NCBI GenBank assembly: GCA_021324635.1
Contig: JAJPIS010000068.1
Span: 1-63,698, forward strand
Length of the DNA: 63,698 nt
Source: Gemmatimonadota bacterium
Lineage (GTDB): Bacteria > Gemmatimonadota > Gemmatimonadetes > Gemmatimonadales > Gemmatimonadaceae
Direction: 5' to 3'
Shown piece by piece: positions 1-63,698 of the stretch (its first letter is position 1; each line of letters opens with the position of its first letter). The translations under genes were made by a program, and so were the position numbers. The notes beneath the pieces are model-generated. The model was not told where the DNA came from. It did not search any database and saw only the letters and a list, made by a program, of their open reading frames with translations.

Positions 1-2927
<2,927 letters not shown>

Positions 2928-2950
2928 GTGCGGGGGATGCATACGGTCGG

Positions 2951-4123
2951 TTACTTGTGACTTCCCTTCGTGTAGAACGGCATGCGCACCACGGTTCCCG
3001 GCACCGTCCGGCCGCGCACATCGAGCGCGATGGTCGTCCCGGGTCGGGCGGCGGCGGTCGGGAGATAGCACGTGCCGATGCCATAACCGAGCGTCGGGCT
3101 GACCGTGCCGCTCCGCACCGTGCCGGCGCCGACGCCGTCGTGCGAGACCGGGTACCCGGGGCGGGGGAACGTCCGCTCGCCGGTCGTGAACCCGACCAGA
3201 CGGCGCGGGACGCCCGCCGCCTTCTGGGCCACGAGCGCGTCACGGCCGACGAAATCCCCCTTGGAAAGCTTCACGAGCCACCCGAGGTTCGCCTCGAGCG
3301 GGGTCACGGTGTCGTCGATGTCGTTGCCGTACAGCGCCATGCCCATCTCGAGCCGCAGCGAGTCGCGCGCGCCGAGGCCGGCCGGCGTGATCTCGCGCGT
3401 CGCCATGAGCGTCTCCCAGAGGCGCACGGCCTCCGGGGCCGCGACGTACAGCTCGAAGCCGTCCTCCCCGGTGTAGCCCGTCCGGGAGACGACCGCGCGG
3501 ATCCCGGCGACCCGCTCCTCGGTGAAGTGGTAGTAGCCGATCTCGGGCAGTGGCGCGATCGTGAACCCCTTGAGGATCCGCTCGGCGGCCGGGCCCTGGA
3601 GCGCGAGGAGCGCCGTCGCGTCGCTGATGTCGCGGAGGGTGCACCCGAACCCGCGCGCCGTACGCGTCCCCTCGAGCAGGCGCCAGTCCTTCGCCCGGTT
3701 CGACGCGTTGACGACGAGCATGATGCGGTCGGCGAAGCGGTACACCAGGCAGTCGTCCTCGATCGTCCCGCGCGCGTTGAGGATGGTCGAGTACTGCACC
3801 TGGCCGACCGCGAGTCCGGCGACATCGTTGGTCGTGACGTAGCTCGCGAACTCCACCGCCTGCGGACCGCGGATCTCGAACTCCCCCATGTGACTGACGT
3901 CGAAGAGCCCAGCGTGCTGCCGCACGGCCGTGTGCTCGGCGGTGATGCCGGTCGGGTACTGCACCGGCATCAGGTACCCGGCAAAGGGCACCATCTTCGC
4001 GCCGAGGGCGATGTGGACTGCGGCGAGCGGGGTGCGCCGGAGGTCATCACGGCGCGCACGTGCGGCCGACGGGCCGGCCCCATGGTCGTGCTCGGTGGGC
4101 GAGGGAGCAGTCGAGTCGGGCAT
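2951..4123 (-). CDS. gcvT: Aminomethyltransferase, glycine cleavage T protein
   Basis: The 390-residue product transfers the methylene group of aminomethylated H protein to tetrahydrofolate and releases ammonia. Family signatures include [18 protein letters not shown] near the start, [33 protein letters not shown] in the middle and the C-terminal barrel ending KGSHK. The frame is open further upstream, inside mutS, but the ATG at 4123 gives the expected length with a short Pro/Ser-rich leader. It lies 23 bp upstream of gcvP and is probably co-transcribed with it. The usual third partner, gcvH, is not between them or elsewhere in the window. Confidence 0.95.
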
Positions 4124-4206
4124 CTCGATGGCGAGCGCGGCCGCGCGAGGCGGCGGGTACGAGAATGGGCGCGGTGAGGGTCGACCCAACCGGCGGGAGC
4201 CGGCAG

Positions 4207-7056
4207 TCAAATATCGTCGCTGGGCGTCCGCCGCGCGAATGGACCCGCACGCTCCCCGCCTCCCGGGCCCGGCGGATCGCCGCGGGCCGCGGCGACCAGC
4301 TCGGCCAGTGTCACGAGCGCCTGGACCGGCGTCATCGCCTCGGGGTCGACGGCCGCGAGGCGCGCCAGCAGGGACGACTCGGGGGCCGCGAAGAGGCCGA
4401 GCTGATCGGCAGGTCGTCGCGGTAGTGGAGCCGGAGCGCGCCGTGGGCGGGGCCCGCCCGGCGGGTCGTGCTCGGAGTCTGCGCCGGGCGCGGGCGCGAC
4501 CCCGGAGTGGGCCGCCCGCCGCGCCGCCGAGAGCTGCTCCGCCTCGAGCAGACCCAGGACCTCGCGGGCGCGCGCGAGCACGGCATCCGGTAGACCGGCG
4601 AGCCGGCCGACCTCGATCCCGTAGGAGCGGTCGGCGCCGCCCGGTTCCATCCGGTGGAGGAAGACGACCCGTTCGCCGACCTCGCGGACGGCGACGTTGA
4701 AGTTGCGCACGCCGTCCAGCTCGTCGGCCAACTGCGTCAGCTCGTGGTAGTGCGTCGCGAACACCGTCTTGCAGCCGATCGCCGAGTGGAGATGCTCCGT
4801 CACCGCCCACGCGATCGAGACGCCGTCGTAGGTCGACGTGCCCCGCCCGATCTCGTCGAGCAGGACGAGGCTCCGAGCGGTGGCCGTGTGGAGGATGGCG
4901 CTCGTCTCCGCCATCTCCACCATGAACGTGGACTGGCCGCGCACCAGATTGTCGCTCGCTCCGACGCGCGTGAACAGTCGGTCGACGATGCCGACCGTCG
5001 CCGCCGACGCCGGCACGAAGCTGCCGACCTGGGCGAGGAGCACGATGAGCCCGATCTGGCGCAGGATCGTGGACTTGCCCGCCATGTTGGGGCCCGTGAG
5101 GATGATCACCCGCCCGGCGTCGTCCAGGCGCACGTCGTTGGGGATGAACTGCTCGCGCGGCATCATGCGCTCGACCACCGGATGGCGCCCGGCCGTGATC
5201 TCGAGCGCGAGCGTCTCGGTGACCGTCGGCCGGACGTACCGCTCCCGCTCCGCGACCTCGGCGAGCGCCGCCAGCACATCCAGCTCGGCGACCGTGCGTG
5301 CCGCTGCCTGGAGCCGGGGCGCCTGGGCCCCGGCCGCGGCGCGCAGGCGCTCGAACAGCTCGCGCTCGCGCCGCTCGATCTGCTCGGCGGCCGTGAGCAC
5401 GCGCTCCTCGTACTCCTTGAGCGCCGGCGTCACGTAGCGTTCCGCCCCGGTCAGCGTCTGGCGACGCTGGTAGTCGCTCGGGATCGCGTGGCGGTGCGAG
5501 TTCGTGATCTCGATGTAATAGCCGAAGACGCGGTTGTAGCCGACCTTGAGCGACGCGATCCCCGTCCGCGCGCGCTCGGCGGCCTGTATGCCGGCGATCT
5601 GGTCCTTGCCGCCGTCGCGCAGCGCACGCAGCTCGTCGAGCGTTCCGTCGATACCCGCCGCGATCACCGGCTCCTCACCCGGCACGGCGGGCGGCCGTTC
5701 GACGAGCGCGCGACAGATCGGCGTGGCGACGTCCGCGCACGGGTCCCAGTCGCGTCGGAGCGCGGCGAAGGCGCGCGCGCGCTCGGACCTGGCTGGGGCG
5801 TCGCCGCCGGACGCATCGACCACCCGCGTCAGGGCGTCGGCGACGGCGGGGAGCCGCGCGATCGAGTCGCCGAGCGCGCGGAGCTCCCGTGGCGTCGCAC
5901 GCGCGGTGGCGGACTTCCCCGCGAGCCGCTCCAGATCGCGCACGCCGTCGAGCGCCGCCCGGAGCGCGGCACGGCCGAGCGGATCGGCCACCAGCGCGGC
6001 GACCCGCGACAGCCGGCCCTCGATCGCCGCCCGATCGGTGAGCGGCGCCAGCAGCCACTGGCGCAGGAGCCGCGCCCCCATGGGCGTGAGCGTGTCGTCG
6101 AGCACGTCCAGCAGCGTCCCCTCGCTCTGGCCGCGTGCCGCGCGCTGCCCCGCGCCGCCGGGCGCCCCGGCCGGCCCCGCCCGCAAGGATTCCGTGAGCT
6201 CGAGGTTCCGGCGCGTCATGTCGTCGAGCGGCATGATGCCGGCCGGCCGTTCGACCACCGGGCGCGCGAGGTGGGGGACGCCCGCCGGCTGGAGCTCGCG
6301 GAGGTAGCGGAGGAGCGCGCCGGCCGCGGCGACCGCCGGCATGTCGGGCTCGCCGATCCCGAGCCCGTCGAGCGACGCCACGCCGTACTGCCGGGCGAGG
6401 TCGTCGCGCGCGAGCGATGCGTCGAACTCCCAGCCGTCCCGCTCCGTGAGCAGCATCCCGTCCGTCAGGACGCCCGGCGGGAGCGCCGTGCCGCGCGCGA
6501 GGAGGAGCTCGCGCGGGGCGAGCCGCGCGAGGCAGGCGGCGCCGTCCCGCGCCGGAAGACTCGCCAGCCGCAGCTCGCCGGTCGAGAGGTCGGCGGCCGC
6601 GATGCCGACGACGGCCGCGCCGACCGCGGCGCTCGCACCGCCACCCGGGACGACGGCGAGCGCGCAGAGGAAGTTGTTGCGGACGCCGTCGAGCAGCTCG
6701 TCGTCGAAGGCGGCGCCGGGGGTGATCGTCTCGACCACGGCGCGCCGCACGACACCCTTGGCGAGCCTGGGATCCTCGATCTGGTCGCAGAGCGCGACCC
6801 GGAATCCCTGCTGGATGAGGCGGCGCACGTACTCGCCGACCGCCTTGGCCGGCACGCCGGCCAGCGGCACGGCGGCGGCCGCCCCGTTGTTCCGGGCCGT
6901 CAGGGTGAGCCCCAGGGCGCGCGAGCCGACCTCGGCGTCCTCGAAGAACATCTCGTAGAAGTCGCCCATGCGGAACAGGAGGATCGCGTCCCGATGGCGG
7001 GCCTTGATCTCCCGGTACTGCTGCATGAGCGGCGTGTCCGGGGACGGGGAGATCAT
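4207..7056 (-). CDS. mutS: DNA mismatch repair ATPase MutS
   Basis: MutS recognises mismatches and recruits MutL. The 949-residue product begins with the mismatch-binding domain ([14 protein letters not shown], then [10 protein letters not shown] with the Phe-x-Glu mismatch wedge). The ABC-type ATPase has Walker [10 protein letters not shown] near residue 650 and Walker B/signature [12 protein letters not shown] near 733. A Pro/Ala-rich linker separates the core from the C-terminal tail, which is common in high-GC bacteria. The ATG at 7056 is preferred because a TTG three codons upstream adds nothing conserved. It ends 83 bp before gcvT. Confidence 0.97.
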
Positions 7057-7088
7057 GCGACACAATATACGGCGCGCCGATGGCGCGC

Positions 7089-8036
7089 CTACGCGACCCC
7101 CAGCACGCGTGCGCCACGGTGCCAGTACGCGTCGTCGAACCCGATCGCGCGCTTGATCAGCACGTCCCGCCGTAACTGATTGCGCTCGGCGACCAGCGTC
7201 CGGCTGGCACGCCAGCCCTGGCGCCAGGGACGCGGGTAGGCGGGCACGGGCCAGTCGCTCCCGTGCACGAGCTTGCCGCGCACGACGTCGTCGGCGAGCA
7301 GGGCGTCGTAGTCACCCCACCGGTTGGGGAGGCTCATCCCCGAGGTGTCGCCGTAGAGGTGCTCGTGGTCACGCGCGAGGCGCATGAACTGCGAGCGGTA
7401 CGAGCCCTCGCGCGGCACGCGCCCCGTCCCGCAGTGCGCCGCGATCACCGTGACGCCGCGCTCGAGCGCCGGCAGCAGCCGCTCGGGGGCGGCGACGGTG
7501 GGATCGAGCCGCGGCAGCGCGTGCTCCCAGCCGGTGTGGCTCAGGAGGGGAAGCCCGTAGTGCGCGAGCACCTCGTACATCGGGAAGCAGCGCCGGTCGG
7601 CGGGGTCGAAGCGCTGCGTGATCGGGAGCCACTTGCAGAGCACCGCGCCGGCGCGCACGCAGCGCTCGACCTCGGCCACGGCGTCGCGGCGATAGGGATG
7701 GATCGAGGCCCCGAAGCGGATCTTGGGGTGCCGCCCGGCGAGGGCGGACACATAGTCGTTGGAGACGAAGAAGTGGGTCGCCCGTTGGTCGAGCGTGCCG
7801 TCGGCGGCATAGACGGCATCGAAGGCCAGTACGACCGCGGCGTCCACCTCTCGCGCGCCGGCGATGGTCGACGTCAACGCGGCTTCCATCGCGCCCTCGA
7901 CCGCCGCGTCCCCGCCAGCCGAAAGCCGCAACTGGTAGCGCATCCAGCGGAACAGCATCCCACGGCGCGCATCTGCCGACACCGATCCGTGCCCCGGGAG
8001 GAGCGCAGCCGTGTGCACGTGGCAGTCGAGGATCAC
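7089..8036 (-). CDS. Amidohydrolase 2 family, TIM-barrel metal-dependent hydrolase
   Basis: The 315-residue protein starts at GTG 8036 and opens with the metal-binding DCHVHTA motif. It continues with FGASIHPYRRDAV, KWLPITQRFDP, LLSHTGWEHALP, IAAHCGTGR and HGSDWPVPAYPRP. These match the metal-ligand histidines and terminal aspartate of the amidohydrolase superfamily, the group that includes 2-pyrone-4,6-dicarboxylate and ACMSD-like hydrolases and decarboxylases. The substrate cannot be predicted. The frame stays open upstream to 8183, but that extension is low complexity and unlikely to be protein. It is divergent from the MFS transporter gene. Confidence 0.85.
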   Translation of the reverse strand: MILDCHVHTAALLPGHGSVSADARRGMLFRWMRYQLRLSAGGDAAVEGAMEAALTSTIAGAREVDAAVVLAFDAVYAADGTLDQRATHFFVSNDYVSALAGRHPKIRFGASIHPYRRDAVAEVERCVRAGAVLCKWLPITQRFDPADRRCFPMYEVLAHYGLPLLSHTGWEHALPRLDPTVAAPERLLPALERGVTVIAAHCGTGRVPREGSYRSQFMRLARDHEHLYGDTSGMSLPNRWGDYDALLADDVVRGKLVHGSDWPVPAYPRPWRQGWRASRTLVAERNQLRRDVLIKRAIGFDDAYWHRGARVLGVA

Positions 8037-8176
8037 GAGGGAGTATACGGCCGGTGCGGGGCGCCCGCTGCACGGGCCGCTGACGGGCTGCCGACGGGTC
8101 GCTGCACCGACGGCGCCCCGCGCGCCGCCCGCACCGCGAGTTGCCAATCCACCGCGGCGAGTGGACCTTGTCGCCC

Positions 8177-9532
8177 ATGTCACCGGCCGGCGAAGCCGTC
8201 TCGGCGCGCCAGCGCGGCGCCGGCATCCGGGGAGGCGGCGCCGGCGGCGGCGGCGCGATCGGCACGCGCAGCGGGATCCCCCGCGGCGCGTGGGTCGCCC
8301 TCGCGGTCCTCTCGCTGATCAACCTGTTCAACTACATCGACCGCCTGGTCGTGCCGGCCGTCGAGGAGAGTCTGCGGCACTCCGAGCTGCACACGACCGA
8401 CGTGCAGTACGGATGGCTCGTGAGCGCCTTCCTGCTCGTGTACACCGTGTCGGCACCGCTCTTCGGCGGCTATGGGAGCCGCCCCTGGCGGCTCCGACTC
8501 CTGGCGGCGGGGATCGGCGTCTGGAGTCTGGCGACGGCGGCCGCCGGGCTCGCGACCAGCTATCCGGCCCTGCTCGCCGCACGCGCATCGGTCGGGATCG
8601 GCGAGGCCGCGTACTCGGCGATCGCGCCGGCGGTGATCGCGGACCTCTTCCCGGCGGCGGTTCGGACGCGCGCCTTCGCCGTGTTCTACGCCGCCACGCC
8701 GGTGGGCTCGGCACTCGGCTATCTGCTCGGCGGCGCTGTCGACCATCGGTACGGCTGGCGGGCGGCGTTCTTCGTCGCCGGGCTCCCGGGGCTCGTGCTG
8801 GCGCTCGCGGCGCTGGCGCTCGCCGACCCGGGCCCCGGAGCCGATGCGCCCGACGGGTCGCCCACGACGACGGCGCCGGTTCCCGCAGCGGCGGCCGGCT
8901 TCGGGGCCTACCGCCTGCTCCTCCGCAATCGTCCGTACGTGCGGGCGGTGCTCGGGTACGCGGCCTACACGTTCGCGATCGGTGGGATCGCGGCCTGGAT
9001 GCCCGCGTTCCTGATCCGCGTGCGCGGGGTACCGGCGCTCGCCGCCAACGCGCAACTCGGCGGCGCGGTCGTGCTGACCGGGTTCGTCGGCACCTTCGTG
9101 GGCGGGTGGGTGGGTGACGCGCTCACGGCCCGCACCCGAGCGGGGAACCTCTGGCTCTCGGGGGTCACGATGTTGCTGGCGGCGCCGCTCGCCGCGGTCG
9201 CGCTCACCGTGCGCGCGCCGGCGCTGTACTGGTCGGCGTTGATCGCCGCCGAGCTGCTGATCTTCGCCTCGACGAGCCCGATCAACGCCGTGATCGTGGC
9301 CGACGTCCCCGCGGTGTCGCGGGCGGCGGCGATGGCGGGATCGATCCTGACGATCCACCTGCTCGGCGACGTGCCCGCACCGCTCATCATCGCCCGCATC
9401 TCCGAGCAATCCTCACTCGCCACGGCCGTCCTCGTGATCCCCATCGCCGCGTTGGGATGCGGCATCATCTGGACCTACGCGGCGCGACAGGAACGTCGTC
9501 GGCTCGACGGAGGTGGTCGGGCGGGACGATGA
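8177..9532 (+). CDS. MFS transporter, spinster-like
   Basis: A 451-residue inner-membrane transporter with about 12 hydrophobic segments. A Gly/Arg-rich N-terminus precedes the first helix (WVALAVLSLINLFNYIDR), whose NYIDR end is typical of the MHS/spinster branch of the major facilitator superfamily. LLAARASVGIGEAAYSAIAP resembles the conserved helix 4-5 motif. ATG 8177 is preferred over TTG 8141. The substrate is unknown; relatives carry organic anions or lipids. The stop lies 12 bp from the convergent SPOR gene. Confidence 0.85.
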   Translation: MSPAGEAVSARQRGAGIRGGGAGGGGAIGTRSGIPRGAWVALAVLSLINLFNYIDRLVVPAVEESLRHSELHTTDVQYGWLVSAFLLVYTVSAPLFGGYGSRPWRLRLLAAGIGVWSLATAAAGLATSYPALLAARASVGIGEAAYSAIAPAVIADLFPAAVRTRAFAVFYAATPVGSALGYLLGGAVDHRYGWRAAFFVAGLPGLVLALAALALADPGPGADAPDGSPTTTAPVPAAAAGFGAYRLLLRNRPYVRAVLGYAAYTFAIGGIAAWMPAFLIRVRGVPALAANAQLGGAVVLTGFVGTFVGGWVGDALTARTRAGNLWLSGVTMLLAAPLAAVALTVRAPALYWSALIAAELLIFASTSPINAVIVADVPAVSRAAAMAGSILTIHLLGDVPAPLIIARISEQSSLATAVLVIPIAALGCGIIWTYAARQERRRLDGGGRAGR

Positions 9533-9544
9533 CCGAGAGGCCGG

Positions 9545-10768
9545 CTACGGGCGAATCGGCTCGGCCCCGGTGACGAAACCTTCCAGCCCTTTGCGCGCGA
9601 GTGAGCGGGCGGCGGAGTCGGCCTGCGCCTCGGTGGCGAACCGGCCGATGCGAACGCGGAAGGGCGGAGTGGTCCCGTCGATCCGCGCCACGTAGCCGCG
9701 ACCGCTGAGCCGCTGGACGAGCGCCGCGGCCGCGGCGTGGGTCGGGTAGGCCGCCACCTGGACCGTGTAGCCCGGCGTCCGAAGCCGCCGGCCACCACTG
9801 GGCCGCGGCCCCTGGGGCGCCGCGCCGTGCGCGCCGCTCCGACGTGCCGAGTCGGCGGCCGGTGGTGAGGACGGGGACGCGGGCGGAGACGGGGCGTTCG
9901 CGAGCGCGGAGCCCGGCGGGGCCGGGCGAGGGCAGCGCCCGATGTTGTAGTCGATCCGGTTCCGCAGCTCGACGTCGGTCGTCGGCGCCGCAGCGCGCGC
10001 CGCGGCCAGCGCCGCGCAGGCTCGCGCGGCGTCCTGGAGGTCGAAGTACGCGAGCCCGACCTGGAAGTCCAACCGCGCGACCTGGAGTCCTGTCTGGCCG
10101 GGGAGCTGCTCGCGCGTGATCCGGTCCAGGTGCGCAGCCGCCTGGTCCCGGTCGCCGCGGGCCAGCTCGAGCTGCGCCAACTGGAGCAGCGCATCCGTCG
10201 CCCGCGGCGAGTCCGGATAGTCGACCGTGAGCCGCCGATAGTCGGCCTCCGCGCTGTCGGCGCTCGTCGCCAGCGTGGCGCGATCGTAGAGCGCCGAGGC
10301 GTACGTCATCGAGCCGACGGGCGCCGCGGCCAGCACGGAGTCGACGAGCGCCCGCGCGGCGGCGACCTGCCCCTGCGCCACCAACGACCGCTCGCGCTGG
10401 AGCTGGATGTCGGCCGGGCTCGGCGGGGTGGAATCCCGCGCCGCGCCGCCCTGTGGAGCGCCCTGTGCCGCGCCCTGGGGAGCACCCTGCGCGGCACCCT
10501 GCGCCGCCGGTGCCGCGCTCTGCGTGACCCCCTGCGCGCCCGCGGCGGCGGCCCGGGCCGAGTCCGTGCCCTGCGCCCCGAGCGCGGGCGCGAGCGCCGG
10601 CGCGAGCAGCGACAGCGCGACCACGGACAGCGCGCGCCGGGTGGCCACGCGCGGCCGCGACGCGCGGCAGCCCGGTCGCGCCGCTCCGCTCGTCGATACC
10701 GGCCGCGAGGCCGGTGCATTGCTCAGTCGCCTGCGGATGACGCTCGCCCTCCTGCCGCTCGCCCTCAT
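9545..10768 (-). CDS. Exported SPOR-domain protein with TPR-like repeats
   Basis: A 407-residue envelope protein. A basic N-terminus is followed by a hydrophobic segment ending in ALAPALGAQG, a signal peptide with the Ala-Gln cleavage style of gemmatimonads. Next comes a low-complexity stretch of repeated AQGA/APQG units (about 10440-10510), then helical TPR-like repeats and a C-terminal SPOR domain (YTVQVAAYPTHAAA, RVRIGRFATEAQAD). SPOR domains bind denuded peptidoglycan at division sites. The ATG at 10768 overlaps the holA stop as ATGA, which fixes the start and suggests translational coupling. Confidence 0.82.
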   Translation of the reverse strand: MRASGRRASVIRRRLSNAPASRPVSTSGAARPGCRASRPRVATRRALSVVALSLLAPALAPALGAQGTDSARAAAAGAQGVTQSAAPAAQGAAQGAPQGAAQGAPQGGAARDSTPPSPADIQLQRERSLVAQGQVAAARALVDSVLAAAPVGSMTYASALYDRATLATSADSAEADYRRLTVDYPDSPRATDALLQLAQLELARGDRDQAAAHLDRITREQLPGQTGLQVARLDFQVGLAYFDLQDAARACAALAAARAAAPTTDVELRNRIDYNIGRCPRPAPPGSALANAPSPPASPSSPPAADSARRSGAHGAAPQGPRPSGGRRLRTPGYTVQVAAYPTHAAAAALVQRLSGRGYVARIDGTTPPFRVRIGRFATEAQADSAARSLARKGLEGFVTGAEPIRP

Positions 10769-11880
10769 GCCGCGCTCCTCCTCGTGCCGCGCTCCTCGGC
10801 GTCCCCGACGCACATCGCCAGCACCAGCGACGCGATGATCTGCTCATCGGTGGACAGGCGCGTCTCCTTGAGTGCAGCGTCGGCCGCGCTCAGCGCCTCC
10901 AGCGCGCGATCCACCGCCCGCACCGTCCAACCCCCGGCGGCGCGGGCCCAGGCCTCGACCGCTTCGCTCCAGGGACGCATGGGAAAGGCCCGCGTCTCGG
11001 ATAGCAGGCCGCGATACTCGCCCGGGAGCCGTGCCGGCGACACGCCCTGATCGAGACGGGCGCGCCCCCACCCCAGCGCGAGAGTCTGCGTCGCCAGTGC
11101 CATCACGACGGACACGGCCGTCGTCTTGGGCTGCGAGAGCACGTGGTCGACGAGGGCCAGCGCGCCGGCCGCATCGCGCTGCGCCACCCGGTCCAGGAGA
11201 TCGCCGAGTGTCTCGCCGCGGCGCACGCCGACCACGGCGCCGACCGCGTCCTCGTCGATGACGAGCGGCGCCGGCTCCCGGACCGGCGGTCCGCCCCGTG
11301 CCTCCGCCACCGCCCCCCGCGCATAGCTCGCGAGCTTGTCGAGCTCCGATGCGAGCGCGGGCAGGCCGCTCCCCACGGCCTGCACGAGAAGCGACACGGC
11401 GCCCGGGGTCACGGTCGCGCCCAGCTCCGACGCGTGGTGCGCGATCCACTTGGGGAGCCGGTCGCCGGTGAGCTCCGGGAACTCGACCGTCGTCGCACGC
11501 TCCATCAGGCTGCGGTCGGGAGCAGTGCCGGCCCCGGCGACGAGCAGCAGCAGTGTGTCGGGCGCGGGTCGCTCGAGGTACCGGTTCAGCGCGCGCCGCG
11601 CGTCCTTGCGGAGCGTTCCCACCTCGCGCACCACCACCACGCGGCGGTCGGCCATGAGCGGGGGCGTGTCCAGCACCGAGCCGAGCGTCTCGGCGTCGAG
11701 GTCGCCGCCGTAACGGACGTCCAGGTTGAAGTCACGCGACGGCGACGCGGCGGCGACATCGACGGCCCGGGCCACGGCCTCGGCCTTCCGAAACTCGTCC
11801 TCGCCATGGAGGTAGTACACCGGCGCGAAGGTGCCGGCGGTGATGGCTTTGCGGAACGCATGCTCGGTCGCCACGGGCAT
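10765..11880 (-). CDS. holA: DNA polymerase III delta subunit
   Basis: The delta subunit opens the beta clamp within the clamp loader. The 371-residue length and the motifs VYYLHGEDEFRKAEAV, LDTPPLMADRRVVVVREV, a helical collar segment beginning LPKWIAHHASELG, and the C-terminal LSTDEQIIASLVLAM agree with the HolA family. The Walker-like region is degenerate, as normal for delta. It sits between the split Cas4-like nuclease and the SPOR gene, with a 4-base overlap to the latter. Confidence 0.92.
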   Translation of the reverse strand: MPVATEHAFRKAITAGTFAPVYYLHGEDEFRKAEAVARAVDVAAASPSRDFNLDVRYGGDLDAETLGSVLDTPPLMADRRVVVVREVGTLRKDARRALNRYLERPAPDTLLLLVAGAGTAPDRSLMERATTVEFPELTGDRLPKWIAHHASELGATVTPGAVSLLVQAVGSGLPALASELDKLASYARGAVAEARGGPPVREPAPLVIDEDAVGAVVGVRRGETLGDLLDRVAQRDAAGALALVDHVLSQPKTTAVSVVMALATQTLALGWGRARLDQGVSPARLPGEYRGLLSETRAFPMRPWSEAVEAWARAAGGWTVRAVDRALEALSAADAALKETRLSTDEQIIASLVLAMCVGDAEERGTRRSAA

Positions 11881-11889
11881 GCGAGAAAG

Positions 11890-12435
11890 CTACACCGACC
11901 CGCCGACCAGCGCCTCGCCGCATACAGGGCGCACGGCGCAGGCCGCACATCTGGCGGCGATCGCGTGGCTTCGGTGCACGCTCGCCGCACGCCGTGCCGA
12001 GCGCACACCGTCGCGCGCGGCCAGACAGCGCCGGCGCAGCTCCGCCGTGAGGTCGACACGAAACTCCGCGCTCCGGTATCGCACGACGCCGTAGCCGGCG
12101 AAGGCCGAGCCGTAGCGCGCCTCGGTGAGCACCATGTAAGTGGCGAGCTGTAGAGCGTCGGACTCGTACAGCACGCGCGCGTCGCGGGTCGGCTTGACCT
12201 CGACCGGGTAGATGCGACCCCTGCCCCGCTCCCGCACGAGGTAGTCGGGTCGGCCACGGAGGCCGAGCGTGTCGTCCTCGAGTGTGGCCGCCGCCTCGAT
12301 CCCGACGTCGGAGGCGACCACGGGCGCGCCGGCGCGGACGCCGGTGCCGCGTGCGAGGCGCCAGGCCGCGAGCATCATGGCGACCGCGACGATCGCGAGC
12401 GACGTCGCGAGCTTGACCAGCGACTCATCCGCCAC
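11890..12435 (-). CDS. Cas4-like PD-(D/E)XK nuclease, catalytic half, membrane-anchored
   Basis: This 181-residue protein has an N-terminal transmembrane helix (LAIVAVAMMLAAWRLA) followed by the RecB/Cas4 nuclease core. GRPDYLV carries the active-site Asp, IYPVEVKPTRDA gives the E-x-K pair, and DALQLATYMVL is the typical QxxxY helix. Three C-terminal cysteines (CAAC, then RPVC) resemble the Fe-S ligands of Cas4. The fourth expected cysteine lies in the overlapping upstream ORF, so the two probably form one split nuclease. The GTG start at 12435 overlaps that ORF by 11 bp. No CRISPR locus is nearby; a membrane-linked repair role is only inferred. Confidence 0.72.
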   Translation of the reverse strand: MADESLVKLATSLAIVAVAMMLAAWRLARGTGVRAGAPVVASDVGIEAAATLEDDTLGLRGRPDYLVRERGRGRIYPVEVKPTRDARVLYESDALQLATYMVLTEARYGSAFAGYGVVRYRSAEFRVDLTAELRRRCLAARDGVRSARRAASVHRSHAIAARCAACAVRPVCGEALVGGSV

Positions 12436-12691
12436 GGGTGATCACGAGCGCAACGAGCGCCGCCGCGGCGAGCAGCAGCAGGACGCCCAGGCGCACCAGC
12501 CACCGCTCCATCGTCACGCGTCGTCCGTGGGCCGTGTGCTCGGCGCGACCGGCTGCGAGCCGCTCGCTCCCGGCCGCCGGACGCTCGACGTGGTGGACGT
12601 GCTCGAGCCAGTAGGCGCGGGCGCAGTACTGGTAGGCTGCGATCTCGCTCGCCGAGACCCAGTCGGCGGGATCGGGTCGCCGCGCGGTCAG
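12425..12691 (-). CDS. Small Cas4-like N-terminal half with C-terminal membrane helix
   Basis: About 88 residues. WVSASEIAAYQYCARAYWLE matches the N-terminal part of Cas4/AddB-like nucleases, where the first Fe-S cysteine sits in a Y-x-x-C-x-R-x-(Y/W)-x-L motif. It is followed by ERLAAGRAEHTAHGRRV and then a transmembrane helix (LVRLGVLLLLAAAALVALVI). The nuclease core itself is in the next overlapping ORF. No ATG or GTG lies at the expected point. A CTG at 12691, overlapping the anti-sigma stop, is the best candidate start, so the 5' end is uncertain. Confidence 0.6.
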   Translation of the reverse strand: MTARRPDPADWVSASEIAAYQYCARAYWLEHVHHVERPAAGSERLAAGRAEHTAHGRRVTMERWLVRLGVLLLLAAAALVALVITRGG

Positions 12692-13377
12692 CGCCGCAGG
12701 CTCGTGAGCTTGAGCTGGCCGGTGGCCATGCTGGCCGGGATCCGCGCCGCGAGCACGGCCGCGGGCCAGATGGGCATGCCGCTCGTGACCGAGGCCGCGA
12801 ACGCCGGGCCGGCGAGCGGAGCCCACGACTCCGGCTCGGAATCGGCGAGTCCGCTGTCGGTAAAGATCCGCATCCCGTGCAGGCTGCGGATCGATCCGGT
12901 GATGCGGTGCGGGCGCGTCTCGGCGGGGCTCGCGGCGAGGGCAACGATGGGCGCGAGCGTCAGGGCGTCGCTGGTCAGCGGCGCGCCGGTGATCCCGGCC
13001 GTGCTCGGGGCGCTCGAATGGTTGGAGGCGGCGACGCCCAGGAAAGCCGCCGCCGCAAGTCCGGCGGCAAACGCGGTGAAGATCGTGAGTCCCGGTGTGC
13101 GGTCCCCCCGCCGGCGGCCGCGTGCGCGCGCGGCCGGGAGCGGCCGGCGGGCGCCGCGTGAGTCGCGCAAGCGCGCGTACAGCCGCTCGGTGAAGTCGGC
13201 CGACGGCTCGATCGTCGGCATGTTGCGGAAGAGCAGGATCGCGCGACGGACCGTCGTATCGTGCCCGGCGCAGGCCGGACACTCGGCGAGATGCCGCTGC
13301 ATCGCGACCAGTTGCTCGTCGCGCATCGCGTCATCGATGAATGTGGCGTGGTTGTCGCGGAAGGTCCTGCAATCCAT
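12688..13377 (-). CDS. Membrane-anchored zinc-finger anti-sigma factor
   Basis: The 229-residue protein begins with a ZAS-type zinc finger: an upstream histidine (RDNHATF), then QRHLAECPAC, giving the His-x3-Cys-x2-Cys signature near residues 28-35. A cytoplasmic linker leads to one transmembrane segment (LTIFTAFAAGLAAAAFLGVAA, about 120-140) and an extracytoplasmic domain. It lies immediately downstream of the ECF sigma gene on the same strand, across a 360-bp spacer, so it probably holds that sigma factor inactive until an envelope signal. Confidence 0.8.
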   Translation of the reverse strand: MDCRTFRDNHATFIDDAMRDEQLVAMQRHLAECPACAGHDTTVRRAILLFRNMPTIEPSADFTERLYARLRDSRGARRPLPAARARGRRRGDRTPGLTIFTAFAAGLAAAAFLGVAASNHSSAPSTAGITGAPLTSDALTLAPIVALAASPAETRPHRITGSIRSLHGMRIFTDSGLADSEPESWAPLAGPAFAASVTSGMPIWPAAVLAARIPASMATGQLKLTSLRR

Positions 13378-13737
13378 GGCGATCCGGCGTGCCTGCGTTG
13401 TGACGCGGGAGAATACACGGGATGTCGGGTCGGGTTCCAGATCCGCCCGGGGGGTGCCCGGGGGGTGCCCGGAGGTGGCCCGAAGGTGCCCCGGAGGGGC
13501 CGACCGGGGGGGCCGACGGGAGCCCGGCCGGCTTGGCAGGGGCGGAGGTACCGGAGTGGCGGAGACGACGACGGGCCCGCAGGACTGCCGGGCCCGTCTC
13601 CGTGCGTTCAGCGCCCGCGCGCGCGTGGGGTTCCGCCGTGGCGCGACGTCCGCCGCGTCCCGGCCCTCACCGCGCTCGCCGCCCCTTACCGCCCCTTACC
13701 GCCCCTTACCCGCCCCTTACCCGCCCGTTACCGCCCT
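13378..13737. other. Intergenic spacer between sigma factor and anti-sigma factor genes
   Basis: This 360-bp spacer has no convincing gene. It contains a G-rich stretch of imperfect repeats around GGGGGTGCCC (about 13447-13500), a strong hairpin at 13570-13598, and a decamer array that runs into the end of the sigma gene. The anti-sigma start lies at its left end, so any separate promoter for that gene must be here; none was recognisable. Confidence 0.6.
13570..13598 (-). terminator. Hairpin downstream of the ECF sigma gene
   Basis: GACGGGCCCG and CGGGCCCGTC form a perfect 10-bp stem around a 9-base loop. It lies 140 bp past the sigma-factor stop. There is no following T-run on either strand, so it may be a Rho-assisted terminator, an RNA-stabilising hairpin or an attenuator ahead of the anti-sigma gene. 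Confidence 0.5.
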
Positions 13738-13740
13738 TCA
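13681..13740. repeat. Decamer tandem repeat at the 3' end of the sigma gene
   Basis: Six consecutive copies of a GCCCCTTACC-type decamer. The first three are exact, the fourth follows a one-base insertion, and the last two carry substitutions. The array reaches into the final codon region of the ECF sigma gene. Confidence 0.85.
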
Positions 13741-14514
13741 CCGCAGCGCGGGCGCGATGATCTCGGCGAACGAGTTGCGGGCCCGGTTGAGGCGGGATTT
13801 GACCGTGCCCAGGTTGCACGCGGTGATCTCGGCGATCTCCTCGTACGACTTTCCCTCCAGCTCACGGAGCACGAACACTTGCCGGTGATGCTCGGGGAGC
13901 CGGGCGACCGACGCCTCGACGAGCTCGCGCAGGTGGCGCTTGCGGTACAGGTCGTCGGGCCGGGAGCCGCTATCCTCGAACTGGAGCGGCCGGTCCTCCT
14001 CGTCCCAGTTCTTCTTGATCGCCTGGAACAGCACGAGCGGATTGCGCGAGCGGTTCCGCAGCTCGTTCTTGGCGAGGTTGGAGGCGATCGTGTAGACCCA
14101 GGTCGAGAACTTCTTCCCCTGGTCGAATCGGTGGAGGTGCCGGTACACCCGGATGAACACCTCCTGCACGAGATCCTCGGCCCGCTCACGGTCCCCGACG
14201 GTGCGGTAGACGAAGTTGAGCAGCCGCACCTGATAGCGCCCCACCAACTCCTCGAAGGCCCGCTCCTCGCCACCGAGGAACGACTCCACGACGGCCGAGT
14301 CCTCCATCGATCGGAGCGCCTCACGGACGCTCCGCAGCTCGCCCACTCGCGATTCGCCGGGCCGCGACTCACCGAGGCGCGACTCACCGAGGCGCGACTC
14401 ACCGAGGCGCGACTCGACCTCGCCGGCGGGGCGTGCCGAGAACCGTTCGTCGGCACGCCGCTCCGCTGACGCCGATGCGTGGGAGGCCACTCGCTTGAAC
14501 GCGACGTTAGCCAT
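13738..14514 (-). CDS. rpoE: RNA polymerase ECF sigma factor (RpoE type)
   Basis: A 258-residue sigma-70 family protein. Region 2 is FEELVGRYQVRLLNFVYRTV with AEDLVQEVFIRVYRHL and FSTWVYTIASNLAKNELR. Region 4 is RLPEHHRQVFVLRELEGKSY followed by the HTH EIAEITACNLGTVKSRLNRA. An unusual N-terminal extension of about 70 residues carries the pentapeptide repeats described at 14361-14415. Translation could instead begin at the ATG at 14307 (MEDSAVVESF), which would give a normal ECF length. A cognate anti-sigma gene follows. The likely role is envelope-stress transcription. Confidence 0.9.
   Translation of the reverse strand: MANVAFKRVASHASASAERRADERFSARPAGEVESRLGESRLGESRLGESRPGESRVGELRSVREALRSMEDSAVVESFLGGEERAFEELVGRYQVRLLNFVYRTVGDRERAEDLVQEVFIRVYRHLHRFDQGKKFSTWVYTIASNLAKNELRNRSRNPLVLFQAIKKNWDEEDRPLQFEDSGSRPDDLYRKRHLRELVEASVARLPEHHRQVFVLRELEGKSYEEIAEITACNLGTVKSRLNRARNSFAEIIAPALR
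14361..14415 (-). repeat. 15-bp tandem repeat encoding ESRLG units
   Basis: About four copies of a 15-bp unit (GGCGCGACTCACCGA on the + strand) encode repeated E-S-R-(L/P)-G pentapeptides in the N-terminal extension of the sigma factor. Whole-codon units allow copy number to change without breaking the frame, if this region is translated at all. Confidence 0.8.
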
Positions 14515-15042
14515 GTCCGCCTCTCATCCCTCTCGTTGTCACGGCGCCCCTACCCGTGCGGGATGCGCAACTCGCACGCCGCATGCCCGGGGCACACGTT
14601 GGGTATCGCTGAGTTATTGTGTTGTCCATCAACGACTTGTGTCGGCGTTCCGTCACCGGCAATATACCGAAGCTCGGGTGGACTGTCTACTCGCGGCGAC
14701 AGGCGTGGCGCCGCGCAGGTGACAGATCCGGGCACGCGCGCCGCGCGACACCACACGGGACCAATCGGGACCGGACGATCTATTCCCAGACGTGCACGTC
14801 GACGTAATTACCCGCCACGATCCGGCCGACCACGAGCGGTCGGACCGGCGGGGCGGCAGGGTGGATCGGGCGGCCCTCGTCGGTCGCCGGCTCACGATCG
14901 GCCGCTCGGTTTCCATCTCCCTCGATCGGAGTCGCACGGACGATTGACGTGTATTCCACCCTGGATCTGACACTCCGCCTGCCGCGACGGTTGACCCCGG
15001 CCTCGACCGCCCGGCCGCCACGGACCAGTCCGCCACTCCGGG
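14515..15042. other. Divergent intergenic region, sigma factor / glycosyltransferase
   Basis: This 528-bp region separates divergent genes. The sigma start at 14514 has a purine-rich GAGAGG about 6 bases upstream. AT-richer patches at 14610-14680, rare in this genome segment, are likely promoter sites, but no consensus can be assigned. A short open frame from about 14793 (VHVDVITRHDP) looks briefly protein-like but stops after about 50 codons and is not called. Confidence 0.5.
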
Positions 15043-16041
15043 ATGGGCGTGGCTGACATCCGCTGGTTCGCCTTCAATCAATACGAGCAACTGGTCCTGC
15101 CGGATCTCGCCCGGCTGGGCTTGACGGTCGACACGAGCGGCGACGCGCCGGCCGGAATCGCGGTGTGCATGAACCACGACCTCGCGCCGGCGGTCTGGCG
15201 CTACTCGCGTCGCCACGGCACGGCGTTCGTGTCCTACGTCTGGGACCTCCCGCCCTTCCGACTCGGCGGCGGCCGCCCCGACCATGTGGTGTCGGTCGGG
15301 CGCCGGCTCCTGACGCTCCCCCGCCTCGCCACCCGCTACCGCACTCGACGGGGCTACTACAGCCGGCTCCGCTACGTCGCCGCCCATGCCCTGGCGGTGT
15401 GGACGCCGAGCCGCGCCTCGGCCCAGGGGGTCGGCAGCGCGTTCGGGCTCGCCGCCGAGCCGGTCCCGTACTGCTACGACTCGCGACTGTTCACCCCCGA
15501 TCTCGCACACCGCCGGTCGTCGTCGGGTCAGCGGCGCGAGACACCCGATGCGCCGCTCGTCCTGCTCTCAGTCTCGCGCCTGACCGCCCCCAAGAATCAC
15601 CTGGCCGTCATCCGGGCGGCCGCCCGGCTCGGCGCGCGCGTCGAGCTCGTCGGCCGGGGCCCGATGCAGCCGGAGCTCGAGTCGCTGGCGCGGCATCTGG
15701 GTGTGCCGTGCCGTATCCGGAGCGGACTGCCGGGCGACGAGCTCGTCGCCGCCTACCAGAGCGCCTCGGTCGTGGTCTGTCCCAGTCGGTTCGAGGGACT
15801 GGGGCTCACCGGCATCGAGGGCGCCATCTCGGGGACTCCCGTGGTCGCGTCGGATATTCCCGCCCACCGCGAGTTCCTCGGCGCCGCCGCCTGCTTCTTT
15901 CCGCTCGACGACGACGACGCACTCGTTCGCGCGATCGAGCAGGCCGCCGGCACCGGGCCACCGCCGACCGCGCATTTCACCCACCTCACGATCGACGCGG
16001 CGGCCCGCCGATTCGCGGCGCGACTGAGCGCGCTTCTATGA
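15043..16041 (+). CDS. Glycosyltransferase family 4 protein
   Basis: A 332-residue GT-B enzyme that probably adds a sugar during envelope polysaccharide or glycolipid synthesis. The C-terminal nucleotide-sugar domain has VLLSVSRLTAPKNHLAVIRA, VELVGRGPM, ASVVVCPSRFEGLGLTGIE (the E-x7-E motif region) and GTPVVASDIPAHREFL. The N-terminal domain is shorter than usual, and the start is set at ATG 15043 although the Met is not well conserved. The stop overlaps the next glycosyltransferase start as ATGA, indicating an operon. Confidence 0.82.
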   Translation: MGVADIRWFAFNQYEQLVLPDLARLGLTVDTSGDAPAGIAVCMNHDLAPAVWRYSRRHGTAFVSYVWDLPPFRLGGGRPDHVVSVGRRLLTLPRLATRYRTRRGYYSRLRYVAAHALAVWTPSRASAQGVGSAFGLAAEPVPYCYDSRLFTPDLAHRRSSSGQRRETPDAPLVLLSVSRLTAPKNHLAVIRAAARLGARVELVGRGPMQPELESLARHLGVPCRIRSGLPGDELVAAYQSASVVVCPSRFEGLGLTGIEGAISGTPVVASDIPAHREFLGAAACFFPLDDDDALVRAIEQAAGTGPPPTAHFTHLTIDAAARRFAARLSALL

Positions 16042-17150
16042 CCGAGCCGGCGCCTCCGGCGATTCTCCACCTCGACACGGAGCGCGGGTGGCGCGGCGGC
16101 GAGCGCCAGGCGCTCTGGCTCGCCCGGTCGCTCGATCCGTCCCGCTACCGGTCGCTCGTGGCCGCGCGGCCCGGCGAGCCGCTCGCCCTCCACGCGATCG
16201 CCGCCGGACTGCCCCTCGTGCCACTCGCCCCGGTGGCCGAGCTCGACCCGGTCGCCGCCTGGCGGCTCCGCCGCGCGATCGCGCGCGACCGCGTGCGGAT
16301 CGTGCATGCCCACACGGCCCATGCGGTCGCCCTCGCGGCGCTCGCGACACGGGGCACGAGCGCCCGCATGGTCGTGACGCGCCGCGTGGACTTTCGGCTC
16401 CGCGACAACTGGGGGACGCGCTGGAAGTATCGCCGGGCGGGCGCGCTGATCGCGATCTCGCGGGCGGTCGCCGACGCGCTCGTCGCGAGCGGGATCCCAC
16501 GCGACCGGATCGAGATCATCCCGAGCGGGATCGACCTGTCGCGTCGCATTGCGCCGGCGTCCCGCGAGACGCTCGCGGCAGTGGGCGCCATGCCGGGGTC
16601 ACCGCTCGTCGTGCAGGTCGCGCAGCTCGTGCCGCACAAGGATCCTCTGACGTTCGTGCGCGCCATGGCGGCCGCGCGCGAGCGGGTCCCCGACCTTCAC
16701 GCCGTTCTCGTTGGCGACGGCCCGCTCACCGACGCGGTCCGCGACGCGGTGGCGCAGTGCGGACTCGCCGGCACGGTGCACGTCCTCGGCTATCGACAGG
16801 ACGCCGACGCGCTGCTCGCGGCGGCCGATGTGGTGACGCTCAGCTCGCGCGAGGAGGGGCTCGGCACCGTGCTGCTCGACGCGCTCGCGCTCGGCAAGCC
16901 GGTGGTCGCCACGCGGGCCGGTGGCATCCCCGAGATCATCGAGGACGGTGTGTCCGGCCACCTGGTCGCACCGGGCGATGCTCGATCGCTCGGCGCGATG
17001 GTCGCCGCCCTGCTGACCGATCCCGCCCGCCGGGCCGCCCTCGCCCCGGCCGCCCGCCGCCGCGCCGCCGACTTCTCCATCACCGACACCGCCGCGCGCA
17101 CGGCGGCCGTGTACGACCGCCTGCTCCGTGGCGACCGACCCCCGTTCTAG
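16038..17150 (+). CDS. Glycosyltransferase family 4 protein
   Basis: A 370-residue GT4 enzyme with both Rossmann domains. The N-terminal ILHLDTERGWRGGERQALWL has the Gly-Gly loop that binds acceptor or phosphate, followed by VRIVHAHTAHAVAL. The C-terminal domain has VVQVAQLVPHKDPLTFVRAM, HAVLVGDGPL, VVTLSSREEGLGTVLLDALA and KPVVATRAGGIPEII. It is translationally coupled to the preceding glycosyltransferase and ends tail-to-tail with the CgeB-like gene, sharing the bases CTAG as both stop codons. Confidence 0.9.
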   Translation: MTEPAPPAILHLDTERGWRGGERQALWLARSLDPSRYRSLVAARPGEPLALHAIAAGLPLVPLAPVAELDPVAAWRLRRAIARDRVRIVHAHTAHAVALAALATRGTSARMVVTRRVDFRLRDNWGTRWKYRRAGALIAISRAVADALVASGIPRDRIEIIPSGIDLSRRIAPASRETLAAVGAMPGSPLVVQVAQLVPHKDPLTFVRAMAAARERVPDLHAVLVGDGPLTDAVRDAVAQCGLAGTVHVLGYRQDADALLAAADVVTLSSREEGLGTVLLDALALGKPVVATRAGGIPEIIEDGVSGHLVAPGDARSLGAMVAALLTDPARRAALAPAARRRAADFSITDTAARTAAVYDRLLRGDRPPF

Positions 17151-18139
17151 GGCGTCCATTCGCGGCCGGAGAGGAGGTACTCCACCCGACTGTCGAACGT
17201 GTGGTGAGCGCGGACGAGCTGCTCGCCGGCGGTGCGGATCCGGGCCCGGTCGGCCGGGTGCGCCAGATAGTGGCGGATCGCCGCGACGCATCCGTCGACG
17301 TCATCGTACCAGGCGCAGTGCGTGCCGTCGATGAGCAGGTGGTCGAGTCCGGGGCTCCGCCGGCCGAGGTAGAAGGCGCCCCCCAGGATCATCATCCAGA
17401 TGCGGTCCGACGTGTAGTAGGTCGCGCCGGCGGCTCGGGCCGGATTGATGCCGAGCACGATCGCGCTCGAGGAGCACACGCGGGAGAGGTCGCGGCCGAA
17501 CACCGGCCGGCCGCCCCACTCCACCCGCTCCCGGTACGAGTCCCACCCGCCACCCCAGACGCGCACCCGGACCGACGGCCCGAGCCGACCCGCCACGGTG
17601 GCGAGGAACTCGGCGCGCTCCGGGGCGAAGCCCGTCCCGGCGTGCCGGACCCCGGGGCCGGTCCCGATGAACGACACGTCGCTCGCGTACGCCGCTGTCG
17701 GCGCGACGGGGCGGATGGCGAGGTCGGCGGCCGAGGGGAGCAACTTGGCGTTGAGATCCAACGCCGCCCACTCCCGCTCGAAGCCGGTCACGAAGAACGT
17801 ACCCACATGGCGACCGATGGCGACCGTGTGCGCGATCTCCGGCAGGTGCGCGTCCCGGTGCCATTGGGGATCCTGGTACCAGAGCGCACTCGGCACATCG
17901 CGCGCGAGCGCCGCGGCCGTCTCGAGCGTCAGCCCCAGCGCTTTGCTGAAGAAGATGAAATCCGGCCGGAAGCGCCGAGCCGCCGCCAGCACCCACCGCT
18001 GGGTGAGCCGGAGCCCGACCGTCCGGCGGAGCCGCCGATCATCGACCAGCAGCGTCCGGTGCCCCGCGCGGCGGAACGCACGCTCCACGCCGCGCTCGAT
18101 CCGCTCCGTCCGATGGCTCCCGATCAACAGGATGCGCAT
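17147..18139 (-). CDS. CgeB-like glycosyltransferase
   Basis: A 330-residue protein starting MRILLIGSHRTERI. FRPDFIFFSKALGLT, PSALWYQDPQWHRDA, DVSFIGTGPG, GINPARAAGATYYTSDRIWM and LDHLLIDGTHCAWYDD follow the pattern of the CgeB/DUF3880 glycosyltransferase family. It belongs to the same surface-glycan neighbourhood as the two GT4 genes but on the opposite strand. The frame continues 24 codons upstream without conserved sequence, so ATG 18139 is chosen. Confidence 0.8.
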   Translation of the reverse strand: MRILLIGSHRTERIERGVERAFRRAGHRTLLVDDRRLRRTVGLRLTQRWVLAAARRFRPDFIFFSKALGLTLETAAALARDVPSALWYQDPQWHRDAHLPEIAHTVAIGRHVGTFFVTGFEREWAALDLNAKLLPSAADLAIRPVAPTAAYASDVSFIGTGPGVRHAGTGFAPERAEFLATVAGRLGPSVRVRVWGGGWDSYRERVEWGGRPVFGRDLSRVCSSSAIVLGINPARAAGATYYTSDRIWMMILGGAFYLGRRSPGLDHLLIDGTHCAWYDDVDGCVAAIRHYLAHPADRARIRTAGEQLVRAHHTFDSRVEYLLSGREWTP

Positions 18140-18221
18140 GCGTCTGTCCGCACCGGAATGAGGTCCGCACCCCGCGATCCGACCACCCTCGCGACTGGCG
18201 CGAGCACGCACGCGCGGCCGA

Positions 18222-18770
18222 TCAGCGTCCCGCCCGGTACCCCGCCGCGTACAGGACCGTGACGATCGTCTTCGCGTCCGTGATCTCGCCGCGCTCGATC
18301 ATGGCGAGCACGCGGGACAGGGGAAGCGTCTCGACCTCGAGGAACTCGTCCGCCTCGCGGTTGCTCGCGCCCCGCGTCAGCCCGGTCGCCATGAAGAGGT
18401 GAATCAGCTCGTCGGTGAAGCCCGGCGTCGTGTGGATGCTGGTCAGCAGCGCGAAGTGCTCGGCGCGGCAGCCGGTCTCCTCCTGGAGCTCCCGGCGCGC
18501 GCAATCGACCGGCGCCTCGCCGGGCTCGAGCCGTCCTGCCGGCACCTCGTACAGGTACCCGTCGACCGCGTACCGATACTGCTTGAGCAGCAGGACCTGC
18601 GGGTCGTCACCCGCCGGGTCGGTGAGGAACGGGAGGACCGCGCTCGCGCCGGGATGCCGCACGATCTCCATCTCCCCGACCGAGCCGTCGGGGAAGCGAA
18701 CCTGGTCGACGTCGAGATTGAAGATGCGTCCCGTGGAGATCCGCTGTGTGCCGATGCGTGCGTTGCTCAC
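18222..18770 (-). CDS. NUDIX hydrolase, ADP-ribose pyrophosphatase-like
   Basis: A 182-residue protein with a clear Nudix box (GRLEPGEAPVDCARRELQEE, then TG) around residues 75-97. The surrounding LLLKQYRYAVDGYLYEVPAG is typical of ADP-ribose pyrophosphatases. The enzyme would hydrolyse ADP-ribose or a similar nucleoside diphosphate. The GTG start at 18770 overlaps the stop of the upstream M16 gene as GTGA, so the three genes from 21642 down to 18222 form one operon. Confidence 0.9.
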   Translation of the reverse strand: MSNARIGTQRISTGRIFNLDVDQVRFPDGSVGEMEIVRHPGASAVLPFLTDPAGDDPQVLLLKQYRYAVDGYLYEVPAGRLEPGEAPVDCARRELQEETGCRAEHFALLTSIHTTPGFTDELIHLFMATGLTRGASNREADEFLEVETLPLSRVLAMIERGEITDAKTIVTVLYAAGYRAGR

Positions 18771-20209
18771 CCCACCGGCTCTCCCCGATCGTCGTAGACG
18801 GTGACAGGTCCGAAGTTCAGCCGCTCGAGGGGCGCGCGGACGACCGCGGGGTCCCCGACGACGACCATCTGGAGCCGGTCCGGATCGACGTGGGCACGCG
18901 CCGCGGCGCGAATGTCGCCGACCGTCACGGCGCGGACATGGGCCCGGTATCCATCGTAGTAGTCCGGTGGCAGGCCGTACGTCACGAGATTCGCGAGGGC
19001 CGATGCGATCGCCGACGTCTTCTCGTAGCGGATCGGGAAGACGCCGTCGAGATAGCTGGTCGCGAGCGACCGCTCGCTCTCCGCGACGTCGTCGGTTCGG
19101 ATCCGGTCGATCTCGTGAAGCACCTCGCGCACGGCCGCGTCCGTGACCTCTCGGGTGACTGCCGCATCGATGGTGAACGGGCCTGCCCAGCGCCGCCACT
19201 CGAATCCCGAGTGCGCGCCGTACGTGTAGCCGTGCGCCTCGCGCAGGTTGAGGTTGATGCGGGAGGAGAAGAGCCCGCCCAGCACGGCGTTCATCACGAC
19301 CACGGGGAAGTAGTCGGGGTGTGCCCGCGGGAGGCCGACGTGCCCGAGTCGAAGCTCGGCCTGCGGCGCGTCCGCCTTGGCGACGATGTGCACGGCGCGG
19401 CCGAGCTGCGTCCCGGCGTCGGGGGTGGCGGGCGCCGGCGCCGCGCCGCCGCGCCAGGCGCCGACGGTCGTCGCCGCCATCCGCTCGACGTCGGCCGGGC
19501 GCACGTCGCCGGCCACGATGAGGGTCACGGCCGCCGGATGGTAGCGCTCACCGTAGAACGCGGCGACCATGTCGCGCGTCAGGCGCCGCACCGACGGCTC
19601 GGTCCCGCCGGCCGGGCGGGCGTAGCGCGCCGTCTCCTGATACACGACGCGGTCCAGCATCTCGTCGGCGAGCCCGCGGGGCTCGGCACGAAGCTGGAGC
19701 AGCTCCGCCAGCCGCTCCGCCCGCAACCGCTCGACTTCGCGCTCGGGCAACGCGGGCGCCATCAGGACCTCCCCCATCAACCCCATCGCATCCGCGGTGC
19801 GCGAGGACAGCACCGTCATCCGGACGGACGCGCTGTCCCAGTCGGCGCTCGCGTCGATCCCGGTGCCCAACCGCTCGGCGTACTCCGCCAGCGCCGCCCC
19901 GTCGCGTCCGCCCGCCCCTTCACGGAGCGTCCGCGCGGTGAGCTGCGCGAGCCCGTCCGCCCCCGGCGGGTCGGTCGTGGCGCCGGCGTCGATGATGGCC
20001 AGCAGGGTGACGACGGGCAGCTTGGGAACCGGCGCCACGAGCAGCCGCACCCCGTTGGCGAGGACCCGCTGCTCGAAGCGCGGAAAGGCGTACGGCCGCG
20101 GTTCGCCCGGCCGCGGCCGAGGGGGCGCGGTGGCGAGCCCGCCACCCGCGGCGGTGCCCGCGGCGTCCGGGTCTGCGTCGGCGGCGTGCACCCGGCCCGG
20201 GCGGCTCAC
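18767..20209 (-). CDS. M16 family peptidase-like subunit lacking the HxxEH motif
   Basis: A 480-residue M16 fold protein (RFEQRVLANGVRLLVAPVPK at the start, NAVLGGLFSSRINLNLREAH and GYTYGAHSGF in the second half). The zinc-binding HxxEH of active members is replaced by a QLTAR-type sequence in LAQLTARTLREGAGG, so this subunit is probably non-catalytic. It would pair with the HLFEH-containing subunit just upstream, as in bacterial two-subunit M16B proteases. A Pro/Ala-rich N-terminus precedes the domain. GTG 20209 overlaps the upstream stop. Confidence 0.87.
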   Translation of the reverse strand: MSRPGRVHAADADPDAAGTAAGGGLATAPPRPRPGEPRPYAFPRFEQRVLANGVRLLVAPVPKLPVVTLLAIIDAGATTDPPGADGLAQLTARTLREGAGGRDGAALAEYAERLGTGIDASADWDSASVRMTVLSSRTADAMGLMGEVLMAPALPEREVERLRAERLAELLQLRAEPRGLADEMLDRVVYQETARYARPAGGTEPSVRRLTRDMVAAFYGERYHPAAVTLIVAGDVRPADVERMAATTVGAWRGGAAPAPATPDAGTQLGRAVHIVAKADAPQAELRLGHVGLPRAHPDYFPVVVMNAVLGGLFSSRINLNLREAHGYTYGAHSGFEWRRWAGPFTIDAAVTREVTDAAVREVLHEIDRIRTDDVAESERSLATSYLDGVFPIRYEKTSAIASALANLVTYGLPPDYYDGYRAHVRAVTVGDIRAAARAHVDPDRLQMVVVGDPAVVRAPLERLNFGPVTVYDDRGEPVG

Positions 20210-21642
20210 GCGCCGGCCGCCGCGGCGCCCGCGAGCTCCTCGGCGTCGGCGACGGGATCCTTGGGGAGGTAGAGCAGCGTCGCCCGATTGTCGCCGCCAA
20301 GCCGCTCGCGCGCGAACGCGCTCACGCGGGCCGCCGTGACCGCGCGGTAGCGCTCGACCTGAACGTTGATCAGCCCAGGATCGCCGAAGTACGTGGCGAA
20401 CAACGACAACTTGTCCGCCCGCTCGGCCGCCGATTGGAGCGCGGTCGTATAGTCAGTCTCGATGAGCGAGACGGCGCGCGCCACTTCGGCGTCCGTGACG
20501 CCCTCGCGCTGCATGCGGTCGACCTCGAGCGCGACTTCCGCCTCGAGCCGGTCGGCGCCGATCCCCGGGCGCGCCGTCACGTCGGCGATCAGCAGGTCGC
20601 TCCCCTTCGTCAAGTCGAAGGTGAACGCGGTCGCCTCGGCCGCGATCTGCCGCTCGCGCACGAGCGCCCGGTGCAGCCGGCTTCCGCGCTTCATGCCGAG
20701 GATCGCGCCGGCGACGCTCGCGACGTACCCCTCCTCCGTGCCGAACGTCGGGATCCGGAACGCGAGATAGAGGCGGGGCAGTCGGACATCGTCGGCGACC
20801 ACCTCGCGCCGTGGCGTGCCGAACCGTGGCGCCACGTCCATCGCCGGCAGCGGCGGCCGTCCGGCCCCGCGCGGAATTGGACCGAAGAACTGGTCGACCA
20901 GCCGGCGCGCCTCGGCCGGATCGACGTCGCCGGCGATCGACAGCACGGCGTTGTCGGGCGTGTAGTACGTCGAGAAGAAGCCGCTCACGTCACCGAGGCT
21001 CGCCGCATCGAGATCGGCCATCGATCCGATCAGCGAGTGGTGGAACGGGTGCTCGGGCGGGAAGGTGAGCGCGGGCAGCTTCTCCCACCACGTCCCGTAC
21101 GGCTGATTGTCGACCGACCAGCGGCGCTCGTTCTTCACCACATCGCGCTGGGTGTCGAGCTTCTGCTGGGTCATCGCCGGCAGTAGATGTCCCATCCGGT
21201 CGGCCTCGAGCCAGAGCGCCAGCGCCAACTGGTTCGACGGAACGGTCTCGAAGTAGTTCGTGCGGTCGAGCCACGTCGAGCCGTTGAGCGTGCCGCCGGC
21301 GCGCTGGATCAGCTCGAAGTGCTCGTTCGACCCGACGTGCGCAGATCCCTGGAAGAGCATGTGCTCGAAGAGGTGCGCGAATCCGGTTCGGCCGGCGCGC
21401 TCGTTGGCCGACCCGACATGGTACCAGAGGTTGACGGCGACGATCGGCGCCGTATGGTCCTCGGACACCGTCACGAACAGGCCGTTCGCCAGCCGAAAGG
21501 TCTCGAGCGGGATGCCTGGCGTACTGCCGCCGGGCCGGGTGGGCTCGCCTGCCGGCTGGTCCGTCGTCTGGCGACCGGCGCGCGCGGTGCGGCCCGCGCT
21601 GCCGGCGCCGGCTGCCGCCGGTTCAGGGGTCGGCGATCGCAT
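20206..21642 (-). CDS. M16 family zinc metallopeptidase, catalytic subunit
   Basis: A 478-residue pitrilysin/insulinase-family peptidase. FAHLFEHMLFQGS near residue 89 is the HxxEH zinc site, and the distal glutamate lies in KNERRWSVDNQPYG near 168. LETFRLANGLFVTVSEDHTA precedes it. The start region is Pro/Ala/Gly rich with no clear signal peptide. It is first in a three-gene operon with the non-catalytic M16 subunit and the NUDIX hydrolase, and is divergent from fae. Confidence 0.9.
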   Translation of the reverse strand: MRSPTPEPAAAGAGSAGRTARAGRQTTDQPAGEPTRPGGSTPGIPLETFRLANGLFVTVSEDHTAPIVAVNLWYHVGSANERAGRTGFAHLFEHMLFQGSAHVGSNEHFELIQRAGGTLNGSTWLDRTNYFETVPSNQLALALWLEADRMGHLLPAMTQQKLDTQRDVVKNERRWSVDNQPYGTWWEKLPALTFPPEHPFHHSLIGSMADLDAASLGDVSGFFSTYYTPDNAVLSIAGDVDPAEARRLVDQFFGPIPRGAGRPPLPAMDVAPRFGTPRREVVADDVRLPRLYLAFRIPTFGTEEGYVASVAGAILGMKRGSRLHRALVRERQIAAEATAFTFDLTKGSDLLIADVTARPGIGADRLEAEVALEVDRMQREGVTDAEVARAVSLIETDYTTALQSAAERADKLSLFATYFGDPGLINVQVERYRAVTAARVSAFARERLGGDNRATLLYLPKDPVADAEELAGAAAAGA

Positions 21643-21931
21643 GGCCGTAAGTTAACGACGACCCGGACGACGCTGACCGGTTCCAGCGTCGGCGTTCTTC
21701 GCGCGCCATCGAGCGCATCGCCGCTCGGCGCTCGGGCGCGGGGTCTTGACACCCATGATGGGTGCGGCCATCCTCAACGGCCCGGTGAGCTACCCGCTCT
21801 GACGTCCCTGGCGGGATCGCCCTCCAGGGTGTGGCGTCCGCACCCCGCAGGGGCCGCTCAGCCAACGAGGTCGGTGCTCTGCGCCGCACCAGCCTCGACC
21901 GCAGTCCCCCTACAAGATGGAGGTAGGACCC
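21643..21931 (+). promoter_or_regulatory. Promoter and structured leader upstream of fae
   Basis: A TTGACA hexamer at 21746-21751 is followed directly by the palindrome ACCCATGATGGGT (21751-21763), which could be an operator overlapping the promoter spacer. No clear -10 box was found. The downstream leader holds two hairpins: CCCTGG/CCAGGG (21806-21829), and GAGG..GGTGC/GCACC..CCTC (21867-21896). A GGAGG-type ribosome site lies about 8 bases before the fae ATG. No known riboswitch consensus was recognised. Confidence 0.45.
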
Positions 21932-22447
21932 ATGGCAGCGGACTTCTTCCTCGGTGAGTCGCTGGTCGGCGACGGCAACGAAGTGGCCCACATCGACCTC
22001 ATCATCGGCGCCAAGAATGGCCACGCGGGTGCGGCGTTCGCGAACGCGCTGACGAACAACAAGGATGGGTTCACGACGCTGCTCGCGGTCGTCACGCCCA
22101 ACCTGCCGGCGAAGCCCGACACGATCCTCTACAACAAGGTCACGATCAAGGGCGCCAAGCAGGCGGTGCAGATGTTCGGGCCGGCGCAGGCCGCCGTCGC
22201 ACGCGCGGTCGTGGACTCGGTGGCGAGCGGCGTCATCCCGCGCGACAAGGTCGAGGACTATTGCATCACGGTCGGGGTCTTCATCCACTGGGACGCCAAG
22301 GACGACAAGAAGATCTTCGACTACAACTACCGCGCGACGCGGGAGTCGATCGAGCGTGCGCTCAAGCACCAGCCGACGGTCGACCAGGTGATTCAGGGCG
22401 CGAAGACGGCGCACCACCCGTTCGCCGGCGGCGCGGACACGAAGTAG
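21932..22447 (+). CDS. fae: Formaldehyde-activating enzyme
   Basis: Fae condenses formaldehyde with tetrahydromethanopterin to methylene-H4MPT. The 171-residue length and the sequence [78 protein letters not shown] and [18 protein letters not shown] match Fae closely. The conserved His of EVAHIDL corresponds to the catalytic histidine. The ATG at 21932 is chosen because a Shine-Dalgarno-like GGAGG precedes it; an in-frame ATG at 21917 lies in the leader. It heads the H4MPT gene cluster and is separated from mtdA by a hairpin. Confidence 0.97.
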
Positions 22448-22489
22448 ACTCGAGCCGGCGCACGGAGCGGCAGCGCCCGTTCGACTGCC

Positions 22490-22517
22490 AGGGGCGAGCG
22501 CACGACGGCTCGCCCCT
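22490..22517 (+). terminator. Hairpin between fae and the mtdA-like gene
   Basis: AGGGGCGAGC and GCTCGCCCCT form a perfect 10-bp stem with an 8-base loop, 43 bp after the fae stop and followed by a short T-rich run (CGTGCTTTGGG). Partial termination here would keep fae, which is often needed in large amounts, above the downstream genes. Confidence 0.6.
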
Positions 22518-22565
22518 CGTGCTTTGGGTCGGAGACGGCAGGGCTTTCCCTCACCCCTCGTCACG

Positions 22566-23432
22566 ATGAAGCGCCTCCTCCTCCAGCTCGACTCCTCCCG
22601 GCAGGCGAGCACCTTCGATCAGGTCGTCGCGCACGACGCCGGCGCCGACGTCGTCATGGCGCGGGGCGGGATCACGCCCGCCGATGTCCGCGATCTCGTG
22701 CACGGCTGCATCTTCACGCGCGCGCCCAAGGACCTGAAGAACACGGCCGTGTTCATCGGCGGGACCGACATGGCGGCCGGTGAGGCGATCCTCGGTGCCG
22801 CGCAGGCGGCGTTCTTCGGGCCGCTCCGCGTCTCGCTCATGCTCGACTCCAACGGGTCGAACACGACGGCGGTGGCGGCGGTCATGAAGGTGGCGCAGGC
22901 GCTGGGTGGACCGGTGCGCGGAGTGCGGGCCGTCGTCACCGCCGGGACCGGCCCTGTCGGCCAGCGGGTGGCGGGCCTGCTCGCCAGGGCGGGCGCGGAT
23001 GTCCTCATCACCTCGCGCCGGCGCGAGGACGGCGAGCGGGCCCGCGAGGCGATCGTCAAACGGTTAGGCGGCACGGTGCGCGCCGACTGCCTGACGGATG
23101 CGGGTCAGGCGGCGGTCTGCCTCGAGGGGGCGCGGGTCCTCGTCAATTGCGGGCCGGCCGGCGTGCAGATCGTCCCTCGCGCCGCGTGGACGGCGGATCC
23201 CGGGCTCACGGTCGCCGTCGACCTCAACGCCGTCCCGCCGTTCGGGATCGAGGGCATCGACCCGAGCGAGGACGGCGTGGTGCGGGGCCGCGTGACCTGC
23301 GTCGGCGCGCTCGGCGTCGGCAAGCTCAAGATGAAGATCCACAGGGCGGCGATCGCCCGCCTCTTCGAGAGCAACGACGCCGTCCTCGACGCCGAGTCCA
23401 TCCACGTCCTCGCCGAGCAGCTCGCGCAATGA
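22566..23432 (+). CDS. mtdA: NADP-dependent methylene-H4MPT dehydrogenase, MtdA type
   Basis: A 288-residue enzyme oxidising methylene-tetrahydropterin to the methenyl form. Segments such as LLLQLDSS, AVFIGGTDMAAGEAIL, FFGPLRVSLMLDSNGSNTTA, AVVTAGTGPVGQRVAGLLA (the dinucleotide-binding GxGxxG region) and IARLFESNDAVLDAESIHVL follow MtdA more closely than MtdB. In methylotrophs MtdA can also use methylene-H4F. With fae and mch in the same locus, H4MPT is the likely substrate here. ATG 22566 is chosen by homology; the upstream frame is leader sequence. Confidence 0.88.
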   Translation: MKRLLLQLDSSRQASTFDQVVAHDAGADVVMARGGITPADVRDLVHGCIFTRAPKDLKNTAVFIGGTDMAAGEAILGAAQAAFFGPLRVSLMLDSNGSNTTAVAAVMKVAQALGGPVRGVRAVVTAGTGPVGQRVAGLLARAGADVLITSRRREDGERAREAIVKRLGGTVRADCLTDAGQAAVCLEGARVLVNCGPAGVQIVPRAAWTADPGLTVAVDLNAVPPFGIEGIDPSEDGVVRGRVTCVGALGVGKLKMKIHRAAIARLFESNDAVLDAESIHVLAEQLAQ

Positions 23433-23891
23433 GCCGTCGCTGGCGCGGCATTTGTTTTTTGGTCGTTCCGGCCCGTGCGCACGGTGTCGGTCGGTGAGGT
23501 GCCGTCGCCCCCGAGGGACTCCGCCGCGCTCTTCGGACGGCGAATTCCGGCGCGGGCGCCGCGATTCCCGTCATCATCGCGCCGTACCTGGGCCGGCGGC
23601 GCGCCTGTGGCTCCGGCGGGAGGCCGTGCATTACCTCGACCTCGCCGGAACGTGCGGGTCGTAGGGCGCGGCGTGTACGTGGAACGAGAGGGGTGCGCCT
23701 GCACGCGCAGGCCGTCGCGCCGTCGGACCGGAGCGCAGCGACGCTGCACCTCATGACGCCGTACTACGGGCAGGCGGCGTTCTTCGAGCACAGGGTCATT
23801 CACGGGATGTCCGTGGTGTCCCTGGGCGACCTGGCACGAGCGGCCTGGGTGTGGGATGGGTCGACCGCGGAGGGCGTCGCTAGCTTCAGGC
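23433..23891 (+). pseudogene. Gap with protein-like fragments in different frames, possible decayed gene
   Basis: No intact gene is visible. Two + strand pieces look like protein but lie in different frames: REAVHYLDLAGTCGS ending in a stop near 23662, and HAQAVAPSDRSAATLHLM continuing TPYYGQAAFFEHRVIHGMSV to about 23890. This suggests a gene remnant broken by indels. The family is not recognised. The next gene starts at 23892 immediately after. Confidence 0.35.
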
Positions 23892-24968
23892 ATGCGAGTG
23901 ATCGGGATCGATCCCGGGACGGTCTCGATCGACATGTGCGGGATCGACGATGGCGCGGTGTTTCTCGACGCGTCGGTCGCGACGGGGGAGGCGCTCGCGG
24001 ACCCCGCGGGCTTCGTCGCCTCACTCGCGGCGCACGGGCCGCTCGACCTCGTCGCCGGGCCATCGGGGTACGGGCTCCCCCTCGCGCGCGACGCCGACCT
24101 CACCGATGACGCGATCCGGCTCGCGCTGCTCGCTGCACCGGGTGAGGACGGAGGAATCGGCGGCCTCGGCGCGTTGCTCCGCGCGCTCGCCGCCTCGGCG
24201 CTCCCGGTCGTGTTCACGCCCGGCGCGATCCATCTCCCCACCGTCCCGCCGCATCGCAAGGTGAACCGCGTCGATCTCGGAACCGCCGACAAGGTGTGCG
24301 CCGCGGCGCTGGCCCTGCGGGAACAGGCGGCCCGCCGGGGCATCCGGCTGCACGAGACGTCGTTCCTCCTGGTCGAGCTGGGCGGCGCCTTCACCGCCGT
24401 GCTCGCGGTCGACGGCGGCCGGATCGTCAACGGTGCCGGCGGGTCGTCGGGGCCGATCGGTCTTCGCGCCGCCGGCGCGCTCGACGGTGAGGTCGCGTTC
24501 CTCGCCGGCCGGGTCACCAAGCCCCTGCTGTTCACGGGCGGGGTCGCCACGATCGCGGATGTCGCGCCCGACGATGGCGAGGCGGCGCTCGCCGCACCGT
24601 CGACGGCCCGCGCGATCCTCGCCCGCGACGCGTACCTCGACGGCGTCCAGCAGACGGTCGCGGGGTTGGGGTCGATGATCGCACCACCATTCGAGATCGT
24701 CCTCTCCGGCCGCCTCGCGCGGTCGGCCGCGATCGTCGCCGCCGTCACGTCTCGACTGGCGCAGATCGCGCCGGTCTGTCGGCTCGAGGGCTTTGCCCAT
24801 CACGCCAAGCACGCCGCGCAGGGCGCCGCGCTCATCGCCGACGGACTCGCGGGCGGGGCACATCGGGACCTCGTCGACAGTCTCGCCCTCCGCGCGGCCA
24901 CCGGCACCGCGCTCGACCACCTGCACGTCATCAGCCCGGCCCGGGCGCGCGAGCGACTGGGATTGTGA
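23892..24968 (+). CDS. DUF1464-like ASKHA-fold kinase homologue in H4MPT cluster
   Basis: A 358-residue protein opening with MRVIGIDPGTVSIDMCGIDD, a phosphate-1-type loop of the acetate kinase/Hsp70/actin fold. Later segments are VELGGAFTAVLAVDGGRIVN (phosphate-2-like) and FEIVLSGRLARSAAIVAAV. The pattern resembles archaeal DUF1464 proteins, sometimes labelled predicted butyrate kinases. Its true substrate is unknown. Position between mtdA and the Fhc genes, and GTGA overlap with the ATP-grasp gene after it, suggest a step in H4MPT or methanofuran cofactor synthesis, which is inference. Confidence 0.6.
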   Translation: MRVIGIDPGTVSIDMCGIDDGAVFLDASVATGEALADPAGFVASLAAHGPLDLVAGPSGYGLPLARDADLTDDAIRLALLAAPGEDGGIGGLGALLRALAASALPVVFTPGAIHLPTVPPHRKVNRVDLGTADKVCAAALALREQAARRGIRLHETSFLLVELGGAFTAVLAVDGGRIVNGAGGSSGPIGLRAAGALDGEVAFLAGRVTKPLLFTGGVATIADVAPDDGEAALAAPSTARAILARDAYLDGVQQTVAGLGSMIAPPFEIVLSGRLARSAAIVAAVTSRLAQIAPVCRLEGFAHHAKHAAQGAALIADGLAGGAHRDLVDSLALRAATGTALDHLHVISPARARERLGL

Positions 24969-26179
24969 CGCCCGCGCGGGGCGGACCGGCACCGGGCACC
25001 AACGCCATTGCAGAGTACCCGGCAGCGGGCGACCGCCGGCCGGCGGTCGTGATCGCCGGCGTCAGCGTGCGCGCGATGAGCGAGTCGGCGGCCCGTGCCG
25101 GGTACCGCGTGCTCGCGGTCGATGCATTCGGGGATCGGGACCTCACGGCGATCGCCGACGCCCGCTGCGTCATACCGTACAGCGCCGATGCAGTCGCACG
25201 CACGGTAGCCGAGGCGACGGCGGCGATCGGTCGAGTCCCTGTCTGCTATGTCTCGAGCTTCGAGAACCATCCCGAGCTGGTCGCCGCGATGGCCTGCGGC
25301 CGTCCGCTCTGGGGAAACGACGCACGCACGCTCCGTCTCGCGCGCGATCCCGCCCGGGTCGCGGACACGTGGGCGGCCGCCGGGCTCCCGGCGCCGCGCG
25401 TGCGGGCGCGGGCGCCGGGCACCGCCTCACCGGACCGGCGCCGGCGGTGGCTCGAGAAGCCGCGGGCCTCCGGTGGCGGCCACGGGATCCGTCCGTGGGT
25501 CGCCGGCCGGCCGGTCTCGAGGCGGTTCGTGCTCCAGGAGCGGATCGACGGGAGCCCGGGCTCGATCCTCTTCATCGCCGACGGGCGGTCGGCCGTCACG
25601 GTCGCTCTCACGCGGCTGCTCGTCGGCGAGCCCGGGCTCGGCGCCGCGCCCTTCCGCTACTGCGGCAACATCCTCGCACCGGCGTCCGATCCGGACTGGG
25701 GCAGCCGCTCCCGCCTGGCGGAGATGGCGCCGGCACTCACCAGCGCCGCTACGCGGGCGTTCGGCCTCGTCGGCGCCAACGGCGTCGACGTGATCGCCCG
25801 CCGCCGCGGCGCCCGCCCGGTGCCGATCGAAGTCAATCCGCGCTTCACGGCCGCGATGGAGCTCGTCGAGCGGCAGGCCGGCGTATCGATGTTCGCGGCC
25901 CACGCGGCCGCGTGCACCGGCCGGCTCGATGCCCTGCACCGCGTCGCACCCGCGGAGGCGGCCGTCGGGAAGGCGATCGTCTTCGCTCGGCGTGCCGTGC
26001 TCGTGGGCGATACCGACCAGTGGCTCGCGGACCCCGACGTGCGGGATATCCCGGCGCCTGGGACCACGATCCCGCGCGGCGCCCCCATCTGCACGGTCTT
26101 CGCCGAGGAGGCGACGATGGCCGCGTGCTACGACGCGCTGTTCGCACGCGCCGGCCGCATTTACGCCGAGCTGGAATAG
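24965..26179 (+). CDS. ATP-grasp ligase of the H4MPT cluster
   Basis: A 404-residue protein. The N-terminal pre-ATP-grasp domain has PAVVIAGVSVRAMSESAARA and YRVLAVDAFGDRDL. The ATP-grasp core has WLEKPRASGGGHGIRPW (lysine and Gly loop), RFVLQERIDGSPGSILFIAD and PVPIEVNPRFTAAMELVER with the metal-binding E-x-N-P-R. It resembles the predicted ATP-dependent carboligases (COG2232 type) that sit in H4MPT clusters of methylotrophs. It probably forms an amide or acyl-phosphate bond during cofactor assembly. The GTG start overlaps the preceding stop. Confidence 0.75.
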   Translation: MTPARGGPAPGTNAIAEYPAAGDRRPAVVIAGVSVRAMSESAARAGYRVLAVDAFGDRDLTAIADARCVIPYSADAVARTVAEATAAIGRVPVCYVSSFENHPELVAAMACGRPLWGNDARTLRLARDPARVADTWAAAGLPAPRVRARAPGTASPDRRRRWLEKPRASGGGHGIRPWVAGRPVSRRFVLQERIDGSPGSILFIADGRSAVTVALTRLLVGEPGLGAAPFRYCGNILAPASDPDWGSRSRLAEMAPALTSAATRAFGLVGANGVDVIARRRGARPVPIEVNPRFTAAMELVERQAGVSMFAAHAAACTGRLDALHRVAPAEAAVGKAIVFARRAVLVGDTDQWLADPDVRDIPAPGTTIPRGAPICTVFAEEATMAACYDALFARAGRIYAELE

Positions 26180-26233
26180 ATTTCGCCCGATCGCCGTGCA
26201 TCGAGCGCAACAGTGCCTGACGAGGCAGTGTCC

Positions 26234-27526
26234 ATGACCGATCATGTCGTCGAGCACGCCACCTGCCTCGGCTGCGGCTGCGCCTGCGACGACATCACGG
26301 TCGTGGTCCGCGAGGACCGGATCGTCGAGCCGGAGCGGGCCTGCTCCCTGGGACGACTCTGGTTCGGGACGGGGGCGGTGCCGGCCCGCGTCCGCACGGA
26401 GGGCGCGCGTGACGTCCCGCTCGCAAGTGCGCTCGACGCCGCCGCGACGTTGCTGCGCGATGCGGCGCGCCCCCTCGTCTACCTCAGCGCCGACATCTCG
26501 TGCGAGGCGCAGCGGACGGCGATCGCTGTCGCCGACGTGCTGGGCGCCATGCTCGACAGCGTGACCTCGGGCACCGCTGGGACCGGTGTGCTCGCGGCCC
26601 AGCGTCGGGGGCGGGCCTCGGCAACGCTCGGCGAAGTGCGAAACCGCGCCGACGGCGTCGTCTTCTGGGGCGTGGACCCGGCCATCCGCTATCCGCGCTT
26701 CGCGAGCCGGTACGCACCCGACCCGGTCGGGCTGTACATCCCCGCGGGCCGACGAGGCCGCGTCGTGATGGCGATCGACGTCGGCACCGACCGCGCGCCG
26801 GCGGACGCCGACCACCGGGTCGCGTTCACGACGGATGAAGAGGTCACCGCGATCGAGCTGACGCGGGCCGCCGTGATCGGCCGCGGAGCGGGCGGCGGCA
26901 GCGACTCCCTCGCCGAGCGGACGAGGGCACTCGCCGACGGGCTCCGGGGGGTCCGCTACCTCGCCATCGTCGTCGACGGGGAGCCGGTCGCCGGGCGCGA
27001 CCCGCGCCGGGCCGAGGCCATGCTGCGGCTCGTCGAAGCGCTGAACGGGCCGACCCGCTGCGTGCTCGTCACGCTCCGCGCCGGCGGCAACCGCTCCGGC
27101 GCCGACGCCGTCATGACCTGGCAGACCGGGTACCCGATGGCGGTCGATTTCCTGCGCGGCGCCCCGCGCTATCGGCCCGAGGACGGTGCGGCGGCGCAGC
27201 TCGCGCGAGGTGAGATCGACACGGTACTCGTCGTCGGCTCGCCGCTCGCGCTCCCCGACGAGGTGCGGGCGCGATTGGGAGCGGCAGGACACCGCATCGC
27301 GATCGGGCCCCGCGCGTCCGAGAGCCCCTACGAGACCGACGTCGCGATCGACACCGGGATCGCGGGGATCCACGAGGCCGGCACGGCGACCCGGATGGAC
27401 GACATCCCGCTGCCCCTTCGGCCCGCGTTGCGCGTGCCTTCCCTGTGCGACACGGCCGCCACACTCCGGACGCTCGCGGCGCGACTCGTCGCCGGGCGAG
27501 CGGCGCGCCGGCCTGAGGTCGCGTGA
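26234..27526 (+). CDS. fhcB: Formyltransferase/hydrolase complex subunit B (FwdB/FmdB homologue)
   Basis: A 430-residue homologue of formylmethanofuran dehydrogenase subunit B. The N-terminal CLGCGCACDD (residues 11-20) corresponds to the cysteine cluster of FwdB, and ACSLGRLWFGTG follows. In the archaeal enzyme a Cys/Sec near a CHGPS motif binds the molybdenum or tungsten pterin. The matching stretch here reads DSVTSGTAGTG, with no cysteine, which fits loss of redox activity in bacterial Fhc. ATG 26234 is preferred; an in-frame GTG lies at 26213. It overlaps fhcA as GTGA. Confidence 0.9.
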   Translation: MTDHVVEHATCLGCGCACDDITVVVREDRIVEPERACSLGRLWFGTGAVPARVRTEGARDVPLASALDAAATLLRDAARPLVYLSADISCEAQRTAIAVADVLGAMLDSVTSGTAGTGVLAAQRRGRASATLGEVRNRADGVVFWGVDPAIRYPRFASRYAPDPVGLYIPAGRRGRVVMAIDVGTDRAPADADHRVAFTTDEEVTAIELTRAAVIGRGAGGGSDSLAERTRALADGLRGVRYLAIVVDGEPVAGRDPRRAEAMLRLVEALNGPTRCVLVTLRAGGNRSGADAVMTWQTGYPMAVDFLRGAPRYRPEDGAAAQLARGEIDTVLVVGSPLALPDEVRARLGAAGHRIAIGPRASESPYETDVAIDTGIAGIHEAGTATRMDDIPLPLRPALRVPSLCDTAATLRTLAARLVAGRAARRPEVA

Positions 27527-29142
27527 CTCGGCTCCGGATCACCGGCGGCATGGTGCACGATCCAGCGAACGGGATCGACGGCACCGTCGGCGACATCTGC
27601 ATCGAGAACGGTCGGATCGTCGCCACGCTTCCCCCGGACGCGCCACGGCTCGACGCGCGCGGACTGGTGGTGATGCCGGGCGGGATCGACATCCACGCCC
27701 ACGTCGCGTCGTCGAGCATCAACCAGGCGCGGCGGCTCCTCCCCGAGGACCACGCGGGAGCGCCGATCGCCGCGCCGGTCCTTGCGCACGACGACAACGG
27801 CGAGGTCCTGATCCCCCGGTCGGGCAGCGGCGGAGTGGTGCCGAGCACGTTCACCACGGGCTATCGCTACGCGGGACTCGGCTACACGACCGTCTTCGAC
27901 GCCGCCGTCGCGCCCGTGAGCGCCCGCGAGGCCCACGCCCAGTTCGACGACACGCCGATCGTCGACGGCGGCTGCTACATCCTCATGGGCAACGACGCGC
28001 TCCTGCACCGGCAGATCGCGGCCGGCGAGCGCGAGCGGGCCCGCGAGTACGTCGCCTGGCTGCTCGGCGTCACCCGCGGCTACGCGATCAAGGTCGTGAA
28101 CCCCGGCGGGATCGAGCTGTGGAAGCGCAACGTGCGGGCGGTCGGCTCGCTCGACGACCCGGTCGGCGATCCGCGGGTGACGCCCCGCGCGATCGTGGAG
28201 ACGCTCGCCGATGCGGCCACGGCGCTCGGCCTGCCGCACCCGGTCCACATCCACTGCAACAACCTCGGCCTGCCCGGCAACGTCGCCCTCACGCTCGACA
28301 CGATGCGCGCGCTCGAGGGACGGCGCGCCCATTTCACGCACCTCCAGTTCCACGCCTACGGTGGCGCGGCGGGGAAATGGTCGTCGGGCGCCCGGCAGAT
28401 CACCGACTATCTGGCCACCCATCCCGAGGCGAGCGGGGACGTGGGGCAGGTCCTGTTCGGCAACGCCTGCACGGTCACCGCCGACGGCGCCGTGGAGTAC
28501 CTCCTGCACGCGAGCAGCGGCCGGAAGTGGGTGAACGTCGACGTCGAGGTCGAGACGGGGTGCGGGGTCGTCCCGTACACCTACCGCGACCGGGCGGCCG
28601 TGAGCGCGCTCCAGTGGGCGATCGGCCTCGAGCTCTTCCTCCTCTCCCCCGACCCCTGGCGCCTCGTCCTCTCGACCGACCATCCCAACGGCGCCAGCTT
28701 CCTCAGCTACCCGCAGTTGATCCGGCTCCTCATGGACCGATCCTATCGCGACGCGCAGCTCGCGACGGTCAACCAGAAACTGCTCGCCGGCAGTGCGCTC
28801 GCCGACGGCATCGCTCGCGAGTACTCGCTGAACGAGATCGCCATCGTGACCCGCGCCGGCCCGGCGCGGCTGCTCGGGCTCACCACCAAGGGCCACCTCG
28901 GCGTCGGCGCCGACGCGGACATCACGCTCTACGCGCCGGACGCCGACCGGGCGCGCATGTTCGAGACACCTCGCCACGTGATCAAGGGTGGGACGCTGGT
29001 GGTCGAGGAAGGTCAGCTCCGCCGCGCGCCGGCCGGCGCCCGCCATCATGTACGGCCGACCTACGATCGGGCGATCGAGCGGACGGTGCGCGAGTTCGCG
29101 GACCGCTACTTCAGCGTCTCACTCGAGAACTACGGCGCATGA
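27523..29142 (+). CDS. fhcA: Formyltransferase/hydrolase complex subunit A, formylmethanofuran hydrolase
   Basis: A 539-residue amidohydrolase-fold protein. GGIDIHAHVASSSINQARRL carries the first metal ligands, HIHCNNLGLPGN and HFTHLQFHAYGG further histidines, and VLSTDHPNGASFLSYP the late aspartate. The C-terminal barrel-sandwich has LLGLTTKGHLGVGADADITL. FhcA hydrolyses formyl-methanofuran to formate, completing C1 oxidation. Operon order is fhcB-fhcA-fhcD-fhcC, with 4-base overlaps at both ends of this gene. Confidence 0.95.
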   Translation: MTRLRITGGMVHDPANGIDGTVGDICIENGRIVATLPPDAPRLDARGLVVMPGGIDIHAHVASSSINQARRLLPEDHAGAPIAAPVLAHDDNGEVLIPRSGSGGVVPSTFTTGYRYAGLGYTTVFDAAVAPVSAREAHAQFDDTPIVDGGCYILMGNDALLHRQIAAGERERAREYVAWLLGVTRGYAIKVVNPGGIELWKRNVRAVGSLDDPVGDPRVTPRAIVETLADAATALGLPHPVHIHCNNLGLPGNVALTLDTMRALEGRRAHFTHLQFHAYGGAAGKWSSGARQITDYLATHPEASGDVGQVLFGNACTVTADGAVEYLLHASSGRKWVNVDVEVETGCGVVPYTYRDRAAVSALQWAIGLELFLLSPDPWRLVLSTDHPNGASFLSYPQLIRLLMDRSYRDAQLATVNQKLLAGSALADGIAREYSLNEIAIVTRAGPARLLGLTTKGHLGVGADADITLYAPDADRARMFETPRHVIKGGTLVVEEGQLRRAPAGARHHVRPTYDRAIERTVREFADRYFSVSLENYGA

Positions 29143-30062
29143 GTCGGACAGCGGCGGGCGGGCCGGCGGTCCGGATCGATGACACCTTCGCCGAGGGGTT
29201 CCCGATGCGCGGCGCGCGCATCGTCATCACCGCGGCGACGATGCGCTGGGCGCGCCAGGCGGGCACGACGATGACGGGGTTTGCCACCTCGGTGATCGGG
29301 TGCAAGTGCGAGGCGGCGATCGAGCGGGAGCTGCCGGCCGAGGGGACGCCCGATGGCCGCCCGGGCGTCAGCGTGCTCCTGTTCGCGACCGACTCCGCCA
29401 GCCTCCAGCAGCGGCTCATCGAGCGGATCGGGCAGACCGTGCTCACCTGCCCCACCACGGCGTGCTTCGACGGGCTGCCGGACGCACCGGATCGGATGCC
29501 GGTCGGGCGCGCATTGCGCATCTTCGGCGACGGGTTCCAGGCGAGCAAGGTGATCGCCGGGCGGCGATACTGGCGCATTCCGGTCATGGAGGGGGAGTTC
29601 CTCGTGCAGGAGGATTTCGGCCGCGTGCGGGGGATCGGTGGCGGCAATTTCCTGCTGCTGGCCGAGTCGGCCGACGCCGCGCTCGACGCCGCCGAGGCCG
29701 CGGTCGGGGCGATCGGCGAGCGGACGGAAGGAGTGATCCTGCCGTTCCCCGGTGGCATCGTGCGGAGCGGCAGCAAGGTCGGGTCGAGGCGCTACGCGAA
29801 CATGGTCGCCACGACCAACGACCCGTTCGCGCCCACGCTGCGCCCGATCACCGGCACGGCGCTCCCGGACGGCGTCAACAGCGTGTACGAGATCGTGCTC
29901 GACGGCCTCGACTTCCCCGCGATCGCGGGGGCGATGCGGGCCGGGATCGCCGCCGCCATGCTGCCGGGCGTGCACACGATCACGGCCGGCAACTACGGCG
30001 GCAAGCTCGGCCCGCACCACTTCCACCTGAGGCGCATCATGGCCGGCGAGCTCACGCCATGA
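29139..30062 (+). CDS. fhcD: Formylmethanofuran:H4MPT formyltransferase (Ftr homologue)
   Basis: A 307-residue enzyme moving the formyl group between H4MPT and methanofuran. RIDDTFAEGFPMRGARIVIT, GFATSVIGCKCEAAIEREL, GRRYWRIPVMEGEFLVQEDF, GGGNFLLLAESADAALDAAE and GVHTITAGNYGGKLGPHHFH are Ftr landmarks. ATG 29139 overlaps the fhcA stop (ATGA), setting the start. It forms the Fhc complex with the A, B and C subunits. Confidence 0.96.
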   Translation: MSRTAAGGPAVRIDDTFAEGFPMRGARIVITAATMRWARQAGTTMTGFATSVIGCKCEAAIERELPAEGTPDGRPGVSVLLFATDSASLQQRLIERIGQTVLTCPTTACFDGLPDAPDRMPVGRALRIFGDGFQASKVIAGRRYWRIPVMEGEFLVQEDFGRVRGIGGGNFLLLAESADAALDAAEAAVGAIGERTEGVILPFPGGIVRSGSKVGSRRYANMVATTNDPFAPTLRPITGTALPDGVNSVYEIVLDGLDFPAIAGAMRAGIAAAMLPGVHTITAGNYGGKLGPHHFHLRRIMAGELTP

Positions 30063-30072
30063 TGGGCCGCGC

Positions 30073-30945
30073 ATGGCGCCGATCACGCTGACGCTGACGG
30101 CCGACCTCCGGCCGTACGGGCGGGTCGCCGCCGACGTGATCGCGCCCGATCGGATGGCGACCATGTCGGGCGCCGAGCTCGCCGCGCTCCCGGTCTGGAT
30201 CGCACGGGGCACGACGGGCACGGATGCCGGGGCCACCATCGCCGCGCGCCGCACGCTCCCGCTGGGCGCGTTGTTCACCATCGAGGGTGAGCGGTCGGAC
30301 GTGGTGCGCCTGCGCGGGGACCTGCGGGCGGTCGACGCACTGGGGGCGGGCATGCGCGGCGGCACGCTGATCGTCGAGGGGAGCGTCGGCGATGAGGTCG
30401 GGCGCGGGATGGCCGGAGGGTCGATCGCCGTCGAGGGCTCGGCCGGTCACGACGCCGGTCGGACGATGCTCGGCGGACAGCTCACCGTGGCCGGCGATGT
30501 CGGTGACCGCCTCGGCGGCCCCCTGCCCGGCGCGTCGCGCGGGATGATGGGCGGCGAGATCTTCGTCCGCGGACGGGCGGGACGCGAGGTGGCGCTGGGC
30601 GTTCGGCGGGGGCTGATCGTCGTCGGCGGCGACGTGGAGGACGGCTGCGGGCAGGGGATGCTGGCCGGGACAGTGGTCGTCGTGGGACGCGCCGGCGGCA
30701 CGGTCGGCGAATGGAGCAAGCGCGGGTCGGTGATCGCGATCGGTGGTGCGCGGATCCCGCCGACGTACCGGTTCGCCTGCACGTACCGCCCGGCCTATCT
30801 GCGCCTCCTCTACCGCCACCTGCGGACACGGGGGATCGCCGTGCCGGAGCATGCGATCGCCGGCCGATATCTCCGTTACTGTGGAGACATGTCCGAGCTT
30901 GGCCGCGGCGAGATCCTGACCCTGGATGGCCCGGGCGATGCATGA
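30073..30945 (+). CDS. fhcC: Formyltransferase/hydrolase complex subunit C (FwdC homologue)
   Basis: A 290-residue beta-helix protein with the glycine-rich repeats of FwdC and the glutamate synthase alpha C-terminus: GAGMRGGTLIVEGSVGDEVG, GRGMAGGSIAVEGSAGHDAG, then MMGGEIFVRGRAG. It is the scaffold subunit of the Fhc complex. ATG 30073 begins 10 bp after the fhcD stop; ATGs nearer the stop are out of frame. Confidence 0.93.
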   Translation: MAPITLTLTADLRPYGRVAADVIAPDRMATMSGAELAALPVWIARGTTGTDAGATIAARRTLPLGALFTIEGERSDVVRLRGDLRAVDALGAGMRGGTLIVEGSVGDEVGRGMAGGSIAVEGSAGHDAGRTMLGGQLTVAGDVGDRLGGPLPGASRGMMGGEIFVRGRAGREVALGVRRGLIVVGGDVEDGCGQGMLAGTVVVVGRAGGTVGEWSKRGSVIAIGGARIPPTYRFACTYRPAYLRLLYRHLRTRGIAVPEHAIAGRYLRYCGDMSELGRGEILTLDGPGDA

Positions 30946-30960
30946 GGCGCGTGTGAGCCG

Positions 30961-31977
30961 ATGACCCCGACGATCCCGCCCCCGCGAGAAGGCGGTGTGC
31001 CGGGCGCGCGCGCGGCCGACGCCGCCGCATTCGCCCTCAACGACCGTGCCTGGGCGATCGCCGACGAGATGGCCGCCCAGGCCTCCGAGCTGCGGGTGGC
31101 GGTGCGCACGATGCCGGGCGGCGCGCGGCTGATCGACGCGGGGATCGACGTCCCGGGCGGCTACGGCGCCGGGCTGGCGCTCGCCCGGATCTGCATGGGC
31201 GGACTCGGGCATGTGGCCTACGAGCCCGTGACGATCGGGGGCAACCCGATGCCGGGCGTTCAGGTGTGGACGGACCACCCGGCGGTGAGCTGCATGGCGT
31301 CGCAGTACGCCGGGTGGGCGATCAAGGTGGGCGACTACTTCGGGATGGGCTCGGGGCCGCTCCGGGCCCACGCGCGAGTGGAGCGCGAGCTCTTCGGGAA
31401 GCTGGGCTACGCCGAGCAGGCGACACGCGGCGTGCTGGTGCTCGAGACGCGCGCCCAGCCGACCGACGCCGTCGCGGCGTGGGTCGCCGAGCGCGCTCGA
31501 CTGGCCCCGTCGGCGCTGACGCTGATCGTCGCTCCGACGGCGAGCATCGCCGGGTGTGTGCAGATCGTGGCCCGCGTGCTCGAGACCGGGCTCCACAAGA
31601 TGGACGCGCTCGGCTTCGACATCACTCGCGTCGTGAGCGGGGTCGGCACCGCGCCCGTTCCTCCCGTGCCCGCGACCGACCTGCACGGCATCGGTCGGAC
31701 GAACGACTGCGTCCTGTACGGCGCTCAGGCGCGATTCGTCGTCGACGCCGACGACGCCGAGCTCGCCGCGCTCGTGTCGCGCGTTCCGGCCGACGCCTCG
31801 CACGATTATGGCGCGCCGTTCTCCGAGACCTTCAGGCGATACGGCAACGACTTCTACAAGATCGACCCGATGCTGTTCAGTCCCGCTGAAGTCTGGCTCA
31901 CCAGCGTGCGGAGCGGCCGGACCGTTCACGCCGGCCGGTTGAACCCGGAGGTGTTGAGCCGCTCCTTCGCCGGGTAA
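30961..31977 (+). CDS. mch: Methenyltetrahydromethanopterin cyclohydrolase
   Basis: A 338-residue enzyme converting methenyl-H4MPT to formyl-H4MPT. LNDRAWAIADEMAAQASELR, GGYGAGLALARICMGGLGHV, HPAVSCMASQYAGWAI, YFGMGSGPLRAHARVERELF and GIGRTNDCVLYGAQARFVVD are typical Mch segments. The start is at ATG 30961, 15 bp after fhcC. It supplies the link between the MtdA-like dehydrogenase and the Fhc complex. Confidence 0.97.
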   Translation: MTPTIPPPREGGVPGARAADAAAFALNDRAWAIADEMAAQASELRVAVRTMPGGARLIDAGIDVPGGYGAGLALARICMGGLGHVAYEPVTIGGNPMPGVQVWTDHPAVSCMASQYAGWAIKVGDYFGMGSGPLRAHARVERELFGKLGYAEQATRGVLVLETRAQPTDAVAAWVAERARLAPSALTLIVAPTASIAGCVQIVARVLETGLHKMDALGFDITRVVSGVGTAPVPPVPATDLHGIGRTNDCVLYGAQARFVVDADDAELAALVSRVPADASHDYGAPFSETFRRYGNDFYKIDPMLFSPAEVWLTSVRSGRTVHAGRLNPEVLSRSFAG

Positions 31978-32034
31978 CTTCGTCGCTGTCGCGGCCCCCG
32001 GCCGCTCGACCTTCACCCTCTTCCCGGCCTCGCC

Positions 32035-32358
32035 ATGCCCGCCCATCTCGTCGTGTTGTACAATGCGCCGAAGGATCCCGGCGCGTTCGAGCGGTACTAT
32101 GCGGCGACGCACCTCCCGCTGCTCGATGCCAACGCCCGCTCGATCGGGCACACGAAGGCAGAATTCGTGAAGTTCGCGAGCGCCGTCGACGGGTCGGCGC
32201 CGTCGTTCTACCGGAAAGCCGAGCTGACCTTCGAGTCGATGGACGCCCTCCGCAGAGGGCTGGCGTCGGAGGGATTCAAGAAAGTCGGCGGCGATCTCGG
32301 GAACTTCGCGACCGGCGGCTTCGTGGCGCTGATCGGCGAGCTCACCAACCGGCCGTAG
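32035..32358 (+). CDS. EthD family protein
   Basis: A 107-residue ferredoxin-like dimeric alpha-beta barrel protein. HLVVLYNAPKDPGAFERYYA, THLPLLDANARSIGHTKAEF and FESMDALRRGLASEGFKKVG follow the EthD pattern. The function is unknown; such proteins assist or catalyse small oxidative steps. Its place between mch and the RimK-like ligase may be incidental. Confidence 0.8.
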   Translation: MPAHLVVLYNAPKDPGAFERYYAATHLPLLDANARSIGHTKAEFVKFASAVDGSAPSFYRKAELTFESMDALRRGLASEGFKKVGGDLGNFATGGFVALIGELTNRP

Positions 32359-32397
32359 CGGTCGCCCGCCACGGTCGCCAGGCACCCCGTCGTCTCC

Positions 32398-33378
32398 GTG
32401 CCGCCACCGGTCGCGCCCGTCGCCGGGGCCCGGCTCACGGCCAGCGTCGCGGCGGGCCGGGGCGGCCACGCCGGGCCGCGGGTCGTCATCCTGAGCGCTC
32501 GCCAGGGCTGGCACACGGACGAGCTTGCCCGGGCATTTCGCGCGCGCGGGGCCGTCCCGGACGTGCAGCCGTACGAGCGACTCGTCGCCCGAATCGGGTG
32601 GCGCGGTGGCGGCAGTGTCGAGGGGCAGGGGCCGATGGGGCTCGGGGCCGACGGCGTCTTCGCGCGCATCATCCCCAACGGGTCGCTCGAGCAGATCATC
32701 TATCGAGTCGATGCCCTGCACTGGCTCGAGGACGCGGGCGTCCCGGTGATGAACTCGCCGCGCGCGATCGAGCGCACCGTCGACAAGTTCTACACGTCGG
32801 CGTTGCTCGAGATGGCCGGGCTCGAGACCCCGGAGACGGTCGTCTGCGAGCGGAGCGAGGACGCGATCGCCGCGTTTCGCGCGATGGGCGATGTCATCGT
32901 CAAGCCGCTGTTCGGATCGATGGGCCTCGGGATCGTGCGGGTGAGCGATGAGGAGATCGCCTGGCGGGTGTTCCGTGCACTCGATGCCGTGCGCGGCGTC
33001 TACTACATCCAGCGAACCGTGCCGCACGAGGGGCGCGACCTCCGTGTGTTCGTCGTCGGCGACACCGTGCTCGGCGCCATCGAGCGCCATGCGGCACCGG
33101 GCGGGCCGACGTGGCGAACCAACTACTCCCGCGGGGGCCGCGCGATCGCGATCGCGGCGAGCGCCGCGGAGGCCGCGATGGCGGTGCGCGCCACGCGCGC
33201 CGTGGGGGCGGACTACGCGGGGGTCGACCTTCTGCCCGGATCCGACGGGCGGATGTACGTTCTCGAGGTCAATGCCATCCCGGGCTGGCACGGACTCCAG
33301 CATGCGACAGGGCTGGACGTCGCGGGCGCGCTCGCCGAGCACCTGCTGTCGCGCATCGCGGTCGCGACCGGCGGCTGA
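32398..33378 (+). CDS. RimK-type ATP-grasp ligase, MptN-like
   Basis: A 326-residue ATP-grasp protein starting at GTG 32398. FARIIPNGSLEQIIYRVDAL and VPVMNSPRAIERTVDKFYTS precede the nucleotide-binding DVIVKPLFGSMGLGIVRVS. YYIQRTVPHEGRDLRVFVVG and YVLEVNAIPGWHGLQ (metal ligands E-x-N) complete it. It resembles the RimK subgroup that includes tetrahydromethanopterin:glutamate ligase MptN. In this locus it probably adds glutamate or a similar group to the pterin or methanofuran side chain, which is inference. Confidence 0.8.
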   Translation: MPPPVAPVAGARLTASVAAGRGGHAGPRVVILSARQGWHTDELARAFRARGAVPDVQPYERLVARIGWRGGGSVEGQGPMGLGADGVFARIIPNGSLEQIIYRVDALHWLEDAGVPVMNSPRAIERTVDKFYTSALLEMAGLETPETVVCERSEDAIAAFRAMGDVIVKPLFGSMGLGIVRVSDEEIAWRVFRALDAVRGVYYIQRTVPHEGRDLRVFVVGDTVLGAIERHAAPGGPTWRTNYSRGGRAIAIAASAAEAAMAVRATRAVGADYAGVDLLPGSDGRMYVLEVNAIPGWHGLQHATGLDVAGALAEHLLSRIAVATGG

Positions 33379-33385
33379 GCGACCC

Positions 33386-34273
33386 ATGTCGGCGCTCGCC
33401 GCGGAATTCGTCGCCACCGCCGCGCAGCTCGCCTGCCTGCTCGAGGTGTCGGCGCCGAAGCCCGGCAACGTCTCGCCGGACCGCCCCTTTCGCGACCTCC
33501 GCTACGAGGACTTTCTCGCGAGCGCCGCGGCGATCGGGCCGGGGCTCGCCCGCGCCGCCGAGCGTCCGCTGGGTCCGACCATTCTCGCCGCGGTCGAGAG
33601 CACCGCCGGCTGGACCTCGTCCAACACCAATCTCGGCATCGTGCTCCTGTTCGCGCCGCTCGCGCGCGCGGCGCTCGCCGACGCGGCCGGGTCGCTGCGC
33701 GAGCGCGTGGCGAGCGTGCTCGCGGCCACGACCGTCGCCGACGCGCGCGCCGCCTACGCCGCGATCCGACTCGCCGGGCCGGGCGGGCTGGGGCGGGTAC
33801 CGGAGCAGGATGTGCGCGACGAGCCGGCCGTGACCCTGCTCGAAGCGATGCGACTCGCGGCCGATCGGGACGCGGTCGCGCGCGAGTACGCGACCGGCTT
33901 CGAGATCACGTTCGGCATCGGCTGCCCGGCGGTCGTCCGGGCGCGGGGCGCGGGGCTGGGGTGGGATGACGCCGTCGTCGAGACATATCTGACCTTGTTG
34001 TCGGCCAGGCCGGACAGCCTCATCGCGCGGAAAGTCGGCGGTGCGGCGGCCGCCGAGGTCTCGCGTGCGGCCGCCGCGGCGGTCGAAGCCGGGGGTGTTC
34101 GGACGCCCGCGGGGCGGGCGCGGATCGCCGCGCTCGACGCCACCCTGCGCGACTCGGAGAACCGGCTCAACCCGGGGACGACGGCCGACCTCACGGCGGC
34201 CGCGCTGTTCGTCGCGCTGCTCGAGGGCGGCTGGCGGGAGGGACGCGCGGGCGCGCTATCTTCGAGACCATGA
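33386..34273 (+). CDS. CitG/MdcB-like triphosphoribosyl-dephospho-CoA synthase family protein
   Basis: A 295-residue helical protein. LEVSAPKPGNVSPDRPFRDL and ESTAGWTSSNTNLGIVLLFA match the conserved K-P-G-x-V and N-T-x-L-G blocks of the CitG family. The C-terminal RDSENRLNPGTTADLTAAAL is also typical. Members found in H4MPT clusters are thought to transfer a triphosphoribosyl or related group during cofactor synthesis rather than serve citrate lyase. No citrate or malonate lyase genes are present. The stop overlaps the next start as ATGA. Confidence 0.85.
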   Translation: MSALAAEFVATAAQLACLLEVSAPKPGNVSPDRPFRDLRYEDFLASAAAIGPGLARAAERPLGPTILAAVESTAGWTSSNTNLGIVLLFAPLARAALADAAGSLRERVASVLAATTVADARAAYAAIRLAGPGGLGRVPEQDVRDEPAVTLLEAMRLAADRDAVAREYATGFEITFGIGCPAVVRARGAGLGWDDAVVETYLTLLSARPDSLIARKVGGAAAAEVSRAAAAAVEAGGVRTPAGRARIAALDATLRDSENRLNPGTTADLTAAALFVALLEGGWREGRAGALSSRP

Positions 34274-34791
34274 CCCATCATTCGTCGTTCCGCGTGCACG
34301 TGGCGAAGGACTACCTCGTCTTCTCGTCCGCCCACTTCATCACCTTCGCCGGCCATCGGTGCGAGGCGCTGCACGGGCACAATTACCGGGTCGGCGTCGC
34401 GCTCGACGGCGAGCTCCAGCCGGACGGGTGGTACGTGCTCGACTTCTCCGTCCTCAAGCAGGTCATGAAGCGGCTGTGCGACGAGATCGATCACAAGGTG
34501 CTGCTGCCCTCGTCGAACCCGCGGCTCACCGTCAGCGAGCGCGACGGCAGCGTGACGGTGGCGTATGCCGGAACCCCGCGGTATGTCTTCCCGCGGGAGG
34601 ATTGCGCCCTGCTCCCGATCCCCAACACGACGGTGGAGATGCTGGCGCAGTACCTGGCCGGTCGGCTGCGGCGTGAGCTGCCCGACGACGCGCACGTCTC
34701 GCGGATCGAGGTCGAGGTCGAGGAGAGCTTCGGTCAGTCGGCCGTCTACCGCGACCAGCTCGACCCGGCGGATCCCACGGAGACTCGGTAG
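34270..34791 (+). CDS. 6-pyruvoyl-tetrahydropterin synthase family protein
   Basis: A 173-residue T-fold protein. FSSAHFITFAGHRCEALHGH gives the zinc-binding histidines and the active-site cysteine. LDFSVLKQVMKRLCDEIDHK and PNTTVEMLAQYLAGRLRREL are standard PTPS/QueD segments. In this operon it more likely makes or modifies a pterin precursor of H4MPT than queuosine, since no que genes are nearby. It is coupled to the CitG-like gene. Confidence 0.88.
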   Translation: MTHHSSFRVHVAKDYLVFSSAHFITFAGHRCEALHGHNYRVGVALDGELQPDGWYVLDFSVLKQVMKRLCDEIDHKVLLPSSNPRLTVSERDGSVTVAYAGTPRYVFPREDCALLPIPNTTVEMLAQYLAGRLRRELPDDAHVSRIEVEVEESFGQSAVYRDQLDPADPTETR

Positions 34792-34873
34792 GCGAGGACG
34801 GCATGTTCATGGCGCCCGCGGCGGCGGAGGCCAGCGAAACACGGCACGGCGTCCAGCCGTATACCATCGTACC

Positions 34874-35506
34874 ATGCGCAGCTCTGGAGTCCACGCTCGG
34901 GCCCTGATGGGAGCACTGGTAGCGCTCGCGGCGCTGGCGACCGTGGGAGCGTCACCCGGCGGTCAGCCGACGTCGCCGCACGCGCCGCGGCCGGGCGAGC
35001 CGCCCGGCGTCGTCCTGCTCGCCCCCGACGTGCGCGACTCGATCAACGCCATCTTCCTGCGCAATAATCGGCACTGGGACGAGTTGAGCCGAGTGAACAC
35101 ACTCACGCAGATGCTCGGCACCGGGCCGCCGACCCAGCGCGAGTACCTGGGCTGCCTGGTCGGACGGACGCACGGGGACACCGTCTGGATCACCGCCTGG
35201 GCGCCGGCGGCGCACCTCCGGCAGTTGCAGTTCGCGGTCACCGGGTCCTGTCAGCACGTCGCCCACCTGGTCGGCACCTGGCACACGCACCCGTATCGCG
35301 CCGCGCCGGACGGGCACGCGCTCAAGGAGCCGACGCTCTCGGCGACCGATCTGTCGACCTTCGCCGACGGGAGCGATCGGGTCGTGCTCGCCGCCTGGGA
35401 CGTGGACTCGGTCGACGCCGCCGTCCGTGGCGCTGACGGCACGATCCATCATCCGGCCGCGGTGGTCGTCGGCCGTTCGCACGCACCATCCTCCGAGCAC
35501 CCATGA
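34874..35506 (+). CDS. Exported JAMM/MPN-like metalloprotein
   Basis: A 210-residue protein with a signal peptide (LMGALVALAALATVGASPGG). The C-terminal half has HLVGTWHTHPYRA followed by LKEPTLSATDLSTF, which fits the H-x-H-P ... S-x2-D zinc site of JAB1/MPN (JAMM) metalloproteases, although the spacing is longer than in classic M67 peptidases. Such enzymes cut isopeptide or peptide bonds. The stop overlaps the acyltransferase start (ATGA), so the two are probably co-transcribed. Confidence 0.62.
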   Translation: MRSSGVHARALMGALVALAALATVGASPGGQPTSPHAPRPGEPPGVVLLAPDVRDSINAIFLRNNRHWDELSRVNTLTQMLGTGPPTQREYLGCLVGRTHGDTVWITAWAPAAHLRQLQFAVTGSCQHVAHLVGTWHTHPYRAAPDGHALKEPTLSATDLSTFADGSDRVVLAAWDVDSVDAAVRGADGTIHHPAAVVVGRSHAPSSEHP

Positions 35507-36735
35507 CAGCCCCGGTACTCGCGCCGGCCGGTCCGGCGCACCGATTCGAGCCTCGCATTGCGGAGCGGGGGCGACGGCTCGCGTTCATCGACAACCTGCG
35601 CTGGACGATGATCGTGCTGGTCATCAGCATGCACGCCGCCGACACCTACAGCCCGCTGGGCAGTTGGTACTACGTGGAGCGCCCGCGCCTCGGCGCGCCG
35701 ACGCTGCTCGCCTTCGCGGCCTGGCAGTTGTACCTCCAGTCGTTCTTCATGGGGCTGCTCTTCTTCGTCGCCGGCGTGTTCGCGCCCGCATCGCTCGACC
35801 GGAAGGGGACGGGCCGATTCATCCGCGACCGCGCCTTCCGCCTCGGCCTGCCGGTGTTGTTCTACATGTTCGTCCTCGGCCCGGTGACGGAGTACTTCTT
35901 CGCCCATTCCTGGAACTCGACCGAGCCGACGAGCTTCGCCAACGAGTGGATCAAGCACATCCGCAACGGGCAGTTCATGCAGGAGAACGGCCCGCTCTGG
36001 TTCTGCCTGGCCCTCCTCGTCTTCTCGGTGGCCTACGCCGGGCTCCGTGCGTGGCGCGGGCCGGCGCGCGGGCCGGCGCGCGCCCCGACACGCGACGGCG
36101 ATCGCCTGCGCGACAGCGCGCCGCCCACCACGCTCGCGCTGATCGGGTTCGCGGTCGCGATCGCGGCCGGTCGGTTCGTCCTCCATCTCGTGTTGCCGCC
36201 GGGCACGTCGGTGCTCAACATGCACCTGGGGGATTTCTCCCAGTACGTGTTCCTGTTCGTCGCCGGCATCGTCGCCGCGCGGCGCGGCTGGCTGCCACGC
36301 CTGTCACACGCCGCCGGGCTCCGCTGGCTGCGCATCGTCCTGCCGCTCGGATTCGTCGCCTGGCTCGCGATCGTCGCGAGTGGTGTACAGCCCGACGGGA
36401 GTGTCCACCTGCAACTCGACGGATGGCACTGGCAGAGCGCCGCCATGAGCCTCTGGGAATCGCTCACCTGCGTGGCGCTCTCGCTCGGCCTGCTGGTGGT
36501 GTTCCGCGAGCGGTTCAACAGCCAGGGCCGCCTGGCCCGGTTCCTGTCGGACAATGCGTTCAGCGTGTACGTGTTCCACCCGCCGATCGTGATCGCGGGC
36601 GCCCGTCTGCTCCACGAGGTCGCGCTCGCGCCATTCGCCAAGTTCGTGGTCCTGACGATCATCAGCACGATCGTCACGTTCTCGCTCAGCGCACTCGTCT
36701 TCCGCCGCATCCCCATCCTGCGCGCGATCCTCTGA
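35503..36735 (+). CDS. Acyltransferase 3 family membrane protein
   Basis: A 410-residue polytopic membrane protein of the OafA/OpgC type. After a short cytoplasmic N-terminus, RLAFIDNLRWTMIVLVISMH contains the catalytic-type histidine of the family. About ten hydrophobic segments follow, including LLFFVAGVFAPASLDRKGTG with the R/K-rich loop, and a late VYVFHPPIVI motif. It probably O-acylates a periplasmic or surface glycan. Confidence 0.88.
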   Translation: MTAPVLAPAGPAHRFEPRIAERGRRLAFIDNLRWTMIVLVISMHAADTYSPLGSWYYVERPRLGAPTLLAFAAWQLYLQSFFMGLLFFVAGVFAPASLDRKGTGRFIRDRAFRLGLPVLFYMFVLGPVTEYFFAHSWNSTEPTSFANEWIKHIRNGQFMQENGPLWFCLALLVFSVAYAGLRAWRGPARGPARAPTRDGDRLRDSAPPTTLALIGFAVAIAAGRFVLHLVLPPGTSVLNMHLGDFSQYVFLFVAGIVAARRGWLPRLSHAAGLRWLRIVLPLGFVAWLAIVASGVQPDGSVHLQLDGWHWQSAAMSLWESLTCVALSLGLLVVFRERFNSQGRLARFLSDNAFSVYVFHPPIVIAGARLLHEVALAPFAKFVVLTIISTIVTFSLSALVFRRIPILRAIL

Positions 36736-36903
36736 ACGGGCACCGGTGGCGTCCGGGCGTTGTCCGGGATGCGAGCGGCGGGGGGGCCGGGACGCCACGC
36801 CGACGGTGCGCCACCACGGCCCCGCCGGTGTCCTTCCCGGTGCCGGGGGTCGTTCGCCGACGACGGCATCGTCATCCCGCCCGTCGTTGCCGTTCCGATC
36901 GCG

Positions 36904-37176
36904 TTATCGGGTCTTGCATTCCTCGCCGATCGGCACGGTGTTCCCGCAGGCGATCGACTCGTTCATGCCGCGCGCGAGAACACCGCAGGCCGTGGTCTGC
37001 GCGTTCCGCCGCGCCTCTTTCACGGTCGCCGCCGACGCGGTCGCGCAGTTCCGCCCACCGTTGTACGCCACGCACATCCGACACTCCGCGGCCTGCGATG
37101 TGAGCGTGGACCAGAGGAGATAGCCGAAGAACGCCGCCACGATCAACAGCCCGATGAGCGTTCGCGTCTTGCGCAT
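36904..37176 (-). CDS. Small exported cysteine-rich protein
   Basis: A 90-residue hypothetical protein. A basic start (MRKTRT) and a hydrophobic helix (LIGLLIVAAFFGYLLWS) act as a signal anchor. The exported part has six cysteines (ECRMC, NC, TACG, IACG, EEC), suggesting disulfides or metal binding. No family was recognised. It stands alone, downstream and convergent to the acyltransferase, with 168 bp between the stops. Confidence 0.6.
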   Translation of the reverse strand: MRKTRTLIGLLIVAAFFGYLLWSTLTSQAAECRMCVAYNGGRNCATASAATVKEARRNAQTTACGVLARGMNESIACGNTVPIGEECKTR

Positions 37177-37261
37177 GGGTCCAGGGTTCCGAGGGTGAAA
37201 GGTGCCGGCGAATCACCCGCCGACCGGCGGCGGTGCCAGAGGCGCGCGGCGCCGCCCGAGG

Positions 37262-39316
37262 TCAGGGCGCGGTCCCCGTCCGCACCGGCAGCTCCGGGTG
37301 GGCCGCGTACTCCGAGTAGGAGCCGTCGTACACGCGCACGCGGGGATAGTGTAGCAGGTCGTGGAGCACGAAGTACACGTGACTCGATTCGCGGCCGGTG
37401 TTGCAGTAGGTGACGATCGCGCGGTCGGGCGTGATGCCCTGCGCGACGTAGCTCGCGCGGATCACATCCAGCGGCTTGAACGTGTGGGCGAGCCCGTCGG
37501 CGAGATCGCTGTCCCACGGGTGATTGACCGCTCCCGGGATGTGCCCCCGGCGCGGCTGCACGCTCGACTGGCCGCTGTACTGATCGGCGACGCGGGCGTC
37601 GACGAGCACCGTCGACCGCTCATCCCCGTGCGCATCCGCGCCGCCGACCTCGGCGGAGGTCCTCCGCGCATCGAGATAGCGCCGCACGTCGGCCAGCGTC
37701 GCCCGCGCGGGGTCGAAAGGACGGTCGGGGAACGCGCCCGGCAGGGGCGGCGGCAACGCGGTCGACGTCGGCCTGGCCTCGAGCTCCCACTTGCTGAACC
37801 CTCCGTCGAGGATGGCGACCGCCGGCATGCCGAACCCCGACAGAATCCAGGCCAGGTACGTCGCGTCCGAGTTGCGAATCTCACCCGCGCTGTAGATCAC
37901 CACCGGCCGGTCGGCGCGGATGCCAAGCCCGGAGAAGAGCGCGACGTAGCTCGACGCGGGCAGCAGGAGGTTGGGGACGCCGCTCGACATGGCGCGCAGC
38001 GTCTCCGAGCCCACATAGACGGCTCCCGGAATGTGCGACCGGAGGTACGAGGCTTCGTCCGGCCGCGTGTCGACGATGGTGATGGCCTGCCCCGCTCGTC
38101 CACCGGCGAGCAACGCCGCCAGCGAATCGGTCGAGATCAGCGTGGCGAGCGGCGGGGGCGGCTGCGGCCCGACGACGTCCCGTACCCGGAGCGGCGGCGC
38201 GTGCGGCCCCGTGCCGGTCGAAGGACCGATCCCCATCGCGGCGCGCTCCATCTCGAGATAGACCCGCTCGGCGTTCCGCTGGCGGCGGGAGGCGAGCGAG
38301 ACGGGGCGTCCGGTATCGGGCGGCGGCATGGCGCGAAGCACGCGGGTGAGCGGCGTCCCGCGATCGACCGCCGAGCGCATCGCGAGACGCAGCGAGTCGA
38401 GATAGTGCTCGGTCGCCAGGATCTGCGTCCGCGCGTCGGCGGCGAGTCGCCCATGGCCCGGGACGACCACGCGCGGCCCCAGGCTGTCGAGCCGCGTGAG
38501 CGCCGCACGCATGTCCGCGGAGCTGCCGTCGACGACCATCGCGACCCCGTCCTCCACCAGGAGATCGCCGGCAAAGAGGACGCGCGCGTCCGGGATCCAG
38601 ACCGCGAGGTCTCCGGGCGAGTGGGCGGCTCCGCGCGGATGGAGCAGCACGATCGTCCGCCCGGGCCGCGCGCCCGGGCCGTCGCGGGCTCCGAGGTCGA
38701 GCGTCGTGTCGCGGGTGACCGGGACGGTCGGTGCGTCGGCGAACGCAAAACCTTCGAGCTCACGGCGGCCGACCACCCGTGTCCAGTCCGTGAGCAGCTC
38801 GCCGTCGCCGTGCTCGCCCGCCTGCATCGCCCGGTCGGGGTGGGCGATCACCGCCGCGCCGAGTCGGCGGAAGACGATCGCGCCCATCATGTGGTCGGGG
38901 TGGTGGTGCGTGAGGATCAGCCACCGGACCGGGGCGGCCGTGGTCGCCCGGATGGTGGCCAGCAGTTGCCGCGCCTCCCACGGACTGGCGAGGGCGTCGA
39001 TCACGGCGACACCGGCCGGGGTGACGACGAAGCCGGCGTTCGGGCGGCCCTCCGAGCCGCGGCCGGTATCGCCGGCGACCAGGTACACGCCCGGGGCGAG
39101 CGGTGTGGCGTGGAACGGCGCGGTCGAGAAGGGCGCGCGTGCGTGCACCGGCATCGGAACCATGCGTCCGGGCGGCACGGGGCGCGGCACGGGGCGCGGC
39201 ACGGCGCGTTGCGCGGCGACAGTCGGTGGACCGCCGAGCGCGAGACCGGTCAGCGCGGCGGTGACCGCGGCCGCGGGCCGGCCGGCCGGGCGGCGCCAGC
39301 TCGGCCGCGTGGTCAC
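37262..39316 (-). CDS. Exported metallo-beta-lactamase / double rhodanese fusion
   Basis: A 684-residue protein starting at GTG 39316 with a signal peptide and a PVPRPVP repeat. The MBL-fold domain has LTHHHPDHMMGA near residue 135 and a late VVPGHG, as in SoxH-like and thiol-dioxygenase-like hydrolases. Two rhodanese domains follow. The first has IYSAGEIRNSD at the active-site loop with no cysteine and is probably inactive. The second has TYCNTGRES near 637 with the persulfide cysteine. It forms an operon with soxY and soxZ, so it likely handles sulfur carried on SoxY. Confidence 0.85.
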   Translation of the reverse strand: MTTRPSWRRPAGRPAAAVTAALTGLALGGPPTVAAQRAVPRPVPRPVPPGRMVPMPVHARAPFSTAPFHATPLAPGVYLVAGDTGRGSEGRPNAGFVVTPAGVAVIDALASPWEARQLLATIRATTAAPVRWLILTHHHPDHMMGAIVFRRLGAAVIAHPDRAMQAGEHGDGELLTDWTRVVGRRELEGFAFADAPTVPVTRDTTLDLGARDGPGARPGRTIVLLHPRGAAHSPGDLAVWIPDARVLFAGDLLVEDGVAMVVDGSSADMRAALTRLDSLGPRVVVPGHGRLAADARTQILATEHYLDSLRLAMRSAVDRGTPLTRVLRAMPPPDTGRPVSLASRRQRNAERVYLEMERAAMGIGPSTGTGPHAPPLRVRDVVGPQPPPPLATLISTDSLAALLAGGRAGQAITIVDTRPDEASYLRSHIPGAVYVGSETLRAMSSGVPNLLLPASSYVALFSGLGIRADRPVVIYSAGEIRNSDATYLAWILSGFGMPAVAILDGGFSKWELEARPTSTALPPPLPGAFPDRPFDPARATLADVRRYLDARRTSAEVGGADAHGDERSTVLVDARVADQYSGQSSVQPRRGHIPGAVNHPWDSDLADGLAHTFKPLDVIRASYVAQGITPDRAIVTYCNTGRESSHVYFVLHDLLHYPRVRVYDGSYSEYAAHPELPVRTGTAP

Positions 39317-39340
39317 GCGCCGGTCACCCGAGGGTCGCGG

Positions 39341-39736
39341 TCACGCGAACTTCACGGTCGCCGTCTGCTCGTACACACCGCCGGCGTTGTCCTTCCAGAC
39401 GACGCGGATCGGCGCCTCGCGGGTGGCGACGAGCGGGAAGCTCACGTACGGGTCCCGGCTGATCCCCGACGTCCACTCGAAGCGCGCGACTTCCTCGACG
39501 CCATACGACACGGTCACCGCGTTGACGAAGAAGGCGGGGATCGGCTTGCCATCGGCGTCGCGGAAGAATCCCGTGTCCATGGGGTGGGAGAGCAGGGCCC
39601 GCACGTCGATGATGCTGTCGCGCGCGATCTGCCCCGGGATCAGCACTTTCCCCTCGCCCACGCGCTCGCCGCCCTCCGACAGCGGCGCCCCGGGGATGGT
39701 GAAGGTGACCGCGACGCCCGAGCGCGGCTCACCCAC
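39341..39736 (-). CDS. soxZ: Sulfur carrier complex subunit SoxZ
   Basis: A 131-residue immunoglobulin-fold protein. DSIIDVRALLSHPMDTGFFR, GKPIPAFFVNAVTVSYGVEE, SGISRDPYVSFPLVATREAP and VVWKDNAGGVYEQTATVKF are SoxZ hallmarks. It binds SoxY to form the SoxYZ carrier. The GTG start at 39736 overlaps the soxY stop by 8 bp. No soxAX, soxB or soxCD genes are in the window. Confidence 0.92.
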   Translation of the reverse strand: MGEPRSGVAVTFTIPGAPLSEGGERVGEGKVLIPGQIARDSIIDVRALLSHPMDTGFFRDADGKPIPAFFVNAVTVSYGVEEVARFEWTSGISRDPYVSFPLVATREAPIRVVWKDNAGGVYEQTATVKFA

Positions 39737-40229
39737 AGCCGTTCAGCCCCACGAACACCTTGACCGCCGCGCTCCAGAGCTCGCCCGTGTTCATCTCGGC
39801 GATCGCTCGCACGTAGGACGTCCGGCGCATCTTGATCCGCGTCTCGACGAAGCCGCCGGAGCAGGCGGGGGTCAGGTGGAAGCCGGCGACGTAGACATCG
39901 GGGTTGTGGTCGACGATGAGGTGGTACGCCGAGACGTACGACTCGGGGGTCGGCGGCAGATCGATGTCGAGGATCACGGGGACGAGTCGACCGTCGGGGG
40001 CGTCGACCGGGATGTCGAGCTGCACGTGGCCCGGCCGGATCGGTCGGCTGCCGAACCGCCGCGCCAGCATCGTGCGCACCGCGTCGGTCATCTCGTCGTC
40101 GGGGCCGGCGAGGTCGGGCGGCACGAGCGTCGGCGCGGCCGCGAGCGGTCGACCGCCGGCCAACGCGACGGCGCCGAGCACTCCTGCGCGCAGGAACATG
40201 CGCCGGCTCAACCCGCTGTCGTCATGCAT
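39729..40229 (-). CDS. soxY: Sulfur-binding carrier protein SoxY
   Basis: A 166-residue periplasmic protein. SRRMFLRAGVLGAVALAGG near the start is a Tat signal. The body has PDVYVAGFHLTPACSGGFVE and KMRRTSYVRAIAEMNTGELW. The C-terminus is GLNGCG, a variant of the GGCGG tail whose cysteine carries the sulfur intermediate. ATG 40229 is chosen to place the Tat motif near the N-terminus. Confidence 0.9.
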   Translation of the reverse strand: MHDDSGLSRRMFLRAGVLGAVALAGGRPLAAAPTLVPPDLAGPDDEMTDAVRTMLARRFGSRPIRPGHVQLDIPVDAPDGRLVPVILDIDLPPTPESYVSAYHLIVDHNPDVYVAGFHLTPACSGGFVETRIKMRRTSYVRAIAEMNTGELWSAAVKVFVGLNGCG

Positions 40230-40458
40230 CGCGCTCGCTCCCCGGTCCTCGCCGCGCAGACCTTCGAGCAACGTACTGGCCGCTCCGGGGGCGTGCCAGT
40301 CGCCGCCCGCGCGTCATGGCCGGGCCCGGCGCGGGCGCTGGAGACACGGCGCAGCGCGGTCAAGGCGCGGGCCCGCGGCGGCTCCGGTCTGGCTCTTGCG
40401 CGCCGGGGTCGGCTTCCACGCTCGGCAACCAGGCAGGGCCACACCCGGGGGAGGGTCC

Positions 40459-40797
40459 ATGAGACGACACATGCTCCGCACGATCGGGGTCCGGCACATT
40501 GCGGTCGCGGCGATCGGCGCCGCGCTCATCACGGGGTGCAAGGGCACCTCGAGCAACACCAACACCGGTGCCGCGAGCACCGATACGAGCGGCGGCGCCA
40601 TGGCGCCCAGCGCCACTCCCGCCACGACCCCCGGCGCCGCGCCCGGCGCAGCGGACACGGCCATGCGGGGCGCCGGCACGGAAGCCCCGTCGCCCAACGC
40701 GGCGAGCGGTGGGATGAGCAGCACGGACACGACGCAGCACCGGTCCGGCAAGCGTCACCACGCCGACTCGGCCGGCGGCGCGACGCGAACGCCCTGA
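40459..40797 (+). CDS. Small low-complexity lipoprotein
   Basis: A 112-residue protein with a lipobox-like IGAALITGCKG near residue 23-28. The mature part is almost entirely Thr/Ser/Gly/Ala/Pro with a His-rich end (RSGKRHHADSAGG). It follows a good purine-rich ribosome site (GGGGGAGGG). The function is unknown. It is convergent with a JAMM-like gene and separated from it by a strong terminator hairpin. Confidence 0.6.
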   Translation: MRRHMLRTIGVRHIAVAAIGAALITGCKGTSSNTNTGAASTDTSGGAMAPSATPATTPGAAPGAADTAMRGAGTEAPSPNAASGGMSSTDTTQHRSGKRHHADSAGGATRTP

Positions 40798-40803
40798 CGA
40801 CAG

Positions 40804-40836
40804 GGACGGCGGGCGGCCCCGAGCCGCCCGCCGTCC
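40804..40836. terminator. Bidirectional terminator hairpin
   Basis: A perfect 14-bp GC stem (40804-40817 with 40823-40836) around a 5-base loop, placed between two convergent genes that end at 40797 and 40888. The symmetry suits termination of both transcripts. Confidence 0.75.
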
Positions 40837-40887
40837 GCACGACCACCGCTCCGGCCGGCTCCGGGACTGCCCGCTACGGGCTGCCCG

Positions 40888-41610
40888 CTACGGGCTGCCG
40901 CTGCCGGCCGAGGCGCCGCCTGGACTGCCGCCTGGACTGCCACCCGATGCGGACGGTGGCGTCCGCATCTTCATGGCCGGCGTCATGTTGCCCAGCCGCG
41001 GTCGCGGATCCTGTCCGACGGCGACGGTCGCCGACGCCCCGTACTCGGCGGGATAGTAGAACCGAAAGGCGTTGCGGTCGCACTGGATGACGGCGAACTG
41101 GTCGCGCCGCCGCACGAGCTTCTCGAGATCGCCGCGACTCGGCTGACAGCTGAACGCGTTGAGCCCACCGGTCACGCACGTGGTCACGTCGTCGCCGGCG
41201 CAGGTCGTCGGCGTGTGGACGTGCAGCTCGGGCATGCCGTCGGGGCAGTCGAAGTCGACCGACACCGGCGTGGCATTGCTCGCGTCGGCGGGTCGGATCG
41301 CGAAGACGCGGAAGACGGTGTCGTCCTGGATCGGCGATGCCTTGGAGATATGGTAGACCCCGTACGACCAGTCGCTGACGCAGTACGCGCGCTCGAGTTG
41401 CTTCGGCTCGTCGGTCCACGCAGCCTCGAGCACGTGCCGCGGGTTGTCCATCACGACGCCGAGCCGAACGGTCTGCGCCCCGGCCGGGCGGGCGGCGCCC
41501 ACGGTCGCGACGGCAGCCGCCATTCCCGCGATCACGGACCCAGCGATCCGTCCCGGAACTCCTCCGGCTCCTCTGGCCCCTCCGGCCCCTCTGGCTCGCG
41601 TGACTCCCAT
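40888..41610 (-). CDS. Exported protein with degenerate JAMM-like motif
   Basis: A 240-residue protein starting at ATG 41610, with a Gly/Ala/Arg-rich N-terminus and a signal peptide ending ARPAGAQ. The mature part includes YCVSDWSYGVYHISKASPIQ, ELHVHTPTTCAG and CQPSRGDLEKLVRRRDQF. The H-x-H-x-P ... P-S-x-x-D-L order resembles the zinc site of the exported JAMM-like protein at 34874. Four cysteines could make disulfides. The C-terminus is GGSPGG repeats. The enzymatic role is unproven. Confidence 0.5.
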   Translation of the reverse strand: MGVTRARGAGGARGAGGVPGRIAGSVIAGMAAAVATVGAARPAGAQTVRLGVVMDNPRHVLEAAWTDEPKQLERAYCVSDWSYGVYHISKASPIQDDTVFRVFAIRPADASNATPVSVDFDCPDGMPELHVHTPTTCAGDDVTTCVTGGLNAFSCQPSRGDLEKLVRRRDQFAVIQCDRNAFRFYYPAEYGASATVAVGQDPRPRLGNMTPAMKMRTPPSASGGSPGGSPGGASAGSGSP

Positions 41611-41828
41611 GACTCGTCGCTCCTGCGCGTTCCAGTCGTGCGCCGGTCGGCGGCGCGTTCTCCATTTGTCACCTTTCGTGCCCTGTCGGCGCCGCGCGGC
41701 CGTCCAGCCGCCGGGGCTCTGCCGAGTACCTCGGGCACCGTGCCCGCGTTCCGGTGCCGGACGGGGCCTCTCCATTTCCGACCCCCCCAATCCGGGAAAG
41801 GCAACGGCCACGTGGAGCGGGGCCCCGC

Positions 41829-42563
41829 TCAGTACCGGCCGGCGATCGGAACGCCGGCGTGGAACGCGGTACCGACGAGCGCGCCATCGCACCCGTCGGC
41901 GGCGAGGGCCGCCAGCTCCACCCCGCTCGAGATGCCGCCACCAATGAGGAGTTCGACACTCGGAAACGCCGCACGGATCGCCCGCGCGAGCGGGAAATCG
42001 GGGCCGACAACCTGTCCGACACGCGCCAGGTCGAGCAGGAGGATGGACGGCGCGCCGGCGGCGATCGCGCGCTGCGCGATCGCCTGCGGGTCCAGTTCAG
42101 CGAGCGGCGACCCGGGGCGCGTGATCGGCACGCCGGCGCGGAGATCGAGGCTGAACACCACCCGCTCGCGCCCCACCTGCCGGACGATCCGCGCCAGCTC
42201 GGCCACCGATCCCAGCGTCTCCAGGCCGACCACCACCCTCCGCGCGCCGATGTCGATCGCGTGCTGGGCCGCCTCGGGGGTCGTGATCCCGGCGTCCACC
42301 ATCACCGGCGGCACCTCACGGCAGATGGCGGCGAGGGTCGGCGCGCCGCGGGGGGACCGGATGCCGGCGATCGCGTCGAGGTCGGCCACGTATATTTCCG
42401 CCAGGCCAGCCCCATCGCGGTACGCACGCGCCAACGCCAGCGCGTCCCCCACGTCGTCCGGCGCCAGGAGCGGGCTGCGCACGGGCTCATAGCTGTCGCG
42501 CAGCCCGCCCCGGGCGTGCACCGCTCGACCGGCCTTGAGATCGATCACGCCGATGACACGCAC
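41829..42563 (-). CDS. HisA-like TIM-barrel protein of the H4MPT/methanofuran cluster
   Basis: A 244-residue protein starting at GTG 42563. VIGVIDLKAGRAVHARGGLR, IYVADLDAIAG, PVMVDAGITTPEAAQHAIDI, RRVVVGLETLGSV, VVFSLDLRAG and LLIGGGISSGVELAALAADG follow the HisA/HisF barrel. It lacks a histidine-operon setting and resembles the HisA-related proteins (COG1411 type) seen with archaeal-type C1 genes. The substrate is unknown. It is divergent from the mfnF-like gene with starts about 34 bp apart, so they share a promoter region. Confidence 0.75.
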   Translation of the reverse strand: MRVIGVIDLKAGRAVHARGGLRDSYEPVRSPLLAPDDVGDALALARAYRDGAGLAEIYVADLDAIAGIRSPRGAPTLAAICREVPPVMVDAGITTPEAAQHAIDIGARRVVVGLETLGSVAELARIVRQVGRERVVFSLDLRAGVPITRPGSPLAELDPQAIAQRAIAAGAPSILLLDLARVGQVVGPDFPLARAIRAAFPSVELLIGGGISSGVELAALAADGCDGALVGTAFHAGVPIAGRY

Positions 42564-42597
42564 CGCATCAATATGGCGCCGTCCGATCACCGGCGGC

Positions 42598-43653
42598 GTG
42601 GTCGGCTGGGACATTGGCGGGGTCAACACCAAGGTGGCTCGGGTGGCCGAGTCGGCGCCGTCGCCAGACCATCGGCTGCGCCCCCCCCTCGGGGCGCCGA
42701 CGGCGACGATCCGGCCGTACGAGATCCAGCGCGACCCGGCTGCGCTCCCGGCCCTGCTCGCGTCGCTCGCCCAGGCTGTCGGCCATCGACCGGGCGATGC
42801 GCATGCGGTGACGATGACGGCCGAGCTGTCACAGCTCTTCCGCCGCAAGCGCGACGGGGTCGCGTTCGTCCTCGACGCCGTGGCGGCGGCGTTTCCGGGC
42901 GACGACATCGGCATCTTCGGCACTCGCGGCGCGTTCCTGTCGGTCGAGGCCGCACGCGAGGATCCGATCGCGGTCGCCGCGGCGAACTGGGCGGCGACGG
43001 CGGCGCTCGTCGCACAGCTCGTGGGAACGGCACTCCTGATCGACATCGGCACGACGACGACGGACGTGATCCCGATCGTCGACGGCACGGTCTGCGCCGC
43101 CGGCCTCACCGATCCGGATCGCCTCCGGAGCGGCGAGCTGCTCTACCTGGGCGCCGTTCGGACGCCGGTCGAGGCGATCACGCACGCGGTACCGATCGAC
43201 GGCGGGATGGCAGGCGTGAGCGCCGAGGGGTTCGCGCTCGCGGGTGACGTCCACCTGTGGCGCGGTACGCTGCCGCCGAGCGCGTACGCCGTGCCGACGC
43301 CGGACGGTCGCCCGGCCACCCGGGAGCTCGCGGGAGAGCGACTGGCGCGCGTGGTCTGCGGCGACCGCGAGCTGCTCGACACGGCGGCGCTCGACGCGAT
43401 CGCGAACGCGGTGGCCGACGCGCAGGTCGCGCGCACGGCCGCCGCGATCGCCCGGGTACGCGCCCGGCATCCGCGGATCGCCACCGCCGTGGTGACCGGT
43501 ATCGGTGATTTCATCGCCGCGGCCGCCGCGGCGCGCGCCGGCCTCGCGGTTCGCCATCTCGCCGACGATGTCGGGCTCGACGCCTCGCACGCCGCCCCGG
43601 CGGCCGCGGTCGCGATCCTCCGCGCCATGCAGTCGCACGCGCGCGTGACATGA
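42598..43653 (+). CDS. mfnF: MfnF-like hydantoinase/oxoprolinase-related protein
   Basis: A 351-residue ASKHA-fold protein. VVGWDIGGVNTKVARV opens it, LLIDIGTTTTDVIPIVDGTV is the second phosphate loop, and AVVTGIGDFIAAAAAARAG lies near the end. It matches the COG1548 group. In Methanocaldococcus jannaschii the MfnF member joins the furan and tyramine parts of methanofuran. GTG 42598 is preferred because ATG 42553 would overlap the divergent HisA-like start. The stop overlaps the mfnE-like gene (ATGA). Confidence 0.8.
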   Translation: MVGWDIGGVNTKVARVAESAPSPDHRLRPPLGAPTATIRPYEIQRDPAALPALLASLAQAVGHRPGDAHAVTMTAELSQLFRRKRDGVAFVLDAVAAAFPGDDIGIFGTRGAFLSVEAAREDPIAVAAANWAATAALVAQLVGTALLIDIGTTTTDVIPIVDGTVCAAGLTDPDRLRSGELLYLGAVRTPVEAITHAVPIDGGMAGVSAEGFALAGDVHLWRGTLPPSAYAVPTPDGRPATRELAGERLARVVCGDRELLDTAALDAIANAVADAQVARTAAAIARVRARHPRIATAVVTGIGDFIAAAAAARAGLAVRHLADDVGLDASHAAPAAAVAILRAMQSHARVT

Positions 43654-44387
43654 CCCACTACCCGGGCGCGCCCGCGTGGCCGCCGCGCACGGTGGACGTG
43701 GTCGTCAAGGCGGGCGGCGCGCTGCTGCGCGATGCCAGGCAGTTCGCGACGCTCGTGGCGGCGATCGATGACCTCGCCCAGGACGCGGGTCACGGTGCCT
43801 GTCGGACGCTGGTCGTCCCGGGCGGCGGGCCGTTCGCCGATGCGGTCCGCGACGCGGACCGCCGGCTCGGGGCCGGCGACGATGCCGCGCACTGGATGGC
43901 GATCCTCGCCATGGACCAGCACGCGCACCTGATCGCCGCCCGTGCGCCCGGCGCGCGGATGGTCACCGACGAGCCCAGCGCGGCCGCCGCCCTGGCCGCC
44001 GGCTGCGTGCCGGTGCTCGCGCCCTACCGCTGGCTGCGGCGGGCCGACCCGCTGCCGCACAGCTGGTCGGTGACGAGCGATAGTGTCGCGCTCTGGCTCG
44101 CGGCGGCGCTCGGCGCCCTGTCCCTGGTGCTGGTCAAGCCGATCGTGGGCCCACTCGGCGCGGTCGCCGACCCGTACGTGGCGCAGCTCCTCGCGGGCGG
44201 CGGGGCGGCGCGCGCCCCGGTCGCGGTCGAGGTCTGCCGGTGCGACGCGCTCATCGCGACCGTGCGGCGGCTCGCACGCCCGCTCGACCAGCTCGACCGG
44301 CGACCCGACCCGGGACCTCATCGGCCCGACGGTGTATCTTCGAGCGGGCCCGCGCAGTCGGCTGACCGGTCCGCGCCCGGTGTCTAA
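43650..44387 (+). CDS. mfnE: MfnE-like amino acid kinase
   Basis: A 245-residue amino-acid-kinase-fold protein. VDVVVKAGGALLRDARQFAT and RTLVVPGGGPFADAVRDADR are the nucleotide and substrate loops, and HSWSVTSDSVALWLAAALGA follows. It fits the COG2054 group that includes MfnE, which phosphorylates the aminomethylfuran alcohol phosphate in methanofuran synthesis. The C-terminal 25 residues are low complexity. Coupling to mfnF supports a methanofuran role. Confidence 0.8.
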   Translation: MTHYPGAPAWPPRTVDVVVKAGGALLRDARQFATLVAAIDDLAQDAGHGACRTLVVPGGGPFADAVRDADRRLGAGDDAAHWMAILAMDQHAHLIAARAPGARMVTDEPSAAAALAAGCVPVLAPYRWLRRADPLPHSWSVTSDSVALWLAAALGALSLVLVKPIVGPLGAVADPYVAQLLAGGGAARAPVAVEVCRCDALIATVRRLARPLDQLDRRPDPGPHRPDGVSSSGPAQSADRSAPGV

Positions 44388-44393
44388 TCCACG

Positions 44394-47117
44394 ATGAGCA
44401 ACGCACTCCAGGATACCCTCCAGCAGACACTCGGGACCTCGTACGTCCTCGAGCGAGAGCTCGGCGGCGGCGGGATGTCCCGGGTCTTCGTGGCGACCGA
44501 GACGGCGCTCGACCGGCGGGTGGTGATCAAGGTGCTCCCACCGGATCTCGCGGCCGGCGTGAACGTCGAGCGGTTCCGGCGGGAGATCGCCCTCGCCGCC
44601 CGGCTCCAGCATCCGCACATCGTGCCGCTGTTGACGGCGGGCGACGCCGATGGGCTGCCGTTCTTCACGATGCCGTTCATCGATGGCGAGTCGCTGCGCT
44701 CGACGCTCGATCGGACGGGCGAGCTTCCGATCAACGTCGCCGTGCGCCACCTCCGCGAGGTCGCCTCGGCGCTCGCTTACGCCCACGCCAACGGCGTCGT
44801 GCACCGCGACATCAAGCCCGACAACGTGCTGATCTCCGGCGGCTCGGCGATGGTCACGGATTTCGGCGTCGCCAAGGCGCTGCGGGCGGCGGTGGCGTCG
44901 ACGACCGGGCAGTTGACGGGACTCGGGGTCGCCCTCGGCACGCCCGCCTACATGGCGCCGGAGCAAGCGGCGGCCGATCCGGCGGCCGACGCACGCGCCG
45001 ACATCTATGCCTTCGGAGCGATGGCGTACGAGCTGCTCACCGGCCAGCCGCCGTTCAGCGGACGGCCCGCGCAGGCGATGCTCGCCGCGCACGCGGTCGA
45101 GCCGCCCGAGCCGGTCGACCGCCGGCGGCCCGCGGTGCCGCCGCAGCTCGCGTCGCTCGTGATGTCGTGCCTCCAGAAGCGCCCGGCCGACCGGCCGCAG
45201 ACGGCGAGCCTGGTGGTCCAGGCGCTCGACAGCGTGCCGACGACGCCGCAGGCGACGGGCGCCCTGGCCGCATACCAGTACGGCTCGGGATCGACCTGGC
45301 AGAGCACCGGCGGCAATGCCGCGGCCGGTGGCGGGCACGCGCGACGGTGGCGCATCCCGGCGCTCGCCGCGCTGGCGGCGCTCGGCGTGCTGGCGGTCGT
45401 CGGTGGGACGCTGGCGATCGTGCACGGCCGGTCGAGCGCCGGCGACGGCCGCGCCGGCTCGGCAGGGGCGCAGCCCAAGCTCGTCGTGCTGCCCTTCACG
45501 AACGAGGGTCCGGCGAACACCGCGTACTTCGCCGACGGGCTCACCGAGGCGATCACCAACCGGCTCGCCAGTCTCCAGCATCTGGCGGTCATCGATCCGC
45601 GCAGCGCCAATCAGTACAGGGACACGAAGAAGACGCCCAGGGAGATCGGTCGCGATCTCGGCGTTCAGTACCTGCTCGAGGGGACGGTCCGGTGGGCGTC
45701 GGGGCCGGGCGGTACCCAGCAGGTGCAGATCAGCCCGACGCTCGTGAACACGGCTGACGAGACGACGAAGCTGGCGCCCGGCCCGTACGTCGTGCAGCCG
45801 TCGGACGTCTTCAGGGTGCAGACGGACGTCGCCAGCAAGGTCGCCGATGCGCTCGGGATCGTGCTCGGTGCGACCGATGAGAAGGCGCTGACGGCGCGTC
45901 CGACGAAGAACGCGGACGCGTACGACGCGTTCATGCGGGCGCGCGATCTCGAGAAGGCCGACTCGTACGAGCTCTCCCCGACGCGGCTGCGGGATGCGAT
46001 GGCGCTCTACGAGCGGGCGGTACAGCTCGACCCGACGTTCGCGCTCGCGCTCGCGCATCTCGGAGAGGATCGGACGGTGTGGGCGATCCTCGACATCCCC
46101 GACTCGGCGCGGGCGCGGGCGGCCCGGGCGGCGATCGACTCGGCGCTGCGGCTCGACCCGACGCTCGCCGAGGCGCACCGGGCGCGGGCCGAGTACCTCC
46201 AGGCGTTCGGGAACCACGCGCGCGAGGCGTACGATGAGCTCGTGCGGGCGCAGGCCGAGCGGCCCAACGATGCGGGGCTGCTCGGCGAGCTGGGGCGGGC
46301 GCAGATCAACGCCGGACGCGTGGACGAGGGCATCGCCAACCTCGAGCGCGCCGTGCAGCTCGACCCGCGATCGGTCGGCGCCCTGGCGAGTGCGGCGCAG
46401 GCAACCTTCTTGTACCGACGCTACGCGGAGGCGACCCGGTACGCGGACCAACTGATCGCCCTCGCCCCGGACAACGCGCTGGGGTACGGCTTCCGGGCGC
46501 AGGTCGCGACCATGGGGTTCGGCGACACGGCCACCGCGCACCGGATCTGGACGCGGGAGCGGGCCGCCGTGCCGCACCTGTCGGCGCTCACCTTTCTGGT
46601 GGAGGAGTCGACCCAGGGCTCGTACGATTGGGCCCGGCTCGAGGCGTTGCAGCTCGCCGACGTGCACCCGGAGCAGGTGTTCGACACGGTGAACTTCTAC
46701 CTCACGAAGATGGATCTCTACACGCGGGAGCAGCGCGCGGCGCGCGCCCGCGCGTACGCCGACACGGCCCTCGGGCTCATCGCGCGCCGGACATTCACCG
46801 GTCCATTCGCGCCCGCGGCCCACCAGGTCGAGGCGGTCGCCAACGCCGTGGCCGGGCATCGCGCGGCGGCGCTCCAGGCGATCGCCGCCGTCAAGGCCGA
46901 CGAGTCGCAGGGCGACGCGGGGGTGGCGACCAGCAAGCAGACCTTCGCCGAGGCGCTCGCGGCCGCGTACGTGGCACTCGGCCAGGCGGACAGCGCGATC
47001 GTCCAGGTGCGCCGGATGCTGAGCGCCCCGACCGGCAAGTCCGCGGCGTACCTGCGGGTCGATCCCGAGTGGGACCCGCTGCGAGCCGATCCGCGCTTCC
47101 GCGCGTTGCTCGAGTAG
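44394..47117 (+). CDS. Transmembrane Ser/Thr protein kinase with TolB-like domain and TPRs
   Basis: A 907-residue protein typical of gemmatimonads. The kinase domain (about 18-280) has ELGGGGMSRVFVA, VVIKVLPPDL with the ATP lysine, VVHRDIKPDNVLI near 137, TDFGVAK and GTPAYMAPEQA. One transmembrane helix lies around 321-343. The extracytoplasmic part begins LVVLPFTNEGPANTAYFADG, a TolB-N/FlgO-like domain, followed by TPR helices to the C-terminus. It starts 6 bp after mfnE but is probably unrelated to C1 metabolism. Signals and targets are unknown. Confidence 0.93.
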   Translation: MSNALQDTLQQTLGTSYVLERELGGGGMSRVFVATETALDRRVVIKVLPPDLAAGVNVERFRREIALAARLQHPHIVPLLTAGDADGLPFFTMPFIDGESLRSTLDRTGELPINVAVRHLREVASALAYAHANGVVHRDIKPDNVLISGGSAMVTDFGVAKALRAAVASTTGQLTGLGVALGTPAYMAPEQAAADPAADARADIYAFGAMAYELLTGQPPFSGRPAQAMLAAHAVEPPEPVDRRRPAVPPQLASLVMSCLQKRPADRPQTASLVVQALDSVPTTPQATGALAAYQYGSGSTWQSTGGNAAAGGGHARRWRIPALAALAALGVLAVVGGTLAIVHGRSSAGDGRAGSAGAQPKLVVLPFTNEGPANTAYFADGLTEAITNRLASLQHLAVIDPRSANQYRDTKKTPREIGRDLGVQYLLEGTVRWASGPGGTQQVQISPTLVNTADETTKLAPGPYVVQPSDVFRVQTDVASKVADALGIVLGATDEKALTARPTKNADAYDAFMRARDLEKADSYELSPTRLRDAMALYERAVQLDPTFALALAHLGEDRTVWAILDIPDSARARAARAAIDSALRLDPTLAEAHRARAEYLQAFGNHAREAYDELVRAQAERPNDAGLLGELGRAQINAGRVDEGIANLERAVQLDPRSVGALASAAQATFLYRRYAEATRYADQLIALAPDNALGYGFRAQVATMGFGDTATAHRIWTRERAAVPHLSALTFLVEESTQGSYDWARLEALQLADVHPEQVFDTVNFYLTKMDLYTREQRAARARAYADTALGLIARRTFTGPFAPAAHQVEAVANAVAGHRAAALQAIAAVKADESQGDAGVATSKQTFAEALAAAYVALGQADSAIVQVRRMLSAPTGKSAAYLRVDPEWDPLRADPRFRALLE

Positions 47118-47189
47118 CTCGCCCAGCTCGACCAGCCCGCCAGAACGACGCCGGTGCCGAGCGCGTTCGGCAAGCCGCCAGCGCGGGCA

Positions 47190-48479
47190 CTAGCGATCGA
47201 GCGCGCGGCGCTTGCGGCGCAGGAGCGCCGTCTGGGCGGTGGCCGGCTGGTGTTCGAGCGCGCGGTCCAGGTAGGCGCGCGCGTCCCCGAGATCGCCGAG
47301 CGATGCGTGGAGCTCCGCGTAGGCGGCGAGCGCGTAGGGGTAGCGCGCCAGCACCTCGCGCTCCGGGATCGCGTCGAGCTCGTCGAGCCCGGCGCGCGCG
47401 CCGGCGACCATCGCGACCGCGAGCGCGCGACTGACATCGACGACGAGCGACGGCCAGCGCCGGCGCAGTACCTCGTAGAACTCGACGACGCGCGCCCAGT
47501 CCGTGGCCGCATACGTGGGCGCCACGGCGTGGCAGGCCGCGATCCCCGCCTCGACGTGATAGCGGGTGAGCGCGGGCCCATCGCCGGCCCGCGCCAGGCA
47601 GGCGAACGCCTCGTCCAGCAGCGCCCGGTCCCACCGCGCGCGGTCCTGCTCGGGCAGGAGCAGCAGGCTGCCGTCGTCCGCGACCCGCGCCGGCGCGCGC
47701 GCGGCGTGGAAGCAGAGCAACGCCCGCAGTGCGAACGCCGCCGGGAGCCCCGTATCGTCGCGCGAGGTGAGGAGCCGGACGAGGCGGAGCGCGTCGCGGC
47801 AGAGCCCGGGATCGATCGCCTCCTCACCGACACTGGGGCTGTACCCCTCCGAGAAGACGACGTAGAGCACGTCGAGGATGGCGGCCAGACGGTCGGGCAG
47901 CGCATCCGCCGTCGGCACGTCGAACCGCACGCCCCGCTCCCGCAGCCGCTGCTTGGCGCGGACGAGCCGCTGCGCGACCGTCCGCTCGTCGCTCACGAAC
48001 GCGGTCGCGATCTGGGCGGCGGTGAGCCCGAAGCCGACGCTCGCGACGAGGGCGATCTGCGCGGCGCGCGGCAACACGGGGTCGCAGCAGAGGAACATGA
48101 GTCGCACCTCGTCCTCGGCCTGGAACGCCGGCGGATCGTCGGCGGCGACGTCGGGGACGTCGCGCGCCCGCTCGAGCGTGAGATGCGACCGGTCGCGGCG
48201 GAGGGCGTCGACCGCGGCGTTGTGGGCGACGCGGACGAGCCACGCCTCGGGATCGTCCGGCACGCCGCTCGCGGGCCATCGGTCGAGCGCCCGCACGTAG
48301 GCGTCCTGCACGGCCTGCTCGACGAGCGCGAAGTGTCGGGCACCGAAGCGGCGGGTGAGGGCGGCGACGACGCGCGGGTGGCTCGAGCGGAACCGCTCCT
48401 CGAGCGCCGCGCGCACGCCGTCGGTCGGAGTGGCGGCGCTCGCCGCGCCCCCGGCCGCTCCGCTGGCCGCTCGGCTCAC
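47190..48479 (-). CDS. ECF42-type RNA polymerase sigma factor
   Basis: A 429-residue sigma factor with GTG start. Sigma region 2 (FALVEQAVQDAYVRALDRWP, PEAWLVRVAHNAAVDALRRD) and region 4 (LTAAQIATAFVSDERTVAQR) are followed by a long C-terminal domain with DVLYVVFSEGYSP and TPR-like helices. This architecture marks the ECF42 group, which is normally encoded beside a YCII/DGPF protein, as here. ECF42 factors lack an anti-sigma factor; the C-terminal extension is thought to control activity. Confidence 0.92.
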   Translation of the reverse strand: MSRAASGAAGGAASAATPTDGVRAALEERFRSSHPRVVAALTRRFGARHFALVEQAVQDAYVRALDRWPASGVPDDPEAWLVRVAHNAAVDALRRDRSHLTLERARDVPDVAADDPPAFQAEDEVRLMFLCCDPVLPRAAQIALVASVGFGLTAAQIATAFVSDERTVAQRLVRAKQRLRERGVRFDVPTADALPDRLAAILDVLYVVFSEGYSPSVGEEAIDPGLCRDALRLVRLLTSRDDTGLPAAFALRALLCFHAARAPARVADDGSLLLLPEQDRARWDRALLDEAFACLARAGDGPALTRYHVEAGIAACHAVAPTYAATDWARVVEFYEVLRRRWPSLVVDVSRALAVAMVAGARAGLDELDAIPEREVLARYPYALAAYAELHASLGDLGDARAYLDRALEHQPATAQTALLRRKRRALDR

Positions 48480-48492
48480 CGCGCGACGCGCG

Positions 48493-48876
48493 TCATGCCG
48501 GGGTCGCCGGCACCGCCGGCACGGACGCGCGCGACATTTCGATCACCCGCACCTCCACCCAGCCGTTCTGGAGCTCGATGACGGGGCAGCTGCGGGCAGC
48601 CTCCGTCGCCTCGTCGAGCGAGGCCGCGTCGACGACGAACAGCCCGCCGACCGCGTCCTTGGACTCGATGAAGGGTCCGTCGATCACTTCCCCGCCGCGC
48701 ACCGTGAGGCGTCGTCCCGTCTGGTCGTACAGCTTGAGGCTCTCGACGAGCTGGCCGCGGGCCTCGAGGCCGCGCATCCACACGGAGTAGCGCTCGAGCA
48801 TCCGCGCGCGAAAGTCGGGGTCGCCGCTCCGCTTGTCGAGATCGGCGCCCCCGAGTATCAGCAGGTACCTGGGCAT
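48493..48876 (-). CDS. YCII-related (DGPF) protein
   Basis: A 127-residue ferredoxin-like protein. MPRYLLILGGADL, MRGLEARGQLVESLKLY, VIDGPFIESKDAVGGLFVVD (the DGPF motif) and WVEVRVIEM are conserved. It is the usual partner of ECF42 sigma factors and lies 13 bp upstream of one. Its biochemical role is unknown. Confidence 0.9.
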   Translation of the reverse strand: MPRYLLILGGADLDKRSGDPDFRARMLERYSVWMRGLEARGQLVESLKLYDQTGRRLTVRGGEVIDGPFIESKDAVGGLFVVDAASLDEATEAARSCPVIELQNGWVEVRVIEMSRASVPAVPATPA

Positions 48877-48952
48877 GGTCGTCTCTCCGGGTGAAGATGG
48901 TGGTGTGGACGTGCGACCCGGGACCCGGCCGGGCCCCGGGGGACGGCGACGC

Positions 48953-49948
48953 TCAGGTCGCGGCCCGGGCGACGTAGGCCGCCAGGTATTTCAGGAACCC
49001 TTCCCATCCGCCGGCGTGGTGGTCGGCGGCGCCCGGGAACCCCGCGAATCCGTCCTGCCGCACGGTGACCCGCGTGCCGCCGGGGATCGCGGTGAGCTGG
49101 TAGGTGACCGTGGTATCGCGGCGGCCGAAGTCGGGGTAGTCCCAATCATACCGTCGCGTGTGCACGAGCCGGCGCGGGGCGTCGATCTCGAGAAACTCGC
49201 CGCTCGCCGGGAAGCGGGTGCCGTCGGCCAGCCTGATGTCGACCGACCACCGGCCGCCGACTCGGAGGTCCGCCCGCCACGCGGTCGCCTGGTAGGTGTC
49301 CGGCGCGCCCCACCACCGTTCGACCTCCGCGGTCGTGAGCGCGCGGAAGATGCGTTCGGGCGCCGCGCCCATGTCCATCGTGGCGAGCACCGTCGCCCCG
49401 TCGGTCACCGCGCGCGGCGCGGGGCCGTCCGTCGCCCCGTGCGTGGCCCGCGTCTGCCGCTCGACCTCGGCCACGAACCGCGCCAGGAGGTCCTTCCACG
49501 ACGTCTCGTGCGCGGCGCGCACCTGCTCGGCCCTGGCGCCGAAGGCCTCGAACCCGCGGTGGACGATGGTCACGTCGGTCCGCCGTGGCGCGGGTGCATC
49601 CCAGCGGACCTCGAGCGCGGTCGGCGCGCCGGCGATGTGCCAGTTGACGAGGAGCCGAGTCGGCGGGTCGCAGGCGAGCACCTGCGCCCACTCGCACTGG
49701 CTGCCGTCCGTGCCGCGCTCGTACCAGCGGCCGCCGGCGCGCGCGTCGAGCACGACCTCGGCGATCGGCGCCTTGGTGGGGTTCCCCGAGCACGCCGGGT
49801 TCCACCAGCGGCTGACGTCGTCGGTGAAGATCCGGAACGCCCGCGCCGGCTCGACCGGGACGTGAGCCGACACCCGGATCGGCGCGGTGGTGGGCGTGGC
49901 CTGGGGCTCGGGCATCGGGTCGGTCTCCCTCGTGATCGTGGCGGTCAT
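48953..49948 (-). CDS. Tandem SRPBCC (AHSA1-like) protein
   Basis: A 331-residue protein with two START-like SRPBCC domains. The first spans VSAHVPVEPARAFRIFTDDV to FEAFGARAEQVRAAHETSWK, the second MDMGAAPERIFRALTTAEVE to DGFAGFPGAADHHAGGWEGF. Each has the W-W and GG-W pattern of Aha1-related domains (for example SRWWNPA and ERWWGAP). Such proteins bind hydrophobic ligands. It is upstream of the YCII/sigma pair on the same strand and may be in their regulon. Confidence 0.85.
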   Translation of the reverse strand: MTATITRETDPMPEPQATPTTAPIRVSAHVPVEPARAFRIFTDDVSRWWNPACSGNPTKAPIAEVVLDARAGGRWYERGTDGSQCEWAQVLACDPPTRLLVNWHIAGAPTALEVRWDAPAPRRTDVTIVHRGFEAFGARAEQVRAAHETSWKDLLARFVAEVERQTRATHGATDGPAPRAVTDGATVLATMDMGAAPERIFRALTTAEVERWWGAPDTYQATAWRADLRVGGRWSVDIRLADGTRFPASGEFLEIDAPRRLVHTRRYDWDYPDFGRRDTTVTYQLTAIPGGTRVTVRQDGFAGFPGAADHHAGGWEGFLKYLAAYVARAAT

Positions 49949-50100
49949 GGGATGGTGGTCTCCTCGGGCTGGTCGGTACATGCCTCGGTGCTCGCGAGCG
50001 GTCCGGGACCCGTCGCCGTCGGGGGCGGCCTCCACGGCCCGCTCGGGTCCCGATGCCCCCGAGGACGTGGCCCGGCCGCGCCACTCGACATCGGGCCCTC

Positions 50101-50496
50101 ATGGCCGACGTGGCGCTCGAGACGGCGGTGGCGGAGTCCGACGGCCCGGTCGGCGCTGCACTGGCGTCTGGCGCGCGCCTGAAGGCCAGCTTGCTCCAGG
50201 ACGCCGGCAACGGATTGTCGAGCAAGGCGGTAGCCGAGAATCTCGGGATCACGCGGCAGGCGGTCGACACGCGCCGGAAGGGACGCAAGCTCCTGGCAGT
50301 GTCGACGCCTTCAGGGGATTGGGTTTACCCGATGGCCCGGTTTCGACCCGACGGACGGCCGCTCGACGGGTCGCCCGACCTGCTCGCGGCCGTCCCGGGC
50401 GCGGAGCGAGGCGAAGACACGCGCGGCGCGAGCGAACGGGGCGAAGGGCGGCCGGCCGCGGAAGACGGCGAAGGCCTGAGCGGGAGGTCGCTATGA
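50101..50496 (+). CDS. HTH protein, antitoxin-like, probably truncated
   Basis: A 131-residue protein. NGLSSKAVAENLGITRQAVD is a helix-turn-helix, then RRKGRKLLAVSTPSGDWVYP and FRPDGRPLDGSPDLLAAV. This resembles the DNA-binding half of antitoxins paired with RES-type toxins. After that the expected domain is missing and the tail is low complexity. In another frame the same DNA encodes ARANGAKGGRPRKTAKA before a stop, suggesting a frameshift or deletion. A 12-codon ORF (MNAIAPIAAFRF) overlaps its stop and may be the stub of a lost partner. Confidence 0.5.
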   Translation: MADVALETAVAESDGPVGAALASGARLKASLLQDAGNGLSSKAVAENLGITRQAVDTRRKGRKLLAVSTPSGDWVYPMARFRPDGRPLDGSPDLLAAVPGAERGEDTRGASERGEGRPAAEDGEGLSGRSL

Positions 50497-50606
50497 ACGC
50501 GATTGCTCCGATCGCGGCGTTCAGATTCTGAACCCCTGGCGCTAGGGGAACCTCTGCAAGACTGAGTGTTGCATCGATTGATGAGACGTGATGTATCGGG
50601 AGTCCG

Positions 50607-51425
50607 TCAGTACGAGCGAATCTCGTCGAAGGGCACTCGTAGTTCCCGCTCCAGGACGGCGCGGGTCTCTGCGTGAATGCGTTCGGCCTCGACCTCGTTG
50701 CGCTCGATCCGGCGGATCTCCCGCTCGCTCACACCCGGGAAGGATGACTGAGTGAGTCCGCGTAGCAATCGCAGCCGTCGGAACGCTCCCCCGAAGCTCG
50801 CATCCCTCTGCACCCGATTCGCCTTTGCGCGTCGTCGGTACTCTGGGTCCCGCTCGTAGAGCACGGCCTCGACGCTAGCCTCGTAGTCACCGAACCTGAG
50901 CGTCTGCCCCCAGTCGGCAACCGCAAATCGCGAAAACTCGGGCGCTCGTCCACTTCCGGACGGCCGGAAGAAGCTAAACGGGACGGGCAGTCGATCGAGC
51001 GTGCCCCGATAAAGGACCACAACCTGATCCTTCTCGTCGATCTCGCCGCCGATTACGTAGTCGCGAGCCGTGTCGCTGGCCATCACTTCGGCCATCTCGT
51101 CGCGAGGAAGGAACTGCCCGCTCGGGTCTGCGAGCACGAGCGTATGAAAGTACGCGTTCAGGAATTGCCACCGCGCACGGTCGAGCGGGTACACACGCTC
51201 GAAGAAGAGAAGAAGCGCCTGCTCCGGCTCAGAAGGAACAATCGCCCGTAACACATGCGTGAGATTCTCCAGTGCCTCGGCGTCCGAGACCCAACGCGTG
51301 CCCGGCTGCGCTTCGCGATAGCTCTCCGTGATCTCCTCGGCTGTGCGCAAGCGCTGTGCGCCCGCCTCCGCGAAGGAGGCGGTAACCTCAGGGGCGCCCT
51401 CGATCAGAAGCAGCGTGTCAGTCAT
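50607..51425 (-). CDS. Antitoxin-like protein with C-terminal Xre HTH
   Basis: A 272-residue protein. The N-terminal part (LLFFERVYPLDRARWQFLNA, FHTLVLADPSGQFLPRDEMA) is not a recognised domain. The C-terminus has FRRLRLLRGLTQSSFPGVSE followed by REIRRIERNEV, a lambda-repressor-like HTH. ATG 51425 overlaps the stop of the small upstream gene by 8 bp. A small gene coupled to an Xre-type gene is the layout of a type II toxin-antitoxin module. Which partner is toxic is unknown. Confidence 0.6.
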   Translation of the reverse strand: MTDTLLLIEGAPEVTASFAEAGAQRLRTAEEITESYREAQPGTRWVSDAEALENLTHVLRAIVPSEPEQALLLFFERVYPLDRARWQFLNAYFHTLVLADPSGQFLPRDEMAEVMASDTARDYVIGGEIDEKDQVVVLYRGTLDRLPVPFSFFRPSGSGRAPEFSRFAVADWGQTLRFGDYEASVEAVLYERDPEYRRRAKANRVQRDASFGGAFRRLRLLRGLTQSSFPGVSEREIRRIERNEVEAERIHAETRAVLERELRVPFDEIRSY

Positions 51426-51690
51426 CGCTCGCAACCGGGTTCGTCGGATGGATGCGGTCCCACTCAACGATCAATCTCCGCCACCCTTCGTCGACCGCCT
51501 TTAGAACGGCGGCGGGGACCTCTCGAAGTGGCGGCTGCTCGTCCAGCGATTGGCGCGTCCGGAGACTTATCCGCCACCTGCTTGTGCGGCGCAGAATCGT
51601 GACGTGCGGCTCCTCAACGCCCGTTTCCAAGTCGAAGATCTTCACCTTCCAGGGAGCTAACCCCGGGGGGAGTGGAAGCTCGAACGGCAC
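51418..51690 (-). CDS. Small protein paired with Xre gene, possible toxin
   Basis: A 90-residue protein from GTG 51690. APWKVKIFDLETGVEEPHVT, ILRRTSRWRISLRTRQSLDE and PPLREVPAAVLKAVDEGWRR show a compact beta-rich start and a helical end. It may belong to the small proteins found beside HTH antitoxins, but no named family was confirmed. Overlap with the next gene implies coupled translation. Confidence 0.55.
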   Translation of the reverse strand: MPFELPLPPGLAPWKVKIFDLETGVEEPHVTILRRTSRWRISLRTRQSLDEQPPLREVPAAVLKAVDEGWRRLIVEWDRIHPTNPVASDD

Positions 51691-51699
51691 CCGCGAAAA

Positions 51700-51984
51700 C
51701 TACACGATTATGTCCGGTATTCGCAAATAGCGTAGATCGGACATTTCCGAGAGCAGCGGCTCTGGTGGCGACCCAGATTCTTCCCATCGCGGGCTCCCTC
51801 GTACCGAACACATGCCGAACTCATCCGGCGGAGTCTGGTCGAGAGCGTTCCGCGACAGGTCCAAGCGCCGAACCCGTACCTCAGCGTTCGGGCAGATCCC
51901 AAACAAACCCAGGATCATGAGCTTGTCGTTCAGCTCTGGGCGAACCGCCTCGCAGACCAGGCAGTCGTCGAAGCGTGGGATCAC
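51700..51984 (-). pseudogene. Truncated conserved hypothetical protein (DCLVCEAVRPEL type)
   Basis: From GTG 51984 the sequence RFDDCLVCEAVRPELNDKLM and ILGLFGICPNAEVRVRRLDL match the N-terminus of a widespread uncharacterised beta-sandwich family whose members start with a D-C-L-V-C-E motif. After about 45 residues similarity to any expected fold ends and the frame stops at 94 residues. The gene is most likely 3'-truncated. Confidence 0.45.
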
Positions 51985-52201
51985 GCGGAGCGACCGTCGC
52001 CGAGCGGGGTGGCGAGAGTGGTCGTGGCATACGCGCCCGATAGCGCGGAGCCTCCCGTCGTGAGCCCCCCGGCGGGCGGTGTGGTGGACAGTATCGTCAG
52101 GGCGTTGGTGCCCGACTGGGCCGTGGCTGTCGCGAGGAGAAGCGTCGCATCGGCACCGAACATGTGGAGGAGGACCCGTGACGACACTCCACACAGCGGG
52201 A

Positions 52202-52408
52202 ATGAGACCTACTCACCGACCGGGCCGGGCGACCCGCCGATCGCGAGCGCGCCGGCGCGTTCTCGGGTGCGGGCGCACGGCAGCGGCCGCAGCGCTGCTC
52301 TGCGCCGGAGCTCCCGTCGCTCCGGTGGGCTCGATCGCGGCGCAATCGGGCAGCGGTTCGGTCACTGGGATCGTTCGCGATTCGGAGAAGGCTCGCGCGA
52401 CACCGTAG
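52202..52408 (+). pseudogene. Remnant of a TonB-dependent receptor 5' end
   Basis: A 68-residue open frame. A basic start leads to a hydrophobic signal segment (TAAAAALLCAGAPVAPVGS) ending in IAAQ, then SGSGSVTGIVRDSEKA. This is how gemmatimonad TonB receptors with a carboxypeptidase-regulatory-like plug domain begin. It stops after a few residues of the plug. No barrel sequence follows in any frame, so only a stub remains. Confidence 0.45.
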
Positions 52409-52680
52409 CTGTCATTCCCGGCGCGCACCGGTGCGGCTCGGAGGCCCGGGCGTCAGCGCGACCGCGACCACGCCCATGGCATCATACCTCCTCCGGGGAA
52501 GACCGCGGTGTCGGACCGCCCCTCGATCGCTCAGAGCCATGCGCCGGCAAGCCCGGTGGGTTCGCTCACCGGTGTCCTCGGCGGCAGGGGTAGTTCGCGT
52601 CACACGCGCACTCGGGACGCGAGGGCTCACGCGAGCTCACGCGAGCGTGTGGCGATTGAGCCGCCATGAGGCGACAACGA

Positions 52681-53385
52681 TCATTGGGGCCCGATGTCCA
52701 GGTTCGACTTGTCTCCAAGCGGCGCCGTCGTCTTCTGATACTCGGCCTCGAGTGTGCTCAGGAGCTCCGAACGGAATGCCAGTACGTCGGGCCGCTCCCA
52801 CCGACTTAGCGGGAGGTCTGATCGTAGCTTGACCAGCCAGCGGCCGATCTGATAAACGAAAAAGTCCGAGACAAGTATGCCACCACGCCCTCGCTCTACG
52901 ACAACGACTTCGCGGCCTGAGACTTTACTACCACCTCCGTCCACGCTGTCCGTCGTGTCTATGGCGATCCTGTACGCGTACACCCCTCTGCGACCGAGAA
53001 ATGAAAGGGCCGCCTTGAATTTCTCTGCAGCGCGGATAACCGGAGCCGCTGAAGCACGCCCGGGCGAGGCCGAGTCCGTTTCCGCAGGGTACACGAAAAC
53101 GTCGATTGCGTGACCGCCTGGCTCCCGGAAACGATATGCCGAGCCAAGCCGCGCGCTCGAGTACGTGTACTCTTGTTGCATAGTATACCGATCGACTGCC
53201 GGCGGCGGCTTGGGTGCCGCCACAGTCGAGGGCTTCGCCCGCTGGGCGGCCAAATGCGGGGCATAGCTAGCCATCACTCCCGACAGCGCCCATATGAGCC
53301 ACCGCCGCGAACGCGGCGCACGCCTGCGTCGCCTTCCTCGCCGTCGTGAGACGGTGCTCGGGCAATCGGTCCAACGCAGGGGCAT
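52681..53385 (-). CDS. Exported hypothetical protein
   Basis: A 234-residue protein from ATG 53385. An Arg-rich N-terminus precedes a signal helix (WLIWALSGVMASYAPHLAAQ). The mature part has YRFREPGGHAIDVFVYPAE, REVVVVERGRGGILVSDFFV and WLVKLRSDLPLSRWERPDVL. No domain was recognised. It stands alone among gene remnants. Base composition is slightly lower in GC than the backbone. Confidence 0.6.
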   Translation of the reverse strand: MPLRWTDCPSTVSRRRGRRRRRAPRSRRWLIWALSGVMASYAPHLAAQRAKPSTVAAPKPPPAVDRYTMQQEYTYSSARLGSAYRFREPGGHAIDVFVYPAETDSASPGRASAAPVIRAAEKFKAALSFLGRRGVYAYRIAIDTTDSVDGGGSKVSGREVVVVERGRGGILVSDFFVYQIGRWLVKLRSDLPLSRWERPDVLAFRSELLSTLEAEYQKTTAPLGDKSNLDIGPQ

Positions 53386-53763
53386 AGGTTCGCGGAGCAA
53401 CGCTCGCCTACATCGGGTGCAACACGCCGACCCATCGGCCGCACGGGAGATTGTCGCGGGCCGCCTGGACCTCGATCATCGACCCGGTTGCACCTGCGGC
53501 CGTGCGCTGAACGAGACGAATCTGCGCTGTCAAGCCGGCCCTCCGCCACTGGCGAACGCCCACGATGGCCTGCCCCTCTGCGACCGTCGTCGGATCCCCC
53601 GGGCACTCGCTGGGCGGCCCAAAACGTCGGGTCCATATGGCCGCCAGGGGTTAAGAGACAAGCCCCCCCGAACTTCACCCCCCCGTCGGCCCATTGTCCG
53701 TAGGTTGCGCCGCTCTGTGGCTCGGCGTCTGGCGGTTGAACCCCATCGCAACGGGCTGCGCTT
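53386..53763. other. Intergenic region without recognisable genes
   Basis: This 378-bp stretch separates the exported protein from the membrane protein. Open frames here are Arg/Pro-rich shadows. A C-run followed by a GGGG-rich end near 53660-53695 and some short inverted repeats are present, but no promoter, attC or RNA gene could be supported. Confidence 0.5.
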
Positions 53764-54273
53764 GTGACCGAGATCCTTGTTAGCCCTCAGCCTCCGCTCA
53801 GATGGCGGCGGCGACTTGTCACCGCTTCGCCCGGCATCCTCCTCGGCGTCGCCTTTCTACTGTTCCCGATGTTCCCGCCTCCGACGTCATGGGACAATTG
53901 GGGCACGTACCTGTTAGGGTCAATCTTCGTCGGTGCCGGATTGCAGTTCGCCCTGACAATCGGCCTAGTGACTGCGCTGCACTTTGTCGCCAAGCTTTCA
54001 GACGCCGAACCCCTCTACATGCCCGAGATAGGGAGTGTCTATCTCACGTCAGCCGTGCTACTTGCAGCTATGGCGCTAATCTTTGGCCGGTTCGAACAAC
54101 GCCAGCACGACCGGCGGACAAATGCATGTGTCGCGCGTGCGCTTGAGGACGCATCCGGAAGTATCGTTTTCCATCCGACGCACCCGGGATACACCGCTAA
54201 CGGGGTCGTAAGTGTGATTGTGAAGGACTGCGGGACAGGTTCTGCGGAAGGCACTGCATACGATCCCGGGTGA
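53764..54273 (+). CDS. Small integral membrane protein
   Basis: A 169-residue protein from GTG 53764 with three or four hydrophobic segments: PGILLGVAFLLFPMFPP, YLLGSIFVGAGLQFALTIGL and YLTSAVLLAAMALIFG. A soluble C-terminal tail follows (RRTNACVARALEDASGSIVF). No family is recognised. Codon use is less GC-biased than the backbone, which fits acquired DNA. Confidence 0.55.
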   Translation: MTEILVSPQPPLRWRRRLVTASPGILLGVAFLLFPMFPPPTSWDNWGTYLLGSIFVGAGLQFALTIGLVTALHFVAKLSDAEPLYMPEIGSVYLTSAVLLAAMALIFGRFEQRQHDRRTNACVARALEDASGSIVFHPTHPGYTANGVVSVIVKDCGTGSAEGTAYDPG

Positions 54274-54547
54274 GTCGCCAGGTTGCGCCGGGTCCCCGGA
54301 CGGCGATGAAACACGCTATACCAGCCGTGGCGCCGGACCGAGGGCCGGATCGAGCAACGATCCCTTGATTCGGCCCACGCCTCTCCCGGACTTCCCCCCC
54401 CCGACGGTCTGGCGTCTCCGTTACATGGAGTGCGCCCGAGTTACGTAGCATGCTGTCCGCCTGCGCGCCCGAACCAGCAGCCGTAACTTTGAAGTCGCGT
54501 CACGCAACTGCGCGCGACGATGCGATCACACCTCCACCGGACGCTAT

Positions 54548-55264
54548 ATGTGGTCTGCGTACCAAGATGGGGTAAGTCTCGCCGTCATGATTGCTGGTAC
54601 GATCGACGAATATGCCAGCGGCCGTGAAGCTGCTTGGGAGGAGTCCGAACCAGGCGCCGCCAAGGCCCTCGCATTTGTGGACGCCTTAGCCAAACAAGTC
54701 CTCGATGCTTCTGATGACCTTCTTGCACCCGGAGACGCGGCCGGCGGAGTAGACTGGGAGGCCACCTTGCTACTTATGAACGATGAGCAGTTGGGGGCAC
54801 CCATTCTGGAGAAAATCGAAATTGTACTTGCCGAGCGCTTTGCTGCCGATACCGACCGGATGGCATCGCGATGCAAGGACATCGCACGCGAGCTTGTTCG
54901 TGCGCATCCGAACGACGCGGTGATGAAGTTCATGCGCCGGCTCAGCCGTTGTTACGTAGCAGGCTTTCTGCCGGAATGCGTGATGCTTTCCCGAGCCGTC
55001 CTTGAGAACGCTGTGAACGATGTTCTTGAGAATAGACGGATCGATGTTCCGCCTGACAAGGATGGCAAGCGCACAATGACGGCGAAGCGCCGAGCGCTTT
55101 GCAAAGCAGGCGTCCTGTCCGACACCCGTAGTCGGGATGCTGGGACTGTGTGGCACAGAGGCAATAAGGCGGTGCACGCTGATCCGCACGTGACAGGGGA
55201 GGTCTGGGAGACCGTGCGTCTCACGCTCTCGGTCCTCTCGGAGCTGTACGCCGCTCGAACCTAG
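54548..55264 (+). CDS. DUF4145-like protein
   Basis: A 238-residue helical protein. The C-terminal region has ECVMLSRAVLENAVNDVLEN, RALCKAGVLSDTRSRDAGTV and WHRGNKAVHADPHVTGEVWE, matching DUF4145. That domain is common in restriction-modification and other defence loci as a fusion or partner. The N-terminal half is unassigned. A 274-bp non-coding gap precedes it, and a terminator-like hairpin follows 11 bp after the stop. Confidence 0.65.
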   Translation: MWSAYQDGVSLAVMIAGTIDEYASGREAAWEESEPGAAKALAFVDALAKQVLDASDDLLAPGDAAGGVDWEATLLLMNDEQLGAPILEKIEIVLAERFAADTDRMASRCKDIARELVRAHPNDAVMKFMRRLSRCYVAGFLPECVMLSRAVLENAVNDVLENRRIDVPPDKDGKRTMTAKRRALCKAGVLSDTRSRDAGTVWHRGNKAVHADPHVTGEVWETVRLTLSVLSELYAART

Positions 55265-55274
55265 CGCAAAGTCG

Positions 55275-55304
55275 CACGGAGGGAGCAGAGGCACTCTCTC
55301 CGTG
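55275..55304 (+). terminator. Hairpin after the DUF4145-like gene
   Basis: CACGGAGGGAG pairs with CTCTCTCCGTG through an 11-bp stem with one G-T wobble and an 8-base loop. It begins 11 bp past the stop. There is no strong T-run after it. Confidence 0.5.
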
Positions 55305-55639
55305 CTCATGTGCGTGGCCGCCGAGCAACGATGGTGACCGTGCAATCGCGGCGTGCGCCTCTTCGGACGAGCCTGCCGACTCTCGCGTGCCATCCGTCGC
55401 CGATGTGCGGCAATCAGCTTGGCGGGGTCCTGCGATGGGTGGTGGTCGGTCGCGGTGGCTATTCGCCGGAGCCACGTACGTAAGCCGGGTCCGCGATGAC
55501 GATACGACCACAATCGCGGTGAGCCCACCTGCGTCCAGACACCCGATGCTCGCCTGATTTGCGGGTGCCCGAGCCAGTCGAGTAGTTCCTTGTCCGTCAT
55601 GCACGTACTAGGATCGAGTAACCTCCGCCATTCCCTGAC
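55305..55639. other. Spacer upstream of the AbiC-like gene
   Basis: A 335-bp stretch with no supported gene. A minus-strand frame (MTDKELLDWLGHPQ from 55600) looks briefly protein-like but runs through the preceding hairpin and antisense into the DUF4145 gene. A promoter for the AbiC-like gene should be here, but none is clear. It is also a candidate place for the left end of the casposon-like element. Confidence 0.4.
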
Positions 55640-56428
55640 ATGGACAACGATCGGTCCGGCTTCGAATCACCGCGCACGTTTGGATTCATCGCGCTTGGCG
55701 CCGTAGTAGTTGGTTGCGCGCTCTGGGGATGGATAGTGTGGGCCTATCCTACGCTCAACGAGCGCGCCCAGTTCGGCAATTTGTTCGGGGGTATCAATAC
55801 TCTGTTCGCCGCCCTCGCCTTTGCCGCACTGACGGTCACGTTGCTTCTTCAACAGCGCGCCCTAGAGCTGCAACGCTCTCAGCTTGCTGAGCAACACCGA
55901 GAGGTCGAGGAGCAGAATCGGCGCATAGCCCTGCAAGCGTTCGAGAGCATGCTGTTTCAGCTCCTCAGCCTTCACCACGATATTGCCAGCGGGGTGCACA
56001 TCAAGCGATCGCAGAAAGATATGAATGGCCGCGAAGCGCTCCGCACTCTGGCCGATGAGGCGCAAGGCGACGTCGCCAACTATTTGCGCGACCACCAGAA
56101 ATCGCCCGCTATGGAGGTCGTGCAGCAAGGCTACGAGCGCTTTCACCAGCGGTCGCGCGGCGAGTTAGATCACTATTTCCGGAACCTCTATCACATCATC
56201 AAATTCATCGACGGCAGATCACTATCCGATCCGCGACGGTACAGCTCACTGGTACGCGCGCAGCTTTCGCCGGCTGAGCTAATCCTACTGTTCTACAATG
56301 GCCTTAGCCCCTACGGCGAGAAATTCAAGCCACTCATGGAAAAGTACGCTCTGTTGGAACCGTTGCCGGAGAGCGAGATACAGCAGCCAGAACTCAAAGC
56401 GTTGTACCTCCTTTCGGCATACGGCTAG
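55640..56428 (+). CDS. Putative phage abortive-infection protein (AbiC-like)
   Basis: A 262-residue protein with two N-terminal transmembrane helices (FIALGAVVVGCALWGWIVWA, then LFAALAFAALTVTLLLQ) and a coiled-coil stretch rich in Gln/Glu. The cytoplasmic part has FESMLFQLLSLHHDIASGVH, LDHYFRNLYHIIKFIDG, and SSLVRAQLSPAELILLFYNG with KFKPLMEKYALLE. This pattern is that of the putative AbiC family, membrane proteins that abort phage infection. It ends tail-to-tail with polB, the stops overlapping in CTAG, so it may be cargo of the casposon-like element. Confidence 0.82.
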   Translation: MDNDRSGFESPRTFGFIALGAVVVGCALWGWIVWAYPTLNERAQFGNLFGGINTLFAALAFAALTVTLLLQQRALELQRSQLAEQHREVEEQNRRIALQAFESMLFQLLSLHHDIASGVHIKRSQKDMNGREALRTLADEAQGDVANYLRDHQKSPAMEVVQQGYERFHQRSRGELDHYFRNLYHIIKFIDGRSLSDPRRYSSLVRAQLSPAELILLFYNGLSPYGEKFKPLMEKYALLEPLPESEIQQPELKALYLLSAYG

Positions 56429-59394
56429 GCTAGCCGTGTTGCCGGGCCGGGGGTGTCTGACGTCAGCGGAGGTTTCAGCTCGGTGCGCCCCTTTCTCCTC
56501 CACGCTCGTACCGTCCGTACGCTGACGCTACACGCTTGGGCAATAACCGCGGCCGGTGCGCCGGTCAGCGACTCTGGCGACGGCCGGTTCTTCCCGCCCG
56601 TGTAGGTGCTCAGAACTTCGCCCCAATCGCCAACTAACCCTCGCTCGACGGCTTCGAGGCAATTCGACTCCTTCCCGACGAGTCGCATTTCTGATGGCGC
56701 AACATGGCGCCGCTGTAGCAGGCCGCGGGCACTCACCCCGGCCGGCTCACCATCTGGCGCGGCGCTCTTTACTTCGCCGTGCGCCAGAAATTCCGCTTTC
56801 ACATCCGCGAAGGATTTGACGCGGACGAGTCCGGGTAAATAGCTGGGCGCAGTCGTAATCCCATATTCGTTGCCCGAGTAGGCGTCCGTCCAGAGCTGCG
56901 ACGTCCATTCTCTGGGGTCGGTCGAGTACGGTGCGAGCAGATGGAAAGCAGTCGGATCAACGCCTGTCGGATGCCCGAATCGAGCCACTTGGGCGCTCAG
57001 GAGAAAGCCAAATGGCTTGATGCGCTTGGGATACGGCAGATTCGCATATCGGCGCAAGAATCCGCGGAAATAGGCGGGCGAGCTGACGGACAGGCGCGAC
57101 ACGGCTGGGAACTGCAACCAGTCGGGGCTCTCGTGCGGAATCTCGCATTCCTCTGCTAAAATCACTTCCCAGAACGCCTTAGGCCATTCGCCTGCCTGTC
57201 CGCCCGGAATTGGACTCAGCAGGTGTCCGAGGCCGTGCTCCGAGCCCTTCAGAAGCGCAATTGCACCGTCGTCCTTCCAAGCAGCCAGGGCGTAGCGCTT
57301 TGCCGAGATAACGTGCGCGGCTACGTCGCGCTGCCTGCCATCATGAAAATTGACGTCCTCAATGTTTAGGATGGACGGAATGACGGTTGGATCATACGGG
57401 TTGAGTCTCGCAAACGCATCCCGAATGTCGTCGCCCGCTTGCCGGCTCAGCGCCCGCACGGCCGGAATGCGGTCTGTCCTGTCAGCGGTGCCGCCTTCGC
57501 ATTCAATGAGCCCCCCGTGCTCCGAAGCGATGATCCCCATCGAATCGGTATCACAGTACGCATAGCTCCCGTCGCGGTCCGTGACGCGCCGCTCCAAGAG
57601 CGCCAGCATCAAGCGCGCGGCCGACGCAATCAGCGCCGCAATGGGAGGAAAGCAGTACTCGCCCATCTCTTCCGGGGCGTTCGTCCGATGCTCAAACGGC
57701 TCGCCGTGCCCGAAGACACCAATAGTCTCGGTGGTTTCGCTCGGCAGCTCCTCGCGGTTCATCTCGGCGAAGATGCCGTAAAGGCTATTGGCGGTGATCT
57801 TCAGTTGCTGCGCAATGCGGTCCCGTTCGTCGGGCGCGTATGCGCTGGAATTCTTCACACGCACGCGTTCCTCGATCAGCACACGAAAGAAGTCGTCTGC
57901 ACTAGGATCGACCGGAACCTTCCCGCCGAGCATGATCGAATTGAGTCCCGGCTGTGTCCCCTCGCCCACCAGTTTCCAGGCCCGTCGAATCCGAGGCGCT
58001 TTCCCCGTGAGCAACGCCGACGCGTACACGTCAGCCGCCGCGTAGATCAGCGGCGCCGGAGAGGTGAGGCAATTCACTCCGATATTCAACCCCTCGCGCG
58101 TGTCGGAATACTGTCCGCGGACAGGGAGAATATCCCCCTCCGGTTCAATCTCCACGAATGCGCAGAGTTGAGGCCAAAGCCGAGGATCAAAGACGCGCTC
58201 CAGCGATGCGGTCGCGAGCAGTGCCCGGAACGCGTCAGTATAGTCCTCGCATCGAATGCTTTCCGCTGTCAGAATCTTCCATAATCCCAGAAGACAACTC
58301 ACGGTCGGATACATGGACCGGAAATCGACCGTGACCACGGGCACGAGAGAGCGTCGCACGCGACATTCCGCGCGACCCCCGAAAAAGGCCGTCATCGTGC
58401 GTCCGAGATCGACGTCTGAAATAGTGGGCGCTTTCCCGAGCAGCGGGCGGATGCCCATATCCCGTAGCGACGCCTTCGCAATCGATGCAGGCGAATAGGC
58501 TCGCGTCGGCGGAAGCGACAGCCCCAATTGATCAAATGCCACACGCATCTTTGCGAGCAATCCTTGCGTCGCGAGGACATCGGCGCGGTTGTAGTCGATG
58601 TATTCCGCGGTAATGGCACCATGCTCCGCGATGGCAAGCTTGCCATGCGACGTCCCGAACGCTTTACAGGCAGTCGCCAGACTATGACCCGTCCCGCTCA
58701 GCGCGTATGCGAGTGTCCGTAAGTCGGGGAAGTGCCCGCGAAAGGCCGACGGGTTACCGGCCCCTGTTGCCATAGGCAGTGCGAATCCGATAAATGCCCG
58801 CTTACTGTCGATTCTCTTCACGCAGACGCGCGGCCGGTAAGGGTTCTCGCGCCACTCGCCGGACTGCTTGTCCTGATAATCCCAGAGCACGAACGAAAAC
58901 CCGCCGTAAAAGGCGCTACCCCGTGCTTCGCCAGCCTCGACGGCGATGCGCGACAAATCGAACGGGAGATTGAACCCGACAACGAGTCCCCGTAGCTCGA
59001 TCGCGACACGTCGAAATACCTGTTCCATGAACGCGCGGCGGGAAAGTACACCAATCCCGTGCGCTCGGCCGTAGCGCTCTAGCTCCGCGAGTCCGACGGG
59101 GTCCCACTCAGCCAGATCGTCAGCATGGAAAAGTCCTTCCGCAATCAGCGCGAGGCCACCTTGCTGATTCCAGCGGACGGCGCGGTAGCTGCCGAACGTC
59201 AGCCGCTGCACGGCATCTGCCGTCGTTTCCGTATCGAAAACGAGAACGTGCTTCGGCCAGCGCAGAGCAGCGCGAGTAGTGGCACCCCTTGCGGCCGTCG
59301 CCGGACAGGAGGCTTCGGGCGACGCTTTCGCGCCCTCAGCTTGACGCCGCACGGTGTACGCTCGAAGGGCGATCGGAATCGGGGTCGGCTTCAT
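56425..59394 (-). CDS. polB: Family B DNA polymerase of a casposon-like element
   Basis: A 989-residue polymerase. The exonuclease domain has VLVFDTETT (residues 50-58) and GLVVGFNLPFDLSRIAVEAG. Polymerase motif A is VTVDFRSMYPTV near 353, motif B is QLKITANSLYGIFAEM near 535, and motif C is YAYCDTDSMGI near 615. It belongs to the viral/organellar-type PolB group used by self-synthesising elements. The long insert between motifs A and B could hold terminal-protein-region-like sequence. The C-terminus ends in an HTH-like AQACSVSVRTVRAWRRKGR. ATG 59394 overlaps the HNH stop. Codon bias is milder than in the backbone. Confidence 0.93.
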   Translation of the reverse strand: MKPTPIPIALRAYTVRRQAEGAKASPEASCPATAARGATTRAALRWPKHVLVFDTETTADAVQRLTFGSYRAVRWNQQGGLALIAEGLFHADDLAEWDPVGLAELERYGRAHGIGVLSRRAFMEQVFRRVAIELRGLVVGFNLPFDLSRIAVEAGEARGSAFYGGFSFVLWDYQDKQSGEWRENPYRPRVCVKRIDSKRAFIGFALPMATGAGNPSAFRGHFPDLRTLAYALSGTGHSLATACKAFGTSHGKLAIAEHGAITAEYIDYNRADVLATQGLLAKMRVAFDQLGLSLPPTRAYSPASIAKASLRDMGIRPLLGKAPTISDVDLGRTMTAFFGGRAECRVRRSLVPVVTVDFRSMYPTVSCLLGLWKILTAESIRCEDYTDAFRALLATASLERVFDPRLWPQLCAFVEIEPEGDILPVRGQYSDTREGLNIGVNCLTSPAPLIYAAADVYASALLTGKAPRIRRAWKLVGEGTQPGLNSIMLGGKVPVDPSADDFFRVLIEERVRVKNSSAYAPDERDRIAQQLKITANSLYGIFAEMNREELPSETTETIGVFGHGEPFEHRTNAPEEMGEYCFPPIAALIASAARLMLALLERRVTDRDGSYAYCDTDSMGIIASEHGGLIECEGGTADRTDRIPAVRALSRQAGDDIRDAFARLNPYDPTVIPSILNIEDVNFHDGRQRDVAAHVISAKRYALAAWKDDGAIALLKGSEHGLGHLLSPIPGGQAGEWPKAFWEVILAEECEIPHESPDWLQFPAVSRLSVSSPAYFRGFLRRYANLPYPKRIKPFGFLLSAQVARFGHPTGVDPTAFHLLAPYSTDPREWTSQLWTDAYSGNEYGITTAPSYLPGLVRVKSFADVKAEFLAHGEVKSAAPDGEPAGVSARGLLQRRHVAPSEMRLVGKESNCLEAVERGLVGDWGEVLSTYTGGKNRPSPESLTGAPAAVIAQACSVSVRTVRAWRRKGRTELKPPLTSDTPGPATRLA

Positions 59395-59831
59395 GGGGCC
59401 GCCTCCTGCCAAGTGCGCCAGATAGGAAACAAGGCGTCGAGACGCGCCACGAGCGCAATCAGAGATTCCGCAATGCTCGTACACGTCCGGCCAACCGCTG
59501 ACAGGAAGGCGCCGAGCGCGCGAAGGATCGCGGCCAGCTTATGGAGCAGTGTCGGCGGCCGATTGAGCGGCACGCCCGCCTCCCGATAGCCTTCCGTAAC
59601 TTCCGCATGGCAGTTCCGGCAGAGGGGCACCGTGAGGTCGCCATCGTTTGCACGTCCGCACACGTGGTGGGCTTCGAGAATGCTTCGGGGCACCGGCATG
59701 AGCGCGTCTACATTCGCTATGCCGCACAGCAGGCATGTGGGATTCTCGCCGAGCAGCAGTTCCCGCTTGCTGCGACGCGTCTCATTGGCGAGTGGATCAA
59801 TTGGCGGAAGATCTTTTTTGGGGGGCATCAT
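59391..59831 (-). CDS. HNH endonuclease
   Basis: A 146-residue nuclease. CLLCGIANVD, EAHHVCGRANDG and VPLCRNCHAEVTEGY give the two C-x2-C zinc knuckles and the catalytic H-H/N-H order of HNH enzymes. A hydrophobic helical C-terminus follows. ATG 59831 overlaps the upstream HTH gene stop and its own stop overlaps polB, both as ATGA, so it is fixed in a coupled four-gene operon. HNH genes are common companions in casposons. Confidence 0.88.
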   Translation of the reverse strand: MMPPKKDLPPIDPLANETRRSKRELLLGENPTCLLCGIANVDALMPVPRSILEAHHVCGRANDGDLTVPLCRNCHAEVTEGYREAGVPLNRPPTLLHKLAAILRALGAFLSAVGRTCTSIAESLIALVARLDALFPIWRTWQEAAP

Positions 59832-60376
59832 TTGGTTTCACCCGTCGTCAGGGCATAGAGGTCTTCAAAGGACACTTCGCCGGCAAAGGCGAGGCGTTCG
59901 AGCGTCTTGGAATCGGTGATGAACGGGTACGCGATTTTGCCCGTCCGAATCGCCTTCCCTCGGAAGGGCCGGATCGCGCGGCGATCGCCGGTCGTGAGCA
60001 ACCGATTCACGGCCGCCATGTATCGAGCGATGCGGCTCGCCGTCCGTGAGTCGCGTACGGTGAGCTCGGTCAGCCCGCCCGCCGTGACAAACCGTAGTGT
60101 GCGCGGAATGCGGTCGGATTTGGTGGCGACGATCCGCCCGTGCGCGTCCGTCGTGAGCGCCCGTCCGACGTGACGGCGCATCGTGCGCGGCGTCGTGCCG
60201 GCCTCCCGTGCCGCTTTGGTCAGGGAAACCCCGCGGACACGCATGAGGTGGAGCCCTTCGAGGCACCGCTGTTGTGCGAGTTGGGCGCGAAGGCCGGCGG
60301 GCGACGCCTGAGGCGCAGCCGGGCGGGCCCGCGTCCGCTTGGCGCGTCGCAACCCAGCGCGGTCTTTCCCTGGCAC
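59828..60376 (-). CDS. HTH DNA-binding protein of the polB operon
   Basis: A 182-residue basic protein from GTG 60376. CLEGLHLMRVRGVSLTKAAR followed by EAGTTPRTMRRHVGRAL is a resolvase/Hin-like helix-turn-helix. The rest (VRDSRTASRIARYMAAVNRL, RAIRPFRGKAIRTGKIAYPF) is not a known domain. It lies between the excisionase-like HTH gene and the HNH nuclease. It may recognise element ends or regulate the operon. Confidence 0.68.
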   Translation of the reverse strand: MPGKDRAGLRRAKRTRARPAAPQASPAGLRAQLAQQRCLEGLHLMRVRGVSLTKAAREAGTTPRTMRRHVGRALTTDAHGRIVATKSDRIPRTLRFVTAGGLTELTVRDSRTASRIARYMAAVNRLLTTGDRRAIRPFRGKAIRTGKIAYPFITDSKTLERLAFAGEVSFEDLYALTTGETK

Positions 60377-60379
60377 GCA

Positions 60380-60623
60380 TTACCTTCCCCCGCTGGAGCG
60401 GGGCGCCGATGCGCGTTCGGGTTCTTGCCGCCTGCCCTTGACCTGACGTTCTCGGCGGGTCGCCGCGAGTCGATCAACGTCGCCCCTCAGAAACAGGTTC
60501 ACGCCGCCTAACGTCTGCTCCGCAACGGGCAGTTCGCCGCGCTTGTGCATGAGACGGACTGCCCCCCGGCGTGACCCCTAGAATCCAGGCGGCATCGGAA
60601 GCGGTGAGGTACCTCGGTTCCAT
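60380..60623 (-). pseudogene. Excisionase-like HTH gene with a homopolymer frameshift
   Basis: From ATG 60623, after a good ribosome site (AGGAGGG), the sequence reads MEPRYLTASDAAWILGVTPG, the start of a MerR/excisionase-type HTH. At a run of six G (minus strand, near 60570) the frame breaks. Removing one G gives VRLMHKRGELPVAEQTLGGV, then NLFLRGDVDRLAATRRERQ, the expected wing and tail, ending at 60380 just before the next gene. The intact product would be about 80 residues. A sequencing indel is likely, but a phase-variable or programmed shift is possible. Confidence 0.7.
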
Positions 60624-60751
60624 AACACCCTCCTTCTGTGTAATTGTCGCGCCCACATGTAAAGCAGCGCGCCGGACTTTTTGAGCGCTGCTATCATAGC
60701 TGATCAAGTTCCGCCATAGCTAAGCGTCACGCCCATATGTAAATTTGTAGG
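60624..60751. promoter_or_regulatory. Divergent regulatory region with an 18-bp direct repeat
   Basis: This AT-richer 128-bp gap lies between the polB operon and the HTH-cas1 operon. Two near-identical copies of GTCRCGCCCAYATGTAAA lie at 60646-60663 and 60726-60743, exactly 80 bp apart in the same orientation with two mismatches. Copy 2 ends 8 bp before the HTH-cas1 start. A second short repeat (CATAGCT) lies between them. They are good candidates for binding sites of one of the element HTH proteins. Confidence 0.65.
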
Positions 60752-61669
60752 ATGCGCGACCCTACAGCTCCGCTCTCTCCGGAGGAACTTCTTGCGGCGG
60801 CGCGGGCGGAAGGGCTTGAGCTAACGCGGGAGAAACTGCACCGCTGGCGGAAGGCGGGCCTGATGCCGACGCCTGAGCTACGCTCCCTCGGCCGCGGCCG
60901 TGGGAGGGCGGCCCGTTACCAATCCGGCGCCCTTGCTCAGGCGCTGACCATTGGGGCTCTTCTCACGCGCTCGCGCGACTTGGATGCAGCGCGCTGGCTG
61001 CTTTTCCTCGACGGGTTTCCCGTCTCAATGCGGCACCTTCGCAAGCAGCTCGCAGCAGTCATCTCGCCGCAGGTCCGTTTGGCTGAAGACGCGCGCGCTG
61101 CGAGTGACACGGACGACGACGACGTTGCGCAGCGCTACTTGGACAGTCTCGCGCGTGCGGCGGAGAAACGGTCGCCCCGGAACCGACTCGTCAGACAGCT
61201 CGTCGGACCAGCAAACATGCCGACACTGCTCGGCCTTGTGCGTCAGCTCGGAACGGGTACCTACTCGGACGCGAGCCCAGAGGAACGGGCATTGGTCTCC
61301 CGCTTCCTTCCCATGTGGGACAGCGGGGGCCCCACTGCAAGTGAGCTTTCTTGGTTCTCCGAGTTCATAGATTCCGCCCCGTTGGCGGCGGTTCTACATC
61401 AAACAGACGACGAGACGCTTCGGCGTGCGCGATCCGAATTCCTGCGCGCCATTGCGATCTTCAGGGATGTCGCTAGCGCGGTCCCGGGACTTAGCGCGGC
61501 TCTCTCGCTGGAGATGCGCCGCGATCCGGCATGGCCCCGGCCGCTGCTCTTTCTCTACTGGCTCCGTCACCGGGAGAACCCGCAAGTGCGGCAGGCCTTC
61601 GAGGAGCTTGCTGCAGCGGCAGTCAACCTGAGCCTATCTACTCCACATGCCGAGTCGTCCGCTGGCTGA
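60752..61669 (+). CDS. MerR-like HTH protein encoded with cas1
   Basis: A 305-residue protein. The N-terminus (SPEELLAAARAEGLELTREK, LHRWRKAGLMPTPELRSLGR) is a winged-helix MerR-type DNA-binding region, followed by ARYQSGALAQALTIGALL. The remaining 220 residues are helical and unassigned. It ends 23 bp inside the cas1 start, so translation is coupled. It may regulate the divergent promoters or assist the integrase. Confidence 0.72.
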   Translation: MRDPTAPLSPEELLAAARAEGLELTREKLHRWRKAGLMPTPELRSLGRGRGRAARYQSGALAQALTIGALLTRSRDLDAARWLLFLDGFPVSMRHLRKQLAAVISPQVRLAEDARAASDTDDDDVAQRYLDSLARAAEKRSPRNRLVRQLVGPANMPTLLGLVRQLGTGTYSDASPEERALVSRFLPMWDSGGPTASELSWFSEFIDSAPLAAVLHQTDDETLRRARSEFLRAIAIFRDVASAVPGLSAALSLEMRRDPAWPRPLLFLYWLRHRENPQVRQAFEELAAAAVNLSLSTPHAESSAG

Positions 61670-62948
61670 CCTGCGACCGCGCCGGGGCGTGCTGGCGCTG
61701 AGCGGTTACGGGTTGAGGATCACGGTTGAGCGCGGCCATTTGACGGTCACTGACGGCGCCGGCCGCGATCGCCGCCGCGGGCGATTTTCGCGTGTCACGC
61801 CCGAGCTGAGGCGACTGATTATCCGGGGCACTTCCGGAACAATCTCGCTCGACGCTTTGGGCTGGCTTGCAGCAATCGGCGCACACGTCGTGCAGCTCGA
61901 CCACGACGGCGGCCTAGTGGTTGTGAGCGCTACGTCGCGCCTGGATGACGCCCGCCTCCGCCGCGCTCAGGCGCTGGCGGTGTCCTCCGGCGTGGCTCTC
62001 GAGCTGGCGCGCGAGCTGATCGCGGGCAAGATCGCTGGACAGGCCGACGCGCTTGCTACCGTACCGGACGCCGCCGCGGTTGCTGCTGCACTACGGGAGA
62101 CCCTGGCGCATGTTCGGGCGGCACGCACGCTCGATTCGGTGCGTTATGTCGAGGCGCGCGCAGCGTACGCGTACTGGCACGCATGGGCGCCCGTCGAGCT
62201 GCGCTTTCCGCTGAAGCATCTTCCCCGGATACCGAGTCGTTGGCTCAACCTTGGCGACCGACTCTCACCGCTGACAGCGAGCGGTCGGAAGGCCGTGACG
62301 CCGCTCAATGCAATCCTCAATTACTGCTACAGTATCGCCGCGGCCGAAGCACGGATTGCGGTCATTACCGCCGGGTGCGATCCCGGTCTCGGCATTCTCC
62401 ACGCCGATCGTCAGGGCAGGGATTCCCTCGCCTTGGACGTGCTAGAGCCCGTGCGGCCGCACGTGGACGCGTTCGTGCTTCGCCTTGCGACGGAGCACAC
62501 CTTTTCACGTGGCGACTTTTTTGAGAACGCCCAAGGCGTATGCCGCGTGATGCCGCCGCTTGCGCATCACCTTGCCGAGACCGCCGGCCAATGGGCGAAG
62601 CTCTTACAGCCGATCGCACATCGCGTGGGCCGACGCTTTGAGCGGGCAGGCGCGGCGGGTACAGGGGGCGCAAGAAGGGTGGAATTGCGGGCCGACAAAG
62701 CCGCCGGGCCGCTCCCTCTACTCTTGCGGGCACGCCGGCCGATCGCACCTGCCGCCACTGAGTCGGGCCAGAGCAAGCCGAGGCGGCGCTGTCGCCGGTG
62801 CGGAGCGGTTATCCAAACGACCGCCCGCGCGTACTGTACGGCTTGCGTCACGACGCTTCCCGCAATGGCCTCGGCGTATGCATTGCAAGCCCTGTGTCAA
62901 CGGCGGCCAGGAAGTGCACAAAAACGGCGGGTGAAAGTGCACACTTAG
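61647..62948 (+). CDS. cas1: Cas1 homologue, probable casposase
   Basis: A 433-residue Cas1-family integrase. The N-terminal beta domain has LALSGYGLRITVERGHLTVT and LDALGWLAAIGAHVVQLDHD. The catalytic domain has E169 (YVEARAAYAYW), TPLNAILNYCYSIAAAEARI, H252 in LGILHADRQG, and D264/E267 in LALDVLEPVRPH, the full metal-binding set of active Cas1. A zinc ribbon (CRRC ... CTAC) follows at the C-terminus. The last 17 residues, from codon 417, are read from an IS21-type terminus, so the native tail may be lost. No cas2 or CRISPR array is present, and polB lies nearby, favouring a casposon integrase. Confidence 0.9.
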   Translation: MPSRPLADLRPRRGVLALSGYGLRITVERGHLTVTDGAGRDRRRGRFSRVTPELRRLIIRGTSGTISLDALGWLAAIGAHVVQLDHDGGLVVVSATSRLDDARLRRAQALAVSSGVALELARELIAGKIAGQADALATVPDAAAVAAALRETLAHVRAARTLDSVRYVEARAAYAYWHAWAPVELRFPLKHLPRIPSRWLNLGDRLSPLTASGRKAVTPLNAILNYCYSIAAAEARIAVITAGCDPGLGILHADRQGRDSLALDVLEPVRPHVDAFVLRLATEHTFSRGDFFENAQGVCRVMPPLAHHLAETAGQWAKLLQPIAHRVGRRFERAGAAGTGGARRVELRADKAAGPLPLLLRARRPIAPAATESGQSKPRRRCRRCGAVIQTTARAYCTACVTTLPAMASAYALQALCQRRPGSAQKRRVKVHT

Positions 62949-62950
62949 TA
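62895..62950 (-). mobile_element. Putative IS21-family right end
   Basis: The sequence starting TGTCAACGGC at 62895 contains two copies of CGGCGG-N4/5-AAGTGCACA (the AAGTGCACA parts at 62912-62920 and 62935-62943). Repeated subterminal motifs just past istB are typical of IS21 ends. It lies 14 bp beyond the istB stop and forms the last codons of cas1. The exact boundary is inferred. Confidence 0.55.
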
Positions 62951-62963
62951 CGGCGGCGAGCCG

Positions 62964-63632
62964 TCAGCGCGCCACGGCCTCCGGACGTGCGGGACGTCGT
63001 TTGGGGGGTGTGAGTTCCCGGGATTCTCGCCGGGGGTGCAAGACGGTGGCCAGCTCGGCATGGTGTCGCATGCGGTAGCTGTTGCCGCGGATGTTCACAA
63101 TGTGGCAGTGGTGCACGAGCCGGTCGATGAGGGCCGCGGCCATGACCTCGTCCCCTAAGATCTCGCCCCACTCGTCGAAGCCCTTGTTGCTCGTGAGCAC
63201 CGTGCTCGCCGTTTCGTAGCGCCGACTCATGAGCTGAAAGAACAGCATGGCCCCGGTCCGACTGATCGGTAGGTAGCCGATCTCATCGACGATGAGGAGA
63301 CTGGGGAAGACGAGCGTCTTCAAGCGGTGGGCGAGCTGCCCGGCGAGCTGCGCTTCCTCGAGTGAGGTGATCAAGTCGGCGAGCGTGCCGTAGTACACGC
63401 GCCGGCCACTTTGCGCCGCGGCGATCGCGAGGCTGATCGCGAGGTGACTTTTGCCGACGCCAGGCGGCCCCAAGAGAATCACATTCTCTTTTCGCTCGAT
63501 GAAGCCCAGGGTGTGGAGGCTATCGATCTGCTCGCGCTTGAGACTGGGCTGGAAGGTGAAGTCGAAGTCGGCGAGCGTCTTGACGGCCGGGTGTGGAAGA
63601 ACACCCAAATTCGCGCACCCAAAAACACCCAA
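62964..63632 (-). CDS. istB: IS21-family helper ATPase IstB, 5'-truncated
   Basis: IstB is the AAA+ partner of transposase IstA. KTLADFDFTFQPSLKREQID, VILLGPPGVGKSHLAISLAI (Walker A), SLLIVDEIGYLPISRTGAML (Walker B) and HIVNIRGNSYRMRHHAELA are near-canonical. The first 50-60 residues expected before KTLADFDF are missing. They are replaced by an unrelated open frame with no convincing start (TTG 63632 used) that runs on to the window edge. The replaced DNA carries a direct repeat of CACCCAA-N2-TCGCGC. So only the 3' part of the IS is seen here, and istA is not visible in the window. Confidence 0.88.
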   Translation of the reverse strand: MGVFGCANLGVLPHPAVKTLADFDFTFQPSLKREQIDSLHTLGFIERKENVILLGPPGVGKSHLAISLAIAAAQSGRRVYYGTLADLITSLEEAQLAGQLAHRLKTLVFPSLLIVDEIGYLPISRTGAMLFFQLMSRRYETASTVLTSNKGFDEWGEILGDEVMAAALIDRLVHHCHIVNIRGNSYRMRHHAELATVLHPRRESRELTPPKRRPARPEAVAR

Positions 63633-63698
63633 GCTCGCGCGGGCGGGGACTTGACGGTGCCTGAGCGGTAGGCACCCTCCGGGCCGGATGGCTGACCC

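Follow-up and report, generated by a model that had tools for sequence, protein, structure and literature searches.

The window, a 63,698-nucleotide stretch of DNA from a Gemmatimonadota bacterium, carries two overlapping genes within a cluster for one-carbon (C1) metabolism, one encoding a protein of the family DUF1464 and the other an ATP-grasp ligase. The question raised by this locus is whether the two proteins act in successive steps on one cofactor or belong to different pathways. The sequence-only reading took them as an undescribed kinase-ligase pair that activates and conjugates a precursor of tetrahydromethanopterin (H4MPT) or of a methanofuran variant. H4MPT is a one-carbon carrier in methylotrophs and many archaea, and we know of no assigned enzyme for several steps of its synthesis. 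Methylotrophy using an H4MPT/methylofuran-type pathway has already been described for Gemmatimonadota (PMC5103831).

Gene Organization of the Window

The DUF1464 and ATP-grasp genes encode proteins of 358 and 404 residues, respectively, at the coordinates first reported, and overlap by GTGA at positions 24965–24968 (Table 1). The pair is flanked by an mtdB-like gene upstream and fhcB downstream, as was described before; the upstream gene had been called mtdA and is termed mtdB-like here, and Pfam cannot tell mtdA from mtdB. On the 3' side, fhcB is followed by fhcA, fhcD, fhcC, mch, an EthD-domain gene, and genes for a RimK-type ligase, a CitG-like protein and a PTPS-family protein. The small EthD-domain gene (TIGR02118, positions 32035–32358), located between mch and myfB, is kept in many, not all, of the related clusters and is duplicated in some. 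The nearest named relatives of the window are Gemmatimonadota soil MAGs.

Table 1. Features identified in the window, with positions, strand and the evidence for each assignment.
Feature	Position	Strand	Evidence
fae, formaldehyde-activating enzyme	21917–22447	+	PF08714 230.8 bits; TIGR03126 244 bits
mtdB-like methylene-H4MPT dehydrogenase	22560–23432	+	PF09176 Mpt_N 105 bits
DUF1464 protein, acetokinase-like ASKHA fold, putative ATP-dependent enzyme of H4MPT-type pterin synthesis	23892–24968	+	PF07318 272.6 bits; AlphaFold model; genomic profile and context
ATP-grasp ligase, OrfY/MyfA counterpart (methylofuran glutamate ligase)	24965–26179	+	PF02655 (ATP-grasp_3) 61.7 bits; tblastn; tree
fhcB	26213–27526	+	TIGR03129 278.9 bits, under the curated cut-off of 327.8
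fhcA	27523–29142	+	homologs and annotated proteobacterial fhcA match the same places
fhcD, start approximate	29139–30062	+	homologs and annotated proteobacterial fhcD match the same places
fhcC	30073–30945	+	homologs and annotated proteobacterial fhcC match the same places
mch, methenyl-H4MPT cyclohydrolase	30961–31977	+	homologs and annotated proteobacterial mch match the same places
myfB/orf5, RimK-like ATP-grasp (methylofuran polyglutamate ligase)	32398–33378	+	NF040720 MptN 233.6 bits (cut-off 350); TIGR00768 189.5 bits
orf7, CitG-like	33380–34273	+	PF01874 260 bits
PTPS-family pterin synthase	34270–34791	+	PF01242 83 bits
mfnF (orf9), methylofuran core synthesis	42535–43653	+	TIGR03123 283 bits, above cut-off
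mfnE-like amino-acid-kinase-family protein	43650–44387	+	PF00696 48.5 bits; adjoins mfnF

Assignment of the ATP-Grasp Ligase

The E-x-N-P-R site noticed in the sequence is present as EVNPR, and its four fixed residues do not vary across 12 relatives of the window protein. In a structure search, the model of the protein showed an ATP-grasp fold, with biotin carboxylases at the top, then L-amino acid ligase and PylC among the top matches. A tblastn search of plasmid records found counterparts in Azospirillum, Azoarcus, Paraburkholderia, Thiodictyon and others, encoded on large replicons and in most cases sharing 29–35% identity at 87–94% coverage. The gene order in Azospirillum oryzae, Azoarcus and Thiodictyon is RFAP synthase, mtdB, the ATP-grasp gene, mch, RimK-type ligase, CitG and fae, and these mtdB-adjacent ATP-grasp genes are the nearest relatives of the window protein outside DUF1464-type clusters. 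The order matches that named MtdB, OrfY, Mch, Orf5 and Orf7 in Methyloversatilis universalis (PMC5023235), so that by position the ATP-grasp gene corresponds to OrfY.

In a tree of 52 sequences, in which the MyfA sequence of Methylobacillus flagellatus itself is not included, the window protein groups in a single clade with the mtdB-adjacent ATP-grasp proteins of proteobacteria (support 100/99). The second ATP-grasp protein of the proteobacterial clusters, MfnD/Orf1, encoded beside mfnF, forms a clade of its own in the same tree (100/98). OrfY of M. flagellatus (Mfla_1659) has been renamed MyfA, and its glutamate-adding role for methylofuran was reported in 2021; in the orfY mutant, methylofuran was lost and its core built up carrying either no glutamate or a single one (PMC8141765). 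The window and contig C50 of the same genome also encode MyfB, MfnF, MfnE, MfnB and Fhc, and contig C50 groups RFAP synthase, DUF447, a PabB-like protein, DUF6513 and mfnB.

The window ligase is thus, as far as homology can tell, the counterpart of the known OrfY/MyfA. The claim that it is undescribed fails because gene order, tree and homology all point to MyfA (PMC8141765). The two are alike as ATP-grasp proteins of an H4MPT/methylofuran cluster, and differ in the low identity to most proteobacterial counterparts given above and in local order, where DUF1464 separates mtdB from myfA in the window and fhcBADC follows instead of mch. Identity with MfnD/Orf1, the tyramine:glutamate ligase, which is also an ATP-grasp enzyme, was rejected; the NCBIfam MfnD match is weak (14.2 bits against a curated 400), and the protein lies outside the MfnD/Orf1 clade. 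An Orf1/MfnD gene was not found in the window, in contig C50 (G000, L148), or in the stretches of G110 and G199 that carry the cluster, and MyfA may cover the MfnD step in genomes where that gene was not found.

Fold and Conserved Residues of the DUF1464 Protein

The window protein is a full-length member of DUF1464 (PF07318), a family to which no function has been assigned; residues 5–344 match positions 1–325 of the 327 in the profile, for which the gathering threshold is 23.5 bits. No paper naming DUF1464, COG2441 or PF07318 was found in a search of the literature available without subscription, in agreement with the earlier statement that, as far as could be judged, this step is not assigned in known bacterial pathways.

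The N-terminus, MRVIGIDPGT, carries the ASKHA phosphate-1 pattern that had been recognized in the sequence, and its D7-P-G-T is invariant in 51 homologs. The phosphate-loop motif E162-x-G and the motifs G130-T-A-D-K134 and G273-R274 are likewise invariant in the 51-sequence alignment, and the invariant residues comprise D7, G9, T10, D128, D133, E162, D198, E200, K210, G273 and R274. The AlphaFold model obtained from this alignment (pLDDT 93.7) is nearest to the acetate, propionate and butyrate kinases of the acetokinase family, with Z values of 20–23 over about 295–308 residues and about 14–19% identity. Both the predicted fold and the phosphate-binding loops place DUF1464 among the ASKHA proteins. 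A single-sequence phmmer search against the PDB gave nothing useful, and a Pfam scan of the protein found neither an acetate-kinase match nor an added DNA-binding domain.

Ten of the 51 DUF1464 proteins gave a weak HMM match (best 2e-8) to methanogenesis marker protein 12 (TIGR03281), which we take to be an uncharacterized methanogen protein, and judging from this match the two may be distant relatives. Marker protein 12 as the equivalent of DUF1464 in genomes that have RFAP synthase and lack DUF1464 was not supported; none of 200 Thermoproteota genomes reached its cut-off, and the weak matches were DUF1464 itself.

These features also bear on whether the protein is an enzyme. Several ASKHA proteins do not act as metabolic kinases, among them FtsA and ROK repressors, which were matched in the fold search, and many H4MPT makers are without DUF1464; all of this would suit a non-catalytic sensor or scaffold of the pathway. 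Such a role is nevertheless unlikely, as the invariant nucleotide loops and the further invariant acidic and basic residues suggest catalysis, and the Pfam scan shows no added DNA-binding domain.

Genomic Neighborhoods and Co-Occurrence of DUF1464

A total of 80 genome loci with DUF1464 were compared, of which 68 were bacterial and 12 archaeal. Some of the archaeal loci carry an almost complete operon for H4MPT synthesis. That of L203 consists of DUF447, MptE, a flavoprotein, DUF1464, FolE2, PTPS, RFAP synthase and DUF6513; that of L204 is similar and encodes a member of the MptE sequence family, and that of L116 consists of DUF447, RFAP synthase, DUF1464, a flavoprotein, DUF6513 and FolE2. 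An MptD-type aldolase gene lies directly downstream of DUF1464 in L096 and three relatives, and CitG-like and nucleotidyltransferase-domain genes adjoin it in L205 and L206. Four of the 12 archaeal loci showed no gene for H4MPT synthesis in the vicinity. Proteins with a nucleotidyltransferase domain (PF01909) are repeatedly encoded close to DUF1464 and to CitG-like or FolE2 genes in archaea (L205, 5818–6729; L206, 5890 onward; L116, 14347–15375).

Three candidate roles as a replacement enzyme were rejected. DUF1464 is co-clustered with MptE in L203, and with the member of the same family in L204, which excludes a replacement of MptE; the aldolase beside it in L096 excludes a replacement of DHNA/MptD; and loci of Actinomycetota, Rokubacteria and Myxococcota carry both DUF1464 and MfnD, which excludes a stand-in for the latter.

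Among 200 Thermoproteota genomes, DUF1464 occurs in 52, and 51 of these have RFAP synthase. The corresponding table (51, 1, 25, 123) gives a Fisher p value of 2.6e-27, where Fisher values overstate independence because the genomes share ancestry. RFAP synthase was counted here at 80 bits or more, below the curated 113.5, because full-length matches continue unbroken down to that score. The genes for DUF1464 and RFAP synthase are no more than 300 bp apart in 13 of the 52 genomes and no more than 2 kb apart in 19. MfnF was found in only 10 of the 52 and is distributed independently of DUF1464 (Fisher p 0.51). All these profiles are of draft genomes, so that absences may reflect assembly gaps. 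The control genome of S. acidocaldarius has DUF1464 and RFAP synthase, and Fae and MfnF are absent from it.

In 200 Gemmatimonadota genomes, DUF1464 was found in 17, Fae in 18 and both in 16; RFAP synthase exceeded the cut-off in 21, including all 17 with DUF1464. Among 42 DUF1464 genomes from multiple phyla, 33 were over the RFAP synthase cut-off, 2 more were plausible, 4 gave weak matches (all Chloroflexota, E about 1e-5 to 1e-3) and 3 gave no match, with incomplete assembly possible for these 7. The Chloroflexota loci L066, L076, L080 and L111 have a C1 cluster with DUF1464, and only weak RFAP synthase matches genome-wide; this can be due either to assembly gaps or to a replaced enzyme. DUF1464 was not found on plasmids in the search of plasmid records.

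These profiles show that DUF1464 tracks H4MPT synthesis, not methylofuran, across Bacteria and Archaea. A part in methylofuran or methanofuran synthesis would agree with the presence of both pathways in bacterial clusters and with the membership of MfnF, a protein of that pathway, in the hydantoinase-A family, which is likewise assigned to the ASKHA superfamily. It is very unlikely in view of the 42 Thermoproteota DUF1464 genomes without MfnF and of the 12 archaeal loci, in none of which Fhc or Mfn genes were detected within stretches of up to 10 kb on each side. The expectation that homologs would be confined to genomes with H4MPT or Fhc therefore holds for its H4MPT half and falls for its methylofuran half, because DUF1464 is common without MfnF and nearly always accompanied by RFAP synthase. 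The proposed cofactor-synthesis role survives in that both proteins most likely serve H4MPT/methylofuran coenzyme synthesis, with the methylofuran role withdrawn from DUF1464.

RFAP synthase also occurs without DUF1464, in 25 Thermoproteota and four Gemmatimonadota genomes and in M. jannaschii, M. acetivorans and Haloferax, which indicates that DUF1464 is not needed in every form of the pathway. Comparison of one genome without it, G006, with DUF1464 genomes found no substitute gene, where the C1 cluster of G006 stops at a contig end.

Pairing of DUF1464 with MyfA

C1-pathway genes lie beside DUF1464 in 66 of the 68 bacterial loci; mtdB is its immediate upstream neighbor in 50 of the loci, and myfA its immediate downstream neighbor in 44. 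The adjacency of mtdB, DUF1464 and the ATP-grasp gene is therefore beyond chance. Overlaps of 4–8 bases between DUF1464 and the ATP-grasp gene were seen in 7 of 12 other Gemmatimonadota loci scored; the remaining loci have wider overlaps that depend on the choice of start codon.

The arrangement differs in other lineages. The order DUF6513-DUF1464-fhcD is seen in Actinomycetota, in many Chloroflexota and in a single Myxococcota locus, where myfA is located separately, behind mtdB. In the mosaic Gemmatimonadota clusters L054, L063, L090 and L114, DUF1464 follows mtdB, and a proteobacterial-type MyfA is encoded on the opposite strand; in G006, of the same class as the window genome, mtdB is followed directly by myfA. 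Because of these separate loci, foreign-type MyfA proteins and the absence of DUF1464 from G006, the coupling of DUF1464 and MyfA is a lineage-specific arrangement, not a fixed unit. The four mosaics join a local-type mtdB-DUF1464 segment to a proteobacterial-type mfnF-mfnD-myfA block, with fhc genes downstream, and the block includes myfB in L054 and L063.

A functional pair, in which DUF1464 phosphorylates the substrate of a subsequent conjugation by the ATP-grasp enzyme, would account for the overlap and for the frequent adjacency. We consider it highly improbable, since the separations just described are joined by archaeal DUF1464 genes without MyfA in the neighborhood, and since ATP-grasp enzymes form their own acyl phosphate, so that a separate kinase is not needed (PMC8141765). 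The coupled activation and conjugation steps of the sequence-only reading are accordingly given up.

Discussion

The explanation that we regard as probable is that the two genes serve two cofactor pathways, one gene each, with MyfA in methylofuran synthesis and DUF1464 in an ATP-dependent step of the H4MPT-type pathway. By homology and gene order, MyfA would activate a carboxylate with ATP to an acyl phosphate and attach glutamate to the methylofuran side chain as it is extended, an activity for which the genetic evidence comes from the M. flagellatus protein. The GTGA overlap would then reflect translational coupling of two genes needed together for the C1 pathway, not two steps on one molecule.

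DUF1464 would catalyze a lineage-variable step in the synthesis of tetrahydromethanopterin or of its relatives in archaea. The reaction would most likely be a phosphoryl transfer to a hydroxyl group on a pathway intermediate close to the RFAP synthase reaction; the word kinase is taken from the fold and the loops, and ATP use and this placement are inferred. Judging from its model, the protein is probably an acetokinase-fold enzyme that depends on ATP and has a substrate other than a short-chain acid, because the kinase arginine and histidine positions are not conserved; only 22 of 51 sequences have R at the position aligned to the arginine in GTRSGD, and an invariant Glu is aligned to the histidine of HLGNG, in a profile alignment that is weak and suggestive only. 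A true acetate, propionate or butyrate kinase, to which the best fold matches and a weak NCBIfam butyrate-kinase match would point, can hardly be correct given these residues, the scores against curated kinase families (NF002834, 28.8 bits with a cut-off of 222; TIGR02707, 13.8 bits with a cut-off of 289.1) and the pterin and C1 genes around DUF1464.

Since FolE2, PTPS or MptD, MptE, RFAP synthase and DUF6513 adjoin DUF1464, it is unlikely to repeat their steps. DUF6513 proteins are presumably the condensing enzyme of H4MPT synthesis, and to our knowledge the steps without an assigned enzyme fall around the ribose/ribitol part of the molecule. The DUF1464 step would be placed there, and the protein is a good candidate for a step of the pathway that still lacks an enzyme. 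More specifically, and tentatively, DUF1464 could be a missing enzyme of H4MPT-type coenzyme synthesis in many non-methanogenic lineages, an ASKHA kinase with a novel substrate, either an arylamine-ribitol or a ribosyl intermediate; it would mark a second version of the pathway that is common to Archaea and Bacteria, and absent from the methanogens tested and the proteobacterial clusters seen.

For the ligase, the assignment carries MyfA beyond proteobacteria, into Gemmatimonadota and other phyla. For DUF1464, its tracking of RFAP synthase across two domains makes it a direct, testable candidate for H4MPT synthesis and points to a form of the H4MPT pathway that is not represented by the usual model organisms.
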